In this document: piece by piece, positions 1 through 32,915 of the stretch
Numbering within the stretch: position 1 is the stretch's first letter
How the letters are laid out: each line of letters begins with the position of its first letter
Source of the DNA: Candidatus Aenigmatarchaeota archaeon
GTDB taxonomy: Archaea; Aenigmatarchaeota; Aenigmatarchaeia; QMZP01
Assembly (NCBI GenBank): GCA_017609225.1
Contig: JAFCEK010000003.1
Span: forward strand, 1-32,915
Direction: 5' to 3'
Length of the DNA stretch: 32,915 bases
Notes under the pieces: model-generated
The model's input: only the letters and a program-made list of their open reading frames with translations
What the model was told of the DNA's origin: nothing
Databases searched by the model: none
Position numbers and translations under genes: made by a program

Positions 1-11
1 CTCTTAACTGA

Positions 12-98
12 GCAGGGAAAGAGCTTTCCCACGAAGAACGTATAAAACGCCTTAAAGAAGCAGGGATTCCAACAAGGATTGAGAGCAAGAGAGAATAA
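12..98 (+). pseudogene. 3' tail of an unidentified gene, reading frame broken
   Basis: An open frame enters from the window edge and ends at TAA 96-98. Its last residues read KELSHEERIKRLKEAGIP and then TRIESKRE. A TGA at 9-11 lies in the same frame, while the frame starting at base 1 reads LLTEQGKS. Restoring one base near 12 would join these as a LLTEAGKELSHEE-like stretch, which resembles the wing of a winged-helix regulator; that is a guess. Bases 15-30 form a perfect 7-bp hairpin (GGGAAAG/CTTTCCC). The final part belongs to the short tail repeat found four more times up to 2726. Most of the gene lies outside the window. Confidence 0.35.
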
Positions 99-103
99 AT
101 TTT
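44..103 (+). repeat. Tail repeat, copy 1
   Basis: The segment runs from AAAACGCC to AAATTTT and covers the end of the broken frame above, reading RLKEAGIP then TRIESKRE and stop. It aligns along its whole length with 792-850, and its core resembles the copies at 1580, 1917 and 2669. As the only copy attached to a longer coding frame, it may be closest to the source sequence. Confidence 0.5.
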
Positions 104-114
104 GCTCCAAAATA

Positions 115-735
115 CTAAAAAATCATCCAGAGCCATCCAATCTGAAATAATCCTAATTGTGCGAGCCATATAATAAGGTTGTTTGTGGAATGTGCTATCC
201 ATGCGGGGAGTAGGTTTTTCTGGTTTCTTTTATTGGAAGTATAGAAAAAAAGTGCATAAGAACTGCCATTGATAAAGTTGGGTATATTTATTCTCATATG
301 AAAAAGCATAAACAGAACAGATTGGATTAACAGGCCTGAAAGCAGTATTGAGATATAAGTGGGGTGTGACCTTTTCTTATTTTTTGCAAATGTCATGAAA
401 CTTCCAAAAAACATGCCCCGAAAGATCATTTCCTCCATAAGAGGTTGGATTACTACCATCAGTGGAAATATAATAATGGCTGTTGTTAAATCTATTTGAG
501 ATTCTCCAAGAAATGGATAGATTCCGTTCAGAAGGAAGATAACTAAAAAGGGAAAGAGAATTGTCCTGATGGGGTTTCCTAGAAAAATGCTGTATCTGAA
601 AACCCATTTCTTAAGTTTGTTCTGCCTTTTTCTTGGGATTTTTTGCTGATTTTTCTTAGCCCAAAAAAGAAACATTAGGAATAAAATTACAATAATATAT
701 TGAATAGTAAGTTCTAAAAGGTTCATAATCACCAT
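115..735 (-). CDS. CPBP family intramembrane metalloprotease
   Basis: This is a 206-residue polytopic membrane protein with the three CPBP (CAAX protease and bacteriocin-processing, Abi) signatures. Motif 1 is EEMIFR with glutamates 101-102 and Arg106, motif 2 is FMLFH ending at His146, and motif 3 is HSTNN (His182 to Asn186). These residues form the metal site within the membrane. Family members cleave prenylated proteins or peptides, or act in bacteriocin self-immunity; the substrate here is unknown. Hydrophobic segments lie near 8-25, 58-75, 85-100, 128-146 and 176-203. A TATA-like stretch at 746-757 lies about 25 bases before Met4, so a leaderless transcript may start at Met4 (base 726) rather than Met1. 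The gene lies between two tail repeats and faces away from them. Confidence 0.85.
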   Translation of the reverse strand: MVIMNLLELTIQYIIVILFLMFLFWAKKNQQKIPRKRQNKLKKWVFRYSIFLGNPIRTILFPFLVIFLLNGIYPFLGESQIDLTTAIIIFPLMVVIQPLMEEMIFRGMFFGSFMTFAKNKKRSHPTYISILLSGLLIQSVLFMLFHMRINIPNFINGSSYALFFYTSNKRNQKNLLPAWIAHSTNNLIIWLAQLGLFQIGWLWMIF

Positions 736-745
736 AAAATTAATT

Positions 746-757
746 ATTTATATAAAT
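746..757 (-). promoter_or_regulatory. TATA-like box for the CPBP protease
   Basis: The sequence ATTTATATAAAT is centred about 16 bases before Met1 and 25 before Met4 of the protease gene. The latter is the usual archaeal spacing for a leaderless transcript. Confidence 0.45.
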
Positions 758-791
758 AAAATAGAGCCAGGTTTTTGTTGTGACCAGCCTC

Positions 792-850
792 AAAACGCCT
801 CCTAAAAGCAAAAATTCCCAAAGGATTGGAGGCAAGAAGGAATAAATTTT
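792..850 (+). repeat. Tail repeat, copy 2
   Basis: It aligns base by base with 44-103 apart from a small indel. In the matching frame it reads RLLKAKIPKGLEARRNKFYK and stops at 861-863, with TGA at 781-783 just upstream and no start codon. It therefore looks like a detached C-terminal coding tail. It lies between the CPBP gene and the NYN gene. Confidence 0.5.
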
Positions 851-886
851 ATAAACCTAACTGATGTATAATAAAACAATATGTTC

Positions 887-926
887 CCCAGTCTTGCTCC
901 AGGGCTTGTCCCTGGGCGACACTGGG
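887..926. terminator. Nested hairpin beyond the NYN gene stop
   Basis: The outer stem is CCCAGT (887-892) with ACTGGG (921-926). Inside it CCAGGG (899-904) pairs with CCCTGG (910-915) around the loop CTTGT. It begins two bases beyond the stop of the minus-strand NYN gene, so a 3'-end structure or terminator is the simplest reading. It has no U-tract of the bacterial kind. A second nested hairpin with a similar plan, sharing the word AGGGCTTGT, lies at 1712-1746. Confidence 0.45.
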
Positions 927-927
927 T

Positions 928-1520
928 TTATGGTTCTCGTTTATTCTTGGTTTCCCTTAGGCACTCATGAATATAATCATCCAGTCTGATGGATCTGTCA
1001 CAAACCTGCTGAAGGTAATAAGATCCGCTTATTTTGAGATATGCGTTTTCTACTTTCTTTCCCAGCTTTTGGACTTTCCGTATTGCAGGAACGAAATCGC
1101 CATCACCACTTAGAATTATTGCAGTATCATATGCATCTTCATAAGCCATTGAAACAAGGTCTGTAGCCAAATATATGTCATCCCCCTTGACTGTGAATGA
1201 TAGTTTTCCTTTCAAATCCTTTGTTTTTCTCATTCTGCATAAAACCACATGAAAACCTGGTATTTTTCTAAGCTCATCAAAGAATTTCTGTTGCTTGAAA
1301 TAAATTTCTTCATTATATCCCCTATCAAGTGGTGCGTTATAGTAATAAACATCTATCAGCAGCCTTTTGTTTAATAATATGTCTATAATCTTCTGAAATC
1401 TATTTCACTATCCTTGAATCCGAATGTATCTTTTAGACTATGATAAAAATTGCTTCCGTCTATGAATATGACAACTCGTTCCCCAGATTCTGATACTTCA
1501 TCTCTCTTTTTATTGGCCAT
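928..1520 (-). pseudogene. NYN-domain (LabA/DUF88-like) putative RNase, frameshifted
   Basis: Two frames together encode one NYN (PIN-like) protein. The N-terminal part starts at ATG 1520-1518 (MANKKRDEV) and holds the first acidic motif, VVIFIDGSNFYHSL. It runs into TAG at 1383-1385. The other frame picks up near 1397-1402 as FQKIIDILLNKR, continues through YYYNAPLDRGYNE, and ends after AIILSGDGDFVPAIRK, the second acidic motif, with stop at 928-930. One lost T in GATTTTCAG would explain the break. NYN proteins are metal-dependent nucleases thought to act on RNA; the aspartates of the FIDGSN and SGDGDF motifs are present. The uninterrupted 3' part alone would start at an internal Met near 1248. 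The lesion may be real decay or a one-base assembly error. Confidence 0.75.
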
Positions 1521-1579
1521 TTGAAAAATATTATTTTGTGATTAATAAATTAGTTGATATTCAAACACATGCCTGAAAT

Positions 1580-1637
1580 GCATCCAAGAAACAAAAAATT
1601 CCCAAAGGATTGTTTAAGAAGGGATGAAAAGGTTTTA
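1580..1637 (+). repeat. Tail repeat, copy 3
   Basis: It starts with GCATCCAAGAAAC and ends in GATGAAAAGGTTTTA. The matching frame reads SKKQKIPKGLFKKG and stop, preceded by a stop codon. It is nearly identical to the copy at 2669-2726 over about 58 bases, which is much closer than to copies 1 and 2. Confidence 0.65.
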
Positions 1638-1711
1638 CAGTTCCCAGGCCATAAGGCATAAAAGTAATCTTTTTAAAGTAAATGGTTTAATTATTAATTG
1701 AACAGGGCTTG

Positions 1712-1746
1712 TGGGGATGTCTACCTGTCCAGGACAGGCCGCCCCA
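1712..1746. other. Nested hairpin in the gene-poor interval
   Basis: TGGGG (1712-1716) pairs with CCCCA (1742-1746). Inside, CCTGTCC (1724-1730) and GGACAGG (1732-1738) flank a single A, so in RNA the stem would be about 5 bp with a small loop. It has the same two-stem, asymmetric-loop plan as 887-926 and also follows a minus-strand frame. A 3'-end structure or small structured RNA is possible. Confidence 0.4.
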
Positions 1747-1916
1747 TGAGATCATGTTCATTTATGGGTTCATATATCCTTTACCAATTTCTGTATTTCC
1801 TTTAAGGATATTTTTCTTGGTTTAACTACCCCTCTTTTCATACATCCTTTCCGCTGGTATCAATTCCAAAAAGCATATATAATTTTGTTGATTTTACTTA
1901 AATTTGATAATAAACT

Positions 1917-1964
1917 TCCAAGAAACAAAAAATTCCCAAAGGATTGTTTAGGAGGAGAGAATGA
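1917..1964 (+). repeat. Tail repeat, copy 4
   Basis: It shares TCCAAGAAACAAAAAATTCC and onward through GGATTGTTTAGGA with the copies at 1580 and 2669, then diverges after GAGAGAATGA. The matching frame reads SKKQKIPKGLFRRRE and stop, again with a stop codon just upstream. It lies about 50 bases before the DUF4258 gene. Confidence 0.65.
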
Positions 1965-2012
1965 ATTCTGATTTCTGCAAATCAATTTATATCAGGCTTT
2001 CTTATATTGTTC

Positions 2013-2348
2013 ATGGTTTTAGAAGATATATATCAGATAAAAAGAAAGCTAAGATCCATAGAAAGAATAAAATTTTCAAAACATGCAGAAAAGAAAATTG
2101 AAACAAGAAAAATAAACAAAGAATTTGTGATTAAAAATCTGAGAGATCCAGAAAAATTAAGAAAATTCTCATCTGAACCTGATAAATATCCTGGTGAAAA
2201 ATATGAGCTTTATTTCTATATCAATAAAAGAAAGAGTCTTAAAGTGGTTGTTAGTTTTTTCTGTAAAGATTTAAATGTAGTAACTTCTCATATAATATTA
2301 AACAAAAGGTTAAAATGGGTGGAAAAATGGCGAAAGAAGCGAAAATAG
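2013..2348 (+). CDS. DUF4258-like protein, putative toxin of a TA pair
   Basis: The 111-residue basic protein has the DUF4258 pattern: an early FSKHAEKKIETRKI segment (the F-S-x-H-A..R-x-I signature), then a beta-rich half with YELYFYINKRKSLKVVVSF. This fold is RelE-like and such genes usually sit beside a DUF2283 gene in archaea, as here. The activity would be presumed RNA cleavage or translation interference, not shown. A TTG lies six bases upstream in frame, but the ATG at 2013 is preferred because a TATA-like AATTTATATC at 1984-1993 sits about 25 bases before it, giving a leaderless message. It overlaps the next gene. Lysine-rich and AT-rich like its surroundings. Confidence 0.7.
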   Translation: MVLEDIYQIKRKLRSIERIKFSKHAEKKIETRKINKEFVIKNLRDPEKLRKFSSEPDKYPGEKYELYFYINKRKSLKVVVSFFCKDLNVVTSHIILNKRLKWVEKWRKKRK

Positions 2349-2656
2349 ACTATGACAAGGAAAACGATATCCTGTATGTGCATACAGGGCAAAATGTGAG
2401 CGATAGTGTGGATTTCGATAATTTTGTTATTGATTACTCTAGAGAAGGAATGATAGTAGGAGTGGAAATAATGAGAGCTTCTGAATTCATAGAAAAATTC
2501 GGATTATCAAAGGAATTTTTGATTAAGGCGGAAAAGGCTTCTTTAAGTGTTATACAAGGCAGAGAGTATGCATTAATAAAAATAACTGTTTTTGCAGTAG
2601 GAAAAATGAAGGAAATAACTGTTCCTTCACCTGTTCCCCAAATGGTTAAAGTTTAG
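2327..2656 (+). CDS. DUF2283 protein, putative antitoxin
   Basis: The protein opens MAKEAKIDYDKENDILYVHT, the hallmark of DUF2283 (a tyrosine-aspartate start followed by a D-I-L-Y strand), and continues with VIDYSREGMIVGVEIMRASE. It is about 109 residues, longer than many family members because of a C-terminal tail from residue 65. An ATG at 2315 is in frame, but the ATG at 2327 has GGTGG five bases upstream and fits the family start better. It overlaps the DUF4258 gene by 22 bases, which implies translational coupling and a shared transcript. A partner or antitoxin role for the upstream protein is inferred from this pairing, which recurs in archaeal and cyanobacterial genomes. Confidence 0.75.
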   Translation: MAKEAKIDYDKENDILYVHTGQNVSDSVDFDNFVIDYSREGMIVGVEIMRASEFIEKFGLSKEFLIKAEKASLSVIQGREYALIKITVFAVGKMKEITVPSPVPQMVKV

Positions 2657-2668
2657 CAACCATCCAAT

Positions 2669-2726
2669 GCATCCAAGAAACAAAAAATTCCCAAGGGATT
2701 GTTTAGGAAGGGATGAAAAGGTTTTA
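2669..2726 (+). repeat. Tail repeat, copy 5
   Basis: It is nearly identical to 1580-1637, differing by a few substitutions, and reads SKKQKIPKGLFRKG and stop. It begins 12 bases after the DUF2283 stop codon. The two copies share the upstream word AATGCATCCAAG as well. Confidence 0.65.
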
Positions 2727-2776
2727 TTAAAGGGATGTTCTAAAAAGAGAAAGACCTTTTCAGATTTTTGATGATT

Positions 2777-3088
2777 TTAAGGTATAAAAGAAACTCTTTC
2801 ACTTATTACAGAAAAGGAATGAATTTTGAAACATGCAGAGAGGCAATTAAAAAATGCAAAAAATTCATAAGAGAAATTAAAAAGCTGATGGGATTGTAAA
2901 TAAGTAGTAGCACCAAATCCTGTAAAGATAAAAATTATAATAGAAATAAGAAAGCAAACTGTGATTAATATTTTTGTAACCATTATCAGTTTGGGGTTTG
3001 TTAATCTGCTCCAGAGTGTATAAAGATTATAAAAAAGCTTCTCTGAATCTGGTTGTGGATATGGAGGTAACTTTTTCTCTTTCTTCAT
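2777..3088 (-). CDS. Small single-pass membrane protein, unknown
   Basis: The 103-residue product has a charged, proline-containing N-terminus (MKKEKKLPPYPQPDSEK), one clear membrane helix at about 34-58 (an IMVTKILITVCFLISIIIF run) and a second, weaker hydrophobic stretch near 69-87 with two cysteines. I recognise no family. A TATA-like TTTTTATATC at about 3114-3124 lies some 30 bases before the ATG, which supports expression. The charge rule would place the N-terminus in the cytoplasm. It stands alone on the minus strand after the next gene upstream (3133-3678) and could share its transcript. Confidence 0.45.
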   Translation of the reverse strand: MKKEKKLPPYPQPDSEKLFYNLYTLWSRLTNPKLIMVTKILITVCFLISIIIFIFTGFGATTYLQSHQLFNFSYEFFAFFNCLSACFKIHSFSVISERVSFIP

Positions 3089-3132
3089 ATTATCATGTAG
3101 AAATTGAATTCATTGATATAAAAATAATAGAA

Positions 3133-3678
3133 TCAATTAAGACTAGGTTCTATATATCTGCCCATTGGAAAGTGTTGCGCAGGTTTTTGCCTTCTTCTGA
3201 GCTTGGCAATGTAAATTCCTGAAGGAAGCTGCTCCTCTGCCATATCTATAAATACATTATCACCACATGGTCCATTAAATTCATATTCTCTTTCTTTGCC
3301 GTTTTCATCCTCCAGCACCAGATTTACATTGTTTGGTTTCAATATAGCAATTTTCCAATTCAATGGAATGAGTCCTGTTTTTTCGTCTTCAATTACCGGA
3401 GTGAACATAACTATATCAACTGGTTTGTCTGTCCTATTAGATTTTTTACCTAATATAGCATGAAACGAGTAAGGGTGTTTTACAACGCTTAGTTGTACTG
3501 TTTCAGGATCCCTATAAGCTATATCTTCAAAATATTGGCCACAGTATGCAGCAACCAGTTTGCCAAAATCGAATTCTAGATAAAAATTTTCAATATGTCT
3601 GTCTAATTCTGCTACGATGTTTGCTGCAGCTTTAAGATATGATTTTAACATCTCCTCAGAGGGGAATTCATCTTCCAT
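3133..3678 (-). CDS. Conserved-looking hypothetical protein, 181 residues
   Basis: I do not recognise a family. The N-terminal 50 residues look helical and acidic (SEEMLKSYLKAAANIVAELD). The rest alternates strand-like segments, including HPYSFHAILGKK, VDIVMFTPVIEDEKTG and a late SGIYIAKLRRR strand that resembles the last strand of a beta-sandwich. There is no signal peptide or membrane segment. The start is well supported: ATG at 3678 with TTTATAAATT about 25 bases upstream, typical of leaderless archaeal transcripts. Its length and regular codon use make it a likely real gene. Confidence 0.6.
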   Translation of the reverse strand: MEDEFPSEEMLKSYLKAAANIVAELDRHIENFYLEFDFGKLVAAYCGQYFEDIAYRDPETVQLSVVKHPYSFHAILGKKSNRTDKPVDIVMFTPVIEDEKTGLIPLNWKIAILKPNNVNLVLEDENGKEREYEFNGPCGDNVFIDMAEEQLPSGIYIAKLRRRQKPAQHFPMGRYIEPSLN

Positions 3679-3768
3679 GATAAAAATTAAAGCGAAAAAT
3701 TTATAAATAGAACATATTTTTATGCTGCTTCAGGAAAAGAATTAAAACCTATTTACAAATATTTTCTT

Positions 3769-4065
3769 ATGGCAGTATCAGTGCTTTTGAATACAGCAGA
3801 GGAGGAAATTCCTGGATACAGGTGGATTGGAACATTTAATCCTTTTTCTCATCTTGATGAAAAAGAGCCGCCGTATTCTGACAGGGATATAAGGAATCTT
3901 ACTGGGAAAAGATGGGATATACCAGCTGAGGATATAATGATAAGGGATTCAAGGATAATGGAAGGGGGGAGGGCTGTTTATGTGCCTGAAAATGCTTCCC
4001 CGAAAAAGCATGAATTATTGCCCAAACATGAATTAGAACAAGAAATAAAACAAAGGAGCGGATAA
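3769..4065 (+). CDS. Hypothetical protein, 98 residues
   Basis: A soluble, acidic product with no recognised domain. A central part, FNPFSHLDEKEPPYSDRDIR, carries several aromatic and charged residues; the C-terminus is a lysine- and glutamate-rich helix-like tail (KHELEQEIKQRSG). It diverges from the 3133-3678 gene, with a 90-base AT-rich promoter region between them. The stop abuts the stop of the convergent gene 4066-4368 without a spacer. Confidence 0.45.
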   Translation: MAVSVLLNTAEEEIPGYRWIGTFNPFSHLDEKEPPYSDRDIRNLTGKRWDIPAEDIMIRDSRIMEGGRAVYVPENASPKKHELLPKHELEQEIKQRSG

Positions 4066-4368
4066 TTAAAATATATCATCAGCATTATAATCTGCTGGTC
4101 TGGGTTTAGTGTTTTTCCATTCAGGCGGCTTCATGTCATGGAGCTGGAGTAATACTGGTGCTGCGGATTCTGTTTTTTCCTGTTTTGTTCTTTCTTTTTG
4201 CCGGAGTTTTCTTGTCTGGTATTCCCGGCATCCCAAATGCCTTCTGGTAAAGCAAACACGCTCGGCTTCAGGCAGCTCAAACTCATAATCTGCTCCATAT
4301 TCTGAGTCAGGGCCGCATTCTCTTCTGAACGGGCAGCGCCATATTCCAATAAATCTGTATATGGGCAT
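4066..4368 (-). CDS. Four-cysteine small protein, putative metal binder
   Basis: The product has four cysteines in two spaced pairs, CPFRREC (Cys12, Cys18) and CFTRRHLGC (Cys39, Cys47), numbered from the start chosen here. This could bind zinc or an iron-sulfur cluster, though I cannot name the family. The longest frame begins at 4419, but the TATA-like AATTTATAAA (4395-4404) would then lie inside the coding region. The ATG at 4368 (MPIYRFIGIWRCPF) sits about 30 bases after that box and is the likelier start. The C-terminal half is charged and probably disordered. Confidence 0.5.
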   Translation of the reverse strand: MPIYRFIGIWRCPFRRECGPDSEYGADYEFELPEAERVCFTRRHLGCREYQTRKLRQKERTKQEKTESAAPVLLQLHDMKPPEWKNTKPRPADYNADDIF

Positions 4369-4394
4369 AAATCTCAGGATAGTATTGGCATAAA

Positions 4395-4404
4395 AATTTA
4401 TAAA
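4395..4404 (-). promoter_or_regulatory. TATA-like box deciding the start of the four-cysteine gene
   Basis: AATTTATAAA read on the minus strand as TTTATAAATT, about 30 bases before ATG 4368. Confidence 0.45.
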
Positions 4405-4473
4405 CCTGATTTTCAGCATTTCCTGGGATTTGACAGTATCTTATAATTTAAACATACTATACAATTATTAAAT

Positions 4474-5034
4474 ATGGGTAGTCTTGCTCTGGCTGGGGGG
4501 ATTTGCGCAGTGCTGGGGTTTCTGGTTTTTACTGGCTCTGTGCTTGCAGCAGTGTCCTTGAAGCCAGGCTATGATATAGCAAACCAGTTCCTGAGCCAGC
4601 TGGGTGCAGGGGGGCCATCAGCGCCAGTGTTTAACAATGCAGTGATTCTTTCAGGTATTCTGCTGCTTGTTTTCTTTCTGGGGCTGCACAGCTATCTGGG
4701 CACAGGGAAGTTTGGAGTTCTGTTCGGGGTTCTTGCATCGCTTGCGCTTGTGGGTGTTGGTGCTTTCCCTGTTAACAATGCACTGGGAAGCGGGCAGATG
4801 CATAACTATATGTCTTATGCGTTCTTTATTCTTTAAGCAGCAGCTGTTTTCTTTCTTGGCATCAGGATGGCATTAATGCCTGGAGAGAGAATATATGGGT
4901 TCCTTGGGTTTGTTGTGCTGGGGGTTTTCATTTCACTGGGAATCATAGTTTCGCCTGTAATGCAGAAAATCGGGGTGTTTGCGCTTTTGCTGTGGGTTCT
5001 GGTGCTGGGCGTGCATATGATCAGAAACAGGTAA
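4474..5034 (+). pseudogene. DUF998 family membrane protein with an in-frame stop
   Basis: The frame codes for a 186-residue polytopic membrane protein typical of DUF998: GYDIANQFLSQLGAGG after the first helix, AFPVNNALGSGQMHNYMSY in the middle, and further helices. It is cut by TAA at 4834-4836, right after HNYMSYAFFIL, and the same frame then continues as AAAVFFLGIRMALMPGERIY to a stop at 5032-5034. No shift is needed, so one base change (for example TTA to TAA) explains the break. The first part alone (120 residues) would lack the last two helices. Genuine loss or a single-base error are both possible; readthrough is unlikely because the codon is TAA. Confidence 0.7.
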
Positions 5035-5042
5035 TTATTCTG

Positions 5043-5817
5043 TTAATACCTTGTCATGACTCCGCTTATTCTGCTTTTTCTCAGGCCCTTTTTGAATGCC
5101 AGGATTCCTATTGCAAGAAATACCAGACTAAGCAAAAATCCTGCAAGCATTTCAAGCAATGGTTCTGCTCCTGAAAAGAATGCCCATGCTGTTTATTGCA
5201 TGTGTGGTTGGAAGAATCTGTGACACTGCCTGCATAGGAGCAGGGAGAACAGAGGCAGGATAATAAACCCCTGAAAATATCATTATAACCCCTGTCATTG
5301 TCCAGATAAGAGACATGTATTTTTCGCTCTGTGATATCAGAAGGCTGTCTATCATCAAGCCTATGCCTGTGGCGAATATAAACACAATAAGAAGGTTTGG
5401 TATGAGCCAGAGCCAGGCACTGAACAGGTTAAATCCGAAAACCAGCAGGCCTGCAGCAGCCACAAGGAAGAATGTAAGCACTGAGCTTATCAGACCGAAA
5501 ACAGAATTGCCCAGTATGAAATGCCTTATTCTGGAATTTCCTGCAAAGGAGTGCCTTAGGCAGTTGCTCCATATGTCAAGGGTTATGCCAAAGGTAATTG
5601 CCCTCTGGGATACATCATAAAAATTCCAGGATATCACACCAACCAGAACATAAAGTATTGAGTCAAGGGGTGCTCCCTGGGTTATAAGGAAGAATGCATA
5701 TATGCCTATTGAAAGGAGGCCTATAAAGGGATATACAAAAATCCAGGCAAGTTCACCCGGCCTTCTACTCATTATCTTCCACTGCTTGTAAATATATGAT
5801 GTTGTTTCCTCAAACAT
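5043..5817 (-). pseudogene. ABC-2 type transporter permease, frameshifted near the C-terminus
   Basis: The 221-codon frame from ATG 5817 encodes an ABC-2 exporter permease: amphipathic N-terminus, six-helix pattern, and the conserved late motif VYYPASVLPAPMQAVSQILP followed by THAINSMGIL. At an A-run at 5174-5177 (TTTT on the coding strand) the frame leaves the family sequence and stops at 5152. Removing one T lets it continue as SGAEPLLEMLAGFLLSLVF and end at 5043-5045 (GVMTRY), which supplies the missing last helix. Full length would be about 257 residues. Its start overlaps the end of the ATPase gene by 8 bases, so the two form one transcription unit and one exporter. A homopolymer slip may be an assembly error. 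Confidence 0.75.
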
Positions 5818-6784
5818 TTTCCCTCCAAATCTCTCCTAGCATGTGCCTGGGACCCCTCTGCCCTATCACGCTTAGAAACACATCCTCAAGGCTTGCCTTC
5901 TTTATCTCAAGGTCTTTTATTCTGAATTTTCTGGATTTCAGGGCTTTTGTTATGGAGTTAAGCCTTTTCAGTCCGGAATCCACTGAAATGAAAACCCCGT
6001 CAGTTACAGCAACTCCCTTAACGCCAGGAATACTCCTCAGGAAGCCAATGTTTTCATATCTGTCAAGGTAAAGGTGTATCACATCAGGTATTCTGAGCTT
6101 TCTCTTTATGTCAGATATATCTCCTTCTTCCACTATGTTTCCCCTGTTTATTATGGCTACTCTCCTGCACATCTCTTCAACCTCATACAGGGAATGTGAA
6201 GTCAGTATAACGGTCATATCCCTCTCTTTTATCATATCTATTATGAAATTCCTCACATCTATTGAAACCTCAACATCCAGGCCTGCAGTGGGCTCATCCA
6301 GAAACAAAACCTCAGGCTCGTTTATCAGTGATTTTGCCACTGCAACCTTCTGCCTCATTCCGGTTGAAAGGTCTGAAAAATATTTGTTGCTGAATTTGGA
6401 TATGCCCAGGTTCTTTATCAGATATTCTATTCTTTTCTTCCTTTCCGGGTTCTTTACCCCGTAAAGCCTTCCGTAATATTCCAGTATCTCCCTGGCAGTC
6501 ATATCCCAGTAAAAGAAGCTTCCACCAAAACAGAGTCCTGTTCTTTTTCTTATCTCATCACCGCCCTTCTCTATATCAAGGCCCAGCACCCTGGCTGTGC
6601 CTGAGGTTGGGAGAAGCAGCGTGGATAGTATGTATATGAGGGTTGTTTTCCCTGCCCCGTTTGGTCCCAGAAGACCGAAAATTTCCCCCTTCTTTATTTT
6701 AAGGTCTATGCCTTTCAGCGCCCAGATGCATTTCTTGTCTGATCTGAAGCATTTCTTCAGGTTTGATACCTCTATCGCATTCAT
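5810..6784 (-). CDS. ABC-2 type exporter ATP-binding protein
   Basis: This 324-residue ATPase would power export of an unknown substrate, possibly a drug or lipid, through the permease encoded next to it. It has Walker A GPNGAGKTT (residues 40-48), the signature LSTGMRQK (139-146), Walker B VLFLDEPTAGLD (159-170) and the switch His197. At the Q-loop position the sequence is GLCFGGSFFYWDM, so glycine replaces the usual glutamine. The last 90 residues form the C-terminal extension common to DrrA/NatA-like subunits. It is divergent from the MscS gene with a 47-base intergenic space and is the first gene of the two-gene unit. Confidence 0.9.
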   Translation of the reverse strand: MNAIEVSNLKKCFRSDKKCIWALKGIDLKIKKGEIFGLLGPNGAGKTTLIYILSTLLLPTSGTARVLGLDIEKGGDEIRKRTGLCFGGSFFYWDMTAREILEYYGRLYGVKNPERKKRIEYLIKNLGISKFSNKYFSDLSTGMRQKVAVAKSLINEPEVLFLDEPTAGLDVEVSIDVRNFIIDMIKERDMTVILTSHSLYEVEEMCRRVAIINRGNIVEEGDISDIKRKLRIPDVIHLYLDRYENIGFLRSIPGVKGVAVTDGVFISVDSGLKRLNSITKALKSRKFRIKDLEIKKASLEDVFLSVIGQRGPRHMLGEIWRENV

Positions 6785-6831
6785 ATTGCCTCTATTGAAT
6801 ACTTTTAAGTAATCCGGATAATAAAATTATC

Positions 6832-7665
6832 ATGGTGCTGGAGATTGGGTCTGAGCTTTTTTACCAGATAATTTACAGTATTGGCATTGCTGCAGCAGCG
6901 TTTATAGCAACCAGAATAGTTGGCAGGAGCCTGGCAAAGTTTGCGGAGAGGACAAAGCTGGAAGAGCATACTACAAAGCCAATAAACAGGCTGATAAGCG
7001 CAGTAATTTACATAGTTGCGTTTTTGTTTCTGCTCGGGGTATGGGGCCTCAGGGCAGAGCTTACAGGTCTGCTTGCAAGCGCAGGGTTTGCAGGAATTGT
7101 TATAGGGTTTGCAACAAAGGATATTTTTGAGGATTTGCTTTCAGGCATAATGCTGTTCTTTGACAGGCCATTCAAGATAGGACATGTTATAAACATAGGG
7201 GATCTCTGGGGAACAGTGAAGGATATAGGCATAAGGTCCACCAAGATAAGGACATTTGACGGGAAGTTTGTTACTATACCGAACAGCAGGATTGCAAAAT
7301 CCACTGTAACAAATGTTTCTGTGTATGAGGGAAGAAGGCTTGAGCTGGAGGTAGGGGTTGATTATGATACTGATTTAAAAAAGGCAAGAAAGGCGATAGA
7401 GAGGGCAGTGAAAAAACTGCAAAAAGAGGGAAAAATAAGGGAAGAGCCAAAGGAAAAAATACTGCTCAAGGGCTTTGGTGAAAGCAGCATAAATTTCAAG
7501 GTCTTGTTCTGGTACAACCCTGAATACACAAAGGAAAAGGATCTGTGGTTTGCTGAGATAAAGGGTGACCTTATAGAGGAGATAAAAAAGGAGTTTGACA
7601 GGGCAAAAATAAGCATACCCTTTCCGCAGATTACTTTATCAGAAAGAAGGAAAAAGAAGGTTTAG
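6832..7665 (+). CDS. MscS family mechanosensitive channel
   Basis: The 277-residue protein has three N-terminal membrane helices (about 8-30, 52-72 and 77-105). The third is the pore helix, glycine- and alanine-rich (LLASAGFAGIVIGFATKD), running into DIFEDLLSGIMLFFDRPFKIG, the conserved join to the cytoplasmic beta domain (GTVKDIGIRSTKIRTFDGK, VTIPNSRI). The C-terminal alpha-beta domain is present to the end. Such channels open under membrane tension and release solutes on hypo-osmotic shock. The ATG at 6832 is chosen because the frame begins there after AT-rich promoter sequence. The stop overlaps the stop of the convergent Cas4-like gene by 4 bases. Confidence 0.92.
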   Translation: MVLEIGSELFYQIIYSIGIAAAAFIATRIVGRSLAKFAERTKLEEHTTKPINRLISAVIYIVAFLFLLGVWGLRAELTGLLASAGFAGIVIGFATKDIFEDLLSGIMLFFDRPFKIGHVINIGDLWGTVKDIGIRSTKIRTFDGKFVTIPNSRIAKSTVTNVSVYEGRRLELEVGVDYDTDLKKARKAIERAVKKLQKEGKIREEPKEKILLKGFGESSINFKVLFWYNPEYTKEKDLWFAEIKGDLIEEIKKEFDRAKISIPFPQITLSERRKKKV

Positions 7666-8315
7666 GCCTTTCTGCATTCTTCTGAATATTCGCAGTAGCT
7701 GCACATCCAGCTCATGTGCTTTTTTTCCTTTGCTTCAGGAGGTGGCATTTTTTTCTCGCTCAGGAATTTGTGAAGCATTTCAAACCTTCTGAGTATTTTG
7801 AATGCCTGGGTTTTGCTGTATTTAACCTGGAACTGCCTGGTCTGGAGCGTGTTTTTTTCAACATAGAGTATAAGGCCATGCTTCAGGCCCAGGGCATGCA
7901 GGTAGAACTGCAGCTGCATCACATGGGATGCCTGGGGCTTATCCACCATCTTTATGGATTTTGTGCTTTTTACCTCAACCAGGATTTTCTTCCTGTTTGC
8001 CTTTACAAGCATCAGGTCATCCACCCTTCCTGAAACCAGGAAATCGCTGGCCTGGTACCTCACAGGAAGCTCGCTTCTGAGCAGCTCAACCTCTGGTGTT
8101 TTCTCTGATTTCAGAACCTCCACAATGAAATCATGCAGTATGTCTCCCATCTTGAAAATTTTTATAAGCTCTGGCTCTGCTTCCTTGGGCTGGTTGTATG
8201 AGAGCCACTGCTTCCTGAGGCACTGCCCTATTGCCGAGGGATAGTATCTGCCAATCCTTTTTGGCCATGATTCCCTGTAAATATGCTTGTCGATTAGCTT
8301 GTTGAAATCAATCAT
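7662..8315 (-). CDS. Cas4/RecB-like PD-(D/E)XK nuclease with Fe-S cysteines
   Basis: The 217-residue protein carries the nuclease core of the Cas4/PDDEXK_1 group: His61 after GDIL, Asp99 in SGRVDDLML, Glu114 and Lys116 in ILVEVKST, and QLQFYLHAL for the QxxxY helix. One cysteine near the N-terminus (Cys32) and three near the end (Cys205, Cys208, Cys214, in MCSYCEYSEEC) match the four ligands of the iron-sulfur cluster in Cas4 and AddB-like nucleases. Cas4 proteins cut single-stranded DNA ends. No CRISPR repeats or other cas genes occur in the window, so this is a stand-alone member, probably in repair. It is the last gene of a minus-strand run starting at 11593. Confidence 0.85.
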   Translation of the reverse strand: MIDFNKLIDKHIYRESWPKRIGRYYPSAIGQCLRKQWLSYNQPKEAEPELIKIFKMGDILHDFIVEVLKSEKTPEVELLRSELPVRYQASDFLVSGRVDDLMLVKANRKKILVEVKSTKSIKMVDKPQASHVMQLQFYLHALGLKHGLILYVEKNTLQTRQFQVKYSKTQAFKILRRFEMLHKFLSEKKMPPPEAKEKKHMSWMCSYCEYSEECRKA

Positions 8316-8357
8316 TGCACCACAGGAATATTTTATTAATTATAGAATAAAAATCTG

Positions 8358-9599
8358 CTACTCAAATTCCTCCTGCTTCCCTCTTCTCCTTATTATAATA
8401 AATGCAGCCAGTGCCAGAACCGCTGGCACTGCATAAATCAGGTAATCAGGCATGCCCTGGCTCTTCCTGCTGCAGTGCTCATTGGATTCTATTGTATTTG
8501 TTGTGTTCTCTGCTTCAAGGTTATGGGTATTGTAACAGATTGTGTTGTTTGTTATTGTGTTGTTTTTTGCGTTTGCGTCCAGCAGGAGACCATAATTGCT
8601 GTTGCTGTTTATGTAGTTAAACTGGACTGTGTTTCTGGAGCTTTTAAGGAGTATCCCTGAAACCCTGTTTGAGGTTATGTTGTTCGCCTTTATTGTGTTC
8701 AGGTCTGATTTTTCCCTGATTGCCAGCCCTTCATTGTTAAAGCTTATGTTGTTGTATTTCAGGGTTGCGCTTCCTGAATTGTCTTCAAGCAGAATGCCGT
8801 ATTCCCTGTTGTATGAGAAAACATTGCCTGTTATGGCGGACCTGAAGGATGAATGGTATATTCCAAGCCCTGCCATGTTTTTCATTACTGTGTTTCTGTC
8901 TATTCTGTTGGATGTGCAGAAGTTTTCAAGCCTTACCCCATGGCCGCTGCTGTTTGTTATTGTGCTGCCTCTTAATGTGTTACCAACAGAATGATTGAAA
9001 ATGCCTATACCATCCTTTCCGCTCAGGAGTATTGTGATGTTCTCTATGGTGTTACGGCTTGAATTCTCCATGTAAATGCCATAGCCCCTGCTGTCTGAGA
9101 TAATGGAATTTTTTATCTTGTTGTTTTTAGAATCAAACATCTGGATTCCGTTCTCACTGCTTCCCTCAATATAAAGGTGTTCAAAAACACTGTTAAATGA
9201 CTCAAATGCCCTGATTGTGTTGAAATTCCTGATAAAAGTCATGTTTGAAACCCTTATGAAGCTTGCGTTTTTTATGAATATGCCCTTGTCAAACCCATAC
9301 ACACTGCCGTTCATTACTGTTATGTTCCTCCTGTTGTAAAATTCCATGGCATACCGGCTTATATTCCCATGGAGCGAGGCGCCCGAGAAATCAATAGTCA
9401 AATTATCGGGGATGTCAAGGAGAGATTCTGAATAGTTTCCCGAGTCATTAACAAGTATGTAATCCCCGGGGGATGAGGCATTAATCGCCTCTGCTATACC
9501 TGTGTATTCGCATCCCTGCCTGCATACAACAAGCTTCATGGAGCTGGCATGGGGGATTAAAAGGATTAAAATCAAAAGGGAAACCAGGAATGCTTTCAT
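8358..9599 (-). CDS. Secreted, membrane-anchored right-handed beta-helix protein (NosD-like repeats)
   Basis: The 413-residue protein starts with a signal peptide (residues 1-20, ending PHASS) and ends with a membrane helix (about 386-403) followed by RRRGKQEEFE. Between them, from about residue 60, it consists of roughly 22-residue repeats with N-N-x-I, S-x-x-G-I and N-T-I patterns, for example NTIENITILLSGKDGIGIF. These form a parallel beta-helix as in NosD/PbH1 and pectate-lyase-like proteins. Many N-x-S/T sites suggest glycosylation on the cell surface. A cell-surface adhesin or carbohydrate-binding role is plausible; no catalytic residues can be assigned. It follows the protease gene by 30 bases on the same strand. 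Confidence 0.85.
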   Translation of the reverse strand: MKAFLVSLLILILLIPHASSMKLVVCRQGCEYTGIAEAINASSPGDYILVNDSGNYSESLLDIPDNLTIDFSGASLHGNISRYAMEFYNRRNITVMNGSVYGFDKGIFIKNASFIRVSNMTFIRNFNTIRAFESFNSVFEHLYIEGSSENGIQMFDSKNNKIKNSIISDSRGYGIYMENSSRNTIENITILLSGKDGIGIFNHSVGNTLRGSTITNSSGHGVRLENFCTSNRIDRNTVMKNMAGLGIYHSSFRSAITGNVFSYNREYGILLEDNSGSATLKYNNISFNNEGLAIREKSDLNTIKANNITSNRVSGILLKSSRNTVQFNYINSNSNYGLLLDANAKNNTITNNTICYNTHNLEAENTTNTIESNEHCSRKSQGMPDYLIYAVPAVLALAAFIIIRRRGKQEEFE

Positions 9600-9629
9600 G
9601 ATTAATTATTGTTTCAGCTATCTAAAGTA

Positions 9630-10430
9630 TCATGCTGTGCCTGAGATTATTTTTTCTGCTGTTTCCCTTACTGTGTTTATGGGGATTGAAAAGCCTATGC
9701 CCTGATAGCCGCCTGTGGTGGTTAGTATTGCTGTGTTCATTGCTATCACCTCGCCTCTTGTGCTTATGAGCGGCCCTCCGGAGTTTCCAGGATTTATTGC
9801 AGCATCTGTCTGTATAACACCATTTATTACTATGCCTTTGCTTGTCTGTATGGTCCTGTTTATGGCGCTCACCACGCCCAGCGTGACCGTGTTGTCAAGC
9901 CTGTAAGGGCTTCCTATTGCAATAACAAACTGGCCGGGCTTCACAGTGCTGGAATTTCCAAGAACAGCAGGCATGAGTCCAGGGGCGTTTATTTTTATAA
10001 CTGCAAGGTCATGTGCCGGGTCCCTGCCAACAATCTCTGCACTGTATTCCCTTCCATCAGCAAGCGCAACCCTGAGCTGCTCTGCACCTGCAATCACATG
10101 GTCATTCGTGGCTATGTATCCCTCTCTGCTTATTATAAAGCCGGAGCCTGTTCCCTCCACAGGTACTGGCCTGAAAAAGAAGTCCCATGCTGTTCTGGTT
10201 GAGGTTATGTGCACCACGGAGTCCTTTACGCTGTCTATTATGCCTGCTATTATATCCTCTTCCGTGGCTGTGCCATTCATAACTATATATCTTTCCTCAA
10301 TAATCGTGTTCCCTGCAAGCGTGTTTATGTACAGGAGCTGGAAGAGTATGAAAATCCCTGCACTGACTGCGCCTGCTATAACTGCCACAAGCACCATCTG
10401 CCTGAAATACCTCTCCTCTGAAATCCACAT
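9630..10430 (-). CDS. Membrane-anchored trypsin-like serine protease (HtrA/DegP-like, no PDZ)
   Basis: The 266-residue protein has one N-terminal membrane helix (about 12-34) and an extracytoplasmic trypsin-fold domain. The catalytic triad is complete: His111 in ATNDHV, Asp141 in AHDLAVIK and Ser217 in NPGNSGGPL. The protein ends soon after the last barrel strand (GYQGIGFSIPIN), so the PDZ domain of DegP/HtrA is missing. Family members degrade misfolded or secreted proteins. The gene lies between the beta-helix gene (30 bases away) and an exonuclease-like gene (22 bases away), and so may be in the same transcript. A surface-protein quality role is inferred from that neighbour. Confidence 0.9.
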   Translation of the reverse strand: MWISEERYFRQMVLVAVIAGAVSAGIFILFQLLYINTLAGNTIIEERYIVMNGTATEEDIIAGIIDSVKDSVVHITSTRTAWDFFFRPVPVEGTGSGFIISREGYIATNDHVIAGAEQLRVALADGREYSAEIVGRDPAHDLAVIKINAPGLMPAVLGNSSTVKPGQFVIAIGSPYRLDNTVTLGVVSAINRTIQTSKGIVINGVIQTDAAINPGNSGGPLISTRGEVIAMNTAILTTTGGYQGIGFSIPINTVRETAEKIISGTA

Positions 10431-10452
10431 ATGAATCAGTATTGTTTTAAAA

Positions 10453-11049
10453 TTAAAAAAAATTGTGCCTCTGCCTGAATTCGGGCATCTTTTCCTTCAG
10501 CCTGGCGAAAAAGATTATGAATTCATGCGCCTCTTTTTTCACATAATCAAGTATCTTGTCATATTCCCTGTCATGATACCATACAGGAACCATAAGGCCT
10601 GATGACTCCTTTCCGGTGAATTTATCCAGGCCGGAATTTTTCAGCTGGAAATCATTCATGCCCACCAGTATATGCTTTATATCAATGGTTGGAAGCTGGT
10701 GGTAAATAAACCATTCGCTGTAATTAATGCCATAGCGTCTGGCTCTCCCCCTGAACATGCCCAGGTCAAAATATATGTTGTGGCCCAGGGGTATGAAATC
10801 CCATATTCTCCTGGGATTGAGCAGGCATGCAGCCTTTTTTATTATATCCTCCTCGCTTGATTTCCATTCCCTGAATATTCTGAGCGGGGTTTTGGGCATT
10901 CCATTCTCATCAAGAAGCTGGTACTGGATTGTTATGATTTTGCATATTTCCGGTGTTGGGGACGGTGCTCTGAGCCCGTTTCTCAGCTTTTCAACTATCT
11001 CCGGATTTTCATATCCAATCTCCAGGTCAAAGTACATTATGCTGCCCAT
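10453..11049 (-). CDS. PolB-type (DEDD) 3'-5' exonuclease-like protein
   Basis: The RNase H-fold exonuclease motifs are recognisable: ExoI MYFDLEIGY (Asp8, Glu10), ExoII LGHNIYFDLGMF (Asn91, Asp95) and ExoIII YVKKEAHEF (Tyr169 with Glu173 where Asp is usual). The arrangement resembles the stand-alone exonuclease domain of family B polymerases (COG3298-like). It should trim DNA or RNA 3' ends, but the ExoIII change leaves activity uncertain. A longer frame reaches an ATG at 11067, but GGAGG sits seven bases before the ATG at 11049 and decides the start. It lies 34 bases after a second, related gene, which points to a functional pair. Confidence 0.7.
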   Translation of the reverse strand: MGSIMYFDLEIGYENPEIVEKLRNGLRAPSPTPEICKIITIQYQLLDENGMPKTPLRIFREWKSSEEDIIKKAACLLNPRRIWDFIPLGHNIYFDLGMFRGRARRYGINYSEWFIYHQLPTIDIKHILVGMNDFQLKNSGLDKFTGKESSGLMVPVWYHDREYDKILDYVKKEAHEFIIFFARLKEKMPEFRQRHNFF

Positions 11050-11083
11050 AATGTTTCCTCCATGCACATGCCAGGCGAACCTG

Positions 11084-11593
11084 TCAGGTTTTCCATTTTC
11101 CCCCCTTTACATCTGCCCATATTTTCTGGAACAGTGTGTTGATGGTTTCCAGCTTTTTTTCAAAGGCGCTTTCTGATTTTTCATACTCCCCCAGGGAATG
11201 CCAGCGCATTATGTCCCTGTCTGAGGGCGGCGGCTCTATTCCGTAATGCCTGCAGTAGAAATCCAGGCTGTTCAGCTTGCCTTCATTGAGGATTGTAAGG
11301 AAAATGAACAAATCCTCCACATTCGCCATGTTTATTTTCCTGAAAAACTGCTCAAAGCCTTCAAGGTTTTTTGCCTTAAGGAGCAGCAGGGGCAGGTCAA
11401 ACTTCAGTATATTGAACCCTATAACAATCTTGTCATCCATATGCGTGAAAAATTTCATGAAATCCTTAATCATTTCACCCTCTGAAGGGAAATCCCTTAT
11501 TTTCCAGATCCTCATTGTGGCAAGCGTTCTCACTCCTATAAGGAGGGTGTTGGAATTCCATAAAAACCCGTCAGTTGCTATGCTGAAAATCAT
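11084..11593 (-). CDS. Degenerate PolB-type exonuclease-like protein, probably inactive
   Basis: The 169-residue protein has a clear ExoII motif, IVIGFNILKFDLPLLLLKA (Asn61, Asp66), as in family B polymerase proofreading domains, and LNSLDFYCRHYGIEPPPS where these proteins carry the helix after ExoII. At the ExoI position it reads FSIATDGFLW in place of F-D-I-E-T-D, so the two metal-binding acids are Ser4 and Ala6. No ExoIII Y-x3-D is seen near the end. It is therefore likely to be a non-catalytic partner, perhaps of the gene 34 bases downstream, which keeps its ExoI acids. The ATG at 11593 is preceded by GAGG and an AT-rich promoter region. Confidence 0.6.
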   Translation of the reverse strand: MIFSIATDGFLWNSNTLLIGVRTLATMRIWKIRDFPSEGEMIKDFMKFFTHMDDKIVIGFNILKFDLPLLLLKAKNLEGFEQFFRKINMANVEDLFIFLTILNEGKLNSLDFYCRHYGIEPPPSDRDIMRWHSLGEYEKSESAFEKKLETINTLFQKIWADVKGGKWKT

Positions 11594-11670
11594 AAACCTC
11601 GTATTAGTGTTGGAATGAAAATTAATAAAGGTTAAGCCGGTCCGGCTGCAGAATAAAATATTGCATAAAG

Positions 11671-11746
11671 TATATTTTGTTAAATATATTTTTTAATATA
11701 TATTTTATGATTAATTTTATAAAGAATATATTTTGTTAAATATATT
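11671..11746. promoter_or_regulatory. Two copies of an AT-rich palindrome before the exonuclease-like pair
   Basis: The 20-base word TATATTTTGTTAAATATATT occurs at 11671-11690 and again at 11727-11746, 56 bases apart start to start. The second copy with its flank is AATATATTT-TGTT-AAATATATT, a perfect 9-bp inverted repeat with a 4-base spacer; the first has 7-bp arms. They lie in the intergenic region between the esterase gene end and the start of the exonuclease-like gene at 11593. Repeated operators for a dimeric regulator are a reasonable reading; plain AT-rich coincidence is not excluded. Confidence 0.45.
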
Positions 11747-11768
11747 ATAGCGAATGTTATTCTCCCTC

Positions 11769-12656
11769 TCACAGCCATGACTTCAGCTCTTCTTCAAGAA
11801 GCTGCTCCTGGTTTTCCTTTCTGTAATAGCCATGCGCGGTTCCGTTTATTTCAAGGAATTTTTTCGGCTCTTTTGCCAGGGAGAAGGTTTTTCTGGCAAG
11901 GGATATGGGTATTATTTTGTCTCCTGTGGAATGCATCATCACTGTCTTTCCGGGGGATATTCTGGATATGTATGCGTCCGGGTTTATTGAATTTTCAAAC
12001 CTGGCAAGCTCAGGATCTGCTGCTGGCTCAAAATCATACCCTGATGTGCTTATCAGAAGTGCAGCTGAAATGCCCGGCTCTGTTGCAGCAGCAATTGCTG
12101 CAAACCTGCCCCCTGCGCTTTCCCCTGCTGCATAAATCCTGCCCTTGTCTGTTTCAGGCAGGGATTTCAGTATATCATATCCACTCAGGGCATCATATAT
12201 CATCCTGTGCTGGACAGGCTCCCCGCCCGAGAGGAAGGTTTGGTACTCCTGGCTGAGGCTTGGGATGAATGCAATGGATTCTCCCTGCCCTCTTGTGTCA
12301 AGCGTCAGTGTTATAAATCCCCATTTGTTAAGGTCATGGGAAAGGTATTTCTGCTCCCCTTCCTTTGTAACGCCTGCAGCCGGGAGAACAAGAAAGGCAG
12401 GACAGCCCTCTTTACATGTTTTCGGGAAGGCAAGCAGGCCGTATATGCTGGCATTCCTGGAACGGAAACCTATTTTGTATATAACAGAATTTTCTGTCTC
12501 GTTCCAGAAGGTTTTTGTGTAATTTGCAGGCGGCCTGCCTGTGTATGATACCAGGCCGTAATCCGAAACAGAGTAAACCTCTCCTGCAGGCGCCTGTGTG
12601 CAGCCGGAAACAATGAGAATTAAAGATATCAGGAACAGGATATGAAATGGTTTCAT
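11769..12656 (-). CDS. Alpha/beta hydrolase lipoprotein (acetyl-xylan-esterase-like)
   Basis: The 295-residue protein has a lipoprotein-type signal sequence with lipobox IVSGC (Cys19), which would anchor it outside the membrane. The hydrolase core shows the nucleophile elbow AGESAGGRFA (Ser180), an acid in HSTGDKIIP (Asp246) and His275 in GTAHGYY, in the order and spacing of the fold. DTRGQGES near 120 resembles the conserved motif of AXE1/dienelactone-hydrolase-like esterases. The substrate is unknown. It stands alone on the minus strand, divergent from polB with a 191-base space between them. Confidence 0.85.
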   Translation of the reverse strand: MKPFHILFLISLILIVSGCTQAPAGEVYSVSDYGLVSYTGRPPANYTKTFWNETENSVIYKIGFRSRNASIYGLLAFPKTCKEGCPAFLVLPAAGVTKEGEQKYLSHDLNKWGFITLTLDTRGQGESIAFIPSLSQEYQTFLSGGEPVQHRMIYDALSGYDILKSLPETDKGRIYAAGESAGGRFAAIAAATEPGISAALLISTSGYDFEPAADPELARFENSINPDAYISRISPGKTVMMHSTGDKIIPISLARKTFSLAKEPKKFLEINGTAHGYYRKENQEQLLEEELKSWL

Positions 12657-12726
12657 GAAATATTAAATGTTGTATGGATTTTTAAGATTTTTTGTAAAAT
12701 TAGAGGGATATTTTGGCATTATGAAC

Positions 12727-12847
12727 ATTTAAAAACCAAAAATTCAAGGATTTATTAGTGCGTGTGCTTTGTGTTAAGGCAGCGCATCTGGAGGTTTGGG
12801 GGTGAATGCCGGCTGCTGATTCTGCCTGACATGCGGCTGGCTCTGGC
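12727..12847 (+). promoter_or_regulatory. polB promoter and GC-rich leader with a tiny upstream frame
   Basis: An A/T-rich TATTTAAAAA-like box near 12727-12736 is followed by about 90 bases of much more GC-rich leader before the polB ATG. The leader contains GGAGG (12791-12795) and then GGGGGTGAATG, where the ATG opens a seven-codon frame (MPAADSA) with a good ribosome site, closing before polB. A second ATG 17 bases before polB is out of frame. Most genes here have short or no leaders, so this one is unusual. Control of polB translation by the tiny frame is speculative. Confidence 0.3.
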
Positions 12848-15313
12848 ATGAAATTTTTTATTCTGGATGCGGACTATGTAATGGAAGAGGTTAAAGGAAA
12901 AAACATACCAGTGGTAAGGCTTTGGGGAAAGGATGAGGAGGGGCGTACTGTTGCCGCCCTTGATTATGGCTTTAAGCCCTATTTTTATGTGCTGCCCAGG
13001 AAAATCACAAGGGACCTGAAGGACCGCATCATGGAACTTAAAATAGACGAGGAAAAGGTCAGCAGGGTTGAAGTGGTGGAAAAAAACATACTGGGCGTGC
13101 CCAGAAAGCTGCTCAGGATTTTTGTGGAGAGCCCTGCAAGCGTTCCCAAATTCCGTGATCTCCTGAAGGACTGGAAGGATATTGAAAATGAATATGAGTA
13201 CACAATAAGCTTCTACAAGAGATACATGATTGACAGGAAGATATCGCCAATGGCATGGCTTGAGATTGAAGGAAGGGAAACAAAAAGGCCTGACATAAAG
13301 GCAGATGTTGTGCTCCGGATTGAAAAAATAAGGCAGCTTGAAAATGAGGATGCCCTGGAAACAAAAAAAATGAAGATTATGGCTTTTGATATTGAGGTTG
13401 TGGAGGTGAAAGGCGAGGAGAAAATAATAATGATTTCCATGGTTGACAGCAGGGGCTTCCAGAAAATAATAAGCTTTGGATACGGGCTCAGGGGCAAAAA
13501 CATAGAGATGCTGAAGAGCGAGCAGGAAATGCTTGAAAGGTTTGTAGAGATTATAAGAAAGGAGGACCCTGACATGATACTTGGCTACAATACCGACAGG
13601 TATGATTTTATAAAACTCAGGGACAAATGCGACAGGTACAGAATTGACCTCTCGCTTGGAAGGGACGGCTCTCATGTGGTTTTCAGGAGAAGGGGCATCT
13701 ACTCCTCTGCGGTTATAGCAGGCAGGCCGCATATAGACCTGTTTGATTTTATTGAGAATATACTGAAGGATAATCTTTCCACAGAGGTTCTGACGCTGGA
13801 CAGGGTTTCAGAGGAGCTGCTGGGAGAAGGCAAGCAGGAAATTGACTGGAAGGATATTGAAAAGGCATGGCAGAAGGGTGATTTGAAGGAGGTTGGAGAA
13901 TACTGCCTGAAGGACTCTGAATTAACGCTCAAGCTGGGCAGGCATGTTCTGCCTCAGATATTCGAGCTTTCAAGGCTGGTTGGCCAGGTTCCCAGGGATG
14001 CTTCAAGAATGACATATTCCCAGCTGGTTGAAAGCCTGCTTATAAGAAAGGCATATGAAACAGGTGAAATTGTCCAGAACAGGCCCAAGTTTGATGAGAT
14101 ACAGAGAAGGAGAAGGGCTGAGGCATACGAGGGCGGATATGTGCACACCCCAAAAGAGGGCATACATAAAAATATTGCACTGTTCGATTTTGCAAGCCTG
14201 TATCCATCAATAACCATAACACATAATGTTTCCCCGGAAACCCTGGACTGCATGTGCTGCAAGGGAAAGAAAAAGGCAAGGGTTCCGGAGGATGGCCATT
14301 ATTTCTGCAGGGAGAAAAAGGGGTTCATACCCAAAATTCTGGAAGAGCTTGTGAGAAGAAGAATGGAGATAAAGAAAAAAATGAAAAGGCTGAAGCAGAA
14401 GACAGAGCTGTACAAATCTCTTCAGAACAGGCAGTATGCCATGAAGATTATAGCCAATGCAAGCTATGGCTATTATGCATATCCCGGATCAAGATGGTAT
14501 TCAAAGATATGCGCAGAGAGCATAACAGCATGGGGAAGGTTTTACATAAAGAAGGTAATAAAGATGGCAGGGGATATGGGATATGAGGTGATATATGGAG
14601 ATACCGATTCCCTGTTTCTGAGAATGGAAAAAAGATCTGAGGTTAAAAAATTCCTGCAAAAGGTAAACAGCAGGCTTCCCGGGGTGATGGAGCTGGATTT
14701 CAGGGACTGGTACAAGGCAGGCATATTCGTTCTGGGCAAATCAGGGATTGCCGCCAAAAAGAGGTATGCACTGATTGATTCCAGAGGCAATATTGTGATA
14801 AGGGGGTTGGAGAAAGTCAGAAGGGACTGGGCAAATATAGCCAAGGATACCCAGGAAAGGGTGCTGCTGGCAATACTAAAGGACAAGTCGCCCCAGAAAG
14901 CAATAAGGATTGTAAAGAGGATTATACAGCAGCTGAAAAGCAACAAGGTAAACAAGGATGAGCTTGTTATTTACACACAGCTAACAAAGCCTGTATCACA
15001 GTACGAGCAGATGGGGCCCCATGTGCTGGTTGCAAAAAAGATTATTGAAAGAGGCGGCTCTGTCAGGGTTGGCTCCACCATATCATACATAATAACAAAG
15101 GGCTCGGGCAGCATAAGCCAGAGGGCAGAACCTGCAGAGGATGCAAAAAATTATGACCCGGATTACTATATTCATAACCAGGTTGTGCCTGCAGCCATGA
15201 GGATACTGGCAGGGCTGGGGTACAGGGAAGAGGATTTCTTCAGGAAGGGGGAAAAGGCAGAGCAGATATCTCTGGAAAAATACATAAAAGCAAAAAAAGA
15301 GCGGGAGGAGTAG
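12848..15313 (+). CDS. polB: Family B DNA polymerase with proofreading exonuclease
   Basis: The 821-residue replicative polymerase has the archaeal PolB layout. Exonuclease motifs: ExoI FDIEVV (Asp181, Glu183), ExoII GYNTDRYDF (Asn248, Asp253), ExoIII YCLKD (Tyr352, Asp356). Polymerase motifs: A DFASLYPSI (from 447), B KIIANASYG (533-541), C YGDTDS (583-588), and the thumb KKRY element later. All catalytic acids are present, so both activities are expected. The end carries QISLEKYI, matching the QxxLxxYI form of a PCNA-binding PIP box at the same place as in Pyrococcus polymerase. There is no intein. The stop is followed four bases later by a nitroreductase start, so the two were probably co-transcribed. 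Confidence 0.97.
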   Translation: MKFFILDADYVMEEVKGKNIPVVRLWGKDEEGRTVAALDYGFKPYFYVLPRKITRDLKDRIMELKIDEEKVSRVEVVEKNILGVPRKLLRIFVESPASVPKFRDLLKDWKDIENEYEYTISFYKRYMIDRKISPMAWLEIEGRETKRPDIKADVVLRIEKIRQLENEDALETKKMKIMAFDIEVVEVKGEEKIIMISMVDSRGFQKIISFGYGLRGKNIEMLKSEQEMLERFVEIIRKEDPDMILGYNTDRYDFIKLRDKCDRYRIDLSLGRDGSHVVFRRRGIYSSAVIAGRPHIDLFDFIENILKDNLSTEVLTLDRVSEELLGEGKQEIDWKDIEKAWQKGDLKEVGEYCLKDSELTLKLGRHVLPQIFELSRLVGQVPRDASRMTYSQLVESLLIRKAYETGEIVQNRPKFDEIQRRRRAEAYEGGYVHTPKEGIHKNIALFDFASLYPSITITHNVSPETLDCMCCKGKKKARVPEDGHYFCREKKGFIPKILEELVRRRMEIKKKMKRLKQKTELYKSLQNRQYAMKIIANASYGYYAYPGSRWYSKICAESITAWGRFYIKKVIKMAGDMGYEVIYGDTDSLFLRMEKRSEVKKFLQKVNSRLPGVMELDFRDWYKAGIFVLGKSGIAAKKRYALIDSRGNIVIRGLEKVRRDWANIAKDTQERVLLAILKDKSPQKAIRIVKRIIQQLKSNKVNKDELVIYTQLTKPVSQYEQMGPHVLVAKKIIERGGSVRVGSTISYIITKGSGSISQRAEPAEDAKNYDPDYYIHNQVVPAAMRILAGLGYREEDFFRKGEKAEQISLEKYIKAKKEREE

Positions 15314-15317
15314 GTTT

Positions 15318-15906
15318 ATGGATGCAATAGAATGCATCAAGACTAGAAGGGCTGTAAGGGAATATGCAGGAAAGGAAATATCAAAGGAGATTCTGAAGGA
15401 TATAATTGACTGCGCAAGGCTGGCTCCGTCTGCAAGAAACCAGCAGCCATGGGAGTTTGTGGTTGTTACAGAAAAGGAAATGCTGGAAAGGCTGGGGGAT
15501 ATAACAGAATACGGGGATTTTATCAGGAATGCTGCTGCCTGTGTGATTGTATGCTGCGATGGGAGCGCAAAGTACTACCTGGAGGATGGTTCAGCTGCAA
15601 CCGAAAATATACTACTTGCAGCCAGGGCATATGGCATTGGCTCCTGCTGGATTGCGGGGGACAAGAAGCCGCACTGTAGGAATATAAAAAAGCTTCTGGG
15701 AATTCCTGAAAATATAATGTTGCCTCCTTGCAGCTTGGTTCGGCAACAGCTGTTGAACCAGAACCATACATCCATTGTTTGAAATAATGGTTTTCTGGTT
15801 CAACATAAAGATAGTGAGCATAGTTTCCATGGGCTATCCAAAAGGGAAAGCAATGCCGTACGGGAAAAGGAATCTGGAGGATGTTCTGCACTGGGAAAGG
15901 TTCTAG
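15318..15906 (+). pseudogene. Nitroreductase family protein interrupted by a mobile-element remnant
   Basis: The first 134 codons encode an FMN-dependent nitroreductase: RRAVREYAGKEI, then APSARNQQPWEFVVV, then GIGSCWIAG, up to KKLLGIPENI. At 15718 the frame runs into the hairpin element described separately and stops artificially at 15780-15782. Removing 15718-15808 joins GAAAATATAA to AGATAGTG and restores IPENIKIVSIVSMGYPKG and PYGKRNLEDVLHWERF to a stop at 15904-15906. That is the normal C-terminus of the family and gives a 165-residue protein. The 91-base insert is not a multiple of three. The restored stop overlaps the stop of the convergent DedA gene, the same tight packing as elsewhere here. 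The truncated product would lose a flavin-contacting C-terminal part, so function is probably lost. Confidence 0.9.
15718..15808 (-). mobile_element. IS200/IS605-like non-autonomous element, copy 1 (short form)
   Basis: The element is bounded by ATAA at 15714-15717 and ATAA at 15805-15808. The left hairpin is GTTGCC (15719-15724) with GGCAAC (15742-15747). The right hairpin has an 11-bp stem, TTGAACCAGAA (15753-15763) with TTCTGGTTCAA (15793-15803), and an inner stem CCATT/AATGG. A palindrome CAACAGCTGTTG links the two. It lacks about 24 bases of the left hairpin found in copies 2 and 3. Read on the minus strand, the sequence follows TTAT, the kind of tetranucleotide that IS200/IS605 elements target. 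There is no coding capacity. Confidence 0.75.
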
Positions 15907-16478
15907 CCCCTGCTCTCTCCCTGTATAATTCTGTAAACAACAAGAAGGAGTATAAAGGAAACTATCATCCCGAAAAACACATTCATGCCACCGAAAAACA
16001 CAGACCCCAGATATCCTGCCCATGCAAGGGTTATATGGGCTATGCATTTTCCAATAAGGCTTGCAGCAAGGAATTTTTTCAGGTTGTATTTTATAATGCC
16101 TGCAAGTATTCCAACAATATCATCAGGCAGGGGGGTGGCGGCAAAGAGCACTATTATAGGGAAGGCGCCATGCCTTTCAAACCATTTTTTGCTCTTTTCC
16201 AGGAGTTTTTTGTGTTTTTTCTTTATTGCCTTTCTGCCCCCAAACCCTATTATATATCCTGTGAGTTCTCCAAGGGCGGCGCCTGCCCCTGCTGTAATTC
16301 CAACAATCCATGGGTTTAGTATTGCCCCGAATGCAATTACAACAGCATAGGAAGGTATGGGGAAGATTATGCTTGCATTACCAAGAACACTCACAATAAA
16401 TATGCCCAGATATCCCCAGCTGTCTGCAAGTGACTGGGCCCATGTAATGAACTGGGTGCCAAGAGATGCAATGTCCAT
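15903..16478 (-). CDS. DedA/VTT-domain membrane protein
   Basis: The 191-residue polytopic protein has the SNARE-associated (VTT/DedA) pattern: a reentrant GNASIIFPIPSYAVVIAFG segment, then GAALGELTGYIIGFGGRK, then the loop FAATPLPDDIVGILAG, where acidic residues are conserved. DedA-family proteins are thought to move lipids across the membrane or to depend on proton motive force. Its start ATG at 16478 is followed upstream by an inverted repeat and TATA-like sequence shared with the divergent YjbQ gene. Its stop overlaps the ancestral stop of the interrupted nitroreductase by two bases. Confidence 0.88.
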   Translation of the reverse strand: MDIASLGTQFITWAQSLADSWGYLGIFIVSVLGNASIIFPIPSYAVVIAFGAILNPWIVGITAGAGAALGELTGYIIGFGGRKAIKKKHKKLLEKSKKWFERHGAFPIIVLFAATPLPDDIVGILAGIIKYNLKKFLAASLIGKCIAHITLAWAGYLGSVFFGGMNVFFGMIVSFILLLVVYRIIQGESRG

Positions 16479-16486
16479 AAAAACTT

Positions 16487-16529
16487 CTCCACTTTTATAG
16501 TTATATTGTAGACAGCTAAATAAGTGGAG
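16487..16529. promoter_or_regulatory. Inverted repeat in the DedA/YjbQ divergent promoter region
   Basis: CTCCACTT (16487-16494) and AAGTGGAG (16522-16529) form a perfect 8-bp inverted repeat across a 27-base spacer. It lies between two divergent starts, each with a TATA-like stretch 25-35 bases upstream (16503-16511 for DedA, 16537-16556 for YjbQ). The left arm falls close to the DedA transcription start. It could be a shared operator or a weak hairpin. Confidence 0.4.
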
Positions 16530-16576
16530 TCTTTAAGTTTATATTATATTTATTTCTACAATAATTAATCGGTATT

Positions 16577-16996
16577 ATGGCTGTTATAACAAAAAAACTA
16601 TCCTTCAGCACAAGGGAGGAAACAGACCTTATAAATATAACAGAGAATGTGCAGAAATTCGTAAAGGAAACAGGGCTGAAAAACGGCATTGCAACTGTTT
16701 TTGTGCCCGGCTCAACCGCCGCAGTGAGCACAATAGAGTTTGAGCCGAATCTTGTTTCTGATTTCAGGGAGGCAATGGAAAGGCTGATACCTTCAGATAT
16801 AAAATACAGGCACACAGAGACCTGGGGCGATGACAATGGAAAGAGCCATGTAAGGGCAGCATTAATGGGGTCGGGAATCACAGTCCCCTTTCAGGAGGGG
16901 CGGCTTGTACTTGGAAAATGGCAGCAGATTGTGCTTATTGACTTTGATGTTCCTGCAAGGGAGAGGGAGGTTGTGCTGCAGGCAATTGGCGAGTAG
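16577..16996 (+). CDS. YjbQ/UPF0047 family protein
   Basis: The 139-residue protein matches the UPF0047 (YjbQ) family throughout: an N-terminal FSTREETDLINITENVQKFV segment, GIATVFVPGSTAAVSTIEFE, RHTETWGDDNGKSHVRAAL and the closing ITVPFQEGRLVLGKWQQIVL followed by IDFD. Family members from several organisms have weak thiamine-phosphate-synthase activity, but their physiological role is unsettled. Conserved histidines in the RHTE and KSHV segments likely bind a ligand. It is the first gene of a plus-strand pair with the nitroreductase that starts 14 bases later. Confidence 0.92.
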   Translation: MAVITKKLSFSTREETDLINITENVQKFVKETGLKNGIATVFVPGSTAAVSTIEFEPNLVSDFREAMERLIPSDIKYRHTETWGDDNGKSHVRAALMGSGITVPFQEGRLVLGKWQQIVLIDFDVPAREREVVLQAIGE

Positions 16997-17010
16997 AGCA
17001 GGTGACAGTA

Positions 17011-17583
17011 ATGGATGTTTATGAGGCGGTTCTGAAGAGAAGGACTATAAGGATTTACAAACAGAAGCCGATAGATTACGATATCCTGGAGAAGTGCGTG
17101 AATGCAGCAAGGCTTGCTCCTTCAGGCGCCAATCTTCAGCCACTGGAGTATGTGATTGCTGATGATGAAAAAATTCTGCCAGGGGTTTTTGAAACCCTGA
17201 GATGGGCGGGTTACCTGAAAAACGGGGCACCGCCAGAGGGAAAAAGGCCAAAGGCATACATTATAATCCTGGGAAACAGGGAAATCAAGAAATCTGGCTT
17301 TGAGTATGATGCCGGCCTTGCTGCAGGCAGTATCTGCCTGACTGCACTTGAACATGGTCTGGGCTCCTGCATAATAGGTGCAGTTGAAAGGAAAAAACTA
17401 AGAAAACTTCTGGGCATACCTGAAAGCAGGGAAATATGCCTTGTGATAGCCCTGGGTTATCCTGATGAAAAATCTGTTGTGGAGGAATCTAAAGGGGACA
17501 TAAAATACTGGAAGGACAAAAACGGGGTATTGCATGTGCCCAAAAGAATGCTGAAAGATATACTGCACAGAAATGGGTTCTAG
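17011..17583 (+). CDS. Nitroreductase family FMN-dependent oxidoreductase
   Basis: The 190-residue protein has the FMN-binding start KRRTIRIYKQKPI, APSGANLQPLEYVIA and the later GLAAGSICLTALEHGLGSC and LLGIPESREICLVIALGYPD. These correspond to the flavin phosphate and isoalloxazine contacts of the NfsB/FRP-like fold. It would reduce an unknown electron acceptor with NAD(P)H. A GTG at 17002 is in frame, but GGTGA at 17001-17005 is a ribosome site placed five bases before the ATG at 17011, so that start is used. It is intact, unlike the related gene at 15318, and could compensate for its loss. Confidence 0.92.
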   Translation: MDVYEAVLKRRTIRIYKQKPIDYDILEKCVNAARLAPSGANLQPLEYVIADDEKILPGVFETLRWAGYLKNGAPPEGKRPKAYIIILGNREIKKSGFEYDAGLAAGSICLTALEHGLGSCIIGAVERKKLRKLLGIPESREICLVIALGYPDEKSVVEESKGDIKYWKDKNGVLHVPKRMLKDILHRNGF

Positions 17584-17633
17584 TCCCGGCTTCTGGGCTT
17601 TTCTATTTAAGCCAGTCAGGAGAATATTTTATT

Positions 17634-18605
17634 ATGTTTGAGCTTGCTGTGAGTTTTGCCGTGCTTGTTATAAGCATAGGCGGGCTTGTTTATTTTGCTG
17701 ACAAGGTAATAGATCATGCGGTGAGACTGGCGCATATTCTGGGCATTTCAGGCGCTGTTATAGGCATGACACTGCTCGCGTATGGAACCTCGCTTCCTGA
17801 GTTTGCTGTTTCAATGATTTCATCTTCCATAATGCATGGCAATCTTGCTGTATCCAATGTGGTGGGTTCAAACATAAGCAATATTGCCCTTGTTATTGGC
17901 ATAGCCGCGGTTTTTATGCCTCTGGCTTTCAGAAAGGAAAAATTCATGACTGACGGCATATTCATGATGCTTGCCACCATGCTGCTCATTCTGCTTGCCT
18001 TTTTTGGCGGCATATCCCAGGCAGCAGGGATTGTTATGGTTTTGATTATAGCCGGTTTTACATATTACATACTTAAAACAGCGGGAAGAGAATCAAGATT
18101 CAAGAAGTTCATAAAAAAAGCCGCCAGGCATATCCAGGCAATAAGAAGAAAGGCAGCAACAGCAGAGCATGAGTTTCTTATGGCGTTTCTCTATCTTATA
18201 GGTGTTGGGGTTTCAGGATATTTTGTTGTAAACAGCGCAATAGATGTGGCAAGGCTTCTGGGTGTTACGGAATGGGTTATCGGTGCAAGCATTGTGGCTG
18301 TTGGCACATCCCTGCCTGAGATAGTGGTAAGCCTTGTGTCTGCCAAGAAAAAGCAGCTGGGCATGTCAATAGGAAATATTGTTGGCTCAAACTGCTTCAA
18401 TATCCTGCTTGTGCTTGGGGCATCGGCTGCAGCAGGCCCGCTTGTGCTGGACATAGCAGGCATATGGATTGACCTGGTTTTCCTTGCTGTGCTGACCTCG
18501 CTTTTTTTCATTGCCCTGCTGAGAAGGAATGTAAGCAGGCCTGAGGGCATTTTATACCTGATCATTTACGCCCTGTTCCTGCTGCACCTGCTGAGGTTCT
18601 TCTAA
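17634..18605 (+). CDS. Na+/Ca2+ (CaCA, YrbG-like) exchanger
   Basis: The 323-residue protein has ten membrane helices in two inverted halves. Each half carries the ion-binding alpha repeat: AYGTSLPEFAVSM (49-61) with GNLAVSNVVGSNISN, and VAVGTSLPEIVVSL (222-235) with GNIVGSNCFNILL. The acidic residues Glu56 and Glu229 within these repeats bind cations. A basic loop of about 30 residues around 150-178 separates the halves. It exchanges calcium or a similar cation for sodium or protons. GGAG lies 11 bases before the ATG and a TATTTAAG box further upstream. Its last 54 bases overlap the end of the convergent AlaX gene. Confidence 0.93.
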   Translation: MFELAVSFAVLVISIGGLVYFADKVIDHAVRLAHILGISGAVIGMTLLAYGTSLPEFAVSMISSSIMHGNLAVSNVVGSNISNIALVIGIAAVFMPLAFRKEKFMTDGIFMMLATMLLILLAFFGGISQAAGIVMVLIIAGFTYYILKTAGRESRFKKFIKKAARHIQAIRRKAATAEHEFLMAFLYLIGVGVSGYFVVNSAIDVARLLGVTEWVIGASIVAVGTSLPEIVVSLVSAKKKQLGMSIGNIVGSNCFNILLVLGASAAAGPLVLDIAGIWIDLVFLAVLTSLFFIALLRRNVSRPEGILYLIIYALFLLHLLRFF

Positions 18606-19334
18606 AACAAAGTAAATCCTTCTGTTGTTTTTTCCCTTGTTTACAAAATCAATAAACTTTATCTTCCCAACCTCTTTTGTATTCTTAACATGCGTTCCCC
18701 CGTCTGCCTGGCAGTCAATATCCCCTATTGTTACAATCCTGAACTCTTTGATGTCCTGCGGAAGGCCTTCCAGGCCTTTTGCAAGCTTGGTCATTTTTGG
18801 ATCTTTCATAACCTCATCCCTTGACCTGAATTCAAATTTTATTTCAATGCCTTTATTTATAATCTCGTTTGCCATCTTCTCATAACTCTTCATTTTTTCC
18901 CTGTCAAACTCCGGCACAGAAAAATCAATCCTGCACTTTTCAGTATCAAGCTGGTTTCCTGTAATTAATGCTCCTGTCTCCCTGTTTATTATGCCGCTTA
19001 TTATATGTGCTGCGGTGTGGCTTCTCATTAGCTTGTATCTCCTGTCCCAGTCTATCTTGCATTTTACTTTGTCTCCCTGCCTGAGCTCATCACCGTCAGG
19101 GTTTTCAACCTCATGGGAAATCTGCCCCGAGAATTTGCCAACATAAACAACCCTGAATACCTTTCCGTCTGAAACTCTTGTCATTGTTCCTGTGTCATGC
19201 GGCTGCCCGCCTGAACTGGGGTAAAACGCTGTCCTGTCAAGAACCACATACTTTCCCTCACTTACGCTTTCCACCACTGCTTCAAACTCCTTCAGGTAAC
19301 AATCTTTCAGATACAAAACACTATCCTGCTCCAT
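18552..19334 (-). CDS. alaX: Alanyl-tRNA editing protein AlaX
   Basis: The 260-residue protein deacylates mischarged Ser- or Gly-tRNA(Ala) in trans. It has the N-terminal glycine motif SSGGQPHDTG of AlaX-M forms and the zinc motif HTAAH (His106, His110). The second metal motif reads DIDCQADGGTHV: His215 is kept, with Asp211 where AlaRS has the CGGTH cysteine and a cysteine three residues earlier (Cys208). I believe the aspartate version occurs in other archaeal AlaX-M proteins. The Gln-rich end (QQVQQEQGVNDQV) is coded by the stretch overlapping the exchanger gene, so it is probably a late extension. A TATA-like ATTATATTTATT lies 20-30 bases upstream. Confidence 0.92.
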   Translation of the reverse strand: MEQDSVLYLKDCYLKEFEAVVESVSEGKYVVLDRTAFYPSSGGQPHDTGTMTRVSDGKVFRVVYVGKFSGQISHEVENPDGDELRQGDKVKCKIDWDRRYKLMRSHTAAHIISGIINRETGALITGNQLDTEKCRIDFSVPEFDREKMKSYEKMANEIINKGIEIKFEFRSRDEVMKDPKMTKLAKGLEGLPQDIKEFRIVTIGDIDCQADGGTHVKNTKEVGKIKFIDFVNKGKNNRRIYFVLEEPQQVQQEQGVNDQV

Positions 19335-19368
19335 ATCAATTTATTAGAGAACATAAATAAATATAATT

Positions 19369-19824
19369 ATGGAATACTGGATATGGATGGCATCGCTTAT
19401 ATTTATTGCGGTGCTGAGCTTCTTTGTTACATTTGTTTTTTACAGGAGAACATCCATCGCTGTCTGGGGATATATAGGCGCTTTTCTCCCCGACCTGCCA
19501 ACGCTTGTGCTTGCACCTCTTGGAGCAACAGGCCTCTACACTGTGCAGCTTCTGAGCCATACCATTGGTGTGATATTCTGGCCTGTTATACTGCTGATAA
19601 TTGATGTTTTTCTTATAGAGTTCAGCCTGCTCAGGATTGCAAGGCCTTTTGGCTCTCTCCTTCCAGGGAGCTTCAGGATGGCAATAAAAATTGAGAAGCT
19701 TGTGGAAAGGTTTCAGGATTATTATGCAATACCAAGGCCTGAAAGGCTGAAGGCAGTATACATGTCCGGGGTCACTGCAGGAATAATAAACCTCTTTGTA
19801 GGCTTGGTTATAGGTAGTTTGTAG
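19369..19824 (+). CDS. Polytopic membrane protein, unknown
   Basis: The 151-residue product has hydrophobic helices at about 4-24, 32-52, 59-85 and 131-150. The second carries GAFLPDLPTLVL and the third LSHTIGVIFW, so an aspartate and a histidine lie near the membrane face, a pattern also seen in YdjM-like membrane hydrolases. The match is too short to call. The segment between helices 3 and 4 is charged and cytoplasmic-looking (IKIEKLVERFQDYY). It is divergent from AlaX with a 34-base gap, which makes the ATG at 19369 a leaderless candidate. Confidence 0.6.
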   Translation: MEYWIWMASLIFIAVLSFFVTFVFYRRTSIAVWGYIGAFLPDLPTLVLAPLGATGLYTVQLLSHTIGVIFWPVILLIIDVFLIEFSLLRIARPFGSLLPGSFRMAIKIEKLVERFQDYYAIPRPERLKAVYMSGVTAGIINLFVGLVIGSL

Positions 19825-19890
19825 ATTTGATTTTCCTGTTTGAAAAATGAAAGAATGGCTAGTGGGGGTGAATTTTATTTTCAAAACTTC

Positions 19891-21306
19891 TTAGTTTAAC
19901 CCTTCTTCAATTATTGTTTCTTGTGATATTTCATCCGACAACCCAATTTCCTCGGTTATTTGTTTTTGCTTCCATGTTCCTCTTGCAAACCAAACAATAG
20001 TTATAACTGCGGCAGTAACATTAGCTGCCGGGAATGCTATCCACAAACCAATTTCTGCGAGTTTTGTGTGCATAGACAGTATATAAGCTAATGGAAGTCT
20101 TAAAACCCATAAAGATATTATTGATAAAACCATAGAAACCATTGTGTTTCCTGTTCCCCTAAGAGCTCCGCTCAGGGCCATTTGTATTCCTATAAAACCA
20201 AAAGTTAAAGCCATTATCTTAATGAATAAAGCACTTGATTGGATTGTCACGGTTTCTCCGGGAATAAATACTGCAGATATCTGGCTGGCAAAGAAAAATA
20301 CAATTATACCTGCAAGAGTTAAAAAGATGAAACCTACCAGGCTGCTTAGCTTTACAATTTTATCCACCCTGTCTAATTTTTTAGCTCCCATATTTTGTCC
20401 TACTAATGTTGAAGTTGCCATAGACAAACCCATAGCAGGAATAATAACAAAACTCAGAATCCTGCTTCCAATACCAAAAGCAGCAATAGTAAACGTTCCA
20501 AAAGTTGCAACAAGAAATGTCATTATGGTCATTCCTAATGCTCCTGCTGATTGCTCTATTGATGCTGGAAATCCAAGTTTAAACATTTTTTTAATCAGAG
20601 GCACATCTGGTTTCAGGTCTTTCAAATGCAAATGAATTTGATATTTTCCTCTTATCAGTAACACTATTCCGATCATTGCAGCAAGCCCCTGTGTTGCAAT
20701 CGTAGCTATTGCTGCTCCACCAACACCAAAAGCAGGCATTACTCCATAACCGAATATAAACAATGGGTCAAGAATAAGATTTAGCAGAACTGTGCCAAGA
20801 ACAATATAAACTGGGGTTTTTACATCTCCAGCACCCCTCATTAATGACTGAAAAACCATATAAGTAAACATGAATATCATTCCAATAAATGAAATTTTCA
20901 TATAATAAACAGCACCGGAATAAACTCCCGGCTCTGCTCCAATCAGATTAACCATAAAAGGAGTTAAAAAATAGCCAATTACTGCCAATATCACTGAAAT
21001 AATCAAAACCATCATCAAAGTCTGAGAAGTAATATGATCGACAGCCCTTTGGTCATCTCTTCCTTTATATTGTGCAACAAGAATTGTTCCCGCTATGGTT
21101 AAACCCCCGCCAAATGAAATGATGAGAAAAATAAACGGAAAACTGATCGAAACTGCCGCCACGGCTTCTGAACCAAGCCTACCAACCCAAAAAGTATCAG
21201 TTAGTTGATAAGCTGTCTGTAGAATGTTTGCAAAAATTATAGGTATAGTTAAAAACAGTAATGATTTTAAAATTGAACCTTCAGTCAGATTATTTTTTGT
21301 ATTCAT
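19891..21306 (-). CDS. MATE family multidrug/cation antiporter
   Basis: The 471-residue protein has twelve membrane helices and the MATE signature near the first helices, QTAYQLTDTFWVGRLGSEAV, with matching segments in the second half (GIGSRILSFVIIPAMGLS). MATE proteins export cationic drugs or metabolites in exchange for sodium or protons. The open frame extends upstream to 21402, but a TATA-like TTATATAAAG at 21331-21340 lies about 30 bases before the ATG at 21306 (MNTKNNLTEGS). That makes 21306 the likely start and the 32-residue extension spurious. Codon use is visibly AT-richer than the AlaX and exchanger genes, which hints at later acquisition. Confidence 0.92.
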   Translation of the reverse strand: MNTKNNLTEGSILKSLLFLTIPIIFANILQTAYQLTDTFWVGRLGSEAVAAVSISFPFIFLIISFGGGLTIAGTILVAQYKGRDDQRAVDHITSQTLMMVLIISVILAVIGYFLTPFMVNLIGAEPGVYSGAVYYMKISFIGMIFMFTYMVFQSLMRGAGDVKTPVYIVLGTVLLNLILDPLFIFGYGVMPAFGVGGAAIATIATQGLAAMIGIVLLIRGKYQIHLHLKDLKPDVPLIKKMFKLGFPASIEQSAGALGMTIMTFLVATFGTFTIAAFGIGSRILSFVIIPAMGLSMATSTLVGQNMGAKKLDRVDKIVKLSSLVGFIFLTLAGIIVFFFASQISAVFIPGETVTIQSSALFIKIMALTFGFIGIQMALSGALRGTGNTMVSMVLSIISLWVLRLPLAYILSMHTKLAEIGLWIAFPAANVTAAVITIVWFARGTWKQKQITEEIGLSDEISQETIIEEGLN

Positions 21307-21330
21307 GACATTTAAGTATGTGTTGGCTTT

Positions 21331-21340
21331 ATATAAAGTT
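21331..21340. promoter_or_regulatory. TATA-like box fixing the MATE start, possibly bidirectional
   Basis: TTTATATAAA is close to symmetric. On the minus strand it sits about 30 bases before ATG 21306. On the plus strand it lies about 40 bases before the TTG at 21376 of the next open frame. Confidence 0.5.
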
Positions 21341-21375
21341 TCCTTTTTATTAATAAATCTTGTTTGCAGCTCTGA

Positions 21376-21753
21376 TTGCACATAACGGCTGTTAAGTCCC
21401 AAAAATTTTACAGAGAGTTAAGGAACGAAGCAACGAAGAAGTCCAGAAATCAGTTATTATCAGTGAGTGAATGCGGTTCAATACCTCATGGAATTCCAAT
21501 GGATGACGAAAAGATGGCAGAATTTTATAAAAACTTTCTTGCAGAGATGATAGAGCGTGAGGGAGGAGTTTCTCTTGATGTTGAACCACAATTCCAACTT
21601 TTAGACAGGCAACCAGAAAGAGTATTAGGAATTGGGGTTTATATTTTTAAGAATGGAACAGGACATCCAATTGAGACAATTTGGGATTTTAGACAAGCAG
21701 AGATTCCAAGATTTCAGTATAATGGGAATAAACTTACCCAAACCACCAATTAG
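21376..21753 (+). CDS. Hypothetical protein, start uncertain
   Basis: The open frame gives up to 125 residues and I recognise no family. The more protein-like part begins near residue 35 and contains GVSLDVEPQFQLL, GIGVYIFKNGTGHPIETIWDF and an aromatic end (RFQYNGNK). The frame starts with TTG at 21376; the first in-frame ATG is at 21499 and would give 84 residues, and a GTG at 21461 is another option. The 5' part overlaps only the rejected extension of the MATE gene. It may be a fragment of a larger gene. Confidence 0.35.
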   Translation: MHITAVKSQKFYRELRNEATKKSRNQLLSVSECGSIPHGIPMDDEKMAEFYKNFLAEMIEREGGVSLDVEPQFQLLDRQPERVLGIGVYIFKNGTGHPIETIWDFRQAEIPRFQYNGNKLTQTTN

Positions 21754-21804
21754 TTGTAATTTCTGAATTACATTTAATCTGTAGTTCATTGACTGTCTTT
21801 CTTA

Positions 21805-22650
21805 TCAATCCAATTTCTCAAAAAAAGTAAATTCAATCTTCCTTGGCTTTGTACTACCCGATCTTTGTTCATATGTATAATAATTAATTCCATTCATATC
21901 ATCTATACCAAAGATGTTTCTTATCATTGCCATTTTTCCCCTCTTTGTATAACCTCCAATAATCTCATATGCTTTGGCTTTAAATTCTTCCTGATCTTCA
22001 AACAATATATCCAGAGGTTCTGTAACTAAAATACCGCCTTTCTCCAAACTGTCAACACAGAATCTTAATACATTTTCATAATCTTTGATTCTCCAGTCTT
22101 CTTCTTCCGTTAGAAATTTGTAATCTGTTTCTTTTTCAAGTTGGGGGCATATACCGAAAGGATTTCTTAAAAGAGCAATCTGCATATGTCCGGGTTTCAT
22201 TCCAGATGGAAAATCAGAAGATTCCAGGTCATGAGGAATATAATGTATTCTCGGTGGGAACAAACGACCAACAAGACCTTCAATTTTATCATCAACATAA
22301 ACAGAAAGACGTTTTACCCATTTTTTCTTATCCACTTCATATGCTCTATCTATAAGGAACCACTCAGAACCTCCTAGATGGTACACTATTTCATCTTTAC
22401 CCGCGGCTGGATAAACACCCTTATAATGCTTGCCGGCTCTCTCTTCAAGAAATCTATGCATTAACATTTTAGTGTATCTGTTGTGTCTATTTCCATATGA
22501 TATAAATTTTTTTACAATTTCATCATCATCATATACCGGAAAGCAACCATCATTCTCAGGCTCATGGGTTTCATGAAACTGACAAATAAGGTTATCTAGT
22601 TCAGGTTCTATTTTCCTTGCATGATATAATAAAGTTTTTATCTTATTCAT
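21805..22650 (-). CDS. Unknown protein with a possible class I methyltransferase-like fold
   Basis: The 281-residue protein is not one I can name. Two segments recall a Rossmann methyltransferase: HYKGVYPAAGKDEIVYHLGG followed by EWFLIDRAYEVD (glycine loop and acid after strand 2), and NVLRFCVDSLEKGGILVTEP (strand 4 and the turn to strand 5). The canonical GxGxG is absent, so SAM binding is uncertain. A HxxxH-like LICQFHETHEPENDGC near residue 22 could bind metal. The ATG at 22650 is preceded by very AT-rich sequence with TATA-like words at 22656-22684. Codon use matches the MATE gene. Confidence 0.5.
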   Translation of the reverse strand: MNKIKTLLYHARKIEPELDNLICQFHETHEPENDGCFPVYDDDEIVKKFISYGNRHNRYTKMLMHRFLEERAGKHYKGVYPAAGKDEIVYHLGGSEWFLIDRAYEVDKKKWVKRLSVYVDDKIEGLVGRLFPPRIHYIPHDLESSDFPSGMKPGHMQIALLRNPFGICPQLEKETDYKFLTEEEDWRIKDYENVLRFCVDSLEKGGILVTEPLDILFEDQEEFKAKAYEIIGGYTKRGKMAMIRNIFGIDDMNGINYYTYEQRSGSTKPRKIEFTFFEKLD

Positions 22651-22727
22651 AAAGTATATTTAAATATATCCTTTTTAAATATTACTTTTTAGTAGTTACA
22701 ATTATTTGAAACAAAAATTCATTTCAT

Positions 22728-23120
22728 TTGATCATTGTCAATAATAAATACCCTGTTCAAATTCTTTCATCTTCTTCGGACAGGGGACGTGAAAGTGCAG
22801 AAATTCTGGCATCAGTATTAGAAATCGAGGATATTGAAACATTTGATTATTTATGGTCTGGGGGCGATTCTCCTTTGAAACCTGCTGGAGATATACCAAA
22901 AGTTCATAAATTAGTATCAGAACGAAGAGAACAAGCAACTGGAATAATAATCGTAACACATTCAGAAATAACAGATAATTATCCGAAACATTTTACAAAG
23001 CAAGAATTCGGAAAATTTCTATATTTTGATAAAATCCCTAGAGGAGAAGCATATTCATTAGATCTTAAAGCAAAAGAATGGAAACTATTACCATCAGGGA
23101 TTATTGTCCATAAGATTTAG
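22728..23120 (+). CDS. Histidine phosphatase-like protein lacking the N-terminal RHG motif
   Basis: The 130-codon frame matches the middle and end of the phosphoglycerate-mutase-like superfamily. ILSSSSDRGRESAEILASVL corresponds to the S-S-x-x-R-x-x-x-T-A-E segment, and GIIIVTHSEITDNYP to the second catalytic histidine motif (V-x-H, here TH at residue 77). The family begins with a V-R-H-G strand that carries the phosphorylated histidine; it is missing here, and no start codon other than TTG at 22728 or later codons is available. The upstream 77 bases before the divergent gene hold no frame for it. The gene is therefore probably a truncated remnant without phosphatase activity. Confidence 0.5.
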   Translation: MIIVNNKYPVQILSSSSDRGRESAEILASVLEIEDIETFDYLWSGGDSPLKPAGDIPKVHKLVSERREQATGIIIVTHSEITDNYPKHFTKQEFGKFLYFDKIPRGEAYSLDLKAKEWKLLPSGIIVHKI

Positions 23121-23668
23121 CGAGCCGCTGAATTTCGTTGAACATATCATCTTATGCAAAGTTTCCCGAAGGGAAAACCCAAAGCCGCAAGGCAGCACAT
23201 ATTTCGAGTCAATATATAAGGCGCTTAATGATGGTTTATTAAAGATTAAACAATTACTTTTAATATGGTAAAATTAAAACTTTTGGGAATAGGGAAATCA
23301 GAAAAACATAATTATTATACTTTTTCAAAAACCCAAAAATTTTTCACATTAGCAAGAGAATTATTGAGATGGTTAGGATTTCAGAAATATGGCTTTTTCT
23401 GAGGATATGGTTAAAAAACATTATCCACACGGATTCTGAGATTAAGATAAATTACCCCTTTTCCACATTTAGCTGATTTTTTATTGAGTTTAATATGCGA
23501 TTAGATGAAGTTGGGAAGGCAAGAGCGCAGTGTGGTGCGGAGTGAAACGGAGTAAGTTGTGAAGGGTCACCATTACTTTTTATCAGCTACTAACCCCATA
23601 CAGACACTTTTATATCCAATCTGTTTAATAGGCATTTATGAATGTGCTGAAAAAACCCATGTGATTGC
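23121..23668 (+). other. Long gene-poor interval with hairpins and one short frame
   Basis: About 540 bases lack a convincing long gene. TTTCCC-GAA-GGGAAA at 23162-23176 is a perfect hairpin and is followed by GCCGCAAGGC, so a small structured RNA is possible; no tRNA, box C/D or CRISPR features were recognised. A short frame at 23265-23402 is listed separately. The last part (23600-23665) carries a TTTTATATCC TATA-like box for the next gene and GTGAT five bases or so before its ATG. Confidence 0.4.
23265..23402 (+). CDS. Possible 45-residue small protein
   Basis: An ATG-to-TGA frame encodes a basic, aromatic peptide starting MVKLKLLGIGKSEKHNYYTF and ending in a WLGFQKYGFF-like tail. A TATTAAAGATT stretch lies about 25-30 bases upstream. 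There is no recognised family and no comparison to support it, so it may be a chance frame or the remains of a decayed gene. Confidence 0.25.
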   Translation: MVKLKLLGIGKSEKHNYYTFSKTQKFFTLARELLRWLGFQKYGFF

Positions 23669-24082
23669 ATGAAAAAGATTAAGGTTATGGTGTTTGGGAC
23701 ATTTGACCATTTCCATAAGGGGCATGAATATTTTTTGAGAGAGGCAAAGAGGCTGGGAGACAGCCTTGTGGTTGTTGTGGCAAGGGACAGCACAGTAAAA
23801 AAACTCAAGGGAAGGCAGCCTGACCAGAGCGGGGAAGAAAGAAAAAAGGCTGTTTCTGATTCTGGAATAGCTGACAGGGTTTTGCCTGGAAGCGAAAAAA
23901 ACATCTATGAGCAGATTGAAAAGGAAAGGCCGGATGTTATTTGCCTTGGTTATGACCAGAAATTTTTCACTGAAAATCTCAGGGAAGAACTGGACAAAAG
24001 AGGTATAAATCCCAGGATTGTAAGGCTGGGCTCCTACAGGCCGGATATATACAAATCCAGCATAATAAAAAACAGAAAATAA
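23669..24082 (+). CDS. ribL: RibL-like FAD synthase / cytidylyltransferase-family nucleotidyltransferase
   Basis: The 137-residue protein is a single nucleotidyltransferase domain with the HIGH-type motif GTFDHFHKGHEYF (His16, His19). VVVVARDSTVKKLKGRQP and VICLGYDQKFF follow at the places seen in archaeal RibL, which makes FAD from FMN and ATP; related enzymes activate glycerol phosphate with CTP. The usual ISTTx at the end is replaced by YKSSIIKNRK. GTGAT precedes the ATG closely. A hairpin element begins immediately after the TAA stop codon at 24080-24082, without harming the frame. FAD synthesis is the likeliest role. Confidence 0.8.
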   Translation: MKKIKVMVFGTFDHFHKGHEYFLREAKRLGDSLVVVVARDSTVKKLKGRQPDQSGEERKKAVSDSGIADRVLPGSEKNIYEQIEKERPDVICLGYDQKFFTENLREELDKRGINPRIVRLGSYRPDIYKSSIIKNRK

Positions 24083-24197
24083 TGTTGCCTCCGTATATCC
24101 GCGACTAAAGTCGGCGGTTTTCTTGGTGAGGCAACAGCTGTTGAACCAGAACCATACATCCACTGTTTGAAAACAATGGTTTTCTGGTTCAGCATAA
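24083..24197 (-). mobile_element. IS200/IS605-like non-autonomous element, copy 2 (full form)
   Basis: The 115-base element lies between ATAA at 24079-24082 (the ribL stop is the TAA) and ATAA at 24194-24197. The left hairpin is GTTGCCTC (24084-24091) with GAGGCAAC (24128-24135), enclosing a second stem CCGCGACT-AA-AGTCGGCGG (24099-24117). On the minus strand this reads CCGCCGACTTTAGTCGCGG, the type of hairpin found at right ends of many IS605-group elements. The right hairpin is TGAACCAGAA with TTCTGGTTCA (24182-24191), with an inner TGTTTGAAAACA fold. It is about 90% alike to copy 3. Confidence 0.75.
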
Positions 24198-24200
24198 AGA

Positions 24201-24257
24201 TCTCAAAGAGCCAAAAAACTACCTGCTTTAGCTGGCAGATGGATGCCCTGTTTGAGA
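24201..24257 (+). mobile_element. Second hairpin of IS605 right-end type, different sequence
   Basis: TCTCAAA (24201-24207) pairs perfectly with TTTGAGA (24251-24257). Inside, CCTGC-TTTA-GCTGG (24222-24235) forms a stem with one T-T mismatch. The plan (terminal stem, A-rich arm, inner stem with TTTA loop, short 3' arm) is that of the left hairpin of the element just upstream when the latter is read on the minus strand, but the sequence is unrelated. It may be the worn right end of another IS605-type element, lying in the opposite orientation. It ends 43 bases before the MetAP start. Confidence 0.4.
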
Positions 24258-24300
24258 GATTTGATTTTTAAAGAAAAAAAGTCCATACTTAAGTGGTTTT

Positions 24301-25194
24301 ATGGATAAAGAGGTTTTTGACAGGTACATGAAGGCAGGCAAAATAGCAGCCAGGGCAAGGCAGGAGGCTGAAAAGGCGCTGAAGCCAGGACTTAAGATAC
24401 TGGACCTGGCAAACCTGATTGAAGAGAGCATAAAGAAGCAGGGAGCTGAGATGGCGTTTCCTGTGAACATATCCATAAATGAGGTTGCTGCACATTACAC
24501 GCCTGTGTTTAATGATGCAACTGAAATAAGGGAGGGAGACCTTGTAAAGGTTGATATTGGAACAATGGTGGACGGATATATAGGTGATCTTGCCTTTACA
24601 TACTGCTCTGAAAAAAACAGGCTTGCAGATGCATCAAAAAGGATTCTTGAGGCAGGCATAAAAGCAATAAAGCCCGGAGTTAGGGTTGGGGAGATAGGCA
24701 CAATAATTGAGGAAAAGGCAAAGGAGCTTGGTGTGGGGCTGATTGTTAATTTAACAGGGCATACACTGGGCAAATTTATATTTCATGGCAGCCCCAGCAT
24801 TCCGAATGTGAAAAATGACTCAGGTTACAGCTTCAAGGAGGGAAGCGTGATTGCACTGGAGCCCTTTGTAGCTGAAACCAATGGGTTTGTCAAGGAATCC
24901 GGTGTTACGGAAATATACAGCTTTGTGCAGGAAAGGCCTGTAAGATTAACAGAGGCAAGAGCAATCATGCAGATGGCAAGAGAGCAGTATCACGGGCTTC
25001 CGTTTGCAAAGAGATGGCTTTACAGCAGGATATCCCCTGTAAAGGTTTCGCTTGCCCTGAGGCAGCTTGAAAGGGCAGGGGCTGTTGAGCCTTATCCTGT
25101 TCTCAGGGAGATGGAAGGCAAGAAGATAGCGCAGTCAGAGCATACCATAATAGTGAAGGAAAAGCATGTGGTTACCACTGAAATGGAGGACTGA
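24301..25194 (+). CDS. map: Methionine aminopeptidase, type II
   Basis: The 297-residue enzyme removes N-terminal methionine from new proteins. The metal ligands are Asp85 (VKVDIG), Asp96 (YIGDLAF), His154 (LTGHTLG), Glu187 (ALEPF) and Glu280 (QSEHT), with the substrate His65 in AAHYTPVF. The 60-residue helical insertion between the last two ligands (REQYHGLPFAKRWLYSRISP onward) marks the type II form of archaea and eukaryotes. It starts a plus-strand run: the NUDIX gene begins 5 bases after its stop and an alkyltransferase gene follows. A TTTTTAAAG box lies about 30 bases before the ATG. Confidence 0.96.
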   Translation: MDKEVFDRYMKAGKIAARARQEAEKALKPGLKILDLANLIEESIKKQGAEMAFPVNISINEVAAHYTPVFNDATEIREGDLVKVDIGTMVDGYIGDLAFTYCSEKNRLADASKRILEAGIKAIKPGVRVGEIGTIIEEKAKELGVGLIVNLTGHTLGKFIFHGSPSIPNVKNDSGYSFKEGSVIALEPFVAETNGFVKESGVTEIYSFVQERPVRLTEARAIMQMAREQYHGLPFAKRWLYSRISPVKVSLALRQLERAGAVEPYPVLREMEGKKIAQSEHTIIVKEKHVVTTEMED

Positions 25195-25199
25195 ATTTT

Positions 25200-25679
25200 A
25201 TGAAACCTGTTCCTGGCATAGTTTCCGCTGTTTTAAAGGGCAGCCAGGTTCTGCTTCTGAAAAGAAACAAAGAGCCGTTTGCAGGGCTATGGGCTCTGCC
25301 GGGAGGCAAGATAGAATTCGGGGAGCATATATGCGAGGCTGCTGTAAGGGAGATAAAGGAAGAAACCAATCTGGATACAGGGTTTGAAAACTTCAGGGGA
25401 GTGGTTTCAGAGCATGTGAGAGAGAACGGAAATGTAAGGCACCATTTCCTGCTTTTTGTATGCACACTGAGGTTCAGGGGAGGGGTTCCTGTTTCAGGAC
25501 CTGAAGGGGAGCTTGAATGGTTCAATCTCAATGAGCTGGATGGGATAAAAGAAGGGCTGGTTCCAAGCGATTATTTTATATTAAAGGAAATGGTTCTGAA
25601 AAAAGGAGAGAGCCATTACAAAAGCATAATAGAAAAAACAGGGGACAGATACAGACAAAAGGTTTTTGAGTGCCTATGA
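25200..25679 (+). CDS. NUDIX hydrolase
   Basis: The 159-residue protein has a complete Nudix box, GGKIEFGEHICEAAVREIKE continuing ETNL, with Gly36, Glu42, Arg50 and Glu51/Glu54/Glu55 in place for magnesium binding. Such enzymes hydrolyse nucleoside diphosphate derivatives, including oxidised nucleotides and ADP-sugars; the substrate is not evident. LKRNKEPFAGLWALPGG is typical of the MutT/ADP-ribose pyrophosphatase type. GGAGG in the last codons of the MetAP gene serves as ribosome site. The stop overlaps the next start (ATGA), so it is coupled to the DNA repair gene that follows, which may fit clean-up of damaged nucleotides. Confidence 0.92.
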   Translation: MKPVPGIVSAVLKGSQVLLLKRNKEPFAGLWALPGGKIEFGEHICEAAVREIKEETNLDTGFENFRGVVSEHVRENGNVRHHFLLFVCTLRFRGGVPVSGPEGELEWFNLNELDGIKEGLVPSDYFILKEMVLKKGESHYKSIIEKTGDRYRQKVFECL

Positions 25680-25978
25680 ACAGTTTTTCTGAAAGTGTCT
25701 GGAAACTGGCTGGCAAAATTCCCAAGGGGAAGGTAACCACATACAAAGAGATAGCAGGGGCTTTGAATTCCAGGGCATACAGGGCAGTGGGCCAAGCACT
25801 GAAAAGGAACCCCTATGCCCCTGAAATACCATGCCACAGGGTTGTATGCTCGGATGGAAGGCTGGGAGGATACATGGGCAGGCAGAAATCAGGGAAAAAG
25901 GCAGAACTGCTGAAAAAAGAGGGAATAGAAATCAGAAACGGAAAAATAGATTTGAAAAGGTTTCTGCACAGATTTTAG
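25676..25978 (+). CDS. One-domain methylated-DNA cysteine methyltransferase (Ogt/MGMT-like)
   Basis: The 100-residue protein consists of the DNA-binding and active-site domain only. It has KIPKGKVTTYKEIAGAL, the recognition-helix region AYRAVGQALKRNPYA, and the active-site IPCHRVV (Cys53), followed by GRLGGYMGR. The cysteine accepts the alkyl group from O6-alkylguanine; alkyltransferase-like proteins have tryptophan there, so this one should be active. The N-terminal ribonuclease H-like domain of longer Ogt proteins is missing. A GTG six bases upstream is in frame, but the ATG that overlaps the NUDIX stop as ATGA is preferred. Confidence 0.9.
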   Translation: MNSFSESVWKLAGKIPKGKVTTYKEIAGALNSRAYRAVGQALKRNPYAPEIPCHRVVCSDGRLGGYMGRQKSGKKAELLKKEGIEIRNGKIDLKRFLHRF

Positions 25979-25985
25979 TGTGTTC

Positions 25986-26141
25986 TCAGCTCCAGAAATT
26001 GATTTTTTCATCTTCTTCTGATTCTATTACAATCCCAAACCTGGAGTACAGCGTGGAGCAGTTTGGGCATATAAAGACCTCTGGTTTGTTATTCCATATC
26101 CTGCCATGGGTTCCGCACATTGGGCAGTTTGCCTTAAACAT
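25986..26141 (-). CDS. 51-residue zinc-ribbon protein
   Basis: A short minus-strand frame opens at 26141 and ends at TGA 25986-25988. It begins MFKANCPMCGTHGRIWNNKP and has CPMC (Cys6, Cys9) and CPNC (Cys25, Cys28), the two knuckles of a zinc ribbon. The C-terminus (GIVIESEEDEKINFWS) is acidic. The spacing between knuckles and the conserved look of the strand between them make it a real small gene rather than a chance frame. A GATATTTTAC box lies about 30 bases upstream. It is convergent with the alkyltransferase gene, with 7 bases between stops. Function is unknown; nucleic-acid or protein binding is likely. Confidence 0.75.
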   Translation of the reverse strand: MFKANCPMCGTHGRIWNNKPEVFICPNCSTLYSRFGIVIESEEDEKINFWS

Positions 26142-26194
26142 AAAAACCAGCAAATTGTAAAATATCGGTTATTTTTATTTTTGTTTTAAGCCCC

Positions 26195-26572
26195 TTATAA
26201 AGACATCTGTTCCAGTGTTATTCCTAAATCCTTTGCCTTCTTTATTATCTCTTCTCTTTTCTTTTTTCCAACACCGGACCTTACAACAGCTGCCTCTGTT
26301 TTTGGCTTTAATTTCTCAAGTTCTCCCGGATTGGAAACCATCACGATTTTAAGGCCTTTCTTTGTAAGTCCTCTCACAGCCCTTGGGGAGCGGTAGCCCG
26401 GCCCGGGCTTTCTGCCTCTGGGTTTTTCCCCCTTTCTCAGCTTTGACTGCTTTCCTCTTGGCCTTCTCCATTTTCTCTTGAGCTTTTTGTGCTTGAAATA
26501 CTCCTGCCTCTTGAATTCAGGTTTTTTCTTTTTCCCTTTTCTTCTGATTTTAAGCATGGCTTTTTTATCCAT
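26195..26572 (-). CDS. rpl32e: Ribosomal protein eL32
   Basis: The 125-residue, very basic protein has the eL32 core: EFKRQEYFKHKKLKRKWRRP, RGKQSKLRKGEKPRGRKPGP, YRSPRAVRGL and the globular end IVMVSNPGELEKLKPKTEAA. It binds the large subunit of the archaeal/eukaryotic ribosome. Its ATG follows directly on the uL6 stop (TAA ATG), and GGTGAT in the last uL6 codons is its ribosome site, so the two are coupled. In most archaea eL19, uL18 and uS5 follow in the spc operon; here the unit ends after eL32. Confidence 0.96.
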   Translation of the reverse strand: MDKKAMLKIRRKGKKKKPEFKRQEYFKHKKLKRKWRRPRGKQSKLRKGEKPRGRKPGPGYRSPRAVRGLTKKGLKIVMVSNPGELEKLKPKTEAAVVRSGVGKKKREEIIKKAKDLGITLEQMSL

Positions 26573-27115
26573 TTAATCACCTTCTCCTGCCGGCCTGCAT
26601 TTTTCAATCAGATGGCAGCCGTCCTGGAAAACCCTCCTGTCATATCCTGTTACCTTTGTTGCTATTTCAATGTTGGCTGCTGTCTGTCCAACAAGCCCCT
26701 TGTCAATTCCTGAAACAATGATTTCATCTTTTTTTACTTCAACCTTTACATCACCTGCTATTTTTGATGTTATGTTGCTTTTTCTGCCCATGAAGTTGCC
26801 AATCACAACCCTGTCACCTTCTACAGATACCTTTATTGGAAAATGAGAGTAAACAATCTTGAGTTTTGCCTCCCAGCCGGAGGTAACTCCTGTAATCATG
26901 TTCCTTATATGGGAGACCCATGTTCCCAGGAGCGCGTTCAGCTTTCTTCTGTCTGTGCCTGAGCTGAGTGCTATTTTTCCCTCCTTTATCTGCTTCTTTA
27001 TATCTGAATGCTTGAATTCCCTTGAAAGCTCTCCCTTTGGCCCTTTTACAACTAAGGTGTTGCCTTCAATCTTCACTTCCACTCCTTCCGGAATCACAAT
27101 GGTTTTTTCTGCCAT
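26573..27115 (-). CDS. rpl6: Ribosomal protein uL6
   Basis: The 180-residue protein matches archaeal uL6 through both repeats: IPEGVEVKIEGNTLVVKGPK and GELSREF at the start, SHIRNMITGVTSGWEAKLKI in the middle, VSGIDKGLVGQTAANIEIAT and YDRRVFQDGCHLIEKC at the end. It sits near the factor-binding site of the large subunit. It is first in a two-gene unit with eL32. Its upstream neighbour on the same strand is rpoA2, separated by a 160-base gap that contains a hairpin element, so its promoter must lie in or beside the sequence between 27116 and 27150 (TTAAATATTTAAATAAATAA). Confidence 0.96.
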   Translation of the reverse strand: MAEKTIVIPEGVEVKIEGNTLVVKGPKGELSREFKHSDIKKQIKEGKIALSSGTDRRKLNALLGTWVSHIRNMITGVTSGWEAKLKIVYSHFPIKVSVEGDRVVIGNFMGRKSNITSKIAGDVKVEVKKDEIIVSGIDKGLVGQTAANIEIATKVTGYDRRVFQDGCHLIEKCRPAGEGD

Positions 27116-27150
27116 GTAACCTTTTTTCGGTTAAATATTTAAATAAATAA

Positions 27151-27266
27151 TGTTGCCTCCGTGTATCCGCCTACTAAAGTCGGCGGTTTTCTTGGCGAGG
27201 CAACAGCTGCTGAACCAGAACCATACATCCGCTGTTTGAAAACAATGGTTTTCTGGTTCAACATAA
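27151..27266 (-). mobile_element. IS200/IS605-like non-autonomous element, copy 3 (full form)
   Basis: The 116-base element lies between ATAA at 27147-27150 and ATAA at 27263-27266, and begins 9 bases beyond the rpoA2 stop. The left hairpin is GTTGCCTC (27152-27159) with GAGGCAAC (27197-27204). Its inner stem CCGCC (27167-27171) with GGCGG (27182-27186) differs from copy 2 by paired changes that keep the fold. The right hairpin is TGAACCAGAA (27211-27220) with TTCTGGTTCA (27251-27260). It has the same plus-strand orientation as the other two copies, although here it follows a minus-strand gene. Confidence 0.75.
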
Positions 27267-27275
27267 TTAAGCTGC

Positions 27276-29807
27276 TTATTTTCCTGTTTTCTTCTTTGGC
27301 TGCTTCTTTTTTTGTGAGCCTGCTTTTTTTGGCTTTATGCCTGCCTCTGGTATCTTTCCTATAAGCTCAAATGCGCCTGTTCCTATGGGGGCAACCTGGT
27401 TCATCATTATGTTTTCAACTGTTCCCCTCAAGAAATCTGTTTCTCCCTTTATTGCGGCAATCGTGAAGTGTTTTTTTGTTTCCTCGAAGCTTGCTCTCAC
27501 AAGAACAGAGGCCTTCTGGCCTGCGATTCCATATCTTCCTATTGCCTTTATCCTGCCTGTTCTTGTCATGAGGTCTGCAAGAAGCATTATGTACCTTATG
27601 TCAACACCAAGCCCCTGCTCCTCCATTGTGTACTGGGTCTGCCTTATTATTGCATTCCTGGCTGCTTCTATTCCAAGCAGGTCCTGGATTTCAAATATGT
27701 TGTTGCTGTAGGTTCTTGTCTTGTCAACACCATTAATCTCAAATGCCTTTTTGAGGTTTGAGCCCAGTGTGTTTATAACCCATTCATTATCCTCCTTTGT
27801 AACAACAACCTGGGTTATTCCCTTTATTCCTTTTATATATGTTTCAAGAAGGTTGTATTTCAGCTTTCTGAGGTTTTTTATGTCTGATTTTTTCGGAATA
27901 ACAACAAGCTTGTCTTTTTCAAGCTTTACTGATGCTGTTCTCATCTTTATCATTTTTGGAATCCTGTTAACATCAATGTTCAGTGCCCTGATTTTTTCAA
28001 GGTCCAGCCTGCATTCAATAAGAAGCTCTGTCAGGTCCAGGATATCGGAAATTATTATGTCCCTAAGTTTGACCTCTTTTATGTTATTTGCTATCTCTCT
28101 TACCTTTTCCAGGTCCTGGTACTCCTTTTCCAGGTAAATCATCATTGTTGGTGTTCTTGGCTCTTTCCTGGCATCAAAAATCTCAAGCATTCTGGGCAAA
28201 CCCAGAGTTACCTGTATGCCGGCAGTTCCTGCAAAATGGTATGTACGCATTGTGTTATGGGTAACAACGCCTTCAAAAGTGGTGAATGTTTCTGTTCCAC
28301 CAACTGTAAGGTCATACACATATTTGGAGCTTGGCTTTACCTTTTCTATTTTTATTATCTCATCCCATACAACATCAGAATATGCCATCTGCTTCATTAA
28401 GGATATCTCATTTTTAATGTCCACCTTCATACCATTTGCCCTTGATTCAAAAATATTTATGTACCTTAGAAGTGTTTCCCTTCCTATTTTGCCTCTTCTC
28501 GTAAAATTATTTACATATCTTGTGGGATATTTGAGTTTTTTTGCAACATCCATAAGCAGGCTTCCGTATCCGGATATCATATCTGTAAAGTCCTGCCTGG
28601 GCATGGTTCCCATGCTGCACAGCATGTCAAGTTTTTCCTGTTTTTTCTTTACGGAAAATCCTATTTCCTTCCTGAATATTTCTGCATATTTGCAGGGTAT
28701 TATGATTGAGAACTGTTTTCCCTTCTGTTTTGTTGCGAAAATTCCGAATCTGGAGAGAAGAAGCATTACGCCGTTTATAAGCTCCTCGGAATTGGAGGAC
28801 GCTCTTATCATTTTCCTGCCCACTGAAACATTTCCATCCCCGTCAAAATAACCTCTTAATATCCCTGATACAAATTCCCTAGTTGCGCCATATGTGAACT
28901 GCGGTATTCTCTTGTTTTTTGAGCCTGTACCGCATGTTTTCTTGAGGAATTTTGACAGAAGAGATGAGTTTATTCTTATATCATGCCCTCTTGCAAATCC
29001 TCTTGTGTTGTCATATTCATTATATGTAAATCCGTAATGTTCAGCAAATGCTCTTATCTGGGAAAGGAATTCAGGATTTGTATTTGAAATGGACACGAAA
29101 TATCTTGTTGAATTACCCTCAGCTATGTATGCCCCCATAAACCAGCCCAGGAACCTGTCAAGCACCAGAACATCAGGCATTTTTTTCTTTGCATGACATG
29201 TATCTACAAATGATTCGAGTTTCAAAACCTGCGTACAATTATCCCTGATATGCCTGACTACGGGTATCCTCTCTCCTTCTACAAGCTCTGAACCTTTAAC
29301 AGGCACTATTTTGTTATTTTTTCTTACAACAAAGGAATGGGAGTCTGTTGCTGTTATTTTTCTGCCTGAAAGCAGGCTTATCCTTATAAGATGCTCAGGT
29401 GCCCTGTGTCTGCTGCATTCCAGCACCTGCCTCCATTTAATCTTTTCATTGCAGGCAAGGCTTGGAACAAATATCCTGTATGAAGATAAATCGCATACAT
29501 CCCATCCGTTTTCAGTGAATCCTGCCATTTTTATCATTCTGTCAACAAACTTTCCTATTTCTGGTGTTGCTGTAATCCCGTCCTTTTTGAGAATTATTTT
29601 TTCTTTGGAGTCAAGGCTCATCTGCGTGGCTGGCTCGGAAAGTGACTGGGCTGTAACAACCCCTACCGGTTCATAGGGATCGTATATGGATTCCCTGTAA
29701 AGCTTTTTCACTGTATCCACTATTTCTTTCTGTTTCTCAGGGCTGGTTTTGCTTTTGTCAAAATACTCCTTTAATTCATTCTGAATCTTGGGTGGCAGGC
29801 TGTTCAT
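27276..29807 (-). CDS. rpoA2: RNA polymerase subunit A'' (Rpo1C) with an in-frame intein
   Basis: The precursor has 843 residues. The N-terminal extein (1-63) ends EPVGVVTAQSLSEPATQM; the C-terminal extein (519-843) resumes TMRTYHFAGTAGIQVTLGLP. Spliced, these give a 388-residue A'' subunit, the usual size, across the trigger-loop region of the active site. The last part, MMNQVAPIGTGAFELIG, is typical of A''. The lysine-rich tail is also common. The start overlaps the rpoA1 stop (ATGA), and GGAGGT lies 12 bases before it. The intein must be spliced out for the polymerase to work. The gene is followed by a mobile-element remnant instead of the rpl30e-nusA genes found next to it in many archaea. 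Confidence 0.97.
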   Translation of the reverse strand: MNSLPPKIQNELKEYFDKSKTSPEKQKEIVDTVKKLYRESIYDPYEPVGVVTAQSLSEPATQMSLDSKEKIILKKDGITATPEIGKFVDRMIKMAGFTENGWDVCDLSSYRIFVPSLACNEKIKWRQVLECSRHRAPEHLIRISLLSGRKITATDSHSFVVRKNNKIVPVKGSELVEGERIPVVRHIRDNCTQVLKLESFVDTCHAKKKMPDVLVLDRFLGWFMGAYIAEGNSTRYFVSISNTNPEFLSQIRAFAEHYGFTYNEYDNTRGFARGHDIRINSSLLSKFLKKTCGTGSKNKRIPQFTYGATREFVSGILRGYFDGDGNVSVGRKMIRASSNSEELINGVMLLLSRFGIFATKQKGKQFSIIIPCKYAEIFRKEIGFSVKKKQEKLDMLCSMGTMPRQDFTDMISGYGSLLMDVAKKLKYPTRYVNNFTRRGKIGRETLLRYINIFESRANGMKVDIKNEISLMKQMAYSDVVWDEIIKIEKVKPSSKYVYDLTVGGTETFTTFEGVVTHNTMRTYHFAGTAGIQVTLGLPRMLEIFDARKEPRTPTMMIYLEKEYQDLEKVREIANNIKEVKLRDIIISDILDLTELLIECRLDLEKIRALNIDVNRIPKMIKMRTASVKLEKDKLVVIPKKSDIKNLRKLKYNLLETYIKGIKGITQVVVTKEDNEWVINTLGSNLKKAFEINGVDKTRTYSNNIFEIQDLLGIEAARNAIIRQTQYTMEEQGLGVDIRYIMLLADLMTRTGRIKAIGRYGIAGQKASVLVRASFEETKKHFTIAAIKGETDFLRGTVENIMMNQVAPIGTGAFELIGKIPEAGIKPKKAGSQKKKQPKKKTGK
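28254..29618 (-). mobile_element. RpoA'' intein with LAGLIDADG homing endonuclease
   Basis: The intein occupies residues 64-518 (455 aa) of the rpoA2 product. It starts with Ser64 (SLDSKEKIILKKDG, block A), has TATDSHSFVV as block B (His157) and ends YVYDLTVGGTETFTT with the final VVTHN (His517, Asn518). The +1 residue is Thr519. Splicing should thus use Ser1, the His-Asn end and threonine as the downstream nucleophile. Between the splicing blocks are two LAGLIDADG-like helices: LGWFMGAYIAEG (acid at 230) and LRGYFDGDGNV (acid at 322), so the endonuclease looks intact. The insertion point TQM/TMRT is in the most conserved part of A'', a site that also carries an intein in Methanocaldococcus. 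Confidence 0.93.
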
Positions 29808-32293
29808 ATCTCAGTCAACCTCCAGTTAAGTTTTCCCCAGTCTGATTTTGACGGGTCTATGCCGTCCTCTCCTGCAGTAAACTGGATTATTTCCCCTGCT
29901 GAATTTCTTATTGTTCTGTCACTCATAACCTTCAGGTCCTGCAAAGCATTTACAAGCCTTCTCTGCATGTATCCTGATTTTCTTGTTCTCAGGGATTTGT
30001 CCATAAGCCCCTCACGGCCGTTCATTATGTTCCAGAAAAGCTCAAAGGGGCTAAGGCCCTGCTTGAATCCCTTTGAAACAAAGCCATGGGCTCCCGGGGA
30101 CAGGTCTCCCTTTTTTATGTGCGGCAGTGTTCTGCCTGCATATCCTCTCTTTATTCTCTTTCCAAGAATGGTTTCCTGGCCCACAACAGCAGCCATCTGC
30201 GTGGTATTTATTATAGAACCCTTTGCTCCGGACTGCAGCATATGTATTATGTCATTCTTTTTTATTTCATTTGCAACAAGCTCTGAAACCCTGCTAACGC
30301 CTGATGCCAGCACATTCATTATCTGCGCCTCAAGGGAGTCAAGAGCTGTCATCCCTGGAAGTATTCTCATCTCACCCCTTTTGTACTTCTCTATGAGTTC
30401 ATTGGATTCCATCTCTGCTTTCTTTATTTCTTCTCTTATTTCCTTTTCCTTTTTGGGAGACAAATCCAGGTCTGAAAGGCCCAGCGAGAATCCTCTTTTC
30501 ATCAGGAATGCAACACCAAGCCTTCCTGTCTGGTCAATAAAATTTCTTATTATGTTCTTGTCGGGAAGCCTGTAAATCTTGTTTATTATCTTCCCCTTCT
30601 CGGGTCCTACAGACATCTTGTCTATTGCGCCTTTCAAAACCTTGCCGTCTTTAATCACAACATAGGCATCATATTTGCATTCCTCCTTTGTGCAGTGTTC
30701 ACAGTTAATGCAGCAGCTTGCCTTGAATTCCATGTTCAGCTCCTTGGGCAGAAGCATGCTGAATATCTCCTTTCCTGTAAAGGTTTCCTTGTCTGGAAGC
30801 TCTATGTCAATTCCAGCATCTCCCAGGAGCTGTGCAGCCTCCTCCCTTTTCAGAACGGTTCCCTCCTTTGTGAGGAGATATATGCCCGATATCTGGTCAA
30901 GGTCGCATCCTATAATGGGTCCTCCAAACTTGGGAGAAATTATGTTTTTATGCACTTCCATCAGGTTTTCTGACTCGCTCCTTGCCTCATCTGTCTGGGG
31001 AACATGCAGGTTCATCTCATCCCCGTCAAAATCTGCATTATAGGGCGGACAGACCTGGGGTGCTATCCTGAATGTCTTGTATGGCATCACCCTGACCCTG
31101 TGCGCCATTATGGAGATTCTGTGCAGCGAGGGCTGCCTGTTAAACAGAACAATATCCCCGTCCTCAAGCTGCCTGTCAACAGTCCATTCAACATCAATGC
31201 TGTTCATAACATCTTTCTTGTTTTCCTTTGTTACCTTTATTCTCCTGCCATCAGGCCTTATAACATAGTTTATTTTATCGGATTTGAACATCTCCTTTAC
31301 TTCCTTTATGTTCATCTTTGTCACAAAAACAGGAACTGTTAATTCCTTTGCAATGGATTGCGGAACGCCTACCTCATTTATTGAAATCTTCGGGTCCGGG
31401 GATATAACTGTTCTTGCCGAGAAGTTAACCCTCTTTCCCAGCAGGTTGCCTCTTATCCTGCCTTCCTTTGCCTTCAGTCTCTGCACTATTCCCTTAAGTG
31501 CCCTGCCTGACCTGTGTCTTGCAAGGGGTGCTCCTGTAAGCTCATTGTCAAAATAGGTTGCAACATGATACTGTATGAGTTCCCAGAGGTCATTGATTAT
31601 AAACTCGGGAGCGCCAATATCAATGTTTTCCTTCAGGCTCTGGTTGATTCTCACTATGTCCACAAGTTTGTGTGTGAGGTCATCCTCTGAACGCTCTCCT
31701 CCCTCCAGGGTTATTGAAGGCCTCATGGTAACAGGGGGTATCGGAAGAAGTGTTAGTATAAGCCATTCAGGCCTACCTCCGTTAAAGCCTATCTTTTTCA
31801 GGTCAGAAGCGGGTATTTTCTCAAACCTTTCTCTTATTGCTGCAGGCGTAAGCTCTTTCTTGTCTTCATAAAATGCATAGGGCTTCACAAAGCTTATTTT
31901 TTTCTGCTTTGTCTTGCAGTGCGGGCATTTGGAGGGAGTAATCAGATGTATTTTTTCCAGAACCTCTCCCTTTGTGTCTTCAACCATTATTCTGTTGCAT
32001 TTCCTGCATGTGAGCTTTAACAGATGATATACTGTTTTTGTGTAAAGGACATGCACCACCGGCTTTGCAAGTTCCAGATATCCAAAATGGCCGGGACAGT
32101 CGCCTATGCCCCCTCCACATGTTCTGCAGTGAAGCCCCGGGTCTATTACCCCGAGTCTCGGGTCCATCACGCCTCCCTCAATGGGATAGCCGTCCGCGTC
32201 ATAAAGGTCCGAAACTACCACCCTTACTCTTGCCAGGTTTTTTATCATCTCCGGGGATATCAGGCTGAATTCCATTTTGTCTATTTTGTGCAT
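29804..32293 (-). CDS. rpoA1: RNA polymerase subunit A' (Rpo1N)
   Basis: The 829-residue subunit carries the catalytic magnesium loop NADFDGDEMNLH (Asp421, Asp423, Asp425). The clamp zinc site is CRTCGGGIGDCPGH (Cys56, Cys59, Cys66, His69), and a second zinc site is formed by CRKC (96-99) and CPHC (123-126). The lid and rudder region RGNLLGKRVNFSARTVISPD is intact. The protein ends soon after the bridge helix and funnel, as usual where A' and A'' are separate. It has no intein. It starts 22 bases after the rpoB stop and overlaps rpoA2 by 4 bases, so all three are in one transcript. Confidence 0.98.
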   Translation of the reverse strand: MHKIDKMEFSLISPEMIKNLARVRVVVSDLYDADGYPIEGGVMDPRLGVIDPGLHCRTCGGGIGDCPGHFGYLELAKPVVHVLYTKTVYHLLKLTCRKCNRIMVEDTKGEVLEKIHLITPSKCPHCKTKQKKISFVKPYAFYEDKKELTPAAIRERFEKIPASDLKKIGFNGGRPEWLILTLLPIPPVTMRPSITLEGGERSEDDLTHKLVDIVRINQSLKENIDIGAPEFIINDLWELIQYHVATYFDNELTGAPLARHRSGRALKGIVQRLKAKEGRIRGNLLGKRVNFSARTVISPDPKISINEVGVPQSIAKELTVPVFVTKMNIKEVKEMFKSDKINYVIRPDGRRIKVTKENKKDVMNSIDVEWTVDRQLEDGDIVLFNRQPSLHRISIMAHRVRVMPYKTFRIAPQVCPPYNADFDGDEMNLHVPQTDEARSESENLMEVHKNIISPKFGGPIIGCDLDQISGIYLLTKEGTVLKREEAAQLLGDAGIDIELPDKETFTGKEIFSMLLPKELNMEFKASCCINCEHCTKEECKYDAYVVIKDGKVLKGAIDKMSVGPEKGKIINKIYRLPDKNIIRNFIDQTGRLGVAFLMKRGFSLGLSDLDLSPKKEKEIREEIKKAEMESNELIEKYKRGEMRILPGMTALDSLEAQIMNVLASGVSRVSELVANEIKKNDIIHMLQSGAKGSIINTTQMAAVVGQETILGKRIKRGYAGRTLPHIKKGDLSPGAHGFVSKGFKQGLSPFELFWNIMNGREGLMDKSLRTRKSGYMQRRLVNALQDLKVMSDRTIRNSAGEIIQFTAGEDGIDPSKSDWGKLNWRLTEI

Positions 32294-32315
32294 ACAATCA
32301 CTTCACTATTAAACT

Positions 32316-32915
32316 CTATACCTCCTTTGTTACCAGTTTGGGGTATATGCCCATTGCCTTCAGTTCATCAAGCGTAAGCTTGAAAGCATATGATGTTTCA
32401 ACCCAGACAACATCGCTCTGCTTGCACATACCGCAGTATGTTCTGTTTTTAATAACATCATATATTGCGATGAGGCCGCATTTTGTGCATATTGGTATCA
32501 TGGTCTTGTCCGAGTCAAACCTTTCCTTAAGCGTGATAACAGAGCCATGCCCCACCAGGCACTGCTGCTCCATTTCACCAAGTCTCAGCCCGCCTCTCTT
32601 TGCCCTTCCTTCTGTGGGCTGTTTTGTAAGCAGTGTTACCGGGCCTCTTGACCTTGCATGTATTTTGTCTGAAACCATGTGGTCAAGCTTCATATAATAG
32701 GAAATTCCCGTGAATATCAGAACATCATACTTTTTTCCGGACCTTCCGTCATAAAGTGTTTCTTTTCCATCATCCCTGAAGCCCAGCTTCTTCATAATCT
32801 TCCTTATGTTTTCCTCTTTCATATGGTCAAACGCGGAAGCATCAAACCTCTGGCCTGAAAGCGCTCCTGTCTTGCCTGCGAGCATCTCCAGCAGATGCCC
32901 GATAGTCATCCTGGA
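32316..32915 (-). CDS. rpoB: RNA polymerase subunit B (Rpo2), C-terminal part, cut by the window edge
   Basis: The frame enters from the right edge and continues to its stop at 32316-32318. The visible 199 residues start SRMTIGHLLEMLAGKTGALS, an internal part of the B subunit (usually I-P-S-R-M-T-x-G). They include HARSRGPVTLLTKQPTEGRA and GLRLGEMEQQCLVGHG, which contact the A' clamp. The zinc motif follows as CTKC and CGMC around residues 141-165, and the end is MGIYPKLVTKEV. Because the start lies outside, it is not possible to say whether this archaeon has a single rpoB or split B' and B''. Confidence 0.96.
   Translation of the reverse strand, partial: SRMTIGHLLEMLAGKTGALSGQRFDASAFDHMKEENIRKIMKKLGFRDDGKETLYDGRSGKKYDVLIFTGISYYMKLDHMVSDKIHARSRGPVTLLTKQPTEGRAKRGGLRLGEMEQQCLVGHGSVITLKERFDSDKTMIPICTKCGLIAIYDVIKNRTYCGMCKQSDVVWVETSYAFKLTLDELKAMGIYPKLVTKEV

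What the first reader, a model, noticed from the sequence alone, without database searches (positions are those of the whole stretch)
10453..11593. Tandem PolB-exonuclease-like pair: one with ExoI acids, one without
The upstream protein keeps the ExoII N-x4-D but has FSIATDGF where F-D-I-E-T-D is expected, losing both ExoI acids. The downstream protein has D-L-E and a Y-x3-E variant of ExoIII. Two related proteins adjacent with unequal catalytic residues suggest an active/inactive heterodimer, or a two-piece exonuclease. They are followed by a Cas4-like nuclease in the same run, so the group could be a repair unit.
Basis: partly seen in the sequence, partly recalled or inferred. Interest (0 to 1): 0.5.

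Follow-up and report, generated by a model that had tools for sequence, protein, structure and literature searches.

The report
Dead and live exonuclease gene pair
Two neighbouring genes of an uncultured archaeon encode relatives of DNA-end-trimming enzymes, one with its catalytic residues and one that has lost them, and the pair is kept together in several related archaea, which suggests that the dead copy is a helper subunit of the live one.

Summary
Gene A (11084-11593, -) has the fold of a PolB-type exonuclease domain. ExoI D-x-E and ExoIII Y-x3-E occur in 53 of 53 family members compared, so the "variant" is the family's own signature.

A and B are homologous with motifs in register, but they are not recent duplicates: A's nearest relatives are intact stand-alone exonucleases. 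Five of 156 genomes of the phylum (Aenigmatarchaeota, two families) have intact A, and all five have B within 0-0.6 kb; a sixth copy of the pair sits at a contig end. In one genome A is broken and B is gone. A is under purifying selection.

B homologues occur without A in a Micrarchaeota complete genome and throughout Archaea, so B does not need A to be complete. The Cas4-like neighbour is not conserved.

Best reading: a two-gene unit of an active exonuclease and a pseudo-exonuclease subunit, analogous to archaeal RecJ3/RecJ4. Physical complex and substrate are inferred, not shown.

The parts
11084..11593 (-). gene A: 169-aa pseudo-exonuclease, PolB-type exonuclease fold, ExoI and ExoIII residues lost, ExoII N61/D66 kept
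10453..11049 (-). gene B: 198-aa predicted DEDD (Y-x3-E) 3'-5' exonuclease of an archaeal family without a Pfam model; the longer reading from GTG 11067 is less likely
11050..11083 (-). 34-bp A-B spacer with GGAGG ribosome-binding site at 11057-11061; in relatives the two genes overlap by 8 or 20 bp (translational coupling inferred)
   Evidence: sequence read directly
11622..11629 (-). TTTATTAA, TATA-like box 28 nt upstream of A; same octamer 33 and 21 nt upstream of A in G009 and G016 (weak evidence, AT-rich DNA)

Best explanation
A and B form a two-gene unit. B is the working 3'-5' exonuclease: D8 and E10 (ExoI), D95 (ExoII) and Y169/E173 (ExoIII) of an RNase H fold would hold two metal ions at a nucleic-acid 3' end. 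A is a pseudo-exonuclease of the same superfamily but another lineage, related to stand-alone RNase_H_2/PolB-type exonucleases. It has lost the metal site but keeps the fold and the ExoII N-x4-D strand that lies along the substrate. A most likely binds B, probably side by side as DEDD exonucleases homodimerise, and acts as a nucleic-acid-holding, positioning or regulatory subunit. The likely context is DNA end processing in replication or repair; neighbours in relatives are RFC small subunit and, for an A-less homologue, RadA. Shown: gene order, homology, residue loss, selection, co-retention. Inferred: activity of B, complex formation, substrate, pathway.
For: A lost ExoI D/E and ExoIII Y(H)/D in 5 of 5 copies while ExoII N61 and D66 stay invariant. 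The closest non-paired relatives, L072 and L073, are intact (FDIET; H-x3-D). A is not decaying: dN/dS about 0.2 for G084/G052 and for G000/G009. Co-occurrence: intact A in 5 of 156 genomes, each with B of one clade within 0-0.6 kb, in two families; a further pair is on contig L097. The genes overlap in G016, G084 and G052. In G064 the region is 96.6% identical to G084, A carries a stop and a 1.4-kb insert, and B is absent. B catalytic residues are universal in the family and B's fold matches known 3'-5' exonucleases. Precedent: inactive RecJ4 scaffolds active RecJ3 in Haloferax (PMC10470531).
Against: B of the same clade occurs without A in L103 (complete genome, no stand-alone A homologue) and L099, so the partnership is not obligatory. 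No complex could be modelled. In G009 another gene on the opposite strand lies between A and B. Only six copies of the pair are known, so co-evolution cannot be tested. ExoIII has E where D is classical, and ExoII D is often E in the family, so activity of B is not certain.
Confidence: 0.6

Rival explanations
1. A and B are co-expressed but act apart: B is a stand-alone exonuclease, and A is a separate nucleic-acid or protein-binding adaptor (for example for a polymerase, clamp loader or PCNA) that does not touch B.
For: B occurs alone in most archaea and in two members of its own clade. A evolves faster than B (in one search, A 35-52% and B 49-75% identical between distant pair members). A gene lies between them in G009.
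Against: A is never found intact without B in 156 genomes, and it is broken where B is lost. The genes overlap by 8-20 bp in three genomes.
Confidence: 0.25
2. A two-piece exonuclease: the active site is completed across the A-B interface, with A giving residues that B lacks.
For: A keeps ExoII D66; B's ExoIII has E in place of D.
Against: Y-x3-E is in 53 of 53 family members, nearly all without A, so B lacks nothing that A could supply; A has lost every catalytic residue B has except ExoII.
Confidence: 0.04
3. A is a decaying remnant of a PolB exonuclease domain or duplicate without function.
For: Lost catalytic residues; long branch; broken copy in G064.
Against: Open frames in five genomes of two families, dN/dS about 0.2, 34 invariant positions, confident fold.
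Confidence: 0.04
4. Repair or defence unit A-B-HtrA-NosD-Cas4-like, as the same-strand run in the window suggests.
For: Five same-strand genes with 22-42 bp gaps; a different PD-(D/E)XK nuclease lies 79 bp after B in G084.
Against: No homologue of the window's Cas4-like, HtrA or NosD near the pair in relatives; the gene after B is convergent in G009, L097 and L101; an oligo-T tract (archaeal terminator-like) overlaps B's stop; no PADLOC match for A or B.
Confidence: 0.07

Closest known systems
Exonuclease domain of archaeal family-B DNA polymerases (Pfam PF03104 DNA_pol_B_exo1)
   Same: A passes the Pfam cut-off and its model matches these structures best (TM-score by query about 0.6-0.7); the ExoII motif GFNxxKFD is of the same kind.
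   Different: A is stand-alone, without polymerase domain, and lacks ExoI and ExoIII acids.
Pfam PF13482 RNase_H_2 and PF10108 (stand-alone PolB-type 3'-5' exonucleases)
   Same: A's nearest intact relatives L072 and L073 belong to PF13482 (46.8 and 48.2 bits); one distant B homologue, L144, also passes PF13482.
   Different: A and B of the pair do not pass these models; A is inactivated; B has Y-x3-E in ExoIII.
Haloferax RecJ3/RecJ4 nuclease complex (PMC10470531)
   Same: Active archaeal nuclease with a homologous partner that lost its active site and serves as scaffold.
   Different: RecJ (DHH) fold, not RNase H fold; no homology to A or B.
Inactivated exonuclease domains of Pol alpha, Pol zeta and Pol epsilon C-module (PMC7544198)
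   Same: PolB-type exonuclease module kept without catalysis.
   Different: They are domains inside polymerases, not stand-alone partners of an active exonuclease.

Membership tests
DEDD (DnaQ-like) 3'-5' exonuclease superfamily, gene B | RNase H-type fold | tested here: met
   AlphaFold2 pLDDT 94.6; Foldseek best hits PolC exo 2p1j, ExoI, RNase T, Orn
DEDD (DnaQ-like) 3'-5' exonuclease superfamily, gene B | ExoI D-x-E | tested here: met
   D8, E10; 53 of 53 in family
DEDD (DnaQ-like) 3'-5' exonuclease superfamily, gene B | ExoII N-x(2-3)-F-D | tested here: met
   N91, D95 in window; D in 20 and E in 35 of 55 family members
DEDD (DnaQ-like) 3'-5' exonuclease superfamily, gene B | ExoIII Y-x3-D or H-x4-D | tested here: inconclusive
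   Y-x3-E in 53 of 53: conservative change, family-wide
DEDD (DnaQ-like) 3'-5' exonuclease superfamily, gene B | 3'-5' exonuclease activity | not testable with these tools
   needs purified protein
DEDD superfamily as an active enzyme, gene A | ExoI D-x-E | tested here: not met
   SIA, SVQ, TVQ, NIQ, NIQ in the five copies
DEDD superfamily as an active enzyme, gene A | ExoIII Y/H and D | tested here: not met
   A/L/G and K/N at these places
DEDD superfamily by fold, gene A | RNase H-type exonuclease fold | tested here: met
   pLDDT 92.3; top PDB hits archaeal PolB, then TREX1-like Plex9.1
Pfam PF03104 DNA_pol_B_exo1, gene A | score above the curated cut-off | tested here: met
   39.2 bits against 23
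DNA polymerase B, gene A | polymerase domain | tested here: not met
   169 aa, no PF00136 match
Active/pseudo-nuclease complex of the RecJ3/RecJ4 kind | physical complex of active and inactive paralogues | not testable with these tools
   no complex prediction tool; gene adjacency and co-loss only
CRISPR/Cas4 or other known defence unit | match to known defence models or conserved defence neighbours | tested here: not met
   no PADLOC match for A or B; neighbours not conserved

The most novel reading that the evidence does not exclude
A new archaeal heteromeric exonuclease in which a pseudo-exonuclease from one DEDD lineage became the regulatory or substrate-holding subunit of an active exonuclease from another DEDD lineage, a counterpart within the RNase H fold of RecJ3/RecJ4.
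Probability: 0.5. Interest if true: 0.55.

Novelty: new variant of a known kind. Interest (0 to 1): 0.42.

Why it matters
Homologous active/inactive nuclease pairs are how replication proteins such as Cdc45, the DNA polymerase B-subunits and the Pol epsilon C-module are thought to have arisen. A minimal two-gene case in reduced archaeal genomes, with the active member also found alone elsewhere, would let one measure what a dead subunit adds to an exonuclease. It also brings to light a widespread archaeal exonuclease-like family; the window's member matches no Pfam, NCBIfam or PHROG model.

Tried and rejected
Recent tandem duplication: rejected, as A and B group with different lineages, with the caution that long branches meet in that tree. 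Virus or phage origin: no relative of either gene in IMG/VR by pattern plus tblastn or in INPHARED by tblastn. Defence system: no PADLOC match for A or B. Pfam DNA_ligase_OB_2 hit of B (14 bits, below cut-off) dismissed as chance. A first scan of GTDB genomes with A alone gave nothing because its patterns were too specific. Conserved gene neighbourhood of B across 59 archaeal loci: only A recurs beside B, otherwise scattered genes or small groups of close relatives. A phylum-level search gave the same 156 genomes as the class. A heterodimer prediction was not possible with the structure tool, and co-evolution needs far more than six pairs. Literature searches for archaeal DEDD pseudoenzyme pairs found none in the held library, which does not prove there is none.

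Full report
WHAT IS THERE. A has MIFSIATDGF at the ExoI place and GFNILKFD at ExoII. B has YFDLE, GHNIYFDL and YVKKE.

HOMOLOGY AND FOLD. A passes Pfam PF03104 (PolB exonuclease domain, 39.2 bits against a cut-off of 23); B matches nothing in Pfam, NCBIfam, PHROGs or PADLOC beyond chance. The two profiles nonetheless align over their whole length with motifs in register (hhalign 98.4%, E 5e-15). AlphaFold2 gives confident single-chain models: A pLDDT 92.3, with archaeal PolB structures (exonuclease domain) as best PDB matches; B pLDDT 94.6, with PolC exonuclease, ExoI, RNase T and oligoribonuclease as best matches.

CATALYTIC RESIDUES. In all five full-length copies of A the ExoI acids are gone (S/T/N for D; A/Q for E). 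The ExoIII tyrosine/histidine and aspartate are gone too (A/L/G; K/N). Of the motif residues only ExoII N61 and D66 are invariant. Stand-alone relatives of A in two other genomes (L072, L073) keep F-D-I-E-T and H-x3-D, so the loss belongs to the paired lineage. In B's family, 55 sequences compared, ExoI D and E are in 53 of 53 and ExoIII Y and E in 53 of 53; ExoII is D in 20 and E in 35. The Y-x3-E is thus the family's own form, and B is complete by the standard of its family.

DISTRIBUTION. Of 156 genomes of the phylum, five have an intact A, and all five have B of one clade beside it: G000, G009 and G016 (family f1), G052 and G084 (family f10). The genes overlap by 20 bp (G016) or 8 bp (G084, G052), are 34 bp apart in the window, and in G009 are 587 bp apart with an opposite-strand gene between. 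A sixth pair, A truncated by the contig end, is on a contig filed under a Deltaproteobacteria bin (L097; mis-binning likely). In G064 the region is 96.6% identical to that of G084, but A has a stop codon and a 1.4-kb insertion, and B is absent from the genome at E 1e-4. B homologues occur in 59 loci across archaea (Micrarchaeota, Diapherotrites, Thermoplasmata, Asgard archaea, Thaumarchaeota and others), with no recurrent neighbour across lineages other than A. Two members of B's own clade lack A: L103 (Fermentimicrarchaeum limneticum, complete genome) and L099 (an Altiarchaeales bin). A search of their genomes for A found at most a hit inside a long ORF of polymerase size. So B is not dependent on A in general, but intact A was never seen without B.

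EVOLUTION. In a maximum-likelihood tree A is one clade (99/96) joined to the intact solo exonucleases (94/87), B is another (100/98), and the paired B together with L099 and L103 form a clade (100/99) (long branches make the deep joins unsure). The pair therefore brings together two old lineages rather than a recent duplicate. A is under purifying selection (dN/dS about 0.19-0.26 for G084/G052 and about 0.19-0.22 for G000/G009), weaker than B (about 0.1-0.15 for G084/G052).

SURROUNDINGS. The same-strand run A, B, HtrA-like protease, NosD-like protein, Cas4-like nuclease in the window is real (gaps 34, 22, 30, 42 bp). It is not conserved: none of the three downstream genes is near the pair in relatives, the gene after B is convergent in G009, L097 and L101, and an oligo-T tract overlaps B's stop codon. 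Replication or repair genes do turn up: RFC small subunit divergent from A in G084 and G052, a 397-aa PD-(D/E)XK nuclease 79 bp after B in G084, RadA overlapping B by 4 bp in L103 (RFC and RadA named from sequence by eye).

MECHANISM. Most likely B is a 3'-5' exonuclease and A its catalytically dead partner, which binds or positions the nucleic acid or regulates B. Shown: residue loss, predicted fold, co-retention, selection, coupling of genes. Inferred: activity, complex, substrate, pathway. The nearest functional precedent is Haloferax RecJ3/RecJ4, where RecJ4 lacks active-site residues and serves as scaffold (PMC10470531). Inactivated PolB exonuclease domains are known inside Pol alpha, zeta and epsilon (PMC7544198).

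VERDICT. Observation confirmed and extended. Interpretation partly supported: active/inactive pair yes, as the leading but unproven reading; two-piece enzyme and Cas4 repair unit no. New variant of a known kind, moderate interest.

Noticed in passing
L103:5989-7547: In the complete genome of Ca. Fermentimicrarchaeum limneticum, a close B homologue without A overlaps a RadA-like recombinase gene by 4 bp, the best hint to a recombination or repair role of the B family.
   Followed up: partly
L040:7577-9576 (G064): Gene A split by a stop and a 1.4-kb insertion carrying a 453-aa ORF, with B gone, in DNA 96.6% identical to the intact locus of G084.
   Followed up: yes
L048:7149-7451 (G084 C62), L045:7938-8488 (G053), L149, L155: Several stand-alone B genes are broken: an in-frame internal deletion in a second B copy of G084, and split or frame-shifted frames in G053, L149 and L155; assembly error not excluded.
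   Followed up: no
L109:4178-6194: A Thaumarchaeota contig has a B homologue divergent from a second DEDD-type protein (PF10108 match, FLDIET kept), another neighbouring pair of exonuclease-like genes.
   Followed up: no
window 12848-15313 (+): PolB of 821 aa with intact exonuclease motifs lies 1.25 kb from A on the other strand; the genome has a second PolB of about 880 aa on contig C65.
   Followed up: partly
L061 and L062 (G089, G060): A third small family of stand-alone exonuclease-like proteins (FLDIET, GFNILKFDLP, YCxxEF) intermediate between A and B types.
   Followed up: no
L097 (QMLL01000387.1): A contig filed under a Deltaproteobacteria bin carries the archaeal A-B pair, likely mis-binned.
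   Followed up: no
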